Of a stretch of 64,000 bases of DNA, positions 1-64,000 are shown piece by piece. The stretch is from assembly GCA_963920705.1 (NCBI GenBank), contig OY987232.1, forward strand, positions 17,211,942 through 17,275,941, written 5' to 3'. The translations under genes and the position numbers were made by a program. Position 1 is the first letter of the stretch, and each line of letters starts with the position of its first letter. The notes under the pieces were generated by a model. That model was not told the origin of the DNA. It was given only the letters and a program-made list of their open reading frames with translations, and made no database searches. The stretch is from Odiellus spinosus. Its lineage: Eukaryota > Arthropoda > Arachnida > Opiliones > Phalangiidae.

Positions 1-136
1 TAAAAGTCGATTCAAAGTCTATAGTGTTAAACGTGGCTTAAGAAATTTAGTATCGAAACAATGGGAAGTGTCCTACTTGTTGATATTAGTTAAATTTCTA
101 ATGCTTTTATCCTCCTCACCCTTTCAAAAGACTTAC

Positions 137-3100
137 TTCGCACAAGGCAGCCATATGATTTAAAAGACCACAAGGGCCTCCATCGGGTGTGTGAACTGGA
201 CATAAGAAACCCCAAGCTTCCGGTAGCAATTTTCGAACGGTTGTTGTTCTCATTTCTTGGAAAAAAGCTCCTCGATGTATGCATCGAAAATGTGATAAGT
301 ATCTCCAGTAGTTTAGTTTTTCAGCTATGATAGTTAAGCCGGAAAATTGCTGAAGTCCCAATCCGCTACGAGATACTAAATTTCCAGTCGCTAACATATA
401 TTCCATGGGTCTTCCAACATCGATTGAACTAGTAATACATTGGGTAACAAAACCTGGAAAGAGCTACGTTGTACTTTCTTTCGAAACGATTAAACAAAGA
501 CAATTCAAAACCTAACTGTTTGTGAGAGTGAAAGTCGGTCCTTTTATTCTGGCTTTACGCTCCATGTTTAAACGAATTGTAGTCAACCAGAGCTCAAGTT
601 TTTCCTGAATGAAGTAAGAAATTAAGTCAACAAAGAGACTTCAAATGATGTTTCTTCTTTTTAACATTACGAGAAAATGTACACCCAAAAGTGGATTGTC
701 AACAGCCCTCAAATATATTATTATATAATTACTTTTAAGACTATCAGATACAAATGACCACCAAGTAAAACTTCCTGATTCATTGGATTATCAGGACTTT
801 CAATGGCACACTCTCCTTTAGCAACCGAGAAAAGTTTTCGAGTCATGAAACTAAAAAATAATTTGAAATATGTAATATTTATACAATTTAACGTAATTTC
901 TTGAAAAAGTAAATTTTTGCTTACATAAGCAAATTGAATTTATCAACATTATTGTCAAGATGTATTGCGATAATTTTTCTAAGAAGGAAGTCGCAGACTT
1001 CCAAATCAGAAACCCAAGCTGGCAATTGTAACTTTACTCGAAATATCTCCCCTATGTATTGTTTTATTTGTAAGTGCGTGTAGAGGCCTTCTGTTTGAAT
1101 TTGTCGAAGCATATTGGCCACACATCTAATATAAATCATTTTTAATAATAAAAAAAAGTTTAAAGATACAGAGAAGTGATTTTCTATCGATTCCATTTAG
1201 AAATCTATCTTTAACTTGGAAAGTAGGCTTAACAAGGATCCATGGAGTTTCATATCTTGTCGTTAAAGGTGATGCTAGACTCTGGTTATTTTAAGTTGAC
1301 ATGTTAAATTATGTCTAAAATCATTATCAAAACTCGCTAAAGATCTCGTAACTAACAATGTTGCGGAATTCAGACTTATTTTAAAAGGATTCAATTGATG
1401 ATGCGAATGAGAATTCTTCTTTGAAATTGTGAGTGAACCGAAATGTTTTGTTAGCGCGCTTCGAAGTTAAACTGGTTTACGCTCCATTTTTTGGGATATT
1501 ACATTGACATTAGCAATCAAATGTAATTGGGATTTTCATGGAGATCTCAATTAACGACGGGCCTTGGCTCATTGGTTAATGACTCTTCAATGCGAAGAAA
1601 TTAAGGATCTCCATGAATCCAGCTAAGCCTATTTTCTGGTTAAGTTTTAAATTGATTTCTAGTTTAATATTTGTTCCTTAATTGTTAATTCTAACAATTT
1701 CTATATAGAAAATCACTTTCCAGCTTCCATCTTTCGTTAAAAACCAATAAAGATTATTGACACACCCTTTAAAATAAGTATTTTCATCTTGTCCCTTAAT
1801 CATTTCTTTAAAAATTTCATAATCCGTAACATCGCATAGACATTTCAATAACATAATGATAGGTACAAAAAACAACTCCTTTTGGTAGGAAAACATCACT
1901 TGGGCTGTGCCATTGGTTAAATAATGAAGAACAATGTTAGAACTGGTCTGATCTTTAGCGACACATCGTATCGCCACTCCAAATTCAGAGAACATAGCAC
2001 CACGGTTTTTCCACGAATTCCGTACCATAGCTAAAGGCTGCGAGCGCAAAAACATTAAAATTACTGATAATTAAAGGGAGAATGCAACCAACACGTGATT
2101 TTCTATTAATTCCTTATCATTTAAATAAGCCTAAAATGATTTAACTTATTAGTAAAGCAGGCTTAGCAGGAATCTCATCAATAACTAGTCCTCAGCAAAT
2201 CCCAAGCTTTTTTCCAACAGTGAAACATTAGGCTTAACAATAATTGCTCTCAATTTATGTCTATCAAGGAGGATCAGAGAAGGAGAGGAAATGTGGGGCT
2301 GCGTTGAGTTAGAGAGAGAAGAGCCAACCTCCCACTCGGGTGGATAGGAAATTCTCGAGGTAAACTGTTGTCACGTGGTCGCTAGCTAGCGCGTCTCATA
2401 AAGGATTCGTTTTACCCACGCGACAACATTTTACCACGAAACGTCTCTACCCCCGTTCTCCCAGAGTGGGAGTTTAGGCCGACGCAGTAGGAACCGCGCC
2501 GTCCCCACATTTCCTCTCCTTCTCTGATCCTCCTTGTGTCTATTTAAATGATATGGAATTGACAGAAAACCACATTTTTCTCATTCCCCCTTTAAAAAAA
2601 TTACGAAGATCTTGAGAAAATAACCGTACGTAGTTCCTTCTTTGAAGGATAAGCATGCGAATCAGTTTTTCATTTCCATTCACGACAAAGTAGCCTCCAA
2701 ATTCCTCAGCTTCTTCACCTCTTTTAACTAATTCAACAGGGTTTAGTTTATTGAGATTACAAGCGTTGGATTTAACCATAATCGGAATTTCTCCAACGAT
2801 CCTTTGTACAGTTTCTTGCGGAATACCATTTTTTTTCCATGTAAACGTTATTTCTAGTTTCCCTTTATAGGAAATTCCGCGAGAACGACACTACAATTTT
2901 TTTATAAGTGTTAAGTAAATATTATCATGAAATTATGTACACATGAATGTATCACTATTATCACGAACTCATTTATGTATCAAAACATGGGAGGAAAACA
3001 TTGTTTCATACTTAATATAGATTTGGGAAAGATTTAAATGAAATCTCAAGTGTCATCCTTTAAGGCAGTGATAGTTTCACATGTATATACCGTATTAAGA

Positions 3101-4154
3101 TTGAAAACATTTGTACCTCAGCGGGGTAAACCTTAAATGTCCTTGCATGTAAACTATCTTTATGAATTGATGGAGGAATCACAACAGCGTTCTACAATCG
3201 AAATTCTTAATTTGTAAAGCAACACCTATCAAATTAAAAAATAAACTAACGTACCAAAATATCAAAACATAACCGCTCGCCGGTAGGTGCCTCAAATTCA
3301 TAGGGATCAATGCTCTAGATTTATAATTAATATACATTAAAGGATAAGTTTTGATCAGCGTTTAATAAATGGGTAAAATATCAGTCTAGTTTAATACTAA
3401 TATTATTGAAGCACTTGATTTTTATCTTCAACCTCCTATTACTCTTAAAAAAATTATTCAATGGTTTGTTTTGGGGGCGCGAAAATCCAGTTTTGATCAC
3501 TTAGAAAATGGCTCTAATGCTAGAAAGCTCAAAATGAAATCTGACTTACGAGAGCAGAGCTTTCTAACAAGAAGTTTTCGCCTATTCTTTACCTACTGGT
3601 ATTTGACAGTAATAAGTTGCAAGCCAAGTTGAGAGGAACTAATTTTCAGAAAAATGTCAAGAGGCTAGCAAGCCATTTACAACAATATTTCAATTTATAA
3701 AATTATTATATTAACGAGACTACAACTTCATGGATGAGAAAAACAGTTTATAACAGTCTCGTTAATTAATTCATCACTTTCATTAGTTCAAGTTCTCTTT
3801 AATTGAAGAAATCCCTTTCCATAAAATTATTAAACTTACATCGATCGCTTTAGGAAGACCTTCACTTAAGAAATAATTGAAAGAGTCAATATGTGGTTTA
3901 CCAATTTCTTGCAAGACCTAGAAAAATTCAAAAACCGCGGGCAAATTAACCAAGGCTTAGCGTAGAGAAAACTTTGACAACATTTTGTGATAACGAGTAA
4001 ATTTGACATTCTAAATTTCAATTACCTTATATTGTTCGGAATTGAGTTTACCGAAATTATTAGTTTGTATACTTTTTAAAGAGGGACAAGAAGGAACCTC
4101 ATATATTTTTTCATCGATGCATGCGGGCGCACGCCTTCCAGCTTCGGCAACCAT
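137..4154 (-). CDS. POLR1B: RNA polymerase I second-largest subunit (POLR1B/RPA2), N-terminal half, partial
   Basis: This is the catalytic-core subunit paired with RPA1 in nucleolar RNA polymerase I, which transcribes pre-rRNA. Ten exons join in frame: 4154-4026, 3917-3840, 3314-3255, 3191-3117, 2890-2630, 2037-1766, 1125-925, 850-733, 604-517 and 453-137, all with GT/AG sites, giving 533 residues. The start ATG at 4154 opens [20 protein letters not shown]. Recognisable blocks, in order, are [20 protein letters not shown], the lobe segment [20 protein letters not shown] (which distinguishes RPB2-like subunits), RVKLQLPAW, and the fork/protrusion segment [20 protein letters not shown] followed by TPDG. 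The family is about 1,100 residues, so roughly the C-terminal half, including the hybrid-binding and clamp domains, lies beyond the left edge. The last visible donor is at 136. Introns hold an MITE (2265) and remnants of the TTAA family. Identity is very confident; individual splice sites are hand-called. Confidence 0.96.
1200..2180. mobile_element. Family H remnants in POLR1B introns
   Basis: Words of the inner arms occur at 1205-1250 and 1590-1665 (GGATCTCCATGAATCCAGCT, AAGCCTATTTTCTGG), and the left terminus TTAA-AGGGAGAATGCAACC at 2071, with AGGCTTAGCAGGAATC at 2160. These are pieces of one or more decayed copies; POLR1B exon 2037-1766 lies between them, so they are separate intronic fragments. 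Confidence 0.5.
2265..2536. mobile_element. Family B MITE, copy 1 (POLR1B intron)
   Basis: 272 bp; ends CAAGGAGGATCAGAGAAGG and CCTTCTCTGATCCTCCTTG; exact 7-bp duplication TGTCTAT. With copy 2 it forms a subfamily (GGAGGATCAGAG) distinct from copies 3-7 (GAAGGATCAGAC). Confidence 0.93.
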
Positions 4155-4811
4155 TTTTTTTGTAGTTTCCGGAATTTCCGGGTCTTACACAGCCAGTACT
4201 TAAACGACTAAACAGGGATCCGGTACTTTCCGACTCCTTAAAAATATTGCTTCTCCATCGGCGGCTTGGTGCAATCTTTACCAGAGGTTTGATAAACAAT
4301 AAAAGAAAATTAAAAAAAAAACATCTCAAACACTGAACTTCTTAAACAAAGATAAAAAAAATGAAGTTATTACTAATTTGCAAAATAGAACTCAGCGTTC
4401 AGCGACGTATAATTATTCGGTACCTTTGGTACCATTCTGTGACCTCTTCGGTTTCTGTGGTGAAACGCAGCTTTTAGGCAAGTCAACGTTGATTGGGTTT
4501 TGGAGAGCTGGGAGAGCCGTGAGAGACAACAAAGAACCGGTTTAATAACTTAATTTTCTCAGTATTAAGTCAATATTTTTAATTACGGTTAAATTTTATT
4601 GAAGAAATTAAGTTTTTTCTTTCAAAACGTGCAATTATGGTTTAGAGTAACGAAAAGCGTTCTTCGGGAAGTACCTTATTCTCGCGGAATATGATTTAGG
4701 TAACAGGAAAGCGAAAGTGCTTATCATTTTTTAGCCTTGGCCGATAGGAAAAGGCGAAAAGTTAACCGCTGAAAAAGTTAAAAGTGAAAACTGAAAAGTT
4801 CTTTTAGCGTA
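4155..4811. promoter_or_regulatory. Bidirectional promoter interval between POLR1B and ZC3H18
   Basis: Only 657 bases separate the divergent start codons at 4154 (minus) and 4812 (plus), so both 5' UTRs and promoters must lie here. No TATA box is seen at a sensible distance from either start, which suits two broadly expressed genes. A small palindrome, GGTACCTTTGGTACC, lies near 4420, and an initiator-like TCAGTA lies near 4560. Transcription start sites cannot be placed from sequence alone. Confidence 0.6.
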
Positions 4812-7800
4812 ATGGATCAAGACGATTCTTCAAATGGTTCGAACGAAAGTTCAGATAATGTGCACATGAGTAGCCCAGAGCAACCCGAAATAAGAAGTCC
4901 TGTGCCCGAATTTGCAAAATCATGGAAACCAGAGGGTACTGATGCAGTTGGAAGTTTAGATGGCCCAGAGTCCCCAACTCCCAGCATTGATACTCCAATG
5001 TCGCCAGAAGAAATCCCTATGTCACCCGAAACGGTTCCATCTCCGGGATACATTCTTATGTCTCCAGGAGATAGACGACCCATGACTCCTGATAACTGCT
5101 CCCAATCAGCTGATGGAACTTCGCAATCCTCTCAAGGTGGACCTAAATCTTTAGAAGATCCTCACTCCCCTGATGATAACCCAAGATCCCCCACTCCTGA
5201 AAATCAAAAATCACCGTTGCGAAAGGATATGCCACCTCGCCCATCTAGTTTTAGAAGATCCCCTTCGCCGTATAATCAAAGATCATCATCTCCTGATACT
5301 GAAAGATCATTATCACCACCTTCTCGAAAAGAAAACCAAGGGTCTACTGGATATCAAAGATCTTCATCTCCTGATAACATTCGTTCACCATCTCCTGAAC
5401 GAAATCCCAGGTCTCCATCACTTTCGGACAACCCGAGATCACCATCTCCTGATAATCCAAGATCCCCTTCTCAAGATAATCCAAGATCCCCTTCTCAGGA
5501 TAATCCAAGATCACCATCTCCTGATACTTTACGATCACCCTCGCCAGATAACCCGAGATCCCCATCACCCGATAACGATAGATCACCTTCGCCCGATAAT
5601 GCTAGATCACCTTCGCCCAATAATGCTAGATCGCAATCGCATGATAACGCTAGATCGCCATCGCCTGATAACGCTAGATCGCCATCGCCTGATAACGCTA
5701 GATCGCCATCGCCTGATAACGCTAGATCGCCATCGCCCGATAACGCTAGATCACCATCGCCCGATAACGCTAGATCACCATCACCCGATAACGCTAGATC
5801 ACCATCACCCGATAACGCTAGATCACCATCACCCGATAACGCTAGATCACCATCGCCCGATAATGCTAGATCACCTTCACCCGATAACGCTAGATCACCT
5901 TCACCCGATAATGCGAGATCCTCCGCTAACCGCAGATCACCTCGATCTCTGGACTTGTCTGGAGATGAAGGCATCAAATCACCCGAATCGCGTAGTTCCC
6001 ACGATGAATCTAAATCAGAAAAGACTTTGTATAAAGCGCCGGCAAAAATTGAACCACCAAGCATTGTTAAGGATAAACCCATGGATAGTAAAACTGTTGA
6101 AACATTGGAGGGTGAGTTAGACTTTGAGGAAGAAGTGCAAGAAAAAGAGGAAGAATCACTAGTTGAGGAGAAAGATAACTCTGTCAAAGATGTGGTCGAA
6201 GAAGTTAGTGACGAAAGTGTTGTTGCCAAGACTGACATTAAGATAGAAGAAGGGGAAGTCAAATCCCCCAAAGCAAAAGATTCTAAAGATAGGAAAGTTA
6301 TCAAAATTGATGAACCAAAAGCTAAGGTATATAAATCATACCATCTCTTCCTCAGTATTAACGACGTGAAAGTGACCTATATTTTTGAAAATAGAATGAA
6401 AAAGCAGATCAGGAAGAAGGGGAAGCTGATGATGGTGAAGTTACTGATGTAAGTTCAGTTTTGTTTTTAAAAAAATTTATTATAAGTGGTGAACTAATCG
6501 TAATAAGGCTTTCCACCGTGGTTACTATCATTAATTAGTCTTAATTACACCAGGGATGATTAGGGAAAGTCTCACAGCTAGCCATAATACGTAGTTTTCG
6601 CTAAAATGGGGCAAAATAAAATTCCACAGTTCTGAATAGATTAGTTCCAAAACCAAACTTCTGGCTTTTTCTCTATATTAATAAAGTTTTCAAAATTGTT
6701 TAAAAAACATGTTATTCGTCTTCATTATCCCTTTAGGGACCGGTTTTCTTTAAAGTGAGGCTGTCACGTATTTTTCATGAACTCCAAATGGACTTTGACT
6801 ACCATTTTTGGAAAGAATTACCTCAATAATAAAAATACATTTTATAATCACCGCTTTCCAAAAAAGTTGACGGCCTCACTTTAATTTTCGTAATTTTTTA
6901 TTTTTTTTTGGTACTTAGGAAGATGATTTAGAAGAAGGGGAAGTTAAAGATGGAGCCTCTGTTCGCAAGGGCTTTCCCAGACCTATTTGTCGCTTCTTCA
7001 ATAAAGGCCAATGTACGTGGGGATCATCCTGCCGTTTTATTCATCCTGGTGTTAACGATAAGGGCAACTATAATATGTTCGCTACTCCGAAACCCTCGAT
7101 GCCTTCGAGCATGATGATGATGCCAGGACCTCCTCCACCAATGCCTCCTCCCATGCCTATGATGAAAATGCCGCCACTACCTCCTCACCCAAGAATGAGA
7201 CCCATGGTAAGTGATTTTACAATTTTTTTTTGGTACTTGCGTAAAAGTAATATAGATCGGTAAAAGTTGGACCAACATCTGCTTGGGATTATGCGCTAAT
7301 TAAGTTTATCTTAGATGGGACCAGATTATCGACCATTTCCCCCTTTGGAAGAACCACCTCCAGTTGAATCTGCCTGGGAAAGGGGACTTAGACACGCCAA
7401 AGAGGTATGTTGTGTTCTTTTGAAACTTGTAGAATGTAGATGGTTATCGATTTATTTTGTTAATGCCACCTTTAACGATGAAGATTATGAAGAAAGCCAA
7501 TAGGAGAAAGGAACAAGAATCTGATTTTGAAGAGAAACGAATGAATTTAAGCTTAGAAAACCCTGAGAGATTGTTTTCTGAACGCGACATTGATAAATAT
7601 GGACCAAATTATAGGAGACCTTCGGAACCCGGGGGATATTACAAGTAAATTAACTTTTCATTGTTTTTATAAAAAAAAATTGCGGTAAAACCACATTTAA
7701 ACGGAATTTCACTTATATGATAACATTTGGCTTCCTATTCCCTAATTTTAGCAAACACACTCTGGTTATATCAAAATTTCCCTTAGATCTTTATCATTTT

Positions 7801-10800
7801 CTTATGTACCGTTAGAATTAGGCCTATTTTGGGCCTTGTTATAGCAGATGAACTATGGTTATGTTGAAATTTCTCTAAAAAAGACTCAAATCTTCGCCTT
7901 TATGTTATATCCAATAAGAATTAAGTTGTAGCATACAAACTCTTATATCCCATAATTATTTATCCAGTAAGAATTAGGCCTACTTTAAGACTAGTTTTAG
8001 CAGACGAACTCTGGTTACACCAAAATTTCACTTAAATCTTCGCTATTCTTTGCATATAAAGTTAGAATCGGGCTTAGTTTCAGTAAACACACTCTATTTA
8101 TTCTAAAATTTTCCATAAATCTTTAACTCTTTGTCTTGGCCAAGGCTTAGCAACTTTTAAACAAAACGTTTTTCCGTGTATAATTTCGTTACAATGTATT
8201 TTTACTGTAATTACGTTATAGAACTAAAAATTCTTCATCTATTAGAGATGATATTGATGATCCATACGAGAATTTAGAAGATCGCGAGATTCAAGAACGC
8301 TGGCGAGGTGGCCACTATGAAAATTTTGAGGTTCGATGGAATAGGCCTGATTTTGACAGAGTAAGGTAGTCAACCCTTTGAGTGTAGGGCAAAACAATTT
8401 AAATTCAAAACTTTCTATAGGAATTTCACGAGAAGGAGCGTCAAAGGCGATACCCGAGATCAATGGAAAGAGAAAAGTAAATTATTTTTTAAAGTTTTTC
8501 ATTGTTTCTTGCATGAATATTTAATCAGTTTTTAAGATAATTTAATTACTAATGATTTGAAGAGACGCGTAAAGTATTATAATCAGTTACTTTGTCTAAT
8601 TACTTCATCAACTGCGAAGCCAAGGCTTAGCAACTATTACTAATATGATTTTTATCTGAAGGAAAAATAGCTCAACTTTGTTAAACAGTTGAAAACCGCA
8701 TCTACGTCTCTTCAAATCTTTATAATTTTGTAACAAAAATCAATTTAATGATTAAGCCTTTGTAAATTGTGAACTCTAATTCTAATTATCGCCTCTTATT
8801 TGGTCGTCTAAGAAGTTGGTAATATCTTAGTCCGTACCATTTAACGAGAGCATCCATTGTGTCTAATATTGTTATCAAACTTTCCGGTACAGGTGTGGAA
8901 ATTTAGTGAAAAAGTCATTTTTCACGAAGAAGTTTAATAGTGATTTCATTTCGGGTTTAAAAGTTATCAGTCTTTAGTTTAAAAAACAAAAACGGCAAAA
9001 GATTTGTCGCGTTAAAACACCCCTTCCAAGTTTCACTAGCAAAGTCCAAGTATTAGCGGAGTTATTTTTAGTTGTATCAGTTTAAAAAACCAAAAAAAAG
9101 TTGACGCAAAACTAAAAATAACCTGATTTTGGTTATTTTAGTGAAATTTTAAAGTTTGAAGTAAGTAGTACCAAACCGTTAAAATAATTTCCCAGTTTCC
9201 CGGTGGCAAAAAGAAAAAAAAAAAAAAAAAAAAAACGCGAACAAAACATTATCGGGAAAATTAAGTAGTTTTATCATTTTATTTTTATTATAAAAGTGAC
9301 GCACGAACTTTGTTTAATTGGCTCGAAATGAGATTAGGATTAGATTTTTATTTATAAGATTCAACGTTTCGTTTCTAGTGGTAAGTATTGGCTAATTTAC
9401 GTAAAATGATTAAGCTTATGTTTTTAAGACCGCAGGGAAAATTAATCGTCGTTTTGTAAATTTATTGGGAAGTATACTGGAAATTGTTTAGATACTGAGT
9501 GGTTTAAGCACCCTTAAAAATCTTTCGTCAATCACAAAGGCAGCAATCTCAGCTGTTGCAAAGGCTTTAAACTGAATATAGGTAAAAAAAAATTTAATCT
9601 TAATTCTAGGGTTGGAACTTCTATCTTGTATTTAGAACATAGTCTCCTACCAAAGAAACATTATTTAATAGTGGTTGTGTTCAGATATGGATCAAAAATA
9701 CCTATTCGTTCTCTCGAGATATTGCAACAGTACGATACCAAAGATACTGCGGCCTTTGATAACACTGAACATTCAGATCTAGTTTTCTATCCTTAAACTC
9801 GGTTGCCATAGGTCAAATGTTGGGGAAACTGGTCAGGGAAACCTCAAAATGTTGGGGAAACTGGTCAGGGAAACCTCAAAATGTTGGGGAAACTAGTCAG
9901 GGAAACCTTAAAATGTTGGGGAAACAGGTTAGGGAAACCTTAAACTTGGTAAAAACAGGGAATTTGGTCAGGGAAACCTCAAAATGTTGGGGAAACTAGT
10001 CAGGGAAACCTCAAAAACTTGGTAAAAGCTGGGAAATCTCAAAATGTTGGGGAAACAGGTCAGGGAAACCTCAAAAGCTGGGAAACTGGTCAGGGAAACC
10101 TCAAAATGTAGGAAACTAGTCAGGGAAACCTTGAAATGTTGGGGAAACAGGTCAGGGAAACCTTAAAAACTTGGTGAAAGTGGGGAATTTGGTCAGGGAA
10201 ACCTCAAAATGTTGGGGAAACCAGTCAGGGAAACCTCAAAAACTTGGGAAAAGCGGGAAATTTGGTCAGGGAAACCTCAAGAACTTGGAAAAGGCAGGGA
10301 AACTGAAAATTAAGCAAAAAGGTCGTGGAATTTAGTCACAGAACTTGGTATCCCTGTAGCTTTATAATACTAGTTAGTTCGTCACCATATTCCTTCTTTT
10401 TAGTCTAAAAAATTGCTTAACATTTTCTGAGAGTGTTGAATAGATTTGAGAATTAAAGCTTTCTATATGTTGATGGGCTGCCTTGATGTTTGATTTTTAG
10501 GAGTGCTTAATATCTCAAAATAGAGGATTATTAGAATTATAATACTGGAATAAGTTGTAGAAAGATAATTGAAGTTTTTTTAATATAATATGTCTATATT
10601 TGTGCAGGTTTGAAAGACGATCACCCGAGCCTGATCGTTGGCAAGATGAACGGTACAGAGAAGCTCAGGCTCCAAGAGGTAGAGCCGATGAATGGCAAGA
10701 TCCATGGAGAAGGTAAGAACTCAGTGCGTCTCATTTTGGCTTGAAAATTAGACTAAACCCCTTTTAATTTCTAGATCGAAAACCCCCAAAGGAAGGCGTA

Positions 10801-13587
10801 GTCGTTCTCAAGCTCGCTCTGGTAGAAGGTCTTACTCATCTGGTTCATCAAGATCTTACTCTTCAAGGTATTTATCTATATTTTGGACCGTACATTCCTG
10901 GGATAAATGATTGAAGTTTTTTGTTTTAAGCTCTTCTAGGTCTACTTTTGACTCCCGAAGTTCGTATTCCAAGAGTTCGCATTTTAGCTCAGAAAGGTAA
11001 TAATATTTTAATCTACCAAATGAAATGGCACGCTTTTAGTCTTTGCACATGCCATTTAGTCCGCTTGGCTACCAACTTCACGAATTATGACGTAGAGAGC
11101 ATCATTTTCTCACTAAACCCGTTCCCTTCTTTAAATAATATCAGGTCTCGATCAAGAAGTCACCCGAGAGTTCCTTCTCGAGAAGGTGCAGTCCGACCAG
11201 GTTATCGTTACAATAAATCTCCTTCGGGTACGGGTCGATCATTTGAAAGAGATCTTTACGAGCCAAGACGGCGAGCTCCACCCCCACCGGGTGCCAGGGA
11301 TCCTTTAATGAGAAGCCCAACATTGTGAGTACATTCAATAGCTCAATTTATTATTGGTTTTTGCTCGGTGACGGTTGCTTACAGTCCGTTTTTGCCATTG
11401 CTTTGTTATTAATGATTCAAGGGCTCGAAATAGTAGCCCACCCACCAGACCACCGATAGGCAGAGGGCCTTCGCCCGCTCGCAAGATTGTGGAATTATCT
11501 CCTCCGAACAAATTTTCACCCAGCAGACGTACTCCTCCTCCTCGAAAAGTCTCGTCACCTAATGTCAAGAAACAACCAAAAAATACTTCCCCCATGCGTG
11601 TAATACGATTATCACCCCCAATGCCTAAGCGTCAATATCCGATTGAAGGGAAACAGAAACAACGTAAATCTCCTCCCATGGAACGAAAAAAACCTAAAGT
11701 GGGACCCAAATCTCCTTCACCGTCATCGCCTCCATCTGGTGGACGAATAAACGAACCTATGTTGATGAAGGGAAAAGATCGGAAGCATCCTGGAGTATCG
11801 GTTAACAAAGCTTTGTCTAAAGCCAAACCATATGACAGGTGAGTTTTCTTTTTTATCAGTTAGATTACAGAATTCGTTAACCGAGTAGTTAGGCCTTATT
11901 TGGGTACAAGAAAAGTAGATATAACGAGTACTCTCATAGAGATTTTGACCAAAATGTCTTGGATCAAAGTTCATGCCAATTATTTATAGAATATATCTCA
12001 AGTTGGTGAAATATTATATACAGATTAGAAAGTTCTACTCGGTTTGAGTACTCGTAACGAGTAATCGCTAATTTGACCAAAAAAAAACATTGTTATAGAG
12101 CCAGAAAATCACGTAGTGGAAGTCACAGTGGTAGTGATTCGAGTCAGTCAGTTTCCAGATCCCCGAGCAGGTTAGTTGTTCATTTTTAATTTGATGTAGG
12201 CTTCTAGATGTTGTGTTTTTGCGTATCTTTATTGGGAACGAAACTAAATTTTGAAGGTCTAGCCATACAAGTTCCCAATCTCGATCCAGATCCAGGTCAA
12301 TGAGCCGCAGTGTCAGTATGAGCAGCGTTTCTTCAGTTTCAAGTAGCATTTCTCATTCCTCTTCTGGTTCGGAAGCTGGAAAAACCAAAGCGAAAGGAAA
12401 AGCTTCGAACAAAACTGCTCCTGGTATTAATATTAAATTTTTACTACTGTCTTTAAAGAGGACTCGATTCGAGCCTCGTCAAATTGATCTCCTGCCAAGC
12501 TCGCTAATTTAATCCTTAGAATAGAAAAAGTTCCCAAGGCTGTTTTTAATCCAAAGATTATTTGCGAGCTTGGCGTGAGATCAATTTGAATAGGCCCAAA
12601 CCTAGTCTACTTTAAACAATAATCTAAAACAAATTCTTTATCAGTCTCGAGGCGATTACTTCAAGGTGACAAACCCACAGTCAAAAAGGACGCTCCTCTT
12701 GGTAGAGTACCTCCCGAAAACAAAGGCAAAGAACGCGCTGCGAAAGATGGCAAAAGGACGCACGAACATCATTTCTCAGAGTTTGAGGATCGTCCTAAAG
12801 CTCAGAGTTACGATGATGCTAGAGCAACTCCTACAAGTCTGACAATTCCGCTAATGGTTTCTAAGCAATCTAAGGATTTAATTAAACAAGGGGGTCAGAA
12901 AGCTCCTATTAAACTCAACTTACTTTCTAAAGTCAGTATTATCGCCATCATTCCACTTTCTTTCTTATATTTTATTTACTATAAAGCTTTTTTTGTACCT
13001 TTAACAGGCCCAGAAACATAATTCATTAGACAAAAGCGTTGCCAGGCCAAATAAGCATCTTGAAAGAGGTATTTTTATAATTTTGGGATATTGTATAGAT
13101 TATTATATGGTCATGTCTTAAGTTTCCTTAACGAGCTTTGAGTTTGCGCCCTGGAAATTTCCCTTAACAAGGTTTGAGTTTGAGCCCTAGAAATTTCCCT
13201 TATCGAGGTTTGAGTTCTAGCCCTTAGAATTTTCCTTGTCGATCTTCGAGCCCTGGAAAATTTCCTTATAAAGCTTGAACCCTGGAAATTTAAAATCCGT
13301 GTTGTATTCTCGAATAATCGATGGCCAAAATATTTTATTTTGATATTGAAAATTGTGTTAATTCAACATTATTTTCCCAAGTTGGTGAAGATGGCTCTAG
13401 AGCCAAAACTTCGACCCTTTTAAGTGGGAGTCGTAAACGCCCGGCATCACCAACCCATAAGAAAGGGGCAGCATCCGCTTCTAGTATCGCCGCTGCCAAA
13501 GCCACAAATTCTCGACGAGAAGAATTGCTGAAACAATTAAAGGCGGTGGAAGACGCTATAGCTCGCAAAAAGTCAAAACCTAATTAA
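4812..13587 (+). CDS. ZC3H18: Zinc finger CCCH domain-containing protein 18 homologue, complete, 17 exons
   Basis: ZC3H18 is a nuclear protein that links the cap-binding complex to RNA decay and export factors. Exons: 4812-6326, 6395-6448, 6919-7206, 7315-7404, 7484-7644, 8222-8360, 8421-8476, 10608-10712, 10775-10867, 10940-10996, 11145-11324, 11422-11838, 12099-12170, 12257-12423, 12645-12931, 13008-13068 and 13382-13587. They total 1,314 residues with all phases consistent. Residues 1-505 are acidic and Ser/Pro-rich, with about 20 copies of SPSPDNAR. The CCCH finger is C547-x7-C555-x5-C561-x3-H565 and runs into HPGVNDKGNYN. Next come ESAWERGLRHAKE and the RWRGGHYENF block, both diagnostic of ZC3H18, then RS/Pro-rich exons. 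The conserved C terminus is ELLKQLKAVEDAIARKKSK. The protein is longer than the human one (about 950 residues), mainly because of the N-terminal repeat. The start is the first ATG after an in-frame stop-containing leader. Confidence 0.94.
5440..5925 (+). repeat. Coding 24-bp minisatellite in ZC3H18 exon 1 (SPSPDNAR array)
   Basis: About 20 tandem 24-bp units encode an octapeptide with consensus SPSPDNAR. The 5' units are divergent (SPSQDNPR, SPSPDTLR, SQSHDNAR). The 3' eleven or so are nearly identical, differing mostly at third positions (tcg/tca, gcc/acc, aac/aat), which indicates recent expansion from one unit by slippage or unequal exchange. Each unit carries two SP motifs, possible sites for proline-directed or SR-type kinases. 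The 24-bp unit keeps the frame open on both strands, so long antisense reading frames here are artefacts. Confidence 0.93.
7680..8160. repeat. Degenerate repeat of about 115 bp in ZC3H18 intron 5
   Basis: Three to four diverged copies share the words aaatttcccttagatctt, gttagaattaggcct and agcagatgaactatggtta. There is no coding potential. It lies wholly between the exons ending at 7644 and starting at 8222. Confidence 0.55.
9815..10315. repeat. 32-bp minisatellite in ZC3H18 intron 7
   Basis: About 14 imperfect copies of a unit reading roughly TGTTGGGGAAACTGGTCAGG followed by GAAACCTCAAAA; some copies are shortened or have AACTTGGTAAAAG. The core GTCAGGGAAA is shared with families E and F elsewhere in the window. 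The rest of this 2.1-kb intron (8477-10607) is AT-rich and shows nothing else recognisable apart from a poly-A run near 9215. Confidence 0.85.
12478..12592. repeat. Short inverted repeat (fold-back) in ZC3H18 intron 14
   Basis: Two arms of about 26 bases pair almost perfectly: TCAAATTGATCTCCTGCCAA continuing GCTCGC on the left, and GCGAGCTTGGCGTGAGATCA continuing ATTTGA on the right. About 60 bases lie between them. It is probably a very short relic MITE; no duplication was identified. Confidence 0.6.
13125..13290. repeat. Degenerate tandem repeat of about 50 bp in ZC3H18 intron 16
   Basis: Four diverged units share TTTGAG, GCCCTGGAAATTTCC and a CGAGGTTT-like spacer. The array is confined to the intron before the last coding exon. 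Confidence 0.6.
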
Positions 13588-14580
13588 CTTTCACTTTTAC
13601 GGTTAAGGCGCATTATAATTATTTAGAAAAAAAAATTCAATGTTTTTCATAACTTTTGGCCCTAGGAATCAGTTTTCAACTGAATTAAGTGAATTATTTC
13701 GCGTTTAAACTGTACGACCCTTTCTTACGAAATATCTGGATAAAGTAATATCCTCATTTTGATTATTCTACGCTAATACTACCGCTTTTAAATATTTAAG
13801 AAGTTAAAGGTTAGTTCTTGTTATCTTCATTCTTAATTGTATAAGAAAATGGCCCCTAGTACGAATAAATGTTGTAAAAACTCCAATTATCTTGTCTTTT
13901 TTACGTAAAATTAAGCTTACAAGTATTTTAAAGGGTATGGGCCTAAATCAGTAATTTACTTTTGAGGACAAATGGTAGGATTTTTAATAATTTTAAAAGT
14001 TGAACTTGTATTTGATTGGTATCAGACTCTAAATAATTGATAATGCTGTCTTTCAAATTTCAACTTGTTTTCGCGCCCAAGCAATCAATTGAGAGCGCAT
14101 GTGACGTCAGAAACAAAATAAACCCAATCAGGTTGAGAAATAAGTATTTTCTTTTTATACTGAATATTTGGTAAGTAAAGCGCTCAAGCAGTTTCATTGA
14201 AAACCCAGTTTCAATTTTAAATTTCGCTTGAAGATTAAGAGAGATTAGTGTCAGAAAATAAGCTTGAGATTTGGAAGTATTTTTAGGTTAATAAGGATGA
14301 TATTACGAAAGCACAATAGTACCCTACGGCCATTGATCCTATTCAATCTAAAAATTAACATATTTGGTAAACCCTTCGCACCACTTAAATTTTAATATCA
14401 TATTTTATATCAAACCAAAAAACAACGTTGAAAATTATCGAATATTGTTGTTTTACGATTTTGCAAAGAGCACCCTGGAAAATAGGCCCAAAATTCAGAA
14501 GGTTTATGTCCGGTATTATATTTCAAAATTGTAACCGTTCCATGATTTGCATAATTTTTCCCCCCGGCCCCGCCGAGAGA
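13588..14580 (+). other. ZC3H18 3' flank, no gene seen
   Basis: Downstream of the stop the sequence is AT-rich. The clearest polyadenylation signal on the plus strand is AATAAA at about 13864, giving a 3' UTR near 300 bases; another AATAAA lies near 14117. No conserved reading frame is visible. Confidence 0.45.
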
Positions 14581-14774
14581 AGTTCAGTCAAATAAAAATG
14601 TCGCTGAATCGAGATAACGTATGATCTGTAGTTTGTTTAGAGAATCGTTAAAAACCATGGAATTAATTATTGTTAATTAGGTGGAATGAAGTATTTATCA
14701 TTGTGAAGTGTATGTTAATTAAACGTGGAATTATTTTTGTGTACCAAGGAGCTTTTCGACCACGGCAGCTCGAC

Positions 14775-14816
14775 AATGGATGCGGAATCAGATTCAGGAT
14801 TATACTTAAAACCAAG
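14775..14816 (+). CDS. Possible first coding exon of an unidentified gene
   Basis: An ATG opens MDAESDSGLYLKPR and the frame runs straight into a consensus donor, AG followed by GTAAAA. Upstream, near 14586, there is an arthropod-type initiator word TCAGTC within a small GC-rich patch. The peptide is not recognised, and no downstream exon that joins it was found in this window. It could be a real leader exon with a long first intron, or chance. Confidence 0.22.
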
Positions 14817-15149
14817 GTAAAATAAGAATTTTATTATAATTGTATGCGAGGGGAAGATACTAGTGAACTTAGATGTAGAAATATTTGAACTCTTTAACAG
14901 TACCAAAGCTGAACTCAAGAGTTCACAAGAGTTTGTATGTATAACGAATTCAAGAGTGTTCTCCTCTCTCGATTTTACGTTAGTTTAACCATAGGCCAAG
15001 AAATAGTAAATCAGTTTTTGGCCCATGGCTAAACTTATAACAAGTCTTCTAGAAAGTTAAATTGATGTAAAGTTAGCGATCTCTATAAGATAATGTACTA
15101 ATTAGGCCATAGTCATCGTTATTTATTTAGTGGTATGAATCTCGTAATT

Positions 15150-16270
15150 CCCCCTAAACGATAATCTCAGATATAAAAATCCAAAATTCATTTCCAACGA
15201 AACCGTACATCCGGGTCACTCGGGGTGATCTATCCACCCCGGTGCGCGCCAAAAGCTATGCCTTGTTTGACAGTATCAAAAACGAGTTAAACCTAACGGC
15301 CGAAGCAACGCTATTCTCGCCCAAAAATGTTAAAAATTTCGCGATTTTAAGTGTCCAACGATTGTAACCGTTAAAATTAATCGCGAAACGGACAGTTCGT
15401 CATCATACGCGTGGTTATTATTAATATTCCACCGTTCTTGTTGGTTTAAAATTACAATGTCGGCGTTCTCAATCGAGGAGTAGCGCGATAATGCCATTCG
15501 TAATTTCGAGGGATTTAAGGATTCGTGTAAAAGGTAAATCAATTAATTTAATTAATGTGTACGAGAAAAAATATTTTAAGCTATTCTGACGAAGTCATGT
15601 GTAATTATTTAGTTTGTCATAGGTCTATTTATGTTATGATTGGAAAAACAAGACCTGTGCTAATCCGATTTCAGGCTTAATTTTCAATAGGTATAGCCCT
15701 AAATTATGCTTTAGGCTATATTAAGCCGTATTAGTTATTAAAAATAATAACTTTCGAAATAAACTATAATCTCCGGTATAAATCCCGTTAAAATTATTCA
15801 TGTTATATAAATTAATTTTCAATATTTAAATTCGCTATAAAATGACTAATTTTCATGAAAATCCAAACTTCATTCGTATTTCGGGGTCAATCACGGTTCA
15901 TTTCCGGGTCACTCGCGGCTTCTCGGGGTCACTCTCGTCCCGTCTTTCGACCGCCGTGGCTGCGCGCGCCGCGACGGCGCCCGCCAAAAGTTAAGCCTAT
16001 TTTGACTGATTTCAAACACGAGTTAAGCCTAACGGCCGAAGCTCCGCTCTTCTCGACCAAATTTTTTACAATTTCGCGATTTTAAGTGCCCAACGATTGT
16101 TTTTAGTGTTTTTTACGAATGTAACCGTTAAAATTAATCGCGAAACGGTAAATTAGTCGACATAGGTGTAGTTTTGGATTATTCCACCGGCGTTCTCTAT
16201 GGATGATTATCGCTAATCGCTATTCGTAATTTCGAGGATTTAAGGATTCGTGTAAGGTAAATCAATTCTC
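15150..16270 (+). repeat. Tandemly duplicated CpG-rich block, possibly alternative untranslated first exons
   Basis: The stretch 15185-15690 is repeated, diverged, at 15860-16440. Shared words include CGGGTCACTCG, TCGCGATTTTAAGTG, CCAACGATTG, GTTAAAATTAATCGCGAAAC and AATTTCGAG before GGATTTAAGGATTCGTGTAA. In both copies the similarity reaches a donor-like GGTAAATCAATT. CpG-rich islands with conserved splice donors suggest duplicated promoters or leader exons, but no acceptor or coding exon could be tied to them. Confidence 0.4.
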
Positions 16271-16400
16271 ATCTTTAATAAAGATCAGTTCTTTTTTATA
16301 AAAATGTAATCGAGAAAGCTAATTTTAAGCTATTCTGACGTAGTAACGGAATATTATTTAATTAGTCGTAGTTTTAATTATATTATGATTTGGGAAAAAG

Positions 16401-17182
16401 AGGCCGGCGCAAATCCGGCTATTTAGGCTAAATTGTTAATAATTGAAAGTAAGCGAGTGTTTTCTGTAAGAAGAACCGTGAAAGTATCAAGATTTAAAGT
16501 CTAATTTGGAATTTTCATACTCCTGCGGGCTCGGTTCAAGGTCCCTAAAAAAATTTCGCTCTCATTTTCTCTCGGCTGTTCCTGGCGTGGTCTCCTCCCC
16601 CTCCCTCTTTTAGGCGAAAAAATAAAAATGAAGAGAAATATTTCCAGAGGCCGGCGGAAATCGGGTTATTTAAGTTAAATTGTTAATAATTGAAAGTAAG
16701 CGAGTGTTTTCTGTAAGAAGAACCGTGAAAGTATCAAGATTTAAAGTCTAATTTGGAATTTTCATACTCCTCCGGCTCAGTTCAAGCAAGGAGGATCAGA
16801 GAAGGAGAGGAAATGTGGGGCTGCGTTGAGTTAGAGAGAGAAGAGCCAACCTCCCACTCGGGTGGAAAGGGGGGATAGGAAATTCTCGAGGTAAACTGTT
16901 GTCACGTGGTCGCTAGCTAGCGCGTCTCATAAAGGATTCGTTTTACCCACGCGACAACATTTTACCACGAAACGTCTCTATCCCCGTTCTCCCAGAGTGG
17001 GAGTTTAGGCCGACGCAGTAGGAACCGCGCCGTCCCCATATTTCCTCTCCTTCTCTGATCCTCCTTGGTTCAAGGTCCTTAAAACAATTTCGCTCTCATT
17101 TTCTCTCGGCTGTTCCTGGCGGGGTCTCCTCCCCCTCCCTCTTTTAGGCGATAATAAAAAAATGAAGAGAAATATTTCCAAT
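16401..17182. repeat. 247-bp direct tandem duplication, second copy split by an MITE
   Basis: Copy 1 spans 16401-16647. Copy 2 spans 16648-17182 and is interrupted by the B element at 16787-17067. Both contain AGGCCGGCG, AAAGTAAGCGAGTGTTTTCT, CAAGATTTAAAGTCTAATTT and CTCGGCTGTTCCTGGCG. Copy 1 has a single GTTCAAG where copy 2 has GTTCAAG on each side of the element, giving a natural empty/filled pair. Confidence 0.9.
16787..17067. mobile_element. Family B MITE, copy 2
   Basis: 281 bp; ends CAAGGAGGATC and GATCCTCCTTG; exact 7-bp duplication GTTCAAG, confirmed by the empty paralogous site at about 16536. Confidence 0.95.
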
Positions 17183-18945
17183 CTTGGGTTTTGATTCTCA
17201 ATGTCGGGTATTTTTTTTATTTGAAACAGGAAGCCTGATTTTTAGTCCAACCATCAGTTATTGAAAGCCACGGCTAATCCAGATGATGTATGATTAATCT
17301 ACAGTTCTACTTTCATTCAATATTCATCATGTTTCTACGTCCTGGCTAATTGGAGAGGATCTTATGATGTCCGTGCAACGAGAACATCCAGACCTTATTG
17401 CCTAAGGTAGAGTTTTAGATCTGAAGGTCAAATTTGTTTTGTTGGTGACTCTTTAGCTTAGAATTAACGTCGGCAGCGACGAAATATATCCTACTTTAGG
17501 GGCTCTTAGATCTAGATTTTATCTTAACAGCAGTTTAACAGTAAATTAACAATAAATTAAAATTAGCGTAACTTAAATTTAAAATTAATACGAGCCTCTT
17601 GGGATTAGTATATATCCTACTTTTGTGGCTCCTAGACCTAGATTTTAACTAAACAATAAATTAACGTAACTCAAATTTAAAATTAATACGAGCCCCTTAG
17701 GATTAGTGATAGGTACTTTTTTAGAGTCACCTTTTTATGTTTTTAGTTTTAAGTAGGGTTTCCCACTAATTATTTTATCAAATGGCAGTCTCGAGGATAT
17801 TTTTTAAGGTTCAATGTATGTTCATTCTCGCCCTTTCTCATCTACATTTTCAACCGTCGCTGGATTTTTCAGTAGTGTTTTTGCCGAATAGGTTAATTCC
17901 TATTTCGGTTATGTGTAGAACTGTTTAATTGTGGTTTGGGGGTTCGTCCACTAATGGCGGCCGAAGAGTCCCCCGTTTTTGAACGAAGCGCGGTGGAGGC
18001 TAGCTTCCTTGTTAGGGTCAAAGTGTAATATTTTTCGTGTCTCAAGGTGACTGCCTCGGGGGATCCAAGAGAAAGGGCGCAACGCTTGAGTTCAAACGAT
18101 TGCGTGGGAGATCGAAAACCTCGAGACTGCATTAATTAGGCCCGCTCATTTTAGGATACCGAGCGCGATATGGTTTCGTGACCAAACTAGGGTCGCGACG
18201 CGTTGGTCACGAATGACTTGAGCGAGCGGTATCATTTTCTTTTCCGAGTGCTTTAGTTCTAGTTCTTCGTGGGACTTAAAATAACCCTCGGGTTTTTTTT
18301 ACTTCCGAGGTCGAGTAGCGTCCCTAACGTGGACGTTGCTCGTAGCTTTAGTTCTTACAATCGCGGTCAAATTTGACGTTATGTTTAGGGAACTCGGAAG
18401 GTTTTTTTGTCTTCAATAATTAAGTTTACTAACTACACCCTAGATGTAAGCTTACCAGGCGGCACTACCCAGGTCGCGGTTAGCCCCTTTCGCCTGCATA
18501 TACGTTAGGATTAATGTTTAAGGTTTACTAACCCTTGACCTCTTTGTCATATCATTATGACATCGGGATCGAGTACTAATTAACTATTTTATTTTCACGG
18601 TTAAACGCGTAGATTCGCGCTCAAAATAATCGCGTTTCAAGATATAAAGAAATTTTTTTTACAGATCATAGTTTTTAAAAGCAACCTTTATTACATTATT
18701 ATAATTTTAACCATAATTTAGGATTATTTAATCACGATTATAAGATAATTCGCGTACGTATCGTAAATAAAATCTTCAAAATGTATTCGTCATTAATCGC
18801 GCTTATTTACGTAATTTAAGGAAAAATTGATATTTAAATAAAATTTGGAAACTTTAATTATACAAATAGAAAATATTGTAACTAACGCGAAAAGGGAAAT
18901 CTGATTTTAATTAATTTTATTAACCTTCTTAATCTATACTTAAGA
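17183..18945. other. Intergenic, no gene recognised; CpG-rich patch 17.9-18.5 kb
   Basis: Short direct repeats occur at 17490-17710 (gagcctcttgggattagtata and gagccccttaggattagt). The part from about 17930 to 18510 is noticeably richer in CG and contains an imperfect hairpin at 18149-18228. Reading frames here show no known domain. A promoter or non-coding RNA cannot be excluded. Confidence 0.4.
18149..18228. repeat. Imperfect hairpin in CpG-rich patch
   Basis: Arms begin GATACCG on the outside and end CGTGACCAA next to the loop; about 22 of 31 positions pair, with a 17-base loop. The size is in the range of a microRNA precursor, but the stem has a large internal mismatch block, so function is uncertain. 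Confidence 0.4.
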
Positions 18946-19530
18946 CAGGGTTCGTAGAAGACCTGGAAAACCTTTAAAGGCTAGGGAATTTGTAAATTGA
19001 CCCAACAGGGCAGGGAAAAGTTAGGGAATTTGTAAATTGGCCCAAAAGTTCAGGGAAAAGTCAGAGAAATTGGCCCAAAAGGCCAGGGAAGAGTTAGGGA
19101 ATTTGGAAATTGGTCCAAAAGGTCAGGGAAACGTCAGGGAATATATAAATTGGTTCAAAAGGTCAGGGAATTTGAAAATTGGCCTAAGAGGTCAGGGAAA
19201 AGTCTGGAAATTTGTCCAAATGGTCAGGGAAAAGTCTTGAAATTTGGAAATTGGCCTAAACGGTCAGGGAAAAGTGAGGTAATTTGGGAATTGTCAGAAA
19301 AGGTCAGGAAATTTGGAAATTGGCCCAATTAAAGGTCAGGGAAAAGTCAGGAAATTTTAAAATTGACCCAAAAGGTCAGGGAAAAGTCAAGAAATTTGAA
19401 ATTGGCATAAAAGGTTAGGGAAAGTCAGGAAATTTGAAAATGAGCCCACATGGTCAGAGAAATTAAATGTTTTGATACGTGTCAAGGTCGACCTAGATGT
19501 GAAGCTCGCAAAGTCCTGAAAAATTATTAA
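18946..19530. mobile_element. Family F element or satellite with ~40-bp internal repeats (copy 1)
   Basis: It opens CAGGGTTCGTAGAAGACCTG, like the other F copies at 36973, 53395 and 54052. It then consists of about ten units of the form AAATTGGCCCAAAAGGTCAG plus GGAAAAGTCAGGGAATTTGG. The right terminus (…TACGAACCCTG in the 53-kb copy) is not preserved. Open frames across it are repeat artefacts. Confidence 0.65.
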
Positions 19531-19992
19531 AATCAAATTTGTAATTTGGGCGTTTGGTCAAGAGTGACTAAATTCTATGTTGATTCTTTCTCAGAATATA
19601 AGAAAAACCAAATATAAGTTTTTTATTTTTCTGTCCATGTTGGTATCAATATCTGCCAACACTTGATATCTTAGTAAGTCTATGCTTAGTTGAAAAGTAA
19701 CAGTAATTATTAAAACATTTTAAAGTATTTTATTCAAATTACAAATTTAACGCTTAATGTATATACATGTTTTTACAAATTTGTTTGGCTTAATCTATAT
19801 ACTTTCTCTTTTGGCCGCTTTTTAAGCCTATTTAAATGATTTTCAACAAAGATTTGCATTGCAAGCCTTTATAAAAACTTGAATATTTTAGTGAGGGGGA
19901 CATCACTCTTGATTTCGTTAATATATTTATTGCACCTTATTTTTAAGTATCCGTCCCTTGAATTTAACAAGATGAATAATTGAAGTTTTTAA

Positions 19993-20291
19993 AGGTAGAA
20001 TGCAGCCTAACAAGTGTTTTTTTTATTACAAACAAATATTAAACTAAAAATAAATTTAAAACTTACCCGGAAAATAGGCTTAGCTGGATTCACGGAGATC
20101 CTGAATTTCTTCCCGTTGAAGGGTCATCGACCAATGAGGAAATGCTCGTCGTTAAGGCGAGATCTGTATTAGACTTCTTCGCTGACCGTTCAATGTAAGA
20201 AATTTAGGATCTCCATGAATCCAGCTTAGCCTATTTAAATTTCTAGTTTAATATTTGTTAGTAATAAAAAAATCACGGTTGCATTCTCCAT
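19993..20291. mobile_element. Family H MITE with TTAA target duplication (complete)
   Basis: Ends are inverted (AGGTAGAATGCAGCC and GGTTGCATTCTCCAT) and are flanked on each side by TTAA. Inside is a second inverted pair, AGGCTTAGCTGGATTC and GAATCCAGCTTAGCCT, so the element folds on itself. TTAA duplication is typical of piggyBac and Kolobok superfamilies; which one this belongs to cannot be told without its transposase. Confidence 0.75.
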
Positions 20292-20295
20292 TTAA

Positions 20296-20588
20296 ACATT
20301 GTAGTTTCCCATGGGAAAGATATACCTTAGCAACTATACCATTGTTAATTTTCATCAGCTCCTTGATTTGCATAGGGCCTTAACTGGGGGGGGGGGGGCA
20401 TATTTTGGATATTTCCCTAGGTTGCCCATGATTTTTTTTTAGTAGTTTTCATTATTTTTAGTTAGTTTTTAGTAACTACTTTATCACTATTTGATAATCT
20501 TTAGAAAATTCCGAAAATCTAGAGTTTTTACTGAATGACCCCTCGTGTTGAACTTTTGTTTGGGGCTGTAATTTTGGGGTTATTTTTC

Positions 20589-20628
<40 letters not shown>

Positions 20629-20855
20629 TTTTAACCCTAGTAAACGGACCCTGGAGGCTATTCTGTAATTTTCTCGATATCGATAATTTGCGTTTGTATA
20701 AAAATTCGTTTTATAACTGATATATTTTAATCTATTTCAAATCTTATTATCTTGATTGAAATGTCCCAATTTCGAACTTCATGACAAAGGGTGTCTAGGG
20801 TAGAATGTTTCTTTTCTACCCATCGAACTCCAGACATCTACATTGATAGGTTTAA
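20296..20855. other. Intergenic; homopolymer runs
   Basis: Contains a run of about 12 G at 20387 and about 38 T near 20590. No coding or conserved element is seen. Confidence 0.5.
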
Positions 20856-21110
20856 ATAGTTGCTATCATAAAAGAGGAGCTTGACGTCATCAAGCGCTCG
20901 TGAGCACCAAGCGTTTCTTAAGCTTATTTTTTCTATATTCGTGTCAGCTCTCAAGGTTGGGTCTCCCCTGAGTGCAGATTGAGACGTCTGGCCCCTAACG
21001 TTTTATGAAAACGGAAATAACTACCTTAAGGCCACGTGATTTCGTGACGTAGTTAGTAACATTCGAACAAGATGTCGCACCAACAAGTTCTTTTATAATA
21101 TCAACTATTG
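20856..21110. mobile_element. Family C element (core copy 1)
   Basis: Imperfect terminal inverted repeats: AATAGTTGCTATCATAAAAG on the left and CTTTTATAATATCAACTATT on the right. The interior shares TCAGCTCTCAAGG, GCGTTTTATGAAAACGGA and CACGTGATTTCGTGACGTAG with copies near 28.8 and 52.0 kb. Superfamily unknown. Confidence 0.65.
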
Positions 21111-21196
21111 AAGTCATATAATTTCATCTTTATGATTGTGTTCTTTTTGGCATTATTAGTTCGTTAATAAGTTACGTTTCCCGCGTTAATTAGCTG

Positions 21197-21545
21197 TTAT
21201 TTTCCAAATGGAATAGTAAACTCAATGTCGATAGTAGCTGGCCGACGTGTTGGTGGAGGGTAATAAGCTCTTGTTGAACTATCAATACTTGATGACGGTG
21301 TTAAATTTTCAGGGTTAGTACTAATTGTCGTCGTTTTAGGAGGAATTGTCGTTGTTTTTCGACGAATTGTTGTCGTTTTAGGGCGAATTGTCGTTGTTTT
21401 ACGACGAATTGTCGTCCTTATAGGGCGAAATGTTGTTGGTTTAGGCTTTTTACGTTTCTTATCTGAAAATTTAACGCCATAATAGCAATTGTTAGTAATT
21501 TTTAGTTTAATTTTAAGCCATGTGCAACATGCATTAGTTGAAATT
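21197..21545 (-). CDS. Orphan C-terminal exon of an unidentified protein
   Basis: The minus-strand frame is open with no ATG. Its acceptor is either TACAG before 21545 or TTTTCAG before 21462, and it ends at TAA 21197-21199. The translated end is low-complexity, with the motif KTTTI repeated in alternating Arg/Pro contexts (IRRKTTTIRPKTTTIRRKTT), and finishes RRPATIDIEFTIPFGK. The longer version adds a Cys-containing stretch (NACCTWLKIKLKITNNCYYG). It lies downstream of, and on the same strand as, the large cuticle gene. It could be the last exon of a separate gene or of an alternative transcript. Function is not recognised. Confidence 0.45.
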
Positions 21546-21800
21546 CTGTATTATTATCATAGGGCCGGATTCAAAGCTATAATTTTTGTGACCTTTGGTT
21601 ATTTGTGGCCCCGTATTAGAATCTTTCCAGCTGGGGCTTCCATATGGTTCATAGATTTCCCTAAAGTTTATATACTGAAATCAGTATTGGTTCCCTAAAT
21701 CACCCTATTGTCCAATTTTAAGGGATGAATGTCTATTTAGATGTTTATTTAGGGCTTAAGTAACTTGGTTTAGATCTAGTCTCTAGTTAATGGGCTACAC

Positions 21801-22219
21801 CAGAGGTATATAATAACCCCCTTCGGGGGGAAGTATGAAAGCCCCTATACTACCAATGCTAAAAATCACGAACAACAAGAGCCCGCTGCTGACTATCTAG
21901 GCCACTAGCTCGCGCTGGACTTCTCAATGTCGCTACTCTAGTAAATGGTCTTTGTATAAACAAGACTACTCGATTTGTGTTTAGAACTTCCTGTCTCGGG
22001 AGTCAGGCTGTCTGTTAAAATGGAGTTGAAGGTTGACTTCAGCTCGCGAGTTCCGGAAGTGTGCGTAGGGAAAATTTAGTGAGGTTCAAAATGGTGTAAC
22101 TATTTTTTGGGCGTAAAGCGGTGTGTCGATCCGCCGCGATTTACGCCGGACACTTGTTGTTCGTCGATTTTTGCCTACCTTTCATACTTCCCCCCGAAAG
22201 GGGTTATTATATACCTCTG
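21801..22219. mobile_element. Family D MITE, copy 1
   Basis: 419 bp with terminal inverted repeats starting CAGAGGTATATAATAACCCC and ending TATATACCTCTG; flanked by exact 7-bp duplication GCTACAC. The subterminal hairpin CCCCCTTCGGGGGG is present at both ends. Confidence 0.9.
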
Positions 22220-22967
22220 GCTACACCTAGCTGTTCTAAAATGCATGCATTACTTTGCTACAAAGATTCTATTTGGTTCTAACTTTGAAAGTTTTAGTCT
22301 ATATTTTATTCTATATTTAAAGTAACTAGTCCCCCTTTTTTAGATTTTTCTGGAAACCCTGATTTTTTTGGTCAATTGAGGCCCTGTACAATAATATTTA
22401 GTCTGAAACTTGTTATTAAATCCGACCCTGGAAAGACGACCTTAATCCGCCCTAATACGATCGGTGAAAAGTGAAGTGTTACATCCAAAACGTGCTAATA
22501 ACTGTGAAAAGTATAAATGCTGAGGTTTTTTTAGTATTTGTTATTTCAAGCATTTTTAAGTATTAAACCTTTCCGAAAGAAAGACCTTATATGCAAATGG
22601 ATTAAGTTCGCTATTCTTGCTTTAAATTGAAGTTCTATTCATTAAAATTAATTTTTTCTCCAATTCAGGACTTACTAAAACTACTTATTTCGGTTTGCAG
22701 TGCGGAGAAGTTTTTATATTATAATATTTAAGGCAAATTCCACTGTTTGTTAGCAGAAGTACATAATTGGGAAGGGTTGACACTAATCTTAGCAATTGTA
22801 AGACACCCCTCTAATCTCTTTCTGCCTTTTGTTTTAAAAACTTAAGTTCATGCCTTTTTGGTGTTTAGTTTAAAAACATGGTGCGACTATCATGCTAAAA
22901 ACGATAAAAAAAAGTTTTTCATTTCACAATGGGTGAAATCATGCGTTGAAATAATGTTGATATGATA
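22220..22967. other. Intergenic, 3' flank of the cuticle gene
   Basis: AT-rich, no coding exon recognised on either strand. It should contain the 3' UTR of the minus-strand gene ending at 22968. Confidence 0.4.
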
Positions 22968-25900
22968 TTAACCAGCAAGTTGTTGCCTTCTGGGTTTATT
23001 GTCTTTCAATTTTTTCTTGATTTCCGATGGGTCGAATTTAGGAGCAGGTCCTGGTCCGATATATGCAGGCTCTCGGCCAGGGATATCTACTGGTTTTCTG
23101 TAATCATTGTCATCTTCGTCTTCAGCTTCTGTCTCAGGTTCTGTTTCAGTATCCGGGACCTTAGACACGACTATCCTAGATATCTTACGTTCTTCGTTGC
23201 TATTTGAGGGTTTTTGGGCCGAACTTGCGTGTACGTTTGACATGACAATATGAGATATATGTTTACCTTCATGACGACCAGGGAATGGTCCTACGAAAAT
23301 AGTTTGGTCCACTTGTTTCTTAGGTGCTAAAACTGCTTGTTGACCTTCGTTATTTTCTCCACTGTGAGCACCTCTTAATCCTTGAACTAATCCATTTCTA
23401 ACGCTTTCTTTAAAGCCTTTATATAATCTCATGGGTGCTCCAACGATAGAACTAGTGCCTCGAATAAGTCCATCCGATATACCTTTACGTATACCCCCTG
23501 AAAGTCCGTGCAATACGTTTCGTGTAAGCCCTTCCACTTTTTGATTTTGTTCTACGTAAACATGACCAATTCCTGGTCCAGTGACAATGGGGGCCCCTGC
23601 TGTAACCTTTAGTGATGCTATGTCACCCCTAACTGGTATGTTTTGACCGTAGAATCCTTGCTGCTGCTGCGGTGTTACTTGATGAATAATTGGACCTTGA
23701 ACCGGTCCACCACCGACGTGTATACCCCCAACTGGGCCTTGATTTAAAACCGGGGCTCTAGTTATTATCGGTCCATTTATAGGCCCTTCGTTAATGATCA
23801 ATCCGTTTTGTATTCTAATTGGTTGAGCTTGATGACCGTGTCCGACTGGTCTTGGTAATTGGACCCGTGGTGGGCCACTCAGTCTTAAACCCGGTCGGTT
23901 GTGGAAATCGCCAATTTGAACAGGAGCCGACGGTAAGGGTCTGATTATTTGAGGCGGTCCGTTAAATAGGCCTGGTCTTAGTCGAATTGATATTGGACGT
24001 CTGAAGTCAATTTGTGGTCTGCTGTTGATGATATGTGCTGGTTGTGGGGCTGGAATTTGTTGTAAAAGTTGAGCCGGTGACCTAGCTACAAATTGTTGGG
24101 GGCGGGGAGGTCCAAATATAAGTTGTTGAGGGGGTTGGTGTGAGAATCTAACTTGATGGCGAGGTGGTACAAAGTTGACTTGTTGTTGAGGAATCACCAA
24201 TGGTTGAGGCGCCGTTTGTACGAATCTGATTTGTTGGGGAGGTTGTGAATTTTCGATTCTGATTTGTTGGGGAGGCTGTGAATGCTCGATTCTGATTTGT
24301 TGATGAGCCTGTGCGTGTTCGTATCTGATTTGTTGGGGAGGTTGCGCGATTCTGATTTGTTGGGGAGGTTGCGCGATTCTGATTTGTTGGGGAGGCGGTG
24401 AATGTTCAAATCTGATTTGTCGGGGAGGTGGTGAATGTACAAATCTGATTGGTTGAGGTGGAGGAGGAGGTAAGAACTGTACTTGTTCTTTCGGCAGTAA
24501 CTTAACTGTCTGCACAGGTGGTGGACCAATTGGTATTCGGGGTGCCGAGTAAACCACGTCCGTTGGCGCGAACGCTGATCGACCTTGTTTACCACCTTGA
24601 CCAATCTGTGGTTGATTTTCGGACACGATATTAACGTAAGCCGGACTGGAACTAACAGTTCCTGGTTCGTTCGTTCTAATTGCCGCTCGGAAGCCATTGT
24701 GGTCAGCAACGTATTCAACTATACGATATAGTCCATACGCGTCCCGATAGCCATAAGATCCTTTTAAAATAAAGTTAATTTTATAATTTTGTGTTGATAA
24801 ATTAAAAGTACCAAATAGTACCTTTTTTGGAACCACTTCCATCATCTTCTTCGTGTCGGAAGGTTTTACCTCCTTTGTCCTTGAAATTTTTAAAATTGTA
24901 AGACATTAAAATATAATTAAGATTTAATTTTTACCAGAAGCCGATGAAACCCTCCTTTGAAGTCTATTACTCCCTGGTCTTGTCCACCCCTCTCTGTATG
25001 GGTTAGTTTCAAAAAGCGCGATTCGTACGCCTCCTAACGGTAAATATTTTCGGAGCGGGAGTTCGTCCAGCGAATATCTCTAGCAGCCTTGGAGTTCGTC
25101 CAAAAAACGTCGTCGTTTGTGGAGAGAGAGAATTTCCAATTTTCCGTAGACAGGGGGGTATGAAGTAGGACCCCTCCGATCTCGTAAAATTGTGAATTTT
25201 ACCCATACAGAGAGGCGCGCTATATCGAACATTAGAGTAGTAGACTTCAAAGGAGGGTTTCATCGGCTCCTGTTTTTACAAACATTAACAATTCGGGCAG
25301 TTTTTTTTAGTAAAAATCAGAATGGTGTAGTTCCAATAGATAGATTTTCATATGAATGATAAGGTTTAATATTATGACATCTTTGAGCTTTCGTTTTTAA
25401 GATTGTGATCAAGTGGGAACTAATTTTCGAATATCAATCAAATGCGCTTCTATCAAGCGTAGCTTTGACTGTACAATTTGATATGGTCAACGTCGTCTGC
25501 TAAGCTAGAAAATAAGGGGACTTTAAAGGGATTATCTGCAATTTTTTTAATCCCCTTTAAAGTTGCCTTCTTTTCTAGCTTAGCAGACGACGTTTACCAT
25601 ATCAAATTGGACAGCCTTTAAAATCTAAAATAACGCTCGTACTCTGAAATTCAAACCTAATCAAACTTATAAATTAAGCAGCTTAAATAATACCCTAAAA
25701 ATGACAGAAATATAACTTCATAATTTTGTGCACATATTCTGAAAATAAATTCAAACGCTGTTCCATTTTAGCTCGGTTTTCCTTTAAAAGGAACACGTGG
25801 GTCAAAATCTAAAGTTTGGCTTTTTAGACAGGGTTTCCACAGGTCAGGGAAAACAGGGAAAAGTCAGGGAATTTGAAAATGAACCAAAAAAGTCAGGGAA

Positions 25901-28220
25901 TTTTAAGATATTTTAAAAAGTCAGGGAATTTAAATACTTTCAAGAAGATAATCTGCAGATTCGAAGCTGACCGTGTCAGTTGTATAGATTACAATAAAGA
26001 TACGCGTGCAAAATGTTTGGCGAACGCAATTGCAAAATAATATAAAAAAATAAAAAGTATTAGTTTAAACGGTCAGGGAAAATCGTTGGAAAAGGTCAGG
26101 GAAAAACCTGGAGAAGTCAGGGAATTTGAATTTGATAAAACTGTGGCCACCCTATTAGATGAAATTAACCGCAAATCAATTACGAAATAATTTCATGTCC
26201 AAAAATTAAATATAATTGCCGATATTCAACATGATTTAGACAAGAAGGATCAGACAAGGAGAGGGAAAGTGGGGACGGCGCAGTTCCTACTGCGTCGGTC
26301 TAAACTCCCACTCTGGGAGAACGGGGGTAGAGATGTTTAGTGGTAAAATGTTGTCACGTGGGTAAAACTGATCCTTTATCTGCTTCGTAGTAGCCAACGA
26401 CGCTAGTGACCACGTGACAACAGTTTACCTCGAGAATTTCCTATCCCCCCTTTCCACCCGAGTGGGAGGTTGGCTCTTCTCTCTCTAACTCAACGCAGCC
26501 CTACTTTTCCTCTCCTTGTCTGATCCTTCTTGATTTAGATAAAAATTTGAATACTGTCCGGAGTTATCAATGGTTAGTAACACCGTAAGAAACTTAATTA
26601 CCTTTATTTCATAACCAAATCTGTAGGGTTTAGGTTGGTAGACCTAAATGAAAACAAAAAATATAAAATGTTAAGTTAATAATTCGAGGTCATGTAAGCG
26701 AAATTTGTAAAAAAAAAAATCTTTGTTTATGATAAAATTATTCGTCCGAAACTTGGGAAAAATTCATTTTACGAGCTTGGGAAGGATATTAAAACGGAAA
26801 GTGCAGTGTTTCACATCATCCTTGTTTTTTGTATTTTTTCATTATTTATTAGCGAATGGGAGAAGATCTAGACCGTGCAATGTTTTTAATTTCACTACAT
26901 CGTTGATGTTTCAAGCGAGATATGAATTATTCTATCAAAATCCCCTTTGTCGATCAAACACGAGTTTCGACGTTCAAGAGCGAAGTCAGCTGTAAAATTC
27001 GAAAATATTTTCTTGAACTTGTTCCTATTGCTAGGCTTAAACCGAATTACATCTACTAACAATTAATTAATTCGTATAATTAATCCTATTTTGCTTAATT
27101 TGTGTAGGTGACTGTTTTTCAATTTGTGGGGATTGGAAAATGGTTTCTACATTGCTAGGCTTAACTGAATCACATCTAAAACAATTATTCCATTCCTACA
27201 AAGGGGTTTTAATTACTCTTAATCATACTTTAGTTAATTATAATTAATTAGTAACTGTTTTTCAATTGATGGGATTGGAAAATGGTTTCTACATTGCTAG
27301 GCTTAACCGAATCACATCTACAACAATTATTCCATTCCTACAAAGGGGTTTTAATTAATCTTACTCCTACTTTGGTTAATTATAATTAATTAGTGACTGT
27401 TTTTCAATTGATGGGGATTGGAAAATGGTTTCTACATTGCTAGGCTTAACCGAATCATATCTACAACAATTATTCCATTCCTACAAAGGGGTTATAATTA
27501 ATCTTACTCCTACTTTGGTTAATTATAATTAATTAGCGACTGTTTTTCAATTGTTGGGATTGGAAAATGGTTTCTACGTTGCTAGGCTTAACCGAATCAT
27601 ATTTACAACAATTATTCCAACGCACTCATTCCTATAAAGTGGTTTTAATTAGTCTTATTCCTACTTTGGTTAATTCCAATTAATTAGCGACTGTTTTTCA
27701 ATTTGTGGGGATTGGAAAATGGTTCCTACATTACTAGTCTTAACCGAATCATATCTACTAACAATTAATCCATCGTGCACATTCGTGGAAAAGGGTTTTA
27801 ATTAGCATTATTAATCCTAATATCAAGGAAATATTTTTGGAAAAATTCAATGAAATTGTTTTTGCAAAATTTGTATGAACCACGATTATATAATTCATAG
27901 CAAAAATATATTATAAATACAATTACCTCTTTTTGAACTTGAACGTTACCGCCTTGGTAATTACCTCCACCTTGGTAATTACCTCCACCCTGGTAATTAT
28001 CTCCCCCGTAATTTAACGATACTGTTGGACTATTGAATCCAGCAGCTGTCTGTAGCTTCTGCGCAGGTGGTGGTCTCCCAATAGGTTGTTTGGATTCCTG
28101 GGAATCAATATCCTCTTCAAATTCCTCGTCGATATCTGCTTTTTTCTCCACCTTTTCTTTGTTATCTTTATCAATTTTATCTGCCAAGATTAAACCGGAC
28201 AGTAGTACCAGGACAAATAC
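22968..28220 (-). CDS. Large cuticle protein with an RR (chitin_bind_4) domain, 5' exon missing
   Basis: Secreted structural protein expected to bind chitin in the cuticle. Exons 28220-27927, 24879-24822 and 24760-22968 join in phase to 714 residues. The first visible exon opens VFVLVLLSGLILA, the hydrophobic core of a signal peptide, so a tiny leader exon carrying the ATG (probably MK) lies upstream and was not found. Then follow an acidic stretch and NYQGG repeats, and the RR core, which spans the splice GSGSKK/GSYGYRDAYGLYRIVEYV and ADHNGFRAAIRTNEPGT. A long Pro/Gln region with about ten PPQQIR-type repeats comes next (roughly residues 190-300). The C terminus is FDPSEIKKKLKDNKPRRQQLAG. 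The NEPG ending matches the smaller cuticle proteins in this window. Joining the 27.9-kb exon to the 24.9-kb exon rests on phase and signal-peptide logic, so it is less certain than the rest. Confidence 0.82.
24935..25272. mobile_element. Family A MITE, copy 1 (in cuticle gene intron)
   Basis: 338 bp; ends CAGAAGCCGATGAAACCC and GGGTTTCATCGGCTCCTG; flanked by 7-bp duplication TTTTTAC. It lies only about 55 bases upstream of the acceptor of the exon at 24879. Confidence 0.92.
25466..25617. repeat. Near-perfect long inverted repeat (hairpin)
   Basis: Arms of about 65 bases: the left reads CAATTTGATATGGTCAACG, then TCGTCTGCTAAGCTAG; the right reads CTAGCTTAGCAGACGACG, then CCATATCAAATTGG. They are separated by a loop of about 12 bases. 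In RNA this would be a stable hairpin. It lies in the intron of the cuticle gene. Either a young fold-back element or a small-RNA precursor. Confidence 0.8.
25829..26154. mobile_element. Family E element, copy 1
   Basis: Begins CAGGGTTTCCACAGGTCAGG and ends CTGTGGCCACCCT, imperfect inverted ends. The interior is built of GTCAGGGAATTT words, like copies at 39.7, 44.6, 45.6 and 57.2 kb. No target duplication was recognised. Confidence 0.65.
26241..26532. mobile_element. Family B MITE, copy 3
   Basis: 292 bp; ends CAAGAAGGATCAGACAAGG and CCTTGTCTGATCCTTCTTG; 7-bp duplication ATTTAGA on both sides. Confidence 0.93.
27010..27800. repeat. ~142-bp tandem repeat, five to six copies, in cuticle gene intron
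   Basis: Units share GGATTGGAAAATGGTTTCTA, CATTGCTAGGCTTAACCGAA, CAACAATTATTCCATTCCTA and ACTTTGGTTAATTATAATTA. The outer units are more diverged than the inner ones, as expected for an array growing from the middle. Confidence 0.88.
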
Positions 28221-28410
28221 CTTTTAACAGAAACAAAAATTACTATTTCTTTCTACATTATTATAGTTTTATTTATAGGTTTGTAATACTATAAATAAAG
28301 TATAATTTATCTCCAAGTTTTTCTCTATAAAAGAGTATATTGTTATCACGAAATATGATTATTAAGGAAAAACTTTATTATTTTTGGAAGAAATCGTTTT
28401 AGTCTAACAT

Positions 28411-28715
28411 CAGAAGCCGATGAAACCCTCCTTTGAAGTCTATTACTCCCGGGTCTTGTCTACCCCTCTCTGTATGGGTTAGTTTCAAAAATCGCGATTC
28501 GTACGCCTCCTAACGGTAGATATTTTCATAGCGGGAGTTCGTCGAGCGAATATCTCTAGCAGCCTCGGAGTTCGTCAAAAAAACGTCGTCGTTTGTGGAG
28601 AGAGAGAATTTCCAATTTTCCGTAGACAGGGGGGTATGAAGTAGGACCCCTCCGATCTCGTAAAATTGGGAATTTTACCCATACAGAGAGGAGCTCTATA
28701 TGGAACATTAGAGTA
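28411..28715. mobile_element. Family A MITE, copy 2 (right end lost)
   Basis: Starts CAGAAGCCGATG and follows the family for about 305 bp to CATTAGAGTA, then switches to unrelated sequence. The right terminus and its duplication are missing. Confidence 0.8.
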
Positions 28716-28774
28716 ACACAACCAGGGGATTGGAAAATAAACCTATCCGCAAATAGCCAATTATCCAAAATTAA

Positions 28775-29540
28775 CTCAATTATACGTTCGAGTATGAAAC
28801 TAGTTGCTATCATAAAAGAGGAGCTTAATTACGTTGGGAATGTTGCCATCTACGTCATCAGCTACGTAATAACTTGTAGCACCAAGCTTATTTTTTCTAT
28901 ACCTATGTCAGCTCTCAAGGTCCTGTCTCTCCTCAGTGACCTTTGAGGCGTCTGACTCCTAGCGTTTTATGAAAACGGATATAACTGCCCCGTATAACCT
29001 TAACACCACGTGATTTAGTGACGTAGTTAGCAACATTCAAACAAGATTTCGCGACCACATGTTCTTTTATAATATCAACTATTAGCTTCTTACTAAACAT
29101 TAATTACAAAAATAATTATGAGTAACAGAAGATAATGGCAGAAGCCGATGAAACCCTCCTTTGAAGTCTACTACTCCAATGTTCCATATAGCGCTCCTCT
29201 CTGTATGGGTAAAATTCACAATTTTACGAGATCGGAGGGGTCCTACTTCATACCCCCCTGTCTACGCAAAATTGGAAATTATCTCTCTCCACAAACGACG
29301 ACGTTTTTTTGACGATCTCCAAGGGTGCAAGAGATATTCGCTCGACGAACTCCCGCTTCGAAAATATCTGCCGTTAGGAGGCGTACGAATCGCGCTTTTT
29401 GAGAATAACCCATACAGAGAGGGGTAGACAAGACCCGGGAGTAATAGACTTCAAAGGAGGGTTTCATCGGATTCTGATAATGGTTATTCGGTTTCAGAAA
29501 CTTAAAATAAACCCAAAAATGATTTTGAAGATTTGGGTTT
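28775..29540. mobile_element. Family C element (copy 2), interrupted by an A element
   Basis: The segments 28775-29138 and 29477-29540 together match the uninterrupted segment at about 51976-52405. The interruption is the A element at 29139-29476. Confidence 0.75.
29139..29476. mobile_element. Family A MITE, copy 3 (nested in a C element)
   Basis: Ends CAGAAGCCGATG and CATCGGATTCTG; 7-bp duplication ATAATGG. The homologous uninserted segment near 52350 has ATAATGG once, confirming the duplication. Confidence 0.92.
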
Positions 29541-29810
29541 ACTTGATGGACTTTCAAGGTACACTTGATCAATAACCTCGTGCCTTTAATATTTCAAATA
29601 TAAATTTTAAAACTTTATCATACTATAATAGGTTTTATATCAAAAAACCTACTTTTAAAGACATTTTTCTTCGATTTATTAAAGGTTATAGCTTCATTTA
29701 ATTTCCAATTAACGCCAAAAGTTTTTAAGAACCTCATTTGGAGTTAAACTCAACTCATGAAAAACTCAACTGATGAAGACCTCGTTTTACTCACGTGCAA
29801 ATTGTTACAC

Positions 29811-30000
29811 CATTTTTACGCTCCCAAACGCCATTTTTACGCTCCCAAACGCCATTTTTACGCTCCCAAACGCCATTTTTACGCTCCCAAACGCCATTTT
29901 TACGCTCCCAAACGCCATTTTTACGCTCCCAAACGCCATTTTTACGCTCCCAAACGCCATTTTTACGCTCCCAAACGCCATTTTTACGCTCCCAAACGCT
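29811..30000. repeat. 21-bp minisatellite, nine copies
   Basis: Near-identical units of CCATTTTTACGCTCCCAAAC plus G. Because 21 is divisible by three, three forward frames and one reverse frame stay open; none is a gene. Confidence 0.93.
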
Positions 30001-30985
30001 AATTTTCTGCGTTCGCTTCCGAAACAATCATTCGGAGTTAACCCTCATTTTCAAGGTGGCTTGTACGCTTACACGCTACACGCTCGTATCTAAACGAAAT
30101 AGATATTTCATGCCAGGGTTTCAAGCGCTGGTGAGTTACGAGCGATAAAATTAACACTAGCAGTTTCTCCACGCTAGTTGTAGCGTACACGTGACCATAA
30201 AAATAGGGGCACTTTCAAGCTTCCAAATCTGAATTTAAATATTGGAAGTCCAACGCAAAGCTACTGTCTCGTTCACCGAGTTTTAACGATGCTAGTTTGG
30301 CGCCAAAGAGGTTTATTAAAAACTTATATTAACGCGTTAATAGCGCATTACACCAAATCCACCACTGTTAAGCAATAATCCATTCGTTTTAATACCTTGT
30401 TATAAATCCTTGTTTTCATCTCGAACTGCTTATATCCAAATCCTTCGTAATCTTGTTTTTTCACTCACTGAATGTAACGCGCTGTCGTTTTATGTTCTCG
30501 ACTAACTAAAGTCTAAAATGATAATCCATTTCTGGTCTAGCGGGTAAAACTCTTTTATATTATATATTGCAACAATTTTCCTTGATTTAAAAAAGGAGCG
30601 CTCAGGCGTTTAACCAATGAGATTCGTTTTCAAAATCGTCATTCGATGACGGTGAACTCATCTTGAATTTTCATCTCGATTTACTTAGGAAAAAAAACAA
30701 AAACCTGGGATTAAATAAATATTTCAAGGAATAGTACAAAATTTTCTAACAAATTATCGTTGTTTTTGAATAATTTCCTTGATTAGTTTTAAAGGGAAAC
30801 TTGGAGATAAATATGGAACAGCTTTTGAATTTATTTTCGATATCACTTGATACCAAAATACGTATTCTAGAATTTTAAAACAATTTTTAGACTAGTTTGG
30901 TAAAATATCTATAAAAGTAAATGTAAATTTGTACCAATCATATTATATCAGCCTTCGACAGCGTTTGTAATGTCCTAACATTAAT
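30001..30985. other. Intergenic, nothing recognised
   Basis: AT-rich sequence without a conserved frame or repeat family member on either strand. Confidence 0.5.
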
Positions 30986-31323
30986 CAGAAGCCGATGAAA
31001 CCCTCCTTTGAAGTCTATTACTCCCGGGTCTTGTCTACCCCTCTCTGTATGGGTTAGTTTCAAAAAGCGCGATTCGTACGCCTCCTAACGGTAGATATTT
31101 TCGGAGCGGGAGTTCGTCCAGCGAATATCTCTAGCAGCCTCGGAGTTCGTCAAAAAAACGTCGTCGTTTGTGGAGAGAGAGAATTTTCAATTTTCCGTAG
31201 ACAGAGGGGTATGAAGTAGGACCCCTCCGATCTCGTAAAATTGTGAATTTTATTCATACAGAGAGGAGCACTTCATGGAACATTAGAGTAGTAGACTTCA
31301 AAGGAGGGTTTCATCTACTTCTG
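30986..31323. mobile_element. Family A MITE, copy 4
   Basis: Full length, but the flanks (CATTAAT left, AGGATAG right) do not match, so this copy is either old or a recombinant of two insertions. The right terminus reads TACTTCTG rather than GGCTTCTG. Confidence 0.85.
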
Positions 31324-31429
31324 AGGATAGTTATTTGTAAAATATTTGCCCGAGGGGTTTTAAAAAGACAATTGAGGTTCTTATCTCAGTTGCAATAAGT
31401 AAAATACGAAATAATTTGTCTAAAGTAAG

Positions 31430-32035
31430 GCCTACGTAGAAAATTAAATGGATAGAGAAAAAACCAATGATTATTTTGCAAATAAATTTTTTATTTGAAT
31501 ATATCAATTAGTTACAAGAAATATTAGACTTTAACAAGTCATAGTCTTGACAATAATTGTCTGTCCATAGAGTGTACATCCAGTGATGGTTGAAGTGTCA
31601 ATGTTACAATTGGTGATTTTAGCATTGGTGAGTGTAGACCTGGCGATAGTCGAGTTTGACCCGGTTGTGCCGGTTAAGGTCGAAGCTGAATGAATTGTAT
31701 CCGAAATTTGCGTAATTAGGCCCACATAAAAAATTAAATGGATAGGAAAAAGAAAAGAATATATTATATTATTATATTATAATATAATATATTATATTAT
31801 TATATTTGACTATTTCAAGTAGTTAAAAGAAATATTAAACTTTAGCAAGTCATAGACTTGCCAGAAATTGTCGTTCCATCGAGTGTAGATCCAGTGAAGG
31901 TTGAAGTGGCAAGTTTACAATTATTGACTTTAGTATTGGTGAATGTAGACGTGGTGATTACCGAGTTTGACACGGTTGAGTCGGTAAAGGTCGCAGCCGA
32001 ATGAGTTGTACCCGTAACTTGCGAGTTGGTGACTG
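31430..32035. repeat. Tandem duplication of about 290-300 bp carrying the pentad-repeat gene
   Basis: 31430-31715 and 31716-32035 align end to end, including the untranslated words AAATTAAATGGATAG and AAGAAATATTA and the coding region. An AT dinucleotide-like stretch at 31760-31805 expanded in one copy only. Confidence 0.75.
31531..31735 (-). pseudogene. 5'-truncated tandem copy of the pentad-repeat secreted protein gene
   Basis: The frame ends TAA at 31531 and encodes twelve five-residue units (for example STLTG, STIAR, STLTN, AKITN, CNIDT, STITG, KTMTC) homologous to the C-terminal part of the gene at 31842. No ATG and no signal peptide precede it. Upstream, the sequence becomes the duplicated 3' flank of the neighbouring copy (GGCCCACATAAAAAATTAAA and GGCCTACGTAGAAAATTAAA), marking the duplication junction near 31716. 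Unless spliced to a distant leader, it cannot make a secreted protein. It is most likely a partial-duplication pseudogene. Confidence 0.7.
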
Positions 32036-32108
32036 TTGAAGCCGTCATTTGTTCGATGGAAGACATCGTCAAAAGGATGGCTAATACCAAAACTACTGTT
32101 GAATTCAT
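31842..32108 (-). CDS. Small secreted protein of 13 pentapeptide-like repeats
   Basis: Single-exon frame of 88 residues with ATG at 32108. Residues 1-23 (MNSTVVLVLAILLTMSSIEQ then MTA) form a convincing signal peptide. The remaining 65 residues divide without any gap into 13 five-residue units: STVTN, SQVTG, TTHSA, ATFTD, STVSN, SVITT, STFTN, TKVNN, CKLAT, STFTG, STLDG, TTISG, KSMTC. A hydrophobic residue sits at position 3 in nearly all, a small one at position 1, and Ser/Thr/Asn/Asp/Gly elsewhere. This is the pattern of pentapeptide-repeat right-handed quadrilateral beta-helices, here about 3.25 coils. The extreme Thr/Ser content could also suit an ice-binding surface; that is speculation. 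A TTTATAG just before the ATG may be an acceptor, implying a 5' UTR intron. Not assigned to any known insect family. Confidence 0.72.
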   Translation of the reverse strand: MNSTVVLVLAILLTMSSIEQMTASTVTNSQVTGTTHSAATFTDSTVSNSVITTSTFTNTKVNNCKLATSTFTGSTLDGTTISGKSMTC

Positions 32109-33021
32109 GATTGTCTATAAAGAAATTGTAATATCTTAGTTTATTTACTGTATTACTTTGAAAAACATTTGGTTATCAAAATGCAATAATTAACGGTGAG
32201 GCCCTGATACGCGACATTAAATTAATTGCGAGGGTTAAATTAGAAAGAAGGTCAAATTCCCCATTTTTGACACTTAGATGTGTAGTGTACTTATGCTGTT
32301 AACTTAGCTAGCGTTTGTACACCCTTGAAAATGAGTAACTCGATCGTAAAGGGAAACTAAACCTAAAATAATTATTTGATTAAACTTATAGCAGTAAATG
32401 GTAAACATATATTTAAAATTAGCGTCTGTTGCGAAGTTAACGTTAAGGGTTGGATACAACAGGCAAAAGTTTAACAATCTGAGAATGAGTACCAACAGAA
32501 CTTGGCACTATTTGCAATAAATTTGAGTTTTTATAATACTTACTTTATTGGATAGCTTTAGCAGTTTCTTTAAGACTGTTCAGTTCGCTTACTAAGGTTA
32601 TTTATGATTAGTAGTAGCCGAGGAAGCGTTATTTATATCATTTTCCTTAATTATTATTGTCAAGAGTCTCTTATCTTTAAGGGTTGGCAAGTTTTTGCCA
32701 AGGGTGGAAAACAAGTATAGGGTCTAGCTAAAAATCGCGGTTTTTTCCAGGTTAAAACCGGGGTGGCAAAAACTAGTTTTGGCGGCGGTTTTTTCCGCCC
32801 AGTTTTAACCAGGTTAAAATCTATGGCAAAAACAGATTTTGCCGCGGTTTTTTCCACTTCAAATGGCTTTTTTGATTGAAAAAAAAAAAAAAAAAAAAAA
32901 ACAAGAAATATAGAAATAAAGCTGAAAAATATCTCAAACTCAAAAATGGAATGTTGTTCAAAACCTTAACCTCTCGTTTTTAATGTCAAGCCAAACAATA
33001 CTACCAAAGTCTTAGTATTAG
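32109..33021. other. Intergenic; GGTTTTTTCC-type repeats
   Basis: At 32690-32870 several imperfect repeats share GCGGTTTTTTCC and AGGTTAAAA, followed by a poly-A run. This may be a decayed retroelement or satellite. No gene recognised. Confidence 0.45.
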
Positions 33022-33426
33022 CAGAGGTATATATAATAACCTCCTTCGGGGGGAAGTATGAAAGCCCCTATACTACCAATGCTAAAAATCACGAACAACA
33101 AGAGCCCGCTGCTGACTATCTAGGCCACTAGCTCGCGCTGGACTTCTCAATGTCGCTACTCTAGTAAATGGTCTTTGTATAAACAAGACGGCTTGATTTG
33201 TGTTTAGAACTTCCTGTCTCGGGAGTCAGGCTGTCTGTTAAAACGGAGTCGAAGGTTGACTTCAGCTCGTAGGGAAAATTTAGTGAGGTTCAAAATGGTG
33301 TAACTATTTTTTGGGAGTAAAGCGGTGTGTCGATCCGCCGCGATTTACGCCGGGCACTCGTTGTTCGTCGATTTTGCCTATCTTTCATACTTCCCCTCCC
33401 CCGAAGGGGGTTATTATATACCTCTG
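33022..33426. mobile_element. Family D MITE, copy 2
   Basis: Ends CAGAGGTATATAATAACC and TATATACCTCTG; 7-bp duplication GTATTAG. A small internal deletion relative to copy 1 removes GCGAGTTCCGGAAGTGTGC. Confidence 0.92.
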
Positions 33427-33779
33427 GTATTAGTGAGACCTACACTCTGGTGAAATCACATGGTGATAGACGTTTCAGTTAGCAAACTAATAGCAAGCCC
33501 ATATATCTTTATCATGTTTCTATTCTTTAGCTCGATTTTCTTTATTTGACTAAGACCTGTTTTCAAGTGTTTTGGGAAACTTTTTTTACCCCAAATATTT
33601 CTCAACTGCTTTATGGAAGGCTTCCCACCTCTAGGTTAAAAAGTCCAGAGGATAGATTCCAAGAGAAATGGGCAATGTATCTCACTATAGATATAAACTA
33701 TAGAAAAAAAAAAAAAAAAAAACAAAAAAAAAACTGTCTAATAAATTCAGATAGTAACAGCTAGTACTTTACATGAAAG
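33427..33779. other. Intergenic, nothing recognised
   Basis: Contains a poly-A run near 33705. No conserved frame. Confidence 0.45.
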
Positions 33780-34117
33780 CAGAAGCCGATGAAACCCTCC
33801 TTTGAAGTCTATTACTCCCGGGTCTTGTCTACCCCTCTCTGTATGGGTTAGTTTCAAAAAGCGCGATTCGTACGCCTCCTAACGGTAGATATTTTCGGAG
33901 CGGGAGTTCGTCGAGCGAATATCTCTAGCAGCCTCGGAGTTCGTCAAAAAAACGTCGTCGTTTGTGGAGAGAGAGAATTTCCAATTTTCCGTAGACAGGG
34001 GGGTATGAAGTAGGACCCCTCCAATCTCGTAAAATTGGGAATTTTACCCATACAGAGAGGAGCGCTATATGCAACATTAGAGTAGTAGACTTCAAAGGAG
34101 GGTTTCATCGGCTTCTG
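33780..34117. mobile_element. Family A MITE, copy 5
   Basis: Both termini intact (CAGAAGCCGATG and CATCGGCTTCTG), but the 7-bp flanks differ (ATGAAAG and ATATTAT), so no target duplication can be shown. Confidence 0.88.
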
Positions 34118-34145
34118 ATATTATTTTACATTTGGATTTCTGATA

Positions 34146-34436
34146 AGCTACGGTCACACTAACATTTCTTAAATCGATTTGAAATGGTTAAACCGATATT
34201 GAAATCGCCAGGGATCGTTTTAAGCACGTGTTCACGCATTATCGTTATAAATAGATTTATTGTAGCTTCATCTATCGGTTGTGGAAACTGTCCGAATCGG
34301 TACGAAACTGGTTCCCGAAGCAGTTTCGAGAAATCGAATTAAATCGATTCGAAAAAAGACAGTTTCTCATTCATACGACTCTAGGGAAACGTTTTGAAAT
34401 GGTTTAAATCGAGGTCTAGTATGAACGCGGCTATTA
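34146..34436. mobile_element. Family G inverted-repeat element, copy 1
   Basis: AT-rich element with the words AAATCGATTTGAAATGGTT, ACTGGTTCCCGAAGCAGTTT and TAGTATGAACGCGGCT. The second copy at 43162-44098 reads the same in opposite orientation, with GCGTTCATACTAGGCC at its start. Superfamily unknown. Confidence 0.6.
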
Positions 34437-34487
34437 GGGTCGATAAAAATTAAATCTCTAAATAATTAAAATAATTATTACAATTAA

Positions 34488-34578
34488 AGGGAGTATGCAT
34501 CCTAACAACTGTTTTTTTTTTTTGTTTAAATGATAAGAAACCGATAAAAATAATTTGTTATTAGGTTGCATTCTCCCT
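34488..34578. mobile_element. Family H MITE, internally deleted (91 bp)
   Basis: TTAA on both sides, ends AGGGAGTATGCATCC and GGTTGCATTCTCCCT; only about 60 bases of interior remain. Confidence 0.8.
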
Positions 34579-34965
34579 TTAAGAAAATAATTCTTAATAT
34601 TTCACGTGGTACCATTCCTTTAGGTATTAGCGCATTCTCCTTATGATATTACCTGTTACAAATGTTCCAATTTAGATTTCTAGACGATTTAAAATCTATT
34701 TTTGTTTCTAGCCCGAATGTGTCCCCGGTATTTTCAAAGGGAACTGATATTATCTAATATATATAGCTATAAATTATTGTTATTTAGCTTAAAACCAAAT
34801 TCCTCTAAGAGGAAGCTTCTTCAAACTTTCGTTTTTGACAGATTATTACGAAAGTTAAAAGAAAAATTTGAAAGGGATTGTTTCGCCAACAATTTCATGT
34901 TTTACTTTTTTAAAAACTTAACCCCGTAAAAATCATAATTTTTCACTAATTAAAATAATAATAAT

Positions 34966-35350
34966 TGAAGTAATTAAAGGTAGAATGCAACCTTCAACGA
35001 TTCCTTATCGTTTAAACAAACCTAATCAACCAATAAAAAATTCAAACAAATATTAAACTAGAAATAAATTTAAAACTAACACTGGATTCGTGAAGATCCT
35101 GAGTTTATTCGCATTGAAGAGTCAACGACCAATGAGCAAACGCTCGTCGTTAACGCGAGGTCTCCGTGAGGTTTCCAATAACATTTGATTGGTCGCTGAA
35201 CCTTTAATGCGTTGAAATTCAGGATCTCCATGAATCCAGCTAAGCCTATTTATCTGGAAAGTTTTAAATTTATTTTTAGTTTAATATTTGATTGTTTTAC
35301 TGGTGGATTAGGCCTATTTAAACGATAAGGAATTGATAATGAAATCACTT
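34966..35350. mobile_element. Family H MITE, partial
   Basis: Left end TTAA then AGGTAGAATGCAACC. The inner inverted pair ACTGGATTCGTGAAGATCCT and AGGATCTCCATGAATCCAG is present. The right terminal repeat is lost after AAGGAATTGATAATG. Confidence 0.65.
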
Positions 35351-35665
35351 GTATTGTCTCTCTAGTTAGTTAATTATTAACCAGTTAATTATTCCAAACG
35401 TAAATTAAACTATTAATGATGAAAAACAAGGCTAATATATTCCTTAAACCCCTTAATTAATTGAACTAATTTATAATTAGACTAAAGATATTTTTTTGGG
35501 TAGTTTACTTTGAAAGGTCATGTCGCCACCATTTTTGGAAATCAAGTCCCAATTTTGAAAGAAATAAGGGAAACTGTAAGAAGAATTAATTAGGTCACGT
35601 GCTTTTTTTTTACTCCCAATTTCACTTTCAATTTGTAATAAAAATTTAAATTTCTTAGATGAAAC

Positions 35666-36083
35666 TAGAGGTATATAATAACCCCCTTCGGGGGGAAGTA
35701 TGAAAGCCCCTATACTACCAATGCTAAAAATCACGAACAACAAGAGCCCGCTGCTGACTATCTAGGTCACTAGCTCGCGCTGGACTTCTCAATGTCGCTA
35801 CTCTAGTAAATGGTCTTTGTATAAACAAGACGGCTCGATTTGTGTTTAGAACTTCCTGTCTCGGGAGTCAGGCTGTCTGTTAAAATGGAGTCGAAGGTTG
35901 ACTTCAGCTCGTAAGTTCCGGAAGTGCGCGTAGGGAAAGTTTAGTGAGGTTCAAAATGGTGTAACTATTTTTTGGGAGTAAAGCGGTGTGTCGATCCGCC
36001 GCGATTTACGCCGGGCACTCGTTGTTCGTCGATTTTGCCTACCTTTCATATTTCCCCCCGAAGGGGGTTATTATATACCTCTG
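35666..36083. mobile_element. Family D MITE, copy 3
   Basis: Left end mutated to TAGAGG, right end CCTCTG; flanks ATGAAAC and GTGAAAC, a 7-bp duplication with one mismatch, so an older insertion. Confidence 0.88.
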
Positions 36084-36487
36084 GTGAAACTAACTCTTTG
36101 AAGAAAATTTTGAAATTCCTCTATTTTTTATTATTAAGTAGCTTTGGGCAAATTTTTGATGATGATTCTTTATTACTCTGTCTTCTTCCGCTAAGGATTC
36201 ATTCATATCCGTTTGTGACAGTTTCGAAGCCCATTTGTAAACCAATTACTTCCTTTAAAGATTAAATTTTTTTTAACTCGATTAATCCGAATTTAATTTA
36301 GTCTTAATGTTACAAACGGAACATAAAACATGTTAAAAATGGAATTTTAAGTTGAATTCGTATTTAAATTTAGAATTAATACTTTATAAGCTTCAGTGAC
36401 TCGTAGTCCACGATCCCCATAGTCTTAAAATTACTTCCATTGTTTGAATGGTTTAAACAGTCTAAAATTTAAGTGATTAAGTATCAT
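36084..36487. other. Intergenic, nothing recognised
   Basis: AT-rich, no conserved frame or repeat. Confidence 0.45.
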
Positions 36488-36778
36488 CAAGAAGGATCAG
36501 ACAAGGAGAGGAAAAGTGGGGACGGCGCTGTTCCTACTTCGTCGGCCTAAACTCCCACTCTGGGAGAACGGGGGTAGAGATGTTTCATGGTAAACTTTTG
36601 TCACGTGGGTAAAGCGGATCCTTTATCAGCTTCGTAGTAGTCGACGACGCTAGTAACCACGTGACAACAGTTTACCTCGAGAATTTCCTATCCCCCTTTC
36701 CACCCAAGTGGGAGGTTGGCTTTTCTCTCTCTAACTCAACGCAGCCCCACTTTTCCTCTCCTTATCTGATCCTCCTTG
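36488..36778. mobile_element. Family B MITE, copy 4
   Basis: 291 bp; ends CAAGAAGGATC and GATCCTCCTTG; exact 7-bp duplication GTATCAT. Confidence 0.93.
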
Positions 36779-36799
36779 GTATCATTAATCTTGTTTTAT

Positions 36800-37450
36800 C
36801 TATTAAAGGGTGAATGCAACCTAACAGTTAATTTCTTTATCGATTCCTTATTGTTTAAATAGGCCTAATCCACTACTGAAAAAATTTACGAATAATTATT
36901 AAGCTAGAAATAAATTTAAAACTTACCCTGAAAATAGGCTTAGCGGGATTCATGATTTCCTCGCGTATAAAGCAGGGTTCGTACACGACCTGGAAAACCT
37001 GGAAAAGTCTGTGAATTTGGAAATTGGCCCAAAAGGTCAGGGAAAACTCTGGGAATTTGAAAATTATTTTAATAGGTCAAAGAAAATAAATATTGTGGTA
37101 TGTTTCAAGGAACTGTTTATGATTGGTTTACCAATTAGTTGTAACGTAATTATTATAAACTGAAAATATTTGCCTAAAGATTCAAATTGTTTCTCATATT
37201 CCGAGTAAACTATCAGCTGACCCCGATTGATAAACTATGTCAAATAAAATGTGGGAATTGCCAACTGCTTGCTCGTAAGAATAAATTCATGAAAAAATAT
37301 TAAAATTGGTCAGGGAAATCATTTAGAAATGGTCTGGGAAAATCTGGAAGAGTCAGGATCTCCATGAATCCCGCTAAGCCTATTTTCCGTGCAAGTTTTA
37401 AATTTATTTCTAGTTAAATATTTGTTTCGTAAACTTTTTATTGGTGGATT
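36800..37450. mobile_element. Family H MITE split by a family F element
   Basis: TTAA then AGGGTGAATGCAACC marks the left end of H. Its inner arm AATAGGCTTAGCGGGATTCA is separated from the matching arm GATCTCCATGAATCCCGCTA by an F-type insertion at 36973-37352 (CAGGGTTCGTACACGACCTG). The H right end is lost. Confidence 0.6.
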
Positions 37451-38095
37451 AGGTTTATTTAAAACAATCACTTATTAAATATTAGAATTTAAACGTCAAT
37501 TGTAGTTCTCAGACTAGCAAACTCGCAATTATCAACACTTATCAGCTGTTCTGATTGGCTGATTTGTCTCTGACGATGTAGAAAGATTATTCCCATATCT
37601 TATAGTCATAAATTATAGATTATATTCGATTAACATGACGATTAGAACCAAAATTTAACGATTAGAAATGACTATCGTGGCTCAAAAATAAGTTTAAACA
37701 ATCTTTTATGGGATTAACTGTTAAATATTAAATGACCCACCCGGATAAAATAATGTTTAAACCTTTAAATCCTATATAATTAGCAACGCCAGATGATTCC
37801 ATATAGTGTTAAAATCATTGTTCAGACCGCTTGTAGCGCGTGACGTGATGACAAACATTAAGTGGCAATATTTATAGAAATTGTTGTGGGTAAATAAGGA
37901 ACATTAAGTGTACATTTACCCTAGAACTATTAAGAATGTGCACTTATACCCTTTTCAGATGAAGCGTAATTAGCCGTGGATTAATATACAATTTCAATAA
38001 AACTCGGCTAATTGTGGTTAAATCTCGATTAAATCTGATTAATTCGGCTAGTTATGCCTCGTCTAAAAAGGGAAAGCGTCCTCTAACGGCAAACA
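37451..38095. other. Intergenic, nothing recognised
   Basis: AT-rich, no coding exon or repeat family member seen. Confidence 0.45.
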
Positions 38096-38159
38096 GTGCT
38101 GCCAAAAGTAGTAACTAACACATCCACGTGCATGTCTATTCTCTATCCACGCACGCTGT

Positions 38160-38690
38160 TTCTTAGTTACTTATTTTGCCACTTTTTGCCGTTAGAGGAT
38201 GCTTATTGTTATAAAGCTTTGCCATTTTTTGCCGTTAGAGGGCGCTTATTGTTAAGCTTTGCCAATTTTTGCCGTTAGAGGATGCTTATTGTTATAAAGC
38301 TTTGCCAATTTTTGCCGTTAGAGGGCGCTTATTGTTAAGCTTTGCCAATTTTTGCCGTTAGAGGGCGCTTATTGTTAAGCTTTGCCAATTTTTGCCGTTA
38401 GAGGGCGCTTATTGTTAAGCTTTGCCAATTTTTGCCGTTAGAGGGCGCTTATTGTTATAAAGCTTTGCCAATTTTTGCCGTTAGAGGGCGCTTATTGTTA
38501 AGCTTTGCCAATTTTTGCCGTTAGAGGGCGCTTATTGTTAAGCTTTGCCAATTTTTGCCGTTAGAGGATGCTTATTGTTATAAAGCTTTGCCAATTTTTT
38601 GCCGTTAGAGGGCGCTTATTGTTAAGCTTTGCCAATTTTTGCCGTTAGAGGGCGCTTATTGTTATAAGCTTTTCCTTTTTTGCCAATAAG
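38160..38690. repeat. 40/44-bp minisatellite, about 13 copies
   Basis: Unit TTATTGTTAAGCTTTGCCAA then TTTTTGCCGTTAGAGGGCGC; some units carry a 4-base ATAA insertion (TTATTGTTATAAAGC) and GGATGC for GGGCGC, in a partly regular order. A single related AGCGTCCTCTAACGGCAAAC in reverse orientation lies at 38080. Confidence 0.92.
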
Positions 38691-38699
38691 AAGATTTAG

Positions 38700-39256
38700 G
38701 CTGATTTTTATTTGTATATGATAATATAGTTCAAAACAAATTTTTATTATAAATTAAAATTATATTTACATTTACGCATTCTAAGTCTATGCACGCTAAA
38801 TATTTACAGTATTTTAAATGAACTGCCGAATTTTATATTTAATTATATCACAAACACAAAAATATTGACTTTTTTTAAATCGCGAAAATGAGAGCTCGTT
38901 TTTGATTTAGTTTTTGAAAACTTAATATTTACATATTTATTAAAGCGTTATAAAAACTAAATTATTGAAAATAGATCAAAGAATAAGAATGCTGGGCTTA
39001 CATTTCACAAAAATAGATTAAGGGTAATCTTCTGAAGCAATTAGACGACTTATTGAAGAATGAAACCGACTGTAATTCAATCCTTAGTTGGAAAGTATTC
39101 ATTTTTAAAGAATTTCCATATGAGAAAGTTGAGGTCTGAAATATTAAGCCAAAATTTAGTTTTTTCTTGAACATGAGTGTATCTCTGCCGACATAAAAGT
39201 AGTATATGTTTCTGAAAAATAATCCAACAAAGGCAGACATTTGCTATTGGTAGGTT
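38700..39256. other. Intergenic, nothing recognised
   Basis: No conserved frame. A single open frame at 38998-39240 on the minus strand has no recognisable features. Confidence 0.4.
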
Positions 39257-39593
39257 CAGAAGCCGATGAAACCCTCCTTTGAAGTCTACTACTCTAATGT
39301 TCCATATGGCGCTCCTCTCTGTATGGGTAAAATTCCCAATTTTACGAGATCGGAGGGGTCCTACTTCATACCCCCCTGTCTACGGAAAATTGGAAATTCT
39401 CTCTCCCCATAAACGACGACGTTTTTTGACGAACTCCAAGGCTGCTTGAGATATTCGCTCGACGAACTCCCGCTCCGAAAATATCTACCGTTAGGAGGCG
39501 TACGAATCGCGCTTTTTGAAACTAACCCATACAGAGAGGGGTAGACAAGACCCGGGAGTAATAGACTTCAAAGGAGGGTTTCATCGGCTTTTG
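39257..39593. mobile_element. Family A MITE, copy 6
   Basis: Ends CAGAAGCCGATG and CATCGGCTTTTG; exact 7-bp duplication GTAGGTT. Confidence 0.92.
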
Positions 39594-39710
39594 GTAGGTT
39601 GGATGAGTTACGCGAACCAATAAGATTACGTACAAGGAAAGCAGCCGAAAAAAACTTAAATTTAATGTTACTATCGGATATTTTACCTTAAATCGTCATC
39701 CTTCCCATTA

Positions 39711-39940
39711 TAGGGTTGCCACGTGTCATGGGAAACAGGGAAAAGTCAGGGAATTTGAAAATGAGCCAAAAAGGTCAGGGAATTTTAAGATATTTTAAAA
39801 AGTCAGAAGTTTAACATATTTTAAAAAGACAGGGAATTTAAAGATCTTTCGAGAAGCCAGGAAATTGCAATCATTATCTGCGGAAAAGATTCTCAGCTGA
39901 CCGTGTCAGTTGTATAGATTAGAACAAAGATACGCGTGCA
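39711..39940. mobile_element. Family E element, copy 2 (truncated)
   Basis: Starts AGGGTTGCCACGTGTCATGG and follows the family to GATACGCGTGCAAAAC, then stops. The right end is missing. Confidence 0.6.
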
Positions 39941-40083
39941 AAACGAATACATTAACCATTATCACACCCCTTAAAGTTTTGGCTCATTAGGATTTCTAAC
40001 CAATCAAGGGATTTTACTCAAATAAAAGTCTTGGATTGGCTGATTTGGTAGAGCGACTTACAATATGTTCTACTATTGGTGAT

Positions 40084-42223
40084 TTAATATCCATGTCCTC
40101 CGTAAAGACCATGTCCGCCTTCATGATGAGAGGTGCTAACACCGACACCACCTTCGTGATGTCCTCCATGGTGTTCTTCATGGTGTTGAGGTGCGTGATG
40201 ATACACTACTTGAATAGGGTTAGCGTCCATGTGCACGGAAGCTGGGTTTTGTTTTGCAGTCCCTGTAGGATTTGAGTTATCATTAGCAGTTGAAAATTTA
40301 CAGTAATTTCTTCAATAACCTAACTTTCTAATTTTAAAAATGTTTAATGACGTCACGGCAACATTTATTAAAATTAAATATAATTTATAAGTTAATTCAC
40401 ATGGAGACACTGTACTTTAATTTCTATATTTATTGACTTCGTTTCGAAGCAATCGTTTCATCCTCAGGTCATTAATTAATTAATTCGAAAAGTCGTCTTT
40501 AATTTAAAGTGCAGTGTTTTCTTGTGAATTAATTACTTTATAATGAATCAAACCTCCAATAAGAAACAAGAATTAATAAATAAAACCAAGAAGGATCAGA
40601 TAAGGAGAGGAAAAGTGGGAACGGCGCGGCTCCTACTGCATCGGCCAAAACTCCCACTCTGGGAGAACGGGGGACAGACGGGGGTAGAGATGCTTCGTGG
40701 TAAATTGTTGTCACGTGGGTAAAACGAATCCTTTATGAGAGGCGCTAGCTAGCGACCACGTGACAACAGTTTACATCGAGAATTTCCTATCCCCCCTTTC
40801 CACCCGAGTGGGAGATTGGCTCTTCTCTCTCTAACTCAACGCAGCCCCACTTTTCCTCTCCTTATCTGATCCTTCTTGATAAAACAAACCTGGCTCGTTT
40901 GTTTTGACATGCGCACGGAATCCCCATTTATCGGCGACGTAATCGACTTTTCGGAAAATTCCATGTGGATCAGTATAACCATAAGATCCTTTAACTCCTC
41001 CGTGTCCATTTCCGGTTTCTTCCCTAAATTGCTTACTTCCGTGTTTATCTTTCACGTGGTAACCGAAAGCGTACGGTTGAGGTTGATGCTGTTAAAATAA
41101 ATTAATAATAGTTAACTTTTATTTATAATTTTAGTCGATATTGGCTTCCAGAAACGTTCTTCAATGAATTAGTTTAAAATTGAAATTAAATTTAATTTAT
41201 GTCCCTATGGGTGCGTACGAAAACCTCTCAGCTAGAAAGCCACGTGTCTTAGACAAATACATCTCAGTTAAAGAATAATACCAACGAAAATTCGTTAACT
41301 TGGCTTTCTCGGCGCCCATATCGACTAGAAATATGCATTTTATTTCAACTTACAATCTCTACATGGTGCTCAGGCTCGTGTTGGCTGTATCCAGCTAAAG
41401 TTACAGCCACAAGGGCGGACGTAAGAACAATCTGCAAGAAAAATTTCTGATTTTAATATTAGTTTTAATGATCAGATTGAATTTGGAGGGAATACTGGTC
41501 TCGCTAAGCCTAATTCAATCAGTTTGGGAAACTTTTCAGACTCTAAACCAAGAAGGATCAGACAAGGAGAGGAAAAGTGGGGACGGCGCGGTTCCTACTG
41601 CGTCGGCCTAAACTCCCACTCTGGGAGAACGGGGGTAGAGACGTTTCGTGGTAAATTTTTGTCACGTGGGTAAAACGGATCCTTTATCAGCTTTGTAGTA
41701 GCCAACGACGCTAGTGACCACGTGACAAGTTTACCTCGAGAATTTCCTATCCCCCCTTTCCACCCGAGTGGGAGGTTGGCTCTTCTCTATCTAACTCAAC
41801 GCAGCCCCACTCTTCCTCTCCTTGTCTGATCCTCCTTGTCTAAACTTAATCGAGAAATTTAGAAAGACTCTAGCCAATGAGAAGCCATATTAAATGTGCC
41901 ATGTGAAGTGGTTAATAAACTCTTAATCTTGTGCTATTTTGTTTTCAATCTGCAATTAAGACTTGGCATCAGCGTTTCTAAACTTTTCGAATTTTTACAC
42001 TGGATTAATAAGGGATTATTTAAGTTCGAATGGTCAATCTAAAAATCTTATTTAATATAAACTACTGGTCATTTAAATTTAATCATTAATATTGCAAATA
42101 TTAAACACAATTAACTAACCGAAAAATACTTAACTCCAGAGATTAAGATTCTAATTAAGATATTAATTAATCCGAAAGGGTTGGAAAAAATTAAATTAGT
42201 TTAATCCTTACCTTAGCAATCAT
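40084..42223 (-). CDS. Cuticle protein with RR domain and His/Gly-rich tail
   Basis: Four exons, 42223-42212 (MIAK), 41431-41354, 41088-40890 and 40262-40084, join in phase to 155 residues. The signal peptide is MIAKIVLTSALVAVTLAG, split after MIAK by a first intron, the usual arrangement in insect cuticle genes. The RR chitin-binding core runs from PYAFGYHVKD (residue 35) through VKGSYGYTDPHGIFRKVDYV and ADKWGFRAHVKTNEPG. The tail is rich in His and Gly (HHAPQHHEEHHGGHHEGG) and ends LYGGHGY; such tails are thought to bind metal or take part in cross-linking. A TATA box lies at 42348-42355. Two B elements sit in introns 1 and 3, the latter ten bases from the donor. Confidence 0.92.
40587..40878. 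mobile_element. Family B MITE, copy 5 (next to a splice donor)
   Basis: 292 bp; ends CAAGAAGGATC and GATCCTTCTTG; exact 7-bp duplication ATAAAAC. On the minus strand it begins 11 bases after the exon end at 40890, so the intron starts GTTTGTTTTAT and then the element. Confidence 0.93.
41549..41838. mobile_element. Family B MITE, copy 6
   Basis: 290 bp, exact 7-bp duplication TCTAAAC; in intron 1 of the cuticle gene. Confidence 0.93.
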
Positions 42224-42347
42224 AATTTTATTTCCAGATGTGGTTGGTTTTAAACTAAATTAAATTAAATCCTTGGATACTTCTCTAGAAACGCGCTCTG
42301 TTTGGGATATGACCGTTCAATGATATCTTTGTCCAGCAAGTGCCTAT

Positions 42348-42355
42348 CTTTTATA
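42348..42355 (-). promoter_or_regulatory. TATA box of the His/Gly-rich cuticle gene
   Basis: TATAAAAG on the minus strand, 125 bases before the ATG at 42223. Strong TATA boxes are usual for cuticle genes expressed in short bursts. Confidence 0.75.
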
Positions 42356-42727
42356 CCTTTTCCTTTTTATTTAACACCCTACCTCCAAACTGGGGGTTGA
42401 TCAGATAGGAGGGGTTCACGTGATTGACTAAATTTAGAAAGAAAAAAAAAATTCTTTGGTTGTTATAGAGACACGATTTATTGGGTCAACTATCACGGTG
42501 GTGTGGTGCTGAAGTTTGTAGTACCTTTCTTTCCCCGGCACTGACCAGGAAAGCCACAAAATGCGAACCAGGGGAGATATACGCAATTTCCATCTGGTTA
42601 AATAATTTCTTTGGATAAGGGGGGAGATAAATAAAGAGAAAGTCAATTTTAATTTGATTGTAAAAATGTCGTAACTCAGTTTTATCGGAACGTGGTCAAA
42701 ATTTTACCACCCCTTGATAATCTTTAG
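42356..42727. other. Upstream flank of the cuticle gene, nothing else recognised
   Basis: It would contain the proximal enhancer region. No factor-binding motif can be called with confidence. Confidence 0.4.
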
Positions 42728-43145
42728 CAGAGGTATATAATAGCCCCCTTCGGGGGGAAGTATGAAAGGTAGGCAAAATCGACGAACAACGAGTGCCCGG
42801 CGTAAATCGCGGCGGATCGACACGCCGCTTTACTCCCAAAAAATAGTTACACCATTTTGAACCTCACTAAATTTTCCCTACGCGCACTTCCGGAACTTAA
42901 GAGCTGAAGTCAACCTTCGACTCCATTTTAACAGACAGCCTGACTCCCGAGACAGGAAGTTCTAAACACAAATCGAGCCGTCTTGTTTATACAAAGACCA
43001 TTTACTAGAGTAGCGACATTGAGAAGTCCAGCGCGAGCTAGTGGCCTAGATAGTCAGCAGCGGGCTCTTGTTGTTCGTGATTTTTTGCATTGGTAGTATA
43101 TGGGCTTTCATACTTCCCTCCGAAAGGGGTTATTATATACCTCTG
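42728..43145. mobile_element. Family D MITE, copy 4 (opposite orientation)
   Basis: Exact 7-bp duplication TCTTTAG. The interior is reversed relative to the other copies. Confidence 0.92.
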
Positions 43146-43161
43146 TCTTTAGTACTATGAA

Positions 43162-44098
43162 GTTGCGTTCATACTAGGCCTTGAAATCCATTTAAAACGT
43201 TTCTCTAGAGTCCCGTGAACGAGAAACCGTCTGTTATCAAATCGATTTGATTCGATTTATCGAAACTGCTTCGGGAACCAGTTTCACACCGATTCGGACA
43301 GTTTCAATAACCGATAGATTAAGCTACGATAAATCGATTTATAAAGATAATGCGTGAACACATGACGCTTAAAACGATATCGGTTTGATTTTACAGGGTG
43401 ACCACTTTTCCTATATTTCCTATTTTTTTCCTATATTTTCACCTCCTTCCTATTTTCTCCTATAATTTAATGTCAATTCCTATAATCTCCTATATTTCTA
43501 CTCAAAATCTCTAGTTAAGGGTAAAGTTCTAAATCATACTGTCAGCTGTGGCTGTATAAGATTATTTTAGCTTAACTGTACATTTTCCAGTTAAAATAGT
43601 CTGTAAAATTCCATACTATTTAATCAATTGGATCATATTAATACCATGGTTAAACCGGTGGCGAGAGTTGTGACGCAATAATAAACATGGTTCCTACTTT
43701 CAATTAATTATTTTCCTATTTTATCATAGATTTTACACTTATTTCTTCCTATTTTATCCTATATTTTACATAAAATTCTTCCTATATTTTCCTATATTTC
43801 GCGAAGAAATTTCCTATATTTCCTATATAGGATTTTCAAATTTTCAGTGGTCACCCTGATTTTACCATTTCAAATTGATTAATAAATGGTCCCCAAGACT
43901 TGGTAATCGATTTGAAATTGTAAAATCAAACCGATATATTCAAATCACCACGCATTCTTTATAAATCGATTTGTTATAGCTTCATCTATCGGTTGTTGAA
44001 ACTGGTTCTAGAAATCAAGTCGATTTGATAACACGACTCCAGTGAAAGCTTTTGAAACGGTTTAAATCTATTTCAAGGCATAGTATGAAAGCGGCTAA
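43162..44098. mobile_element. Family G inverted-repeat element, copy 2, with nested insertion
   Basis: Begins GCGTTCATACTAGGCCTTG and ends TAGTATGAAAGCGGCT. Arms contain AAATCGATTTG and GAAACTGGTTC words as in copy 1. It is split by the element at 43395-43857. Confidence 0.6.
43395..43857. mobile_element. 463-bp element with 8-bp target duplication, hAT-like
   Basis: Terminal inverted repeats AGGGTGACCACT and AGTGGTCACCCT; flanked by the exact 8-bp direct repeat GATTTTAC. The interior is mostly TTCCTATATTTTCCTAT-type repeats. An 8-bp duplication is typical of hAT elements; no transposase inside. Confidence 0.82.
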
Positions 44099-44575
44099 TC
44101 TATAACCTTAATCGTTTAACTGTTAACTTAATCGTATTTAATCAAAAAGGTAGATTACGACAAAAAAACATTTATGGTGAATTTACCATATTTTAGCACT
44201 CAAATATTTCTTACCATTTATGCCATATAAATAAAAAAATATATAAAAATTTATAGATTTTTCATTCCCGCCTTAATTCCTAGCAATATCGTTACGCTTC
44301 GATTGTTTCAGCTATGATATAGGCTTCGGAAGAAGTTAAATAAGAAAAAAAAAGTGTTTATTTATATCAGGAGTTTTTAATTTATAAGCGCAAATAAAAT
44401 GGGTGTAACCATAATTAACGGTTGATTCACTTTTGGTGATTAGCTTTCTTGTAGGTTTCCTTTTCAGTGGCATTTTTATTTCCCAACTTCCCAAGATTAT
44501 TTTTGGCTATGTTGAAGGTCAAGGAAGATAGGTGATTGGTTGAACATTCTAAATAAACTAAGAATATTCTTGAAA
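44099..44575. other. Intergenic, nothing recognised
   Basis: AT-rich, no conserved frame on either strand. Confidence 0.45.
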
Positions 44576-45250
44576 CAGGGTTGCCACAGGTCAGGGAATT
44601 TGAAAATGAAGCAAAAAAGTCAGGGAATTTTAAGATATTTTAAAAAGTCGGGGAATTTAAAGATCTTTCGAGAAGCCAGGAAATTACAATCATTATCCGC
44701 GGATTGGATTCTCAGCTGACGGCGTGTCAGTTGTATCAGAAGCCGATGAAACCCTCCTTTGAAGTCTACTACTCTAATGTTCCATATAGCGCTCCTTTCT
44801 GTATGGGTAAAATTCCCAATTTTACGAGATCGGAGGGGTCCTACTTCATCCCCCCCTGTCTACGGAAAATTGGAAATTCTCTCTCTCCACAAACGACGAC
44901 GTTTTTTGACGAACTCCAAGGCTGCTAGAGATATTCGCTCGACGAACTCTCGCTCCGAAAATATCTACCGTTAGGAGGCGTACGAATCGCGCTTTTTGAA
45001 ACTAACCCATACAGAGAGGGGTAGACAAGACCCGGGAGTAATAGACTTCAAAGGAGGGTTTCATCGGCTTCTGGTTGTATAGATTAGAACAAAGTTACGC
45101 CTGCAGTTTGGCGAACGCGATTATATAAAAAATAAAAGGTTAAAAATTGGGTAGTATTAGCCGAAACGGTCAGTGAAAATAGTTGTAAAAGGTCAGGGAA
45201 AAACATGGAAAAGTCTGGGAATTTGAATCTGAAAAAACTGTGACAACCCT
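44576..45250. mobile_element. Family E element, copy 3, split by an A element
   Basis: Starts CAGGGTTGCCACAGGTCAGG and ends CTGTGACAACCCT. The A element at 44737-45073 lies inside with duplication GTTGTAT, so A inserted after E. Confidence 0.75.
44737..45073. mobile_element. Family A MITE, copy 7 (nested in E)
   Basis: Intact termini, exact 7-bp duplication GTTGTAT. Uninserted E copies show GTTGTATAGATTAGAACAAAG with a single GTTGTAT. Confidence 0.93.
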
Positions 45251-45563
45251 TATTCCTGTAGATATATAGATTTCAGCCTTATTTAAAAAATATAAGCTTA
45301 ACACCAGTGTGAAAAATTATCGAAAGACGCCCACATAAGCGAAACAATGAACTCTTATGTTTAAACCTTTTTCACTTAATTAAAAGATAGACGTTTATTT
45401 AGTTTGACTTTGTTACTACACGCTTGGTTAAGTTTAATATCGCTTGATATGTTTTGCCTTCATTCGAACCCATTCTCAAATAAGCTCTTTATTTTTCAAT
45501 ATATATATTATTTTTAAAAGAAAACGTGAAGAATTATTTACAGGGCAACCAAATATCCTATTT

Positions 45564-45865
45564 CAGGGTTGCCACAGGTCAGGTAACAGGGAAAAGTCAG
45601 GGAATTTGAAAATTGTCCAAAAAAGTCGGGGAATTTTAAGATATTTTATAAATACAGTGAATTTAAAGATCTTTCAAGAAGCCAGGAAATTACAATCATT
45701 ATCTGCGGAAAAGATTCGCCTGCAACAAAGTTTGGCGAACGCGATTATATAAAAAATAAAAGGTTAAAAATTTGGTAGTATTAGCTGAAACGGTCAGGGA
45801 AAATCGTTGGAAAAGGTCAGGGAAAAGTCAGGGAATTTGAGTCTGAAAAAGCTGTGTAAACCCTG
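45564..45865. mobile_element. Family E element, copy 4
   Basis: Ends CAGGGTTGCCACAGGTC and GCTGTGTAAACCCTG. The internal segment including GTTGTATAGATT is deleted relative to other copies. Confidence 0.65.
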
Positions 45866-46579
45866 CGCTACCAATATATATTTACGGTTCCTTTAATTAG
45901 AAACCAACACAACGGTCTGGGTTGTTGGGTCTCAATAGTATTTTTGTAAAAAAATAATTAAATTTATAAATGGGACGTTCTTATTTTCTCTGTTTTTGTA
46001 GACAATAGAAACACTTTATTGTTATTTTCTGTATTAAATTAAATTGATCCAACATTAATTTCGATACATCGCGTATAAAATGCGGTTTGTTAGCGCAGAT
46101 AGGTTACTTTTTCTATAAAAGATGTTTCACTTCCGGGATGGTCAATGCCTTAAAAATATATCGTGCCATTTGACAAATTTTATAATCACCAAATATTCAT
46201 TCTCCCTTTAATAATAAGATAAACGGTCATGGACCTTTCATTTTAAACTAACTTTCAGCCTCCGATAATTAATCCAAAAAGGGATTAAAAGACAGCTAAG
46301 CCAAATTTTATTGTAGAGTTAAAAAACTCATTACTTAAAACTATAATACCGAAGGATACGATTTGTGCAATGAAGCGCATCCAAGCACCTAACATTGAAT
46401 AAGTCAAATCTATATTTATTTTCAAGGTATCTATTTTTGATGTAAAAAAAACATGGAGGAAAAATTAACAATATATTGTCGTGGCTATAGCTTTAACCAA
46501 CCATGGTAGGTGATATTGTCCGTCCAATGGGTTAGTTGCATTTAAATATATTATTATTACTTAATTCGTATAATTTATG
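45866..46579. other. Intergenic, nothing recognised
   Basis: AT-rich, no conserved frame. A possible H-family right end (CATTCTCCCTTTAA) lies near 46200. Confidence 0.4.
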
Positions 46580-48130
46580 ATTAATGAGTAGGAATTGGAA
46601 TATAATTAATCGCGTAGGGAATTGAGAAATATAATTAATCGCGTAGGGAATGGGAAATATAATTAATCGCGTAGGGAATGGGAAATATAATTAATCGCGT
46701 AGGGAATTGGGAAATATAATTAATGGCGTAGGGAATTGGAAATATAATTAATCGCGAAGGGAATTGGGAAATATAATTAATCGCGAAGAGAATTGGGAAA
46801 TATAATTAATCGCGTAGGGAATTGGGAAATATAATTAATCGCGTAGGGAATTGGGAAATATAATTAATCGCGTAGGGAATTGGGAAATATAATTAATCGC
46901 GTAGGGAATTGGAAATATAATTAATCGCGTAGGGAATTGGAAATATAATTAATCGCGAAGGGAATTGGGAAATATAATTAATCGCGAAGAGAATTGGGAA
47001 ATATAATTAATCGCGAAGGGAATTGGGAAATATAATTAATCGCGTAGGGAATTGGGAAATATAATTAATCGCGTAGGGAATTGGGAAATATAATTAATCG
47101 CGTAGGGAATTGGAAATATAATTAATCGCGTAGGGAATTGGAAATATAATTAATCGCGAAGGGAATTGGGAAATATAATTAATCGCGTAGGGAATTGGGA
47201 AATATAATTAATCGCGAAGGGAATTGGGAAATATAATTAATCGCGTAGGGAATGGGAAATATAATTAATCGCGTAGGGAATGGGAAATATAATTAATCGC
47301 GTAGGGAATTGGGAAATATAATTAATGGCGTAGGGAATTGGAAATATAATTAATCGCGAAGAGAATTGGGAAATATAATTAATCGCGAAGGGAATTGGGA
47401 AATATAATTAATCGCGTAGGGAATTGGGAAATATAATTAATCGCGTAGGGAATTGGGAAATATAATTAATCGCGTAGGGAATTGGAAATATAATTAATCG
47501 CGTAGGGAATTGGAAATATAATTAATCGCGTAGGGAATTGGGAAATATAATTAATCGCGAAGGGAATTGGGAAATATAATTAATCGCGTAGGGAATTGGG
47601 AAATATAATTAATCGCGTAGGGAATTGGGAAATATAATTAATCGCGTAGGGAATTGGAAATATAATTAATCGCGTAGGGAATTGGGAAATATAATTAATC
47701 GCGTAGGGAATTGGGAAATATAATTAATCGCGTAGGGAATTGGGAAATATAATTAATCGCGTAGGGAATTGGGAAATATAATTAATCGCGTAGGGAATTG
47801 GGAAATATAATTAATCGCGAAGGGAATTGGGAAATATAATTAATCGCGTAGGGAATTGGGAAATATAATTAATCGCGTAGGGAATTGGGAAATATAATTA
47901 ATCGTGTAGGGAATTGGGAAATATAATTAATCGCGTAGGAAATTGGGAAATATTATTAATCGCGTAGGAAATTGGAAATATAATTAATCGCGTAGGAAAT
48001 TGGCAATATAATTAATCGCCAAGGAAATTGAAAATATAATTAATCGCGTAGGAAATTGGGAAATATAATTAATCGCGTAGGAAATTGGAAATATAATTAA
48101 TCGCGTAGGAATGGAAATATAATTAATATT
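46580..48130. repeat. 28/29-bp satellite array of about 53 copies with higher-order structure
   Basis: Unit AATATAATTAATCGCGTAGG then GAATTGGGA. Variants (GCGAAGGG, GCGAAGAG, GGCGTAGGG, AATGGG or AATTGG) recur in the same order at 46.6-46.9 kb and 47.2-47.4 kb; the rare GGCGTA variant occurs at 46725 and 47327, a spacing of 602 bases. Units toward 47.9-48.1 kb are more diverged (GTAGGAAATT). No protein is encoded. Confidence 0.95.
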
Positions 48131-48590
48131 ATAATTATAATTAAATATACATTTCGTTAGTTATCGTGAATGAAATACAAATTATTCATAGCGTTAAGAA
48201 ACTTTAAAAAATTGATTAAAAATGCTGCAATAAACTCTTTAATAGTCGTTATCTATGGTATATTAATTACGGAAACTCGAGACAAGACAAGAGATGTGTC
48301 TAATGAAACTTATCCTATAGACCATGGTTTTTGAAAATATTTCACGCTATAAACATATAAATAAATTCGAAAATATTTAAAACAATGGAAAATATTAAAT
48401 TGTGGGTAAACAATCAGAAAGTGTCCGTATTTTTAATATAGTCCAGTCATTGTTTTCCATATTCTAATTATATGGAATTGTTGACAGTTAAATTACAAAG
48501 ATTGAGTGACTAAATCAGAACGTACAATTAAGGGGAAATGTAAAATTGAAACCTAAATTATCAAAGATAATATTTAATTATGAGTTAAAC
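48131..48590. other. Intergenic, nothing recognised
   Basis: AT-rich, no conserved frame or repeat family. Confidence 0.45.
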
Positions 48591-48928
48591 CAGAAGTAGA
48601 TGAAACCCTTCTTTGAAGTCTATTACTCCCGGGTCTTGTCTACCCTTCTCTGTATGGGTTAGTTTCAAAAAGCGCGATTCGTACGCCTCCTAACGGTAGA
48701 TATTTTCGGAGCGGGAGTTCGTCGAGCGAATATCTCTAGCAGCCTTAAAGTTCGTCCAAAAAACGTCGTCGTTTGTGGAGAGAGAGAATTTCCAATTTTC
48801 CGTAGACAGGGGGGTATGAAGTAGGACCCCTCCGATCTCGTAAAATTGTGAATTTTACCCATACAGAGAGGAGCGCTATATGGAACATTAGAGTAGTAGA
48901 CTTCAAAGGAGGGTTTCATCGACTTCTG
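48591..48928. mobile_element. Family A MITE, copy 8
   Basis: Termini CAGAAGTAGATG and CATCGACTTCTG, exact 7-bp duplication GTTAAAC. Confidence 0.92.
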
Positions 48929-49646
48929 GTTAAACTGATTTTATGGTATAGTAAATGGACCTTCTTGGTGTCCAGAAGTGATTTTCTGATAAAGTTATGT
49001 TTGAAAAGCAATGAAATAACCCATAACAGAATAGCTTAAGTCATGAGCTTAAAAAATTATCAAAAGGTTACTTAGACAAGCTAATTTCTAGAATTTTAAG
49101 TATAAATAAATAATAATTGTAATATAAATTACTAATTACTTTTGTAAGTAAAGTGGAAATGTGATTTCATCGAAAATTACTGTAGAAGATTCAATTTTAT
49201 TTATTTCCCCAATTCAAATAAAACCTACATTGAACTTATTTTCGTTCGAAACTTGTAGATTTGAGGGAAATTGTCCAGTTGCTTCGTCATTTCCGGTTTC
49301 CCCTGATTGGTTTCTACACTTTACCTCCTAACACAGTTAAAAATGAAAAACCAAACCGTCTTGAAACTACTTATTAAAACATAATATCTTATTTCCTAAT
49401 TTAGTCATTACTAACGCCGTAATTAACATAATGACCATAATTAAATCCCGTGGTGGGAAAAATATGGCAGACGTCATAACCGGAACTCGTGTTGATACTT
49501 CATCCGTAACAGCTACGCGTGTTTAGTTTCATTTCCTTGTGAATATTTTCTATGACCAGGCAATCTTAATCTTTAACATCACAAAAAAATTAACCAAAGA
49601 TTAATAAGATAGGGGAAAACATTTTGATTTTTCTGTTAACACTCAT
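48929..49646. other. Intergenic, nothing recognised
   Basis: AT-rich, no conserved frame. Confidence 0.45.
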
Positions 49647-49983
49647 CAGAAGCCGATGAAACCCTCCTTTGAAGTCTATTACTCCCGGGTCTTGTCTACC
49701 CCTCTCTGTATGGGTTATTCTCAAAAGACGCGATTCGTACGCCTCCTAACGGTAGATATTTTCGGAGCGGGAGTTCGTCCACCGAATATCTCTAGCAGGC
49801 TCGGAGTTCGTCAAAAAAACGTCGTCGTTTGTGGAGAGAGAGAATTTCCAATTTTCCGTAGACAGGGGGGATGAAGTAGGACCCCTCCGATCTCGTAAAA
49901 TTGGGAATTTTACCCATACAGAGAGGAGCGCCATATGGAACATTAGAGTAGTAGACTTCAAAGGAGGGTTTCATCGGCTTCTG
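49647..49983. mobile_element. Family A MITE, copy 9
   Basis: Intact termini, exact 7-bp duplication CACTCAT. It lies just beyond the likely 3' end of the next cuticle gene. Confidence 0.93.
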
Positions 49984-50311
49984 CACTCATGCATACCAAA
50001 AAAATAATTAGGCACATTTTTCAATTCAATATAAACTTTATTACTTATATTTAATAAATATAAATACACACACAAACAGATTAAGAAAGACCCGAAATGC
50101 GTAGAGTAGACATGAAATTGTGGATGTTTGAGCCAAATTTAGAGCTAAGAAAGTGAAGGACACGCGAGGACAATCAAACAAACCAATCATATTTCAGTTT
50201 TTTAAGCCCATTTTACCACGAAATTCAGACAACTTTAGGTGCAATCGAGTATAAAATATATTTCCCGTATTCAGTATTATTTTTTTGGCGTTACCGATTT
50301 TTATTGTTTTT

Positions 50312-52545
50312 TTAATGGTCGTAGTAAGGTCCGTAACTTCTGACTACTGCAGATCCAATAGGGGCGGTGTTGTATACGGTTTGAGGTGCCGCCGAGATGA
50401 CCTTAGTGACCTTAGTGGCGGTGGCTACTGGGCTGTAGTAAGCTTGTGGGTGTTGAGAGACGATGTGAACTGGGGTTGAGACTGGATGATACGCTGTGGC
50501 ATGAGACGCGACTGGGTGATATGCTGTGGCCACTGGATGGTAGGCGGTAGCGTGAGTTTCGACAGGGTGGTAGGCGGTTGCGTGCGTGGCTACTGGGTGG
50601 TAAGCTGTGGTTTGGATTGGGAACTGAGCGTGAGTTACCACCGGGATTTGAGTGTGTGTGGAGACTGGAACGGGTCTGTAACGAATATCATGGTATTAAT
50701 TTGACAGCGAATTGACTTGGCTATGACGTAGACGCTAAGCTACTCCTCCTAATATAAAAGCAAAAGTAGCCCACTTTTTGGAGAAATTCCGAAGTTGGGG
50801 GGTCCGCCTTAATTCCCTTTCTACCCACTTAAAATATCGAGGAATAGTCTTTATTATTGATATTATCACCCGAAATTACCTCAATCCAACGACTTGTTTC
50901 TGTGGTTGTTGTGATACAATGATTTTATGAGGCTGTTGTTGTTGAACGACTCGTTGAACCAGGACTCCCGCCGGTGGTTCTTCAGCGACGAGGACAACGT
51001 CAGCTGGGCTTTGGTTGGTGGTTCCTGGTTCGTTAGTCTTAACGTTGACGCGGAATCCGAATTCGTCGGCGATGTAATCGACTTGACGGTAGAGACCGTT
51101 AGGATCGGTGTAACCATAGGTTCCCTTAACAGCCCCGGAACCGTCTCCGGACTCTTGTCTGGCTTGAGTGGCTCCGTACTCGTCTTTGACTTCGTATCCG
51201 AAGTCGTAAGGAGTTGGTTTAGCGTTGGGGTCCTGGTTGACGTACTGTGGAAATTTTAAAAACTATTGCATTAGGCTTAAAGAAGGGGTAATTAAGTCTT
51301 GGTTATTGTTAGTAAGGGTTAACTTAGTTATATTTTCCTTAACCATCCAACCAATAAGAGTTATTGACGTTGAAGCGTGCGTTAAAAATGGACAATTTAG
51401 GGTTTTTGGTTAAAATTTTGGTTAGAAATTGGTGTTAATTACACTGGGAGCGGCTTGAGCGTATTCGTATTGACCCTGAGGCTGGGTGATTACATTTTGT
51501 TGACCTTGAATGACTCCTGGCGCGCAGTTCACCAACTGGCTGAATAAAGCCACAGAAAGGGCTGATAGAGCTAAGGACATCTGTAATTAAACGAATAAAA
51601 CAAATCACTAAAACAGTAAACGAAATATTAACAAGAAATCAGTCCAGGGAGTCGCTCTGTAGATTTTAAGTCGAATAAAAATAACTAGACATGGTTTTAA
51701 AACTTATGTCAGAAGCCGATGAAACCCTCCTTTGAAGTCTATTACTCCCTGGTCTTGTCTACCCCTCTCTGTTTGGGTTAGTTTCAAAAATCGCGATTTG
51801 TACGCCTCCTAACGGTAGATATTTTTTGAGCGGGAGTTCGTCGAGCGAATATCTCTAGCAGCCTCGGAGTTCGTCAAAAAAACGTCGTCGTTTGTGGAGA
51901 GAGAGAATTTCCAATTTTCCGTAGACAGGGGGGTATGAAGTAGGACCCCTCCGATCTCGTAAAATTGGGAATTTAACTCAAATATACGTTCGAGTAATAA
52001 ACTAGTTGCTATCATAAAAGAGGAGGAGCTTAATTACGTTGGGAATGTTGCCATCTACGTCATCAGCTACGTAATAACTTGTAGCACCAAGCTTATTTTT
52101 TCTATACCTATGTCAGCTCTCAAGGTCCTGTCTCTCCTCAGTGACCTTTGAGCCCTCTGACCCCTAGCGTTTTATGAAAACGGATATAACTGCACCGTAT
52201 AAACTTAACACCACGTGATCTCGTGACGTAGTTAGCAACATTCAAACAAGATTTCTCAACCACATGTTCTTTTATAATATCAACTATTACCTTCAAATAT
52301 TTACTAAACATTAGTTACAAATAAAATATCTAGATAATTATGAGTAACGGAAGATAATGGTTATACGGTTTCAGAAACTTTAAATAAACCCAAAAATGGT
52401 TTTGAAGAATTTTACCCATACCGAGAGGAGCGTTATATCGAACATTAGAGTAGTAGACTTCAAAGGAGGGTTTCATCTACTTCTGCTTATGTCTATAACA
52501 TCAACGCGAATTTTTACGAGCACAAAATTTCATCCATACCTTCAT
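50312..52545 (-). CDS. Cuticle protein with RR domain and AYHPV repeats (paralogue 1)
   Basis: Exons 52545-52540 (MK), 51580-51443, 51244-50880 and 50675-50312 join in phase to 290 residues. The signal peptide is MKMSLALSALSVALFSQLVN then CA. A Gln-rich linker (GQQNVITQPQGQYEYAQAAP) precedes the RR chitin-binding core, PYDFGYEVKDEYGATQARQE through VKGTYGYTDPNGLYRQVDYI to TNEPGT (about residues 60-122). The C terminus has five AYHPV repeats alternating with (A/S)THAT and ends AVVRSYGPYYDH. AYHPV-type repeats resemble the Ala/Val/Pro/Tyr repeats of insect cuticle proteins. A TATA box is at 52637-52644; a polyadenylation AATAAA (minus) is near 50043. Intron 1 holds a composite transposon (51710-52485). 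Exons 2 and 3 have exactly the same lengths as in the paralogue at 55411-56648. Confidence 0.94.
51710..52485. mobile_element. Family A MITE, copy 10, interrupted by a C element
   Basis: Outer termini CAGAAGCCGATG and CATCTACTTCTG with exact 7-bp duplication CTTATGT show one A insertion. Within it, 51976-52405 is a C-type segment lying between GGGAATTT and AATTTTACCC, a likely 5-base AATTT duplication. It sits in intron 1 of the cuticle gene, 54 bases from exon 1. Confidence 0.9.
51976..52405. mobile_element. Family C element, copy 3 (nested in an A element)
   Basis: About 430 bp, homologous to the interrupted copy at 28775-29540; contains the core with ends AGTTGCTATCATAAAAGAGG and CTTTTATAATATCAACTATT. 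Confidence 0.75.
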
Positions 52546-52636
52546 GATGTTAAAATCCTTTGAAGTTAGATATATCCTTTCAAACTTGTCACTTGAAAAC
52601 CTAAAGGTTGAGTGAAGAATCTTTCGAGGCAGTCAC

Positions 52637-52644
52637 TATTTATA
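52637..52644 (-). promoter_or_regulatory. TATA box of cuticle paralogue 1
   Basis: TATAAATA on the minus strand, 92 bases before the ATG; the same box is conserved in paralogue 2. Confidence 0.8.
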
Positions 52645-53056
52645 CTAAAAATATTTAAACCATATCTAGTGGGTGTCTTTTAACGGGGGAAAGTGATGTA
52701 ACAGTTAGCTAATAGGGAGGAATTAATAATTATCTTTTTTTGTTCTTCTTTCCCAAAATAAGGTAAAACAAAGGAAAACCAGCTCTAAATTAGCTCAGAT
52801 ACGTTGCAAATGTCTCTTGTGTCGTTGGTGAAGAGTTAGTTGCTGAGTTAGGGCGTACCATTTGGAATAACCCCGGTTTTAGGCCATGGAAGGGTGTGGA
52901 TATGCTAGCTAGTCTTGCAAGGGCACCGCTTTTGCCTCCTTCCTAAAACAATTAACCCGATAAATCGGGTTAAAAAGGGGCCAAACGTTTTTACACCAAC
53001 AATTATTTAGTCGAGTTATAAGGAAAGATGTAACTAAACCCAAAAATTTGTATTAA
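52645..53056. other. Duplicated upstream region of cuticle paralogue 1
   Basis: The segment 52690-53010 matches 56800-57125 upstream of paralogue 2 (shared AGTTAGGGCGTAC, ATAACCCCGGTTT, AGGCCATGG, AGGGTGTGGAT and GGGTTAAAAAGGGGCCA). It was therefore copied with the gene and probably holds shared regulatory sites. The open frame over this part in paralogue 2 is broken here, so it is not coding. Confidence 0.65.
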
Positions 53057-53970
53057 AAGGATAATGCAACCTAACAATTAGTTTTTTTTTATCGATTTCC
53101 AATCGTTTAAATAAGCCTAATCCACCAGTAAAGAAATTTACAAACAAATATTAAACTAGAAATAAATTTAAAACTTACCCGAAAAATAGGCTTAGCTGGA
53201 TTCATGGAGATTTTGCATTCTCCATATAAGAGCCATTGATCAATGTTATTGGTCGCTATCCTTATATGGGGAGTTCGGGTGATCTCTTAATCTGCAGCTA
53301 AGCCTATTTTTTTGTGAAGTTTTGGATTTATTTCTAGTTTAATATTTGGTTAATAATATGGATTAGGCCTATTTAAACGATAAGGAATCGGTGGTAGGGT
53401 TCGTGCACGACCTGGAAAAATCAGGGAATTTGGAAAGTGGCCCCAAAGGTCAGGGAAAAGTCAGGGAATTTGAAAATTGCTCCAATAGGTCAGGGAAATG
53501 TCAGGGAATTTGTAAAGTGGCCCAAAATGTCAGTGAAATGTCAGGGAATTTGGAAAGTGGCCCCAAAAGTCTGGGAATTTGAAAATTGCTCCAAAAGGTC
53601 AGGGAAAAGTCAGGGAATTTTAAAATAGCCCAATTGGTCATAGAAAATAAATATTGTGGTACGTGTCAAGGAACTGTTTATGATTGGTTTACCTATTAGT
53701 TGTAACGTAATTATTATAATCTGAAAATATTTGCCTAAAATTCAAATTATTTCTCATATTCTGAGTAAACTATCAGCTGACCCCGATTGATAAACTGTCA
53801 AATATAATGTGGGAATTGCCAACAGCTCAAGCTCGTAAGAATATATTCATGAAAAAAGTATTAAAATTGGTCAGGGAAATTATTTTGAAATGGTCCGGGA
53901 AAATCTGAAAAAGTCAGGGAAATTAACTTCCAATATTTTGTACGAACCCTGGATACGTTGCATTCACCCT
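53057..53970. mobile_element. Family H MITE with nested family F element
   Basis: TTAA on each side; ends AAGGATAATGCAACC and GGATACGTTGCATTCACCCT. The inner arms AAATAGGCTTAGCTGGATTC and GCTAAGCCTATTTTTTTG are kept. Family F (TAGGGTTCGTGCACGACCTG … TACGAACCCTG) occupies 53395-53951. Confidence 0.72.
53395..53951. mobile_element. Family F element, copy 3 (nested in H)
   Basis: Outer parts are imperfect inverted ends (AGGGTTCGTGCACGACCTGG and TTTTGTACGAACCCT). The first 250 bases are about six GGAATTTGGAAAGTGGCCC-type units. Confidence 0.68.
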
Positions 53971-54051
53971 TTAAAGACTAAATGCGCGGAACAAGATTTT
54001 CAAACGTTTAAATAGGCGTAATCAACAAACAAATATTGGAATAGAAATTAA

Positions 54052-54600
54052 CAGGGTTCGTATACAGACCGGGAAAATCAGGAATACTTGGGAATTTGAA
54101 TTTTTGATATAATTCAGGGAAATATGAAAGTACTATTATTTTATCATAAACTTCAATGAAACTAAATTGGGAAAATTCATAGTTTTTATTGCAATTTTTC
54201 ATAATCTTTGTTCCACCTTAAAAAATCATGGAAACTTCATTGGTAAAACTTGAATTTTATTTCCATATGTTGTATGAGCCTTGCACTAAAGCGGTTTTCA
54301 GGGGATTTAAAATTAAGCCCAATATTCAAACTTTTCTAGAGACGGGGTTTTTAATTGTCATGGTTTGCAGGGGATTTAAAATTAAGCCTAATATTCAAAC
54401 TTAGTGAGGTTTGTAGAGACGTTTTTTCAGTCATGGGAACATTGGAAAATGGTTTTTACGCGGCTTGGGTTTTCAAGGGATTTCAAATTAGGCCTAATAT
54501 TCAAAGTTAGTGAGGTCAGCGATTTTTAGAGACGGTTTTCATTCGAAAATGTTTTTTACACGTCGTCAGGGTTCATACAAACATGGAAATATCAAGGAAT
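54052..54600. repeat. Family F remnants and a ~95-bp tandem repeat
   Basis: 54052-54285 starts CAGGGTTCGTATACAGACC and resembles the ends of F. 54290-54560 contains three units sharing GGGATTTAAAATTAAGCC, AATATTCAAACTTAGTGAGG and TAGAGACG. Another F-like start, CAGGGTTCATACAAACATGG, is at 54567. Confidence 0.55.
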
Positions 54601-54743
54601 TTGAATGATGCCTATCAGGGAAACTCTCAAAAATACCTAAATCAGTTTATTTTTAAAGAATTAAGAGTACTTCACCAACACTAAGATGGTAAAACCTAAA
54701 TTAACGAGTAAAATTTCTATGAAAGTAGGCTTAGAAGTAATAA

Positions 54744-55080
54744 CAGAAGTAGACGAAACCCTCCATTGAAGTCTACTACTCTAATGTTCGATATAGCGTT
54801 CCTCTCTGTATGGGTAAAATTCCCAATTTTACGAGATCGGAGGGGTCCTACTTCATACCCCCTGTCTACGGAAAATTGGAAATTCTCTCTCTCCATAAAC
54901 GACGACGTTTTTTTGACGAACTCCGAGGCTGCTAGAGATATTCGGTGGACGAACTCCCGCTCCGAAAATATCTACCGTTAGGAGGCGTACGAATCGCGAT
55001 TCTTGAGAATAACCCATACAGAGAGGGGTAGACAAGACCTGGGAGTAATAGACTTCAAAGGAGGGTTTCATCGGCTTCTG
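54744..55080. mobile_element. Family A MITE, copy 11
   Basis: Termini CAGAAGTAGACG and CATCGGCTTCTG, exact 7-bp duplication GTAATAA. Confidence 0.92.
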
Positions 55081-55410
55081 GTAATAAAAAGGTTTGAATA
55101 TGAAAACATTTGAAACCATGTACAAATTTTCATTTGAATATAAACTTAATTTATTTTTATTTAATATATATATATATATAATTTTATACAGACAGAGACA
55201 TATACGAAAGACCGAAAAATACATAGTTTAGACAAGAAACCCAGAATTTAAAACCTTAGACGGCTTAGAAACGGAAAGGTACACGAAACAACCAAATTTT
55301 CTTCTTCCTAAAAGAGTCACGAATCATACTGCACCATTACGAAATAAATAAGCCATTTTTTATGTCCATAATTCCCATATTCATTTATTTTTAGCACTTC
55401 CTATAAAGCT

Positions 55411-56648
55411 TTAATGGTCATAGTAAGGTCCGTAACTTCTGACTACTGCAGATCCAATTGGTCCGGTCTTGTAGACGGCTTGAGGAGCCGACGAGATGAC
55501 CTTAGTGACCTTAGTAGCGGTGGCTACCGGACTGTAGTAAGCTTGTGGGTGTTGGGAAACGATGTGTACTGGGGTTGAGACTTGGTGGATGGCGTGGGTA
55601 GCGACTGGATGATAGCCTGTGGCGACTGGGTGGTAAGCGGTGGCTTGAATTGGGATTTGAGCGTGGGTGACAACTGGGATTTGAGTATGTGTGGCGACTG
55701 GTACGGGTCTGTAACGACTAACTCGATTTTAGTTCAAGGTGGTTTTTTTACCAAAAATATATTATTTCAAGTAGGGTAAATTCACGGACAAATCCTTAAA
55801 ATTACCCTCTTTGTTTGAATGGTGAATATATCCGAAATTACCTTAATCCGACGACTTGTTTCTGTGGACCTGGTTGAGATACTACGATCTTTTGGGGTTG
55901 TTGTTGAACGACTCGTTGAACCAGGACTCCCGCCGGTGGTTCTTCAGCAACGAGGACAACGTCAGCTGGGCTTTGGTTGGTGGTTCCTGGTTCGTTAGTC
56001 TTAACATTGACGCGGAATCCGAATTCATCAGCGATATAATCGACTTGACGGAAGAGACCGTTAGGATCGGTATAACCATAGGTTCCCTTAACAGCCCCGG
56101 AACCGTCTCCCGATTCTTGTCTGGCTTGAGTGGCTCCGTACTCGTCTTTGACTTCGTATCCGAAGTCGTAAGGAGTTGGTTTAGCGTTGGGGTCTTGGTT
56201 GGCGTACTGTGGAAATTTTAAAACCTATCGCATTAGGCTTAAAGAAGGGGTAATTAAGTCTTGGTTATTGTCAGTAAGGGTTATCTTAGTTATATTTCCC
56301 TTAACCATCCAACCAATAAGAGTTATTGAAGTTGAAGCGTGCGTTAAAAATGGAATATTTAGGGTTTTTGGTTAAAAATTTGGTTAGAAATTGGTGTTAA
56401 TTACACTGGGAGCGGCTTGAGCGTATTCGTATTGACCCTGGGGTTGGGTGATTACATTTTGTTGACCTTGAATGACTCCTGGTGCGCAGTTCACCAACTG
56501 GCTGAATAAAGCCACAGAAAGGGCTGATAGAGCTAAGAACATCTGTAATTGAAAACATAAAGTTGTTAAATATCGTTCAATTATCAAGTACCATCTAGGT
56601 AAACGTTTTTTTAACAATTAGTACTTAAAACTATATTCATACCTTCAT
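55411..56648 (-). CDS. Cuticle protein with RR domain and AYHPV repeats (paralogue 2)
   Basis: Exons 56648-56643 (MK), 56542-56405, 56206-55842 and 55708-55411 join in phase to 268 residues. It is a tandem paralogue of the gene at 50312-52545: exons 2 and 3 are identical in length (138 and 365 bases) and nearly identical in protein. Signal peptide MKMFLALSALSVALFSQLVN then CA; RR core PYDFGYEVKDEYGATQARQE to TNEPGT, as in paralogue 1; C terminus AVVRSYGPYYDH. It differs by having fewer AYHPV units (AYHPVATGYHPVATHAIHQV). A TATA box lies at 56768-56775. Introns are short and free of transposons, in contrast to paralogue 1. Both copies keep intact frames and signals, so both are probably expressed. 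Confidence 0.94.
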
Positions 56649-56767
56649 GTTTTATGTCCTTTCAAAGTTAGACTCGTAATCCTTATAAAGAAGAAAGGTT
56701 CTTTTAAGCAAAACTAATCACTTGAAAACGTAAAGATTGTCTGAAGAATCGTTGGCAAGATTTTCAC

Positions 56768-56775
56768 TATTTATA
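56768..56775 (-). promoter_or_regulatory. TATA box of cuticle paralogue 2
   Basis: TATAAATA on the minus strand, 120 bases before the ATG; same context (CACTATTTATAC) as in paralogue 1. Confidence 0.8.
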
Positions 56776-57235
56776 CCCAAAATACGAATATGGGTGACAG
56801 TTAAGCTGATGTAACAGTTAGCTAATATAGGGGGAGACTACATAATCACCTTTTTTTACAGGTTTTGGTTCTTCTTCGACAAAATAAGTCGATTGAAAGT
56901 AATCTAACTGTAAATTAGTTGCAAATGTCACTGTGTCGCTGTTGAAAAATTTACTAGCGTAGTTAGGGCGTACAGTTTTAAATAACCCCGGTTTACAAGT
57001 CTGGTTGTAGGCCATGGTAGGGTGTGGATGCTATAGCTAGACTTAAGTAACTTTCTTTCGCTTCCTTCCCATAGCGATTAACCCGAAATCGGGTTAAAAA
57101 GGGGCCACACGTTTGTACACCAACAAATAGTTGACTTAAAAGTCCACGTGTAAGCAATAATTTTACTATTTTATCTTAAAATATGAATGTCTAATCTTAA
57201 TTGCTGATCGTAGTTGATTTTTAGTTGATACGTTA

Positions 57236-57573
57236 CAGGGTTGCCAGTTTGCCACAGGTCAGGGAAAGCAGGGAAAAGTCAGGGAATTTGAAAATGAACC
57301 GAAAAAGTCAGGGAATTTTAAGATATTTTAAAAAGTCAGGGAATTTAAAGATCTTTCAAGAAGCCAGGAAATTCCAATCATTACCCGCGGATAAGATTCG
57401 AAGCTGACCGTGTCAGTTGTATAGATTAGAACAAAGATACGCCTGCAGTTTGGCGAACGCGATTATATTAAAAAATAAAAGGTTAAAAATAGGGTAGTAT
57501 TAGCTGAAACGGTCAGGGAAAATCGTTGGAAAAGGTCAGGGAATTTGAATCTTAAAAAATTGTGGCAACCCTG
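57236..57573. mobile_element. Family E element, copy 5
   Basis: Ends CAGGGTTGCCAGTTTGCCAC and TTGTGGCAACCCTG. The interior follows other E copies, with a single uninterrupted GTTGTATAGATTAGAAC, serving as the empty site for the A insertion at 44737. Confidence 0.72.
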
Positions 57574-57720
57574 CCTTATACCGAAGACTATTAACATACA
57601 CGATTCCTATATTAATAGATTATTAATCGTTTAAATAGGCCTAATCCGCCAATAAACAAAAATTACGAACAAATATTAAACAAGAAATAAATTTAAAACT
57701 TCCCAGATGACGTATTATAT
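57574..57720. other. Family H remnant
   Basis: Contains TTTAAATAGGCCTAATCCGC and AATAAATTTAAAACTTCCC, which are H interior words, without ends. Confidence 0.5.
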
Positions 57721-58137
57721 CAGCGGTATATAATAACCCCCTTCGGGGGAAGTATGAAAGCCCCTATACTACCAATGCTAAAAATCACGAACAACAAGAG
57801 CCCGCTGCTGACTATCTAGGCCACTAGCTCGCGCTGGACTTCTCAATGTCGCTACTCTAGTAAATGGTCTTTGTATAAACAAGACGGCTCGATTTGTGTT
57901 TAGAACTTCCTGTCTCGGGAGTCAGGCTGTCTGTTAAAATGGAGTCGAAGGTTGACTTCGGCTCGCGAGTTCCGGAAGTGCGCGTAGGGAAAATTTATTG
58001 AGGTTCAAAATGGTGTAACTATTTTTTGGGAGTAAAGCGGTGTGTCGATCCGCCGCGATTTACGCCGGGCACTCGTTGTTCGTCGATTTTGCCTACCTTT
58101 CATACTTCCCCCCGAAGGGGGTTATTATATACCTCTG
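57721..58137. mobile_element. Family D MITE, copy 5
   Basis: Ends CAGCGGTATATAATAACCC and TATATACCTCTG; exact 7-bp duplication ATTATAT. Confidence 0.92.
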
Positions 58138-59441
58138 ATTATATCAATCCTATAATTTGTTAAGCCTTTTAAAATTGTATACAGCATGTGGACTTTAGTT
58201 TAAACTGGGAAAAATGGCTATATCTGGTGTATTCCTAATTTGTAGAAAGAAAAGTTGATGAGACTCATATCTATAATTACCGGCATTCCCTTTTTTTTTT
58301 TTTTTCTACCACCTTTTTTTTTTTGCGTTTTAAAAATCCCACATTTTCTAACGGCGGTGTCTTCCCTTTTGAAGCCGAGAAATATATTTTAAATGAGGCC
58401 TTTCACTTTCAAAGTAATTTGTTTCTTGAAGGGCGGGTATTTATTTGGAACAATTTGTCTCGACATTTAGATAATTATTTATATGTTTTTGTAAAATATG
58501 TATCACTAGTAGAGCTCGGAATTCGAATAACTTTTGTTAATTGAATAAGAGCATCTGTGAATGTCAATCGAATATTAAAATATCCATTTCATATTCGAGA
58601 TATTAACGGATACCCGAATGTAACTCCAAACTTACAATTCCTACTCATTGTTAAATTGGGAAATTGATACGAGTTATAAAGTTATTCATTCGCCGATAAC
58701 GAACAATTTGAAACCAAAGAATTTCTTCGTCTATTTTAACCCAAAATTGAGATCTCGTAGCTAGAACTGTTCCTTTCGATTTAGACGAACAAAATGGAAT
58801 TATTATGTTTAATTCTATATTAGGGATTTCGAGAAACGTCGTATTTTTTATCTCGGCCCGTTATCCGTTCGAATAAACGCGTAATTTTGTTTATTAATCG
58901 AGCTTAAAATTTTATCTCCGGGTCTAATTCGTATCCAGCATTTGAATGCGATTCTGTTTATATAATTTGTGGATTTAAAATTAACAGACCGTCTATCAGA
59001 GATTAAAATAGTGATTAGACTATTGTAGAGCCTACAGTTGATTCTTCCAAAATTGTCAAAAATTAGACCTGGGCATATTTATTTATAAGTAATTGGGAAT
59101 AAAAAACTTAATTTCAATAATAATATTCCCTCCAACTTGATCATAAGACTTACAAATATCATCTTACTTATGAAAGCACTTTTAGGTATATCGTCCAAAT
59201 AATTTTACTTTTCTTTTTCAACTTCTTGAATATAACCACAATTAACCAGTTTAAATTGCCACTTAAGTATAATTAGTTTTGGAGAACTTTTATTAAAACT
59301 TTAGAGTTAATTGTTAAAGTTGCGTTAAGCGAAACGAATTTTTGGATAATTACTATTTATTAGGATAAGGTTAGTTACAATGGGAGAGGGATTATTTTAG
59401 CATATCTCAAATTGTTTACAATCATCATCTTTAATTACAAA

Positions 59442-59494
<53 letters not shown>

Positions 59495-59608
59495 GGATTA
59501 TTGAAAGCGTGATATCCGAATGTGATTATATTTCCTCCGTTGACGTGTTGATAATACTTCATCCTGATTGGTCAGTTTAATTGATCCGCTCAAGTTAGTT
59601 GATCCGCT
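58138..59608. other. Intergenic; poly-T and (TA)n tracts, no gene recognised
   Basis: Poly-T runs near 58290-58325 and a (TA)n microsatellite of about 22 units at 59445-59490. No conserved reading frame. Just before the B element there is a 17-base direct repeat TTGATCCGCTCAAGTTAG / TTGATCCGCTCAAG. Confidence 0.5.
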
Positions 59609-59902
59609 CAAGAAGGATCAGACAAGGAGACGAAAAGTGGGGACGGCGCGGTTCCTACTGCGTCGGCCTAAACTCCCACTCTGGGAGAAACGGGGTTAGA
59701 GACGTTTCGTGGTAAATTTTTGTCACGTGGGTAAAACGGATCCTTTATCAGCTTCGTAGTAGTCGACGACGCTAGTGACCACGTGACAACAGTTTACCTC
59801 GAGAATTTCCTATCCCCCCCTTTCCACCCGAGTGGGAGGTTGGCTCTTCTCTCTCTAACTCAACGCAGCCACACTTTTCCTCTCCTTGTCTGATCCTTCT
59901 TG
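59609..59902. mobile_element. Family B MITE, copy 7, supplying the stop codon of the receptor gene
   Basis: 294 bp; ends CAAGAAGGATC and GATCCTTCTTG, exact 7-bp duplication ATCCGCT. The minus-strand receptor gene reads 43 bases into it before meeting a stop. Confidence 0.94.
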
Positions 59903-62852
59903 ATCCGCTTAACTCTTAACTTTCGAAACTGTGATTGTCCGGTGTAATAGGCTATAATAATTTCGAATAGAAGCGTTAAACCCGCTATTATTTGTCCGTA
60001 AATGAATAATTTAAATATCGGTATAATATCCTCGTAACTTATGATATCGGATTCGGTCGTTTGAGGATGCCACAGAATTGCGTCTAGGTGAAATACGTAA
60101 CGGGCTTCCAAAAAGTACAACAATTTACTTTCGAACTCGGAAAGAAAACTGTAAGAAAAAAACACGAAAAAAGAACACTCTTGGAATAGATAATATTATA
60201 AAATGGGAAGTACTCAACCTTGAAAACAACAAAAATTGCCGTTAAAGAGAACCCGTTTCTAGGGGAGATATACCCTTTTTCCAAGGTTGGGACAACGTAT
60301 AGGACTTTCTCAACCTTGGAACCAACAAAAATTGCCGTTAAAGAGAACCCGTTCCTAGGGGAGATTTACCCTTTTTCCAAGGTTGGGACAACGTATAGGA
60401 CTTTCTCAACCTTGGAACCAACAAAAATTGCCGTTAAAGAGAACCCGTTTCTGGGGGAGATTTACCCTTTTTCCAAGGTTGGGACAACGTATAGGACTTT
60501 CTCAACCTTGGAACCAACAAAAATTGCCGTTAAAGAGAACCCGTTTTTGGGGGAATGTACCTTTTTTTAAGGTTGCGACCAAGTTATTTTATATTATCAT
60601 CAGAAGCCGATGAAACCCTCCTTTGAAGTCTACTACTCCAATGTTCCATATAGCGCTCCTCTCTGTATGGGTAAAACTCCCAATTTTACGAGTTAGAAGG
60701 GGTCCTTCTTCATCCCCCCCTGACTACGGAAAATTGGAAATTCTCTCTCTCCACAAACGACGACGTTTTTTGGACGAACTCCAAGGCTGCTAGAGATATT
60801 CGCTCGACGAACTCCCGCTCCGAAAACATCTACCGTTAGGAGGCGTACGAATCGCGCCTTTTGAGAATAACCCATACAGAGAGGGGTAGACAAGACCCGG
60901 GAGTAATAGACTTCAAAGGAGGGTTTCATCGGCTTCTGTTATCATCTATTTGCTCATATCTCGTAATAGTAATATCAGAAGCCGATGAAACCCTCCTTTG
61001 AAGTCTATTACTCCCGGGTCTTGTCTACCCCTCTCTGTATGGGTTATTCTAATAAAGGCGCGATTCGTACGCCTCCTAACGGTAGATATTTTCGGAGCGG
61101 GAGTTCGTCGAGCGAATATCTCTAGCAGCCTCGGAGTTCGTCAAAAAACATCGTCGTTTGTGGAGAGAGACAGAATTTCCAATTTTCCGTAGACAGGGGG
61201 GTATGAAGTAGGACCCCTCCGATCTCGTAAAATTGTGAATTTGACCCATGCAGAGAGGAGCGCTATATCGAACATTGGAGTAGTAGACTTCAAAGGAGGG
61301 TTTCATCGGCTTCTGGTAATATGAAGAGAACGCGTTAGCGTTTAATGTTATGGGCCGACGATCAAGTGTAATGCATTTTCAATTTATTTAGTTATTTAAG
61401 ATTAATTTTTCATAGCTGGTTAGACTCATTTTAATACTTACAACAAATCCATGAGGATTAGGAATGCGGGACTTTTTGACATTTCGAAGGATATCGGATA
61501 GACGAGTTGCAGTTCCATTATTGGTTTCGATACGTAAACTAGCGGTATTTCTTCCTTTTCGAACACACCTTCCTCGAGACAGGCACCGACGCCGTAGGCA
61601 AACGAGTATTCCATGAGAAAAACCACATCCTCATTCTTCATTTCGTTGTAAAAGTCCGTCCCTGCCACGACACTTGGCTCGAAGAGTTCCATCTCATCAA
61701 ATATGTATTTGAATTTTGGCTCTTTCGCGGCCTGAAAAACATACGTTATGGTTTTTAGTATAATTTAGAATAAAAATGAAAAGGCTGGGATAAGAATGGT
61801 AACGTAAGTAACGTAAGCGATATAAGTATGACGCTTTAAGTTGTTTGAATGCTGAGTTTCTTAGTCAAGGTAGAACGAGAATTGAAATAACAATCGGCTT
61901 TTTCTGCCTTAGCGTAATTTAAAATTGACCAATCAGAGAATTCCTATGAAAAATATTCGTTCCCGCAATCGTCGATTTTGACTCATTCTTTCGATTTTGA
62001 CTTGAAACACACCATGTCTAGGGTTATCAATAATTGCCATACTTATTTCTATTTTACCAGAAGCCGATGGAACCCTCCTTTGAAGTCTACTACTCTAATG
62101 TTCGATATAGCGCTCCTCTCTGTATGGGTAAAATTCACGATTTTACGAGATCGGAGGGGTCCTACTTCATACCCCCCTGTCTACGGAAAATTACAAATTC
62201 TCCCTCTCCACATACGACGACGTTTTTTTGACGAACTCCAAGGCTGCTAGAGATATTCGCTCGACGAACTCCCGCTCCGAAAATATCTACCGTTAGGAGG
62301 CGTACGAATCGCGCTTTTTGAAACTAACCCATACAGAGAGGCGTAGACAAGACCAGGGAGTAATAGACTTCGAAGGAGGGTTTAATCGGCTTCTGATTTT
62401 ACCCATGAGCTTAAAAGTCGATCTTCAGATTGTCCCTTAAGGGTTTTGGGTTTCCATCGAGATCCGGGGATAATTTCATCGACGCTCTTGATGTTGTCGT
62501 AAGCCACGAACGAGTACTTTGATTTCATGGCGCCTGATACTTCGCTAATTATTACAACACACGCTAGGATCCAAACTCCGGCAATTATCCTTTGACTAAT
62601 ACGTTTAGAGATAGTTTCAAAAGCTGAGAATTAATTTTAATATTATATCGTTAGAGAGATCGCCAATTAATTAATCGAAATTGATGACTTACGTTCGTTG
62701 AAAAAGATCATGGTACCATCCCAAGCGTATTTGAAAAAAATGCCCAATATTTTATGTTTCGGTATTTTTTTCTTCCAATTTTTACGATGAAATTCGAAAA
62801 TCGAAAGTAGAAATGAGATGACGAATAATGATGTAAATATTCCAATCCAAGT
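59860..62852 (-). CDS. Ionotropic receptor-like (divergent iGluR family) channel, C-terminal half
   Basis: Ligand-gated channel of the insect chemosensory IR type, at the plasma membrane. Exons 62852-62693, 62623-62403, 61731-61442 and 60148-59860 join in phase to 319 residues. In order: TM1 (TWIGIFTSLFVISFLLSIFE), pore segment (GIFFKYAWDGTMIFFNEP), TM3 (RIIAGVWILACVVIISEVSG), the second ligand-binding lobe (for example VSKPIMELQLVYPISFEMSK) and TM4 (DIIPIFKLFIYGQIIAGLTL). The classical SYTANLAAF gate motif is not conserved, as in many divergent IRs. The N-terminal domain and first lobe are missing; no exon for them was seen between 62853 and the right edge. The final 13 residues, KKDQTRRGKVWLR, come from a B element; without it the frame would end …VKRIN. 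Two A elements and a 96-bp repeat fill intron 3, and another A element begins at base 8 of intron 2. Subfamily is not assigned. Confidence 0.85.
60225..60575. repeat. 96-bp tandem repeat, 3.5 copies, in receptor intron
   Basis: Unit contains ATTGCCGTTAAAGAGAACCC and the inverted pair TTCCAAGGTTGGGA / CTCAACCTTGGAA. Since 96 is a multiple of three, a frame stays open across it; it lies between receptor exons on the opposite strand and is not considered coding. Confidence 0.9.
60601..60938. mobile_element. Family A MITE, copy 12
   Basis: Intact termini, exact 7-bp duplication TTATCAT; in receptor intron 3. Confidence 0.93.
60976..61315. mobile_element. Family A MITE, copy 13 (opposite orientation to copy 12)
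   Basis: Intact termini, exact 7-bp duplication GTAATAT. It lies only 37 bases from copy 12, so the two form a potential 700-bp fold-back in the pre-mRNA. Confidence 0.93.
62058..62395. mobile_element. Family A MITE, copy 14, at the 5' end of receptor intron 2
   Basis: Intact termini, exact 7-bp duplication ATTTTAC. On the minus strand the downstream duplication GTAAAAT is itself the first seven bases of the intron. Confidence 0.93.
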
Positions 62853-63242
62853 CTGTAGAAAGTTAGACGAAGATTAATAAGGATTATTAGAATTCAATCT
62901 TAGAATAACACTGGCTACATTGTTAGGAGATTGTGGTTTTATTGTACATCATTAGTACAGTGATTGACAAATTTATTATTTATTAGGCTCGACTCTATCC
63001 ATTTTATATTTTTGAAATTTTTTAATCACAATAAAATCTTTAGAATAGTAGACTGCGGGCTAATTGTGCTCCAACTTTTAACGTAAAAACTGTTTCATGG
63101 GAGTTGTCGTGACGTCACAAGGAGCCTTTTAAAGGGATAATGAAGCTAATAACTTAATCTTTTAAATTCCTTTTTTTTAAAGGATAAGCTCGCGCTTTTT
63201 AAAGGGTTATTGAAACGGATCCGTTCATTTAAATAAATATAT
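62853..63242. other. Upstream of the visible receptor exons; no further exon recognised
   Basis: AT-rich. At 63133 there is AAAGGGATAATGAAGC, resembling an H-family end. Missing 5' receptor exons were looked for on the minus strand here and not found. Confidence 0.4.
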
Positions 63243-64000
63243 GACCATTCCAAGGTGCAATTTAATATCTGTCCGTTCCAAGGTGCAATTTAATATCTGT
63301 CCGTTCCAAGGTGCAATTTAATATCTGTCCGTTCCAAGGTGCAATTTAATATCTGTCCGTTCCAAGGTGCAATTTAATATCTGTCCATTCCAAGGTGCAA
63401 TTTAATATCTGTCCGTTCCAAGGTGCAATTTAATATCTGTCCGTTCCAAGGTGCAATTTAATATCTGTCCGTTCCAAGGTGCAATTTAATATCTGGCCAT
63501 TCCAAGGTGCAATTTAATATCTGTCTATTCCAAGGTGCAATTTAATATCTGTCTATTCCAAGGTGCAATTTAATATCTGTCTATTCCAAGGTGCAATTTA
63601 ATATTTGTCTATTCCAAGGTGCAATTTAATATCTGTCTATTCCAAGGTGCAATTTAATATCTGTCTATTCCAAGGTGCAATTTAATATCTGTCTATTCCA
63701 AGGTGCAATTTAATATCTGTCTATTCCAAGGTGCAATTTAATATCTGTCTATTCCAAGGTGCAATTTAATATCTGCATCTATTACAAGGTGCAATTTAAT
63801 ATCTGTCCATTCCAAGGTGCAATTTAATATCTGTCCATTCCAAGGTGCAATTTAATATCTGTCTATTCCAAGGTGCAATTTAATATCTGTCTATTACAAG
63901 GTGCAATTTAATATCTGTCTATTACAAGGTGCAATTTAATATCTGTCTATTACAAGGTGCAATTTAATATCTGTCTATTACAAGGTGCAATTTAATATCT
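63243..64000. repeat. 28-bp satellite array running off the right edge
   Basis: About 27 copies of CCAAGGTGCAATTTAATATC plus TGTCYRTT. The variants CCGTTCC, CTATTCC and CTATTAC occur in blocks (left, middle, right), as expected if local expansions spread each variant. It continues beyond the window. Confidence 0.95.

Follow-up and report, generated by a model that had tools for sequence, protein, structure and literature searches.

What becomes of a gene when a transposon lands in its last coding exon? The question is raised by a receptor-like gene on the minus strand of the window, as we call the whole 64,000-nt stretch analysed here (C8:17211942-17275941, in a genome of 443 Mb). An earlier note had read the last receptor exon as ...VKRI, entering a transposon at 59902 and meeting TGA at 59860. 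Our analysis shows that the transposon insertion in the last exon is real and clean; what the element added, which kind of gene received it and in what order the changes came are the questions that follow from it.

The insertion and its empty site

The last coding exon, E8 (60148-59860, minus strand), has the acceptor ttcttacag and an open frame. From its start to the element junction it encodes FLSEFESK...GLTLLFEIIIAYYTGQSQFRKLRVKRI; on the minus strand it reads ...GQSQFRKLRVKRI and then passes into element codons, which end in TGA. The inserted element, called the B element, is a 294-bp non-autonomous inverted-repeat element (a MITE) at 59609-59902 on the minus strand, with the ends CAAGAAGGATCAGACAAGG and CCTTGTCTGATCCTTCTTG. 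Two copies of the target-site duplication AGCGGAT flank it, one within the coding sequence (59903-59909, minus strand) and one that now lies in the 3′-UTR (59602-59608, minus strand). At the junction, the I codon ATC is shared: its first two bases, AT, belong to the duplication, and its third, C, is the first base of the element (59902). The following 13 codons, KKDQTRRGKVWLR, are wholly element-derived (59901-59863, minus strand), as is the TGA stop (59862-59860, minus strand). The reading of the junction thus confirms both the course of the frame and the element as the source of the last 13 residues and the stop.

Removal in silico of the element together with one copy of the duplication gives CGG ATC AAC TAA, as had been claimed. 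The paralogs C2:30184k and C2:30186k match this element-free sequence without a single difference in the 70 nt that span the junction; the two are near-identical to each other, their last exons lying 1.7 kb apart, so that they are hardly independent. A third paralog (L015) is similar at the junction, with differences, and the remaining close paralogs are changed or deleted there. The element is absent from the corresponding position in all 12 close paralogs that were aligned through the 3′ end. These empty sites support a clean insertion without deletion, in which one residue and a stop were exchanged for 13 residues and a stop. A second assembled allele was ruled out, as the last-exon search gave a single 100% match.

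The claim that the 3′-UTR now starts inside the element is supported as well, insofar as the frame predicts it. Downstream of the element, AATAAA (59361-59356, minus strand) is likely to be the old polyadenylation signal and occupies the same alignment columns in nine of the 12 close paralogs.

The element family and the age of the insertion

The family was described from 39 further copies, which had the highest scores in a whole-genome search (the best 40 of 1521 candidates were scored) and are therefore biased to similarity. A perfect 7-bp duplication was present in 38 of these 39 copies, the exception being L008, indicating that the duplication is a signature of the element family. A chance duplication at the window copy was ruled out on the same count. 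A genome-wide count of the 20-base end motif came to 1754 (863 + 891), against 0 for a reversed-pattern control. The 39 copies differ from their consensus by 1.0% on average. In the window copy, the longest frame from either end has 43 residues, and the end arms of 46 nt are 87% complementary, flank included, within a near full-length hairpin. A short element with terminal inverted repeats, a duplication of constant length and many similar copies without coding capacity are what defines a MITE.

The element has a target preference of its own. In a single-strand count of 38 sites, which excluded the window site, T stood at position -3 in 26 and A at position +3 in 28; base 2 of the duplication was C or T in 35 and base 6 was A or G in all 38. 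The preference is nearly mirror-symmetric, and at least three of the four features were found at 34 of the 38 sites. The window site has three of the four. Since the site agrees with what the element itself prefers, the insertion there need not have had any connection with the stop codon.

The 7-bp duplication falls within the 7-8 bp that characterize the P superfamily, and at least 144 matches to a P-type transposase domain (PF21788) were found in the genome (the best 150 of 164 candidates were scored). The MITE may be a candidate member of this superfamily on the length of its duplication. Among the first 100 listed of the 1754 end motifs, two facing ends at C1:7977381 (+) and C1:7982797 (-) lie about 5.4 kb apart; they could be the two ends of a MITE relative that is longer and perhaps autonomous, or could come from two damaged short copies. 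Four further copies of the MITE, found by their ends, lie in the window itself (26241-26532, 36488-36778, 40587-40878 and 41549-41838). A further copy, flanked by the duplication AATAAAC, lies in the 5′ region of the neighbouring receptor gene upstream, whose last exon is at C8:17285332 (L010; window-numbered 78340-78630).

The window copy differs from the consensus of the 39 copies by three substitutions in 292 positions and two single-base insertions. The nearest paralog, C18_A, shares 94.0% identity with the window gene in E8 (205/218), a divergence of about 6%. In a tree of the exon and UTR, the window branch has a length of 0.05, and the private divergence of the element is at most about 0.01. 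Because the element's divergence is low relative to both the branch and the paralog divergence, the insertion is probably younger than the split from C18_A and would fall within roughly the final fifth of that branch.

The gene that received the element

The exons of the receptor gene were found by homology to a neighbouring paralog and to the wider family. They join without a stop into 439 codons (E1-E8) and have GT...AG ends; the exon ends were set by hand from homology and splice signals, and phase consistency is partly by construction. Upstream of E8, all on the minus strand, E7 (61442-61731) appears to encode the second ligand-binding half-lobe, E6 (62403-62623) the second strong helix and E5 (62693-62852) the first strong helix. 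Exons E4 to E1 lie beyond the window (L009; window-numbered 64703-64870, 64933-64999, 72017-72090 and 72161-72211). As modelled, exon 1 opens with MQSGVYQNRT and shows no obvious signal peptide; the true translation start may therefore be missing from the model.

The translation matches the Lig_chan domain (PF00060) with an E value of 2.2e-6 and 28.0 bits, which is under the curated cut-off of 30.8, and its best solved relatives are GluA2 chains (E 2.6e-4). A simple hydropathy scan marked residues 123-141, 186-204 and 391-409 as strong helices and residues 336-354 as a weaker segment; the pore and lobes were assigned by similarity alone. The gene is most likely a divergent ionotropic receptor, a name suggested by these similarities. 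The earlier note had placed the new tail right after TM4. The scan gave three strong helices and one weaker segment, and the helix is properly called M4 in glutamate-receptor numbering.

The family is large. The last exon matches at least 47 places in the genome at an E value of 4e-13 or better, including that of the window (46 others); most lie at C8:17.05-17.62 Mb, and others on C1, C2, C18 and C33. The window gene has a mosaic-like relation to two tandem genes at C18:9831462-9843047 (L031 and L032; compared region 59300-72900), with E3-E5 identical to C18 gene B, E6 nearer to B, and E7 and E8 nearer to gene A. The switch point is close to an element of another inverted-repeat type, the A element (62058-62395; region 62051-62402), which starts, at 62395, exactly 7 bases into the intron after E6. 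Its duplication GTAAAAT copies the splice donor, leaving two copies of the donor sequence in the intron. A second A element (L009; window-numbered 71665-72010) sits 13 bases into the intron after E2. A search by exact ends over the window and a further 20 kb gave nine A elements, seven of them with a perfect 7-bp duplication. The receptor introns also hold minisatellites at 63236-64000, with a 28-bp unit, and at about 65700-70050 in window numbering (L009), and an intron minisatellite array is open over more than 1400 codons as repeats of FCPCYLLPLLPFAPAT. Two insect-cuticle-protein domains (PF00379) occur in the window and, along with the type of receptor, suggest that the genome is that of an arthropod.

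Whether the element entered coding sequence or a 3′-UTR depends on a single codon. In the window gene, the sequence CAG TTT CGA (Q F R) stands at 59923-59931 (minus strand), so that the codon after SQF is CGA (59923-59925). The same codon is TGA in five of the 12 close paralogs (L014, L015, L020, L021 and L022); four of these use it as their stop, and L020 is already frameshifted upstream. It is CGA in three (L013, L018 and L038, the last of which keeps the second exon half alone) and lost in four (L012, L016, L017 and L019). With TGA after SQF in five of the 12, the site of the element is 3′-UTR in several relatives, and the bases that read VKRIN in the window gene sit behind the TGA stop in L021 and L022. 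The ending ...VKRIN-stop, which the earlier note had restored, is correct for the element-free sequence, but it is not the usual ending, and comparison of the paralogs indicates that it is itself unusual in the family: the frame of the window gene runs on through a position at which several relatives stop.

These data bring in another history, in which the gene still ended ...SQF-TGA when the element entered its 3′-UTR, and a later change of TGA to CGA opened the frame through the UTR and into the element. If so, the insertion by itself altered no protein. Besides the TGA of the five paralogs and the VKRIN-matching sequence behind the stop of L021 and L022, the fewest-change tree is consistent with such a history, as it has CGA arise on the lineage of the window gene: parsimony over nine rows gave three changes, with TGA ancestral and CGA gained three times, against four losses required if CGA were ancestral, in an analysis that left out the codon-deleted C18_A, C8_17148k, C8_17152k and C8_17156k as well as five outgroup rows and in which several forks are weak. 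Against it, L013, L018 and L038 have CGA without carrying the element, so the open state is possible without it, and, with a branch of 0.05 and an element divergence of about 0.01, a stop loss at a random time would predate the insertion about four times in five. We regard an insertion into the 3′-UTR as unlikely. Given CGA in three element-free relatives and an element that is young relative to the branch, it is likely that CGA preceded the insertion. The sense codon may be older still, as some distant relatives read on past the SQF position (e.g., QFHFKNK-stop).

Another alternative is a recent unexpressed pseudogene with the element lying in dead sequence, which would be compatible with the same insertion history. 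Several observations are in line with it. The dN/dS ratio relative to C18_A is 0.75 and indistinguishable from 1 (Fisher p = 0.42), which gives no clear sign of recent constraint, and exon substitutions relative to C18_A (57/1126) are no fewer than noncoding ones (66/2091). The gene has a long intron full of minisatellite, and some relatives are broken, such as L020 with a stop and a frameshift in its last exon. Against this stand the eight modelled exons, all of them open, and the absence of indels: in the comparison with C18_A, none was found in 1126 aligned exon bases (E3-E8), where 9.2 were expected (P about 1e-4) from 17 events in 2091 bases of aligned noncoding sequence, a control from which two pieces had been dropped, one of UTR containing an AT microsatellite and the other a non-collinear part of an element; with both included, 10.2 were expected and 0 seen. 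This deficit argues for a maintained frame. The six paralogs compared gave dN/dS values of 0.51 to 0.75, and the lowest, relative to C33, is clearly different from 1 (p = 0.0001). A dead gene seems to us unlikely.

The altered C-terminus and its relation to known systems

A tail was taken to be the residues beyond the last helix, which ends in AYY in the window gene; it could be measured at 42 of the 47 places (L099-L102 and L104 gave none), and net charge was taken as K+R minus D+E. The 42 tails have 2 to 30 residues, charges of -2 to +10 and several stop positions; the shortest belongs to the broken paralog L020. The window tail is both the longest (30 residues; next 27) and the most basic (+10; next +4). 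By hand count, it had 18 residues and a charge of +5 before the insertion. The strongest argument that the insertion could be tolerated is that tails in this family are free to vary.

Could the new tail be an adaptive gain, with the basic end altering trafficking, assembly or gating, or the hairpin of the mRNA altering expression? Its extreme length and charge would fit, as would the stability of the element as RNA: its predicted hairpin has -141.5 kcal/mol (z -10.1), a value reached by 0 of 200 shuffles, and the tail codons lie within its 5′ arm. An effect of the hairpin on expression is possible, but such a hairpin is expected of any element with inverted repeats and is a product of the structure common to this family. 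Selection on the tail was examined and rejected: of the three substitutions in the element, one lies among the 39 coding bases, where it replaces G by W in the protein (T at 59871, where the 39 other copies carry 38 G and 1 A), two fall elsewhere in the element, and the element-derived codons give no sign of constraint. Stop positions, moreover, differ among the paralogs. An adaptive gain is very unlikely in our judgement, and that the basic tail or the stop-codon-spanning hairpin is now a working part of the receptor is most improbable. If it were, one insertion would have altered both the protein end and post-transcriptional control in a family whose tails otherwise drift. A literature search on ionotropic-receptor tails and trafficking gave one matching work, on a termite odorant co-receptor rather than on such tails. 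A functional importance of the tail swap thus found no support, with tails varying widely and the element codons free of signs of constraint, and the change is probably a tolerated accident rather than an adaptive new function.

Taken together, the data suggest the following history. The last exon of an intact-looking receptor-like gene received a young, high-copy MITE, which made a 7-bp duplication at a site in line with its own target preference, probably after CGA had opened the frame beyond SQF. Because of the element's phase and orientation, the frame ran into it and now stops after 13 element-derived codons, making the end of the receptor strongly basic, with a tail that is presumably cytoplasmic. 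The remaining element would serve as 3′-UTR ahead of the old AATAAA, with transcripts expected to run to the old poly(A) site, and the change may have been tolerated because C-terminal tails are weakly constrained in this lineage. As a whole, a young MITE insertion into the last exon with a tail gained and tolerated is the likely explanation on the genomic evidence; our confidence in it overlaps with that in its rivals, as a pseudogene could share the same insertion history.

A transposon supplying a stop codon and a C-terminus is a known kind of event, of which this is a new case; a literature search found no earlier account of this insertion, to which we attach little weight. The locus offers a clean and recent example of a transposon that resets where a coding sequence ends while leaving the gene open, and paralogs in this genome still show the empty site. 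Tails in the family also range naturally from 2 to 30 residues beyond the last helix, a series suited to testing the need for a tail in ionotropic-receptor-like channels.

Divergent ionotropic receptors of insects are described as kin of glutamate-receptor channels that form large lineage-specific families and evolve fast (Croset et al., 2010; PMC2924276), and the present family appears to resemble them in all three respects. According to the same account, those of D. melanogaster are mostly single-exon genes, whereas the genes studied here have at least eight exons in our model. The median dN/dS given there for drosophilid divergent receptors is 0.149, as against the 0.51 to 0.75 found here, which are pairwise values between paralogs and a different kind of estimate.

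As for the element, Galileo, of the P superfamily, is reported to make duplications that are mostly 7 bp long, to have long inverted repeats and to show a target motif extending beyond the duplication (PMC4168063). The MITE shares the 7-bp duplication, the inverted repeats and an extended target motif with Galileo, for which the same source gives the duplication consensus GTATTAC. The P-type MITEs described from Anopheles make 8-bp duplications (PMC1562414), in contrast to the 7 bp of the window MITE.

Transposon sequence within exons has been described in other genes. In wheat, a 307-bp transposon-like miniature element is reported from exon 6 of a gene (PMC6824096), which resembles the present case in having such an element inside an exon and differs in being a plant gene. 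Of 63 chimeric insertions described for Drosophila gene-transposon chimeras, four were in coding exons (Lipatov et al., 2005; PMC1308810), and exonization in Drosophila is said often to truncate or change the encoded protein (PMC7605248, Genome Res. 2020). In the Drosophila chimeras, as would hold here, the transposon is part of the mature transcript (PMC1308810; PMC7605248). The Drosophila chimeras, as presented in these sources, rest on transcripts, whereas the present case is known from the genome sequence, in which the empty site can be read in paralogs.
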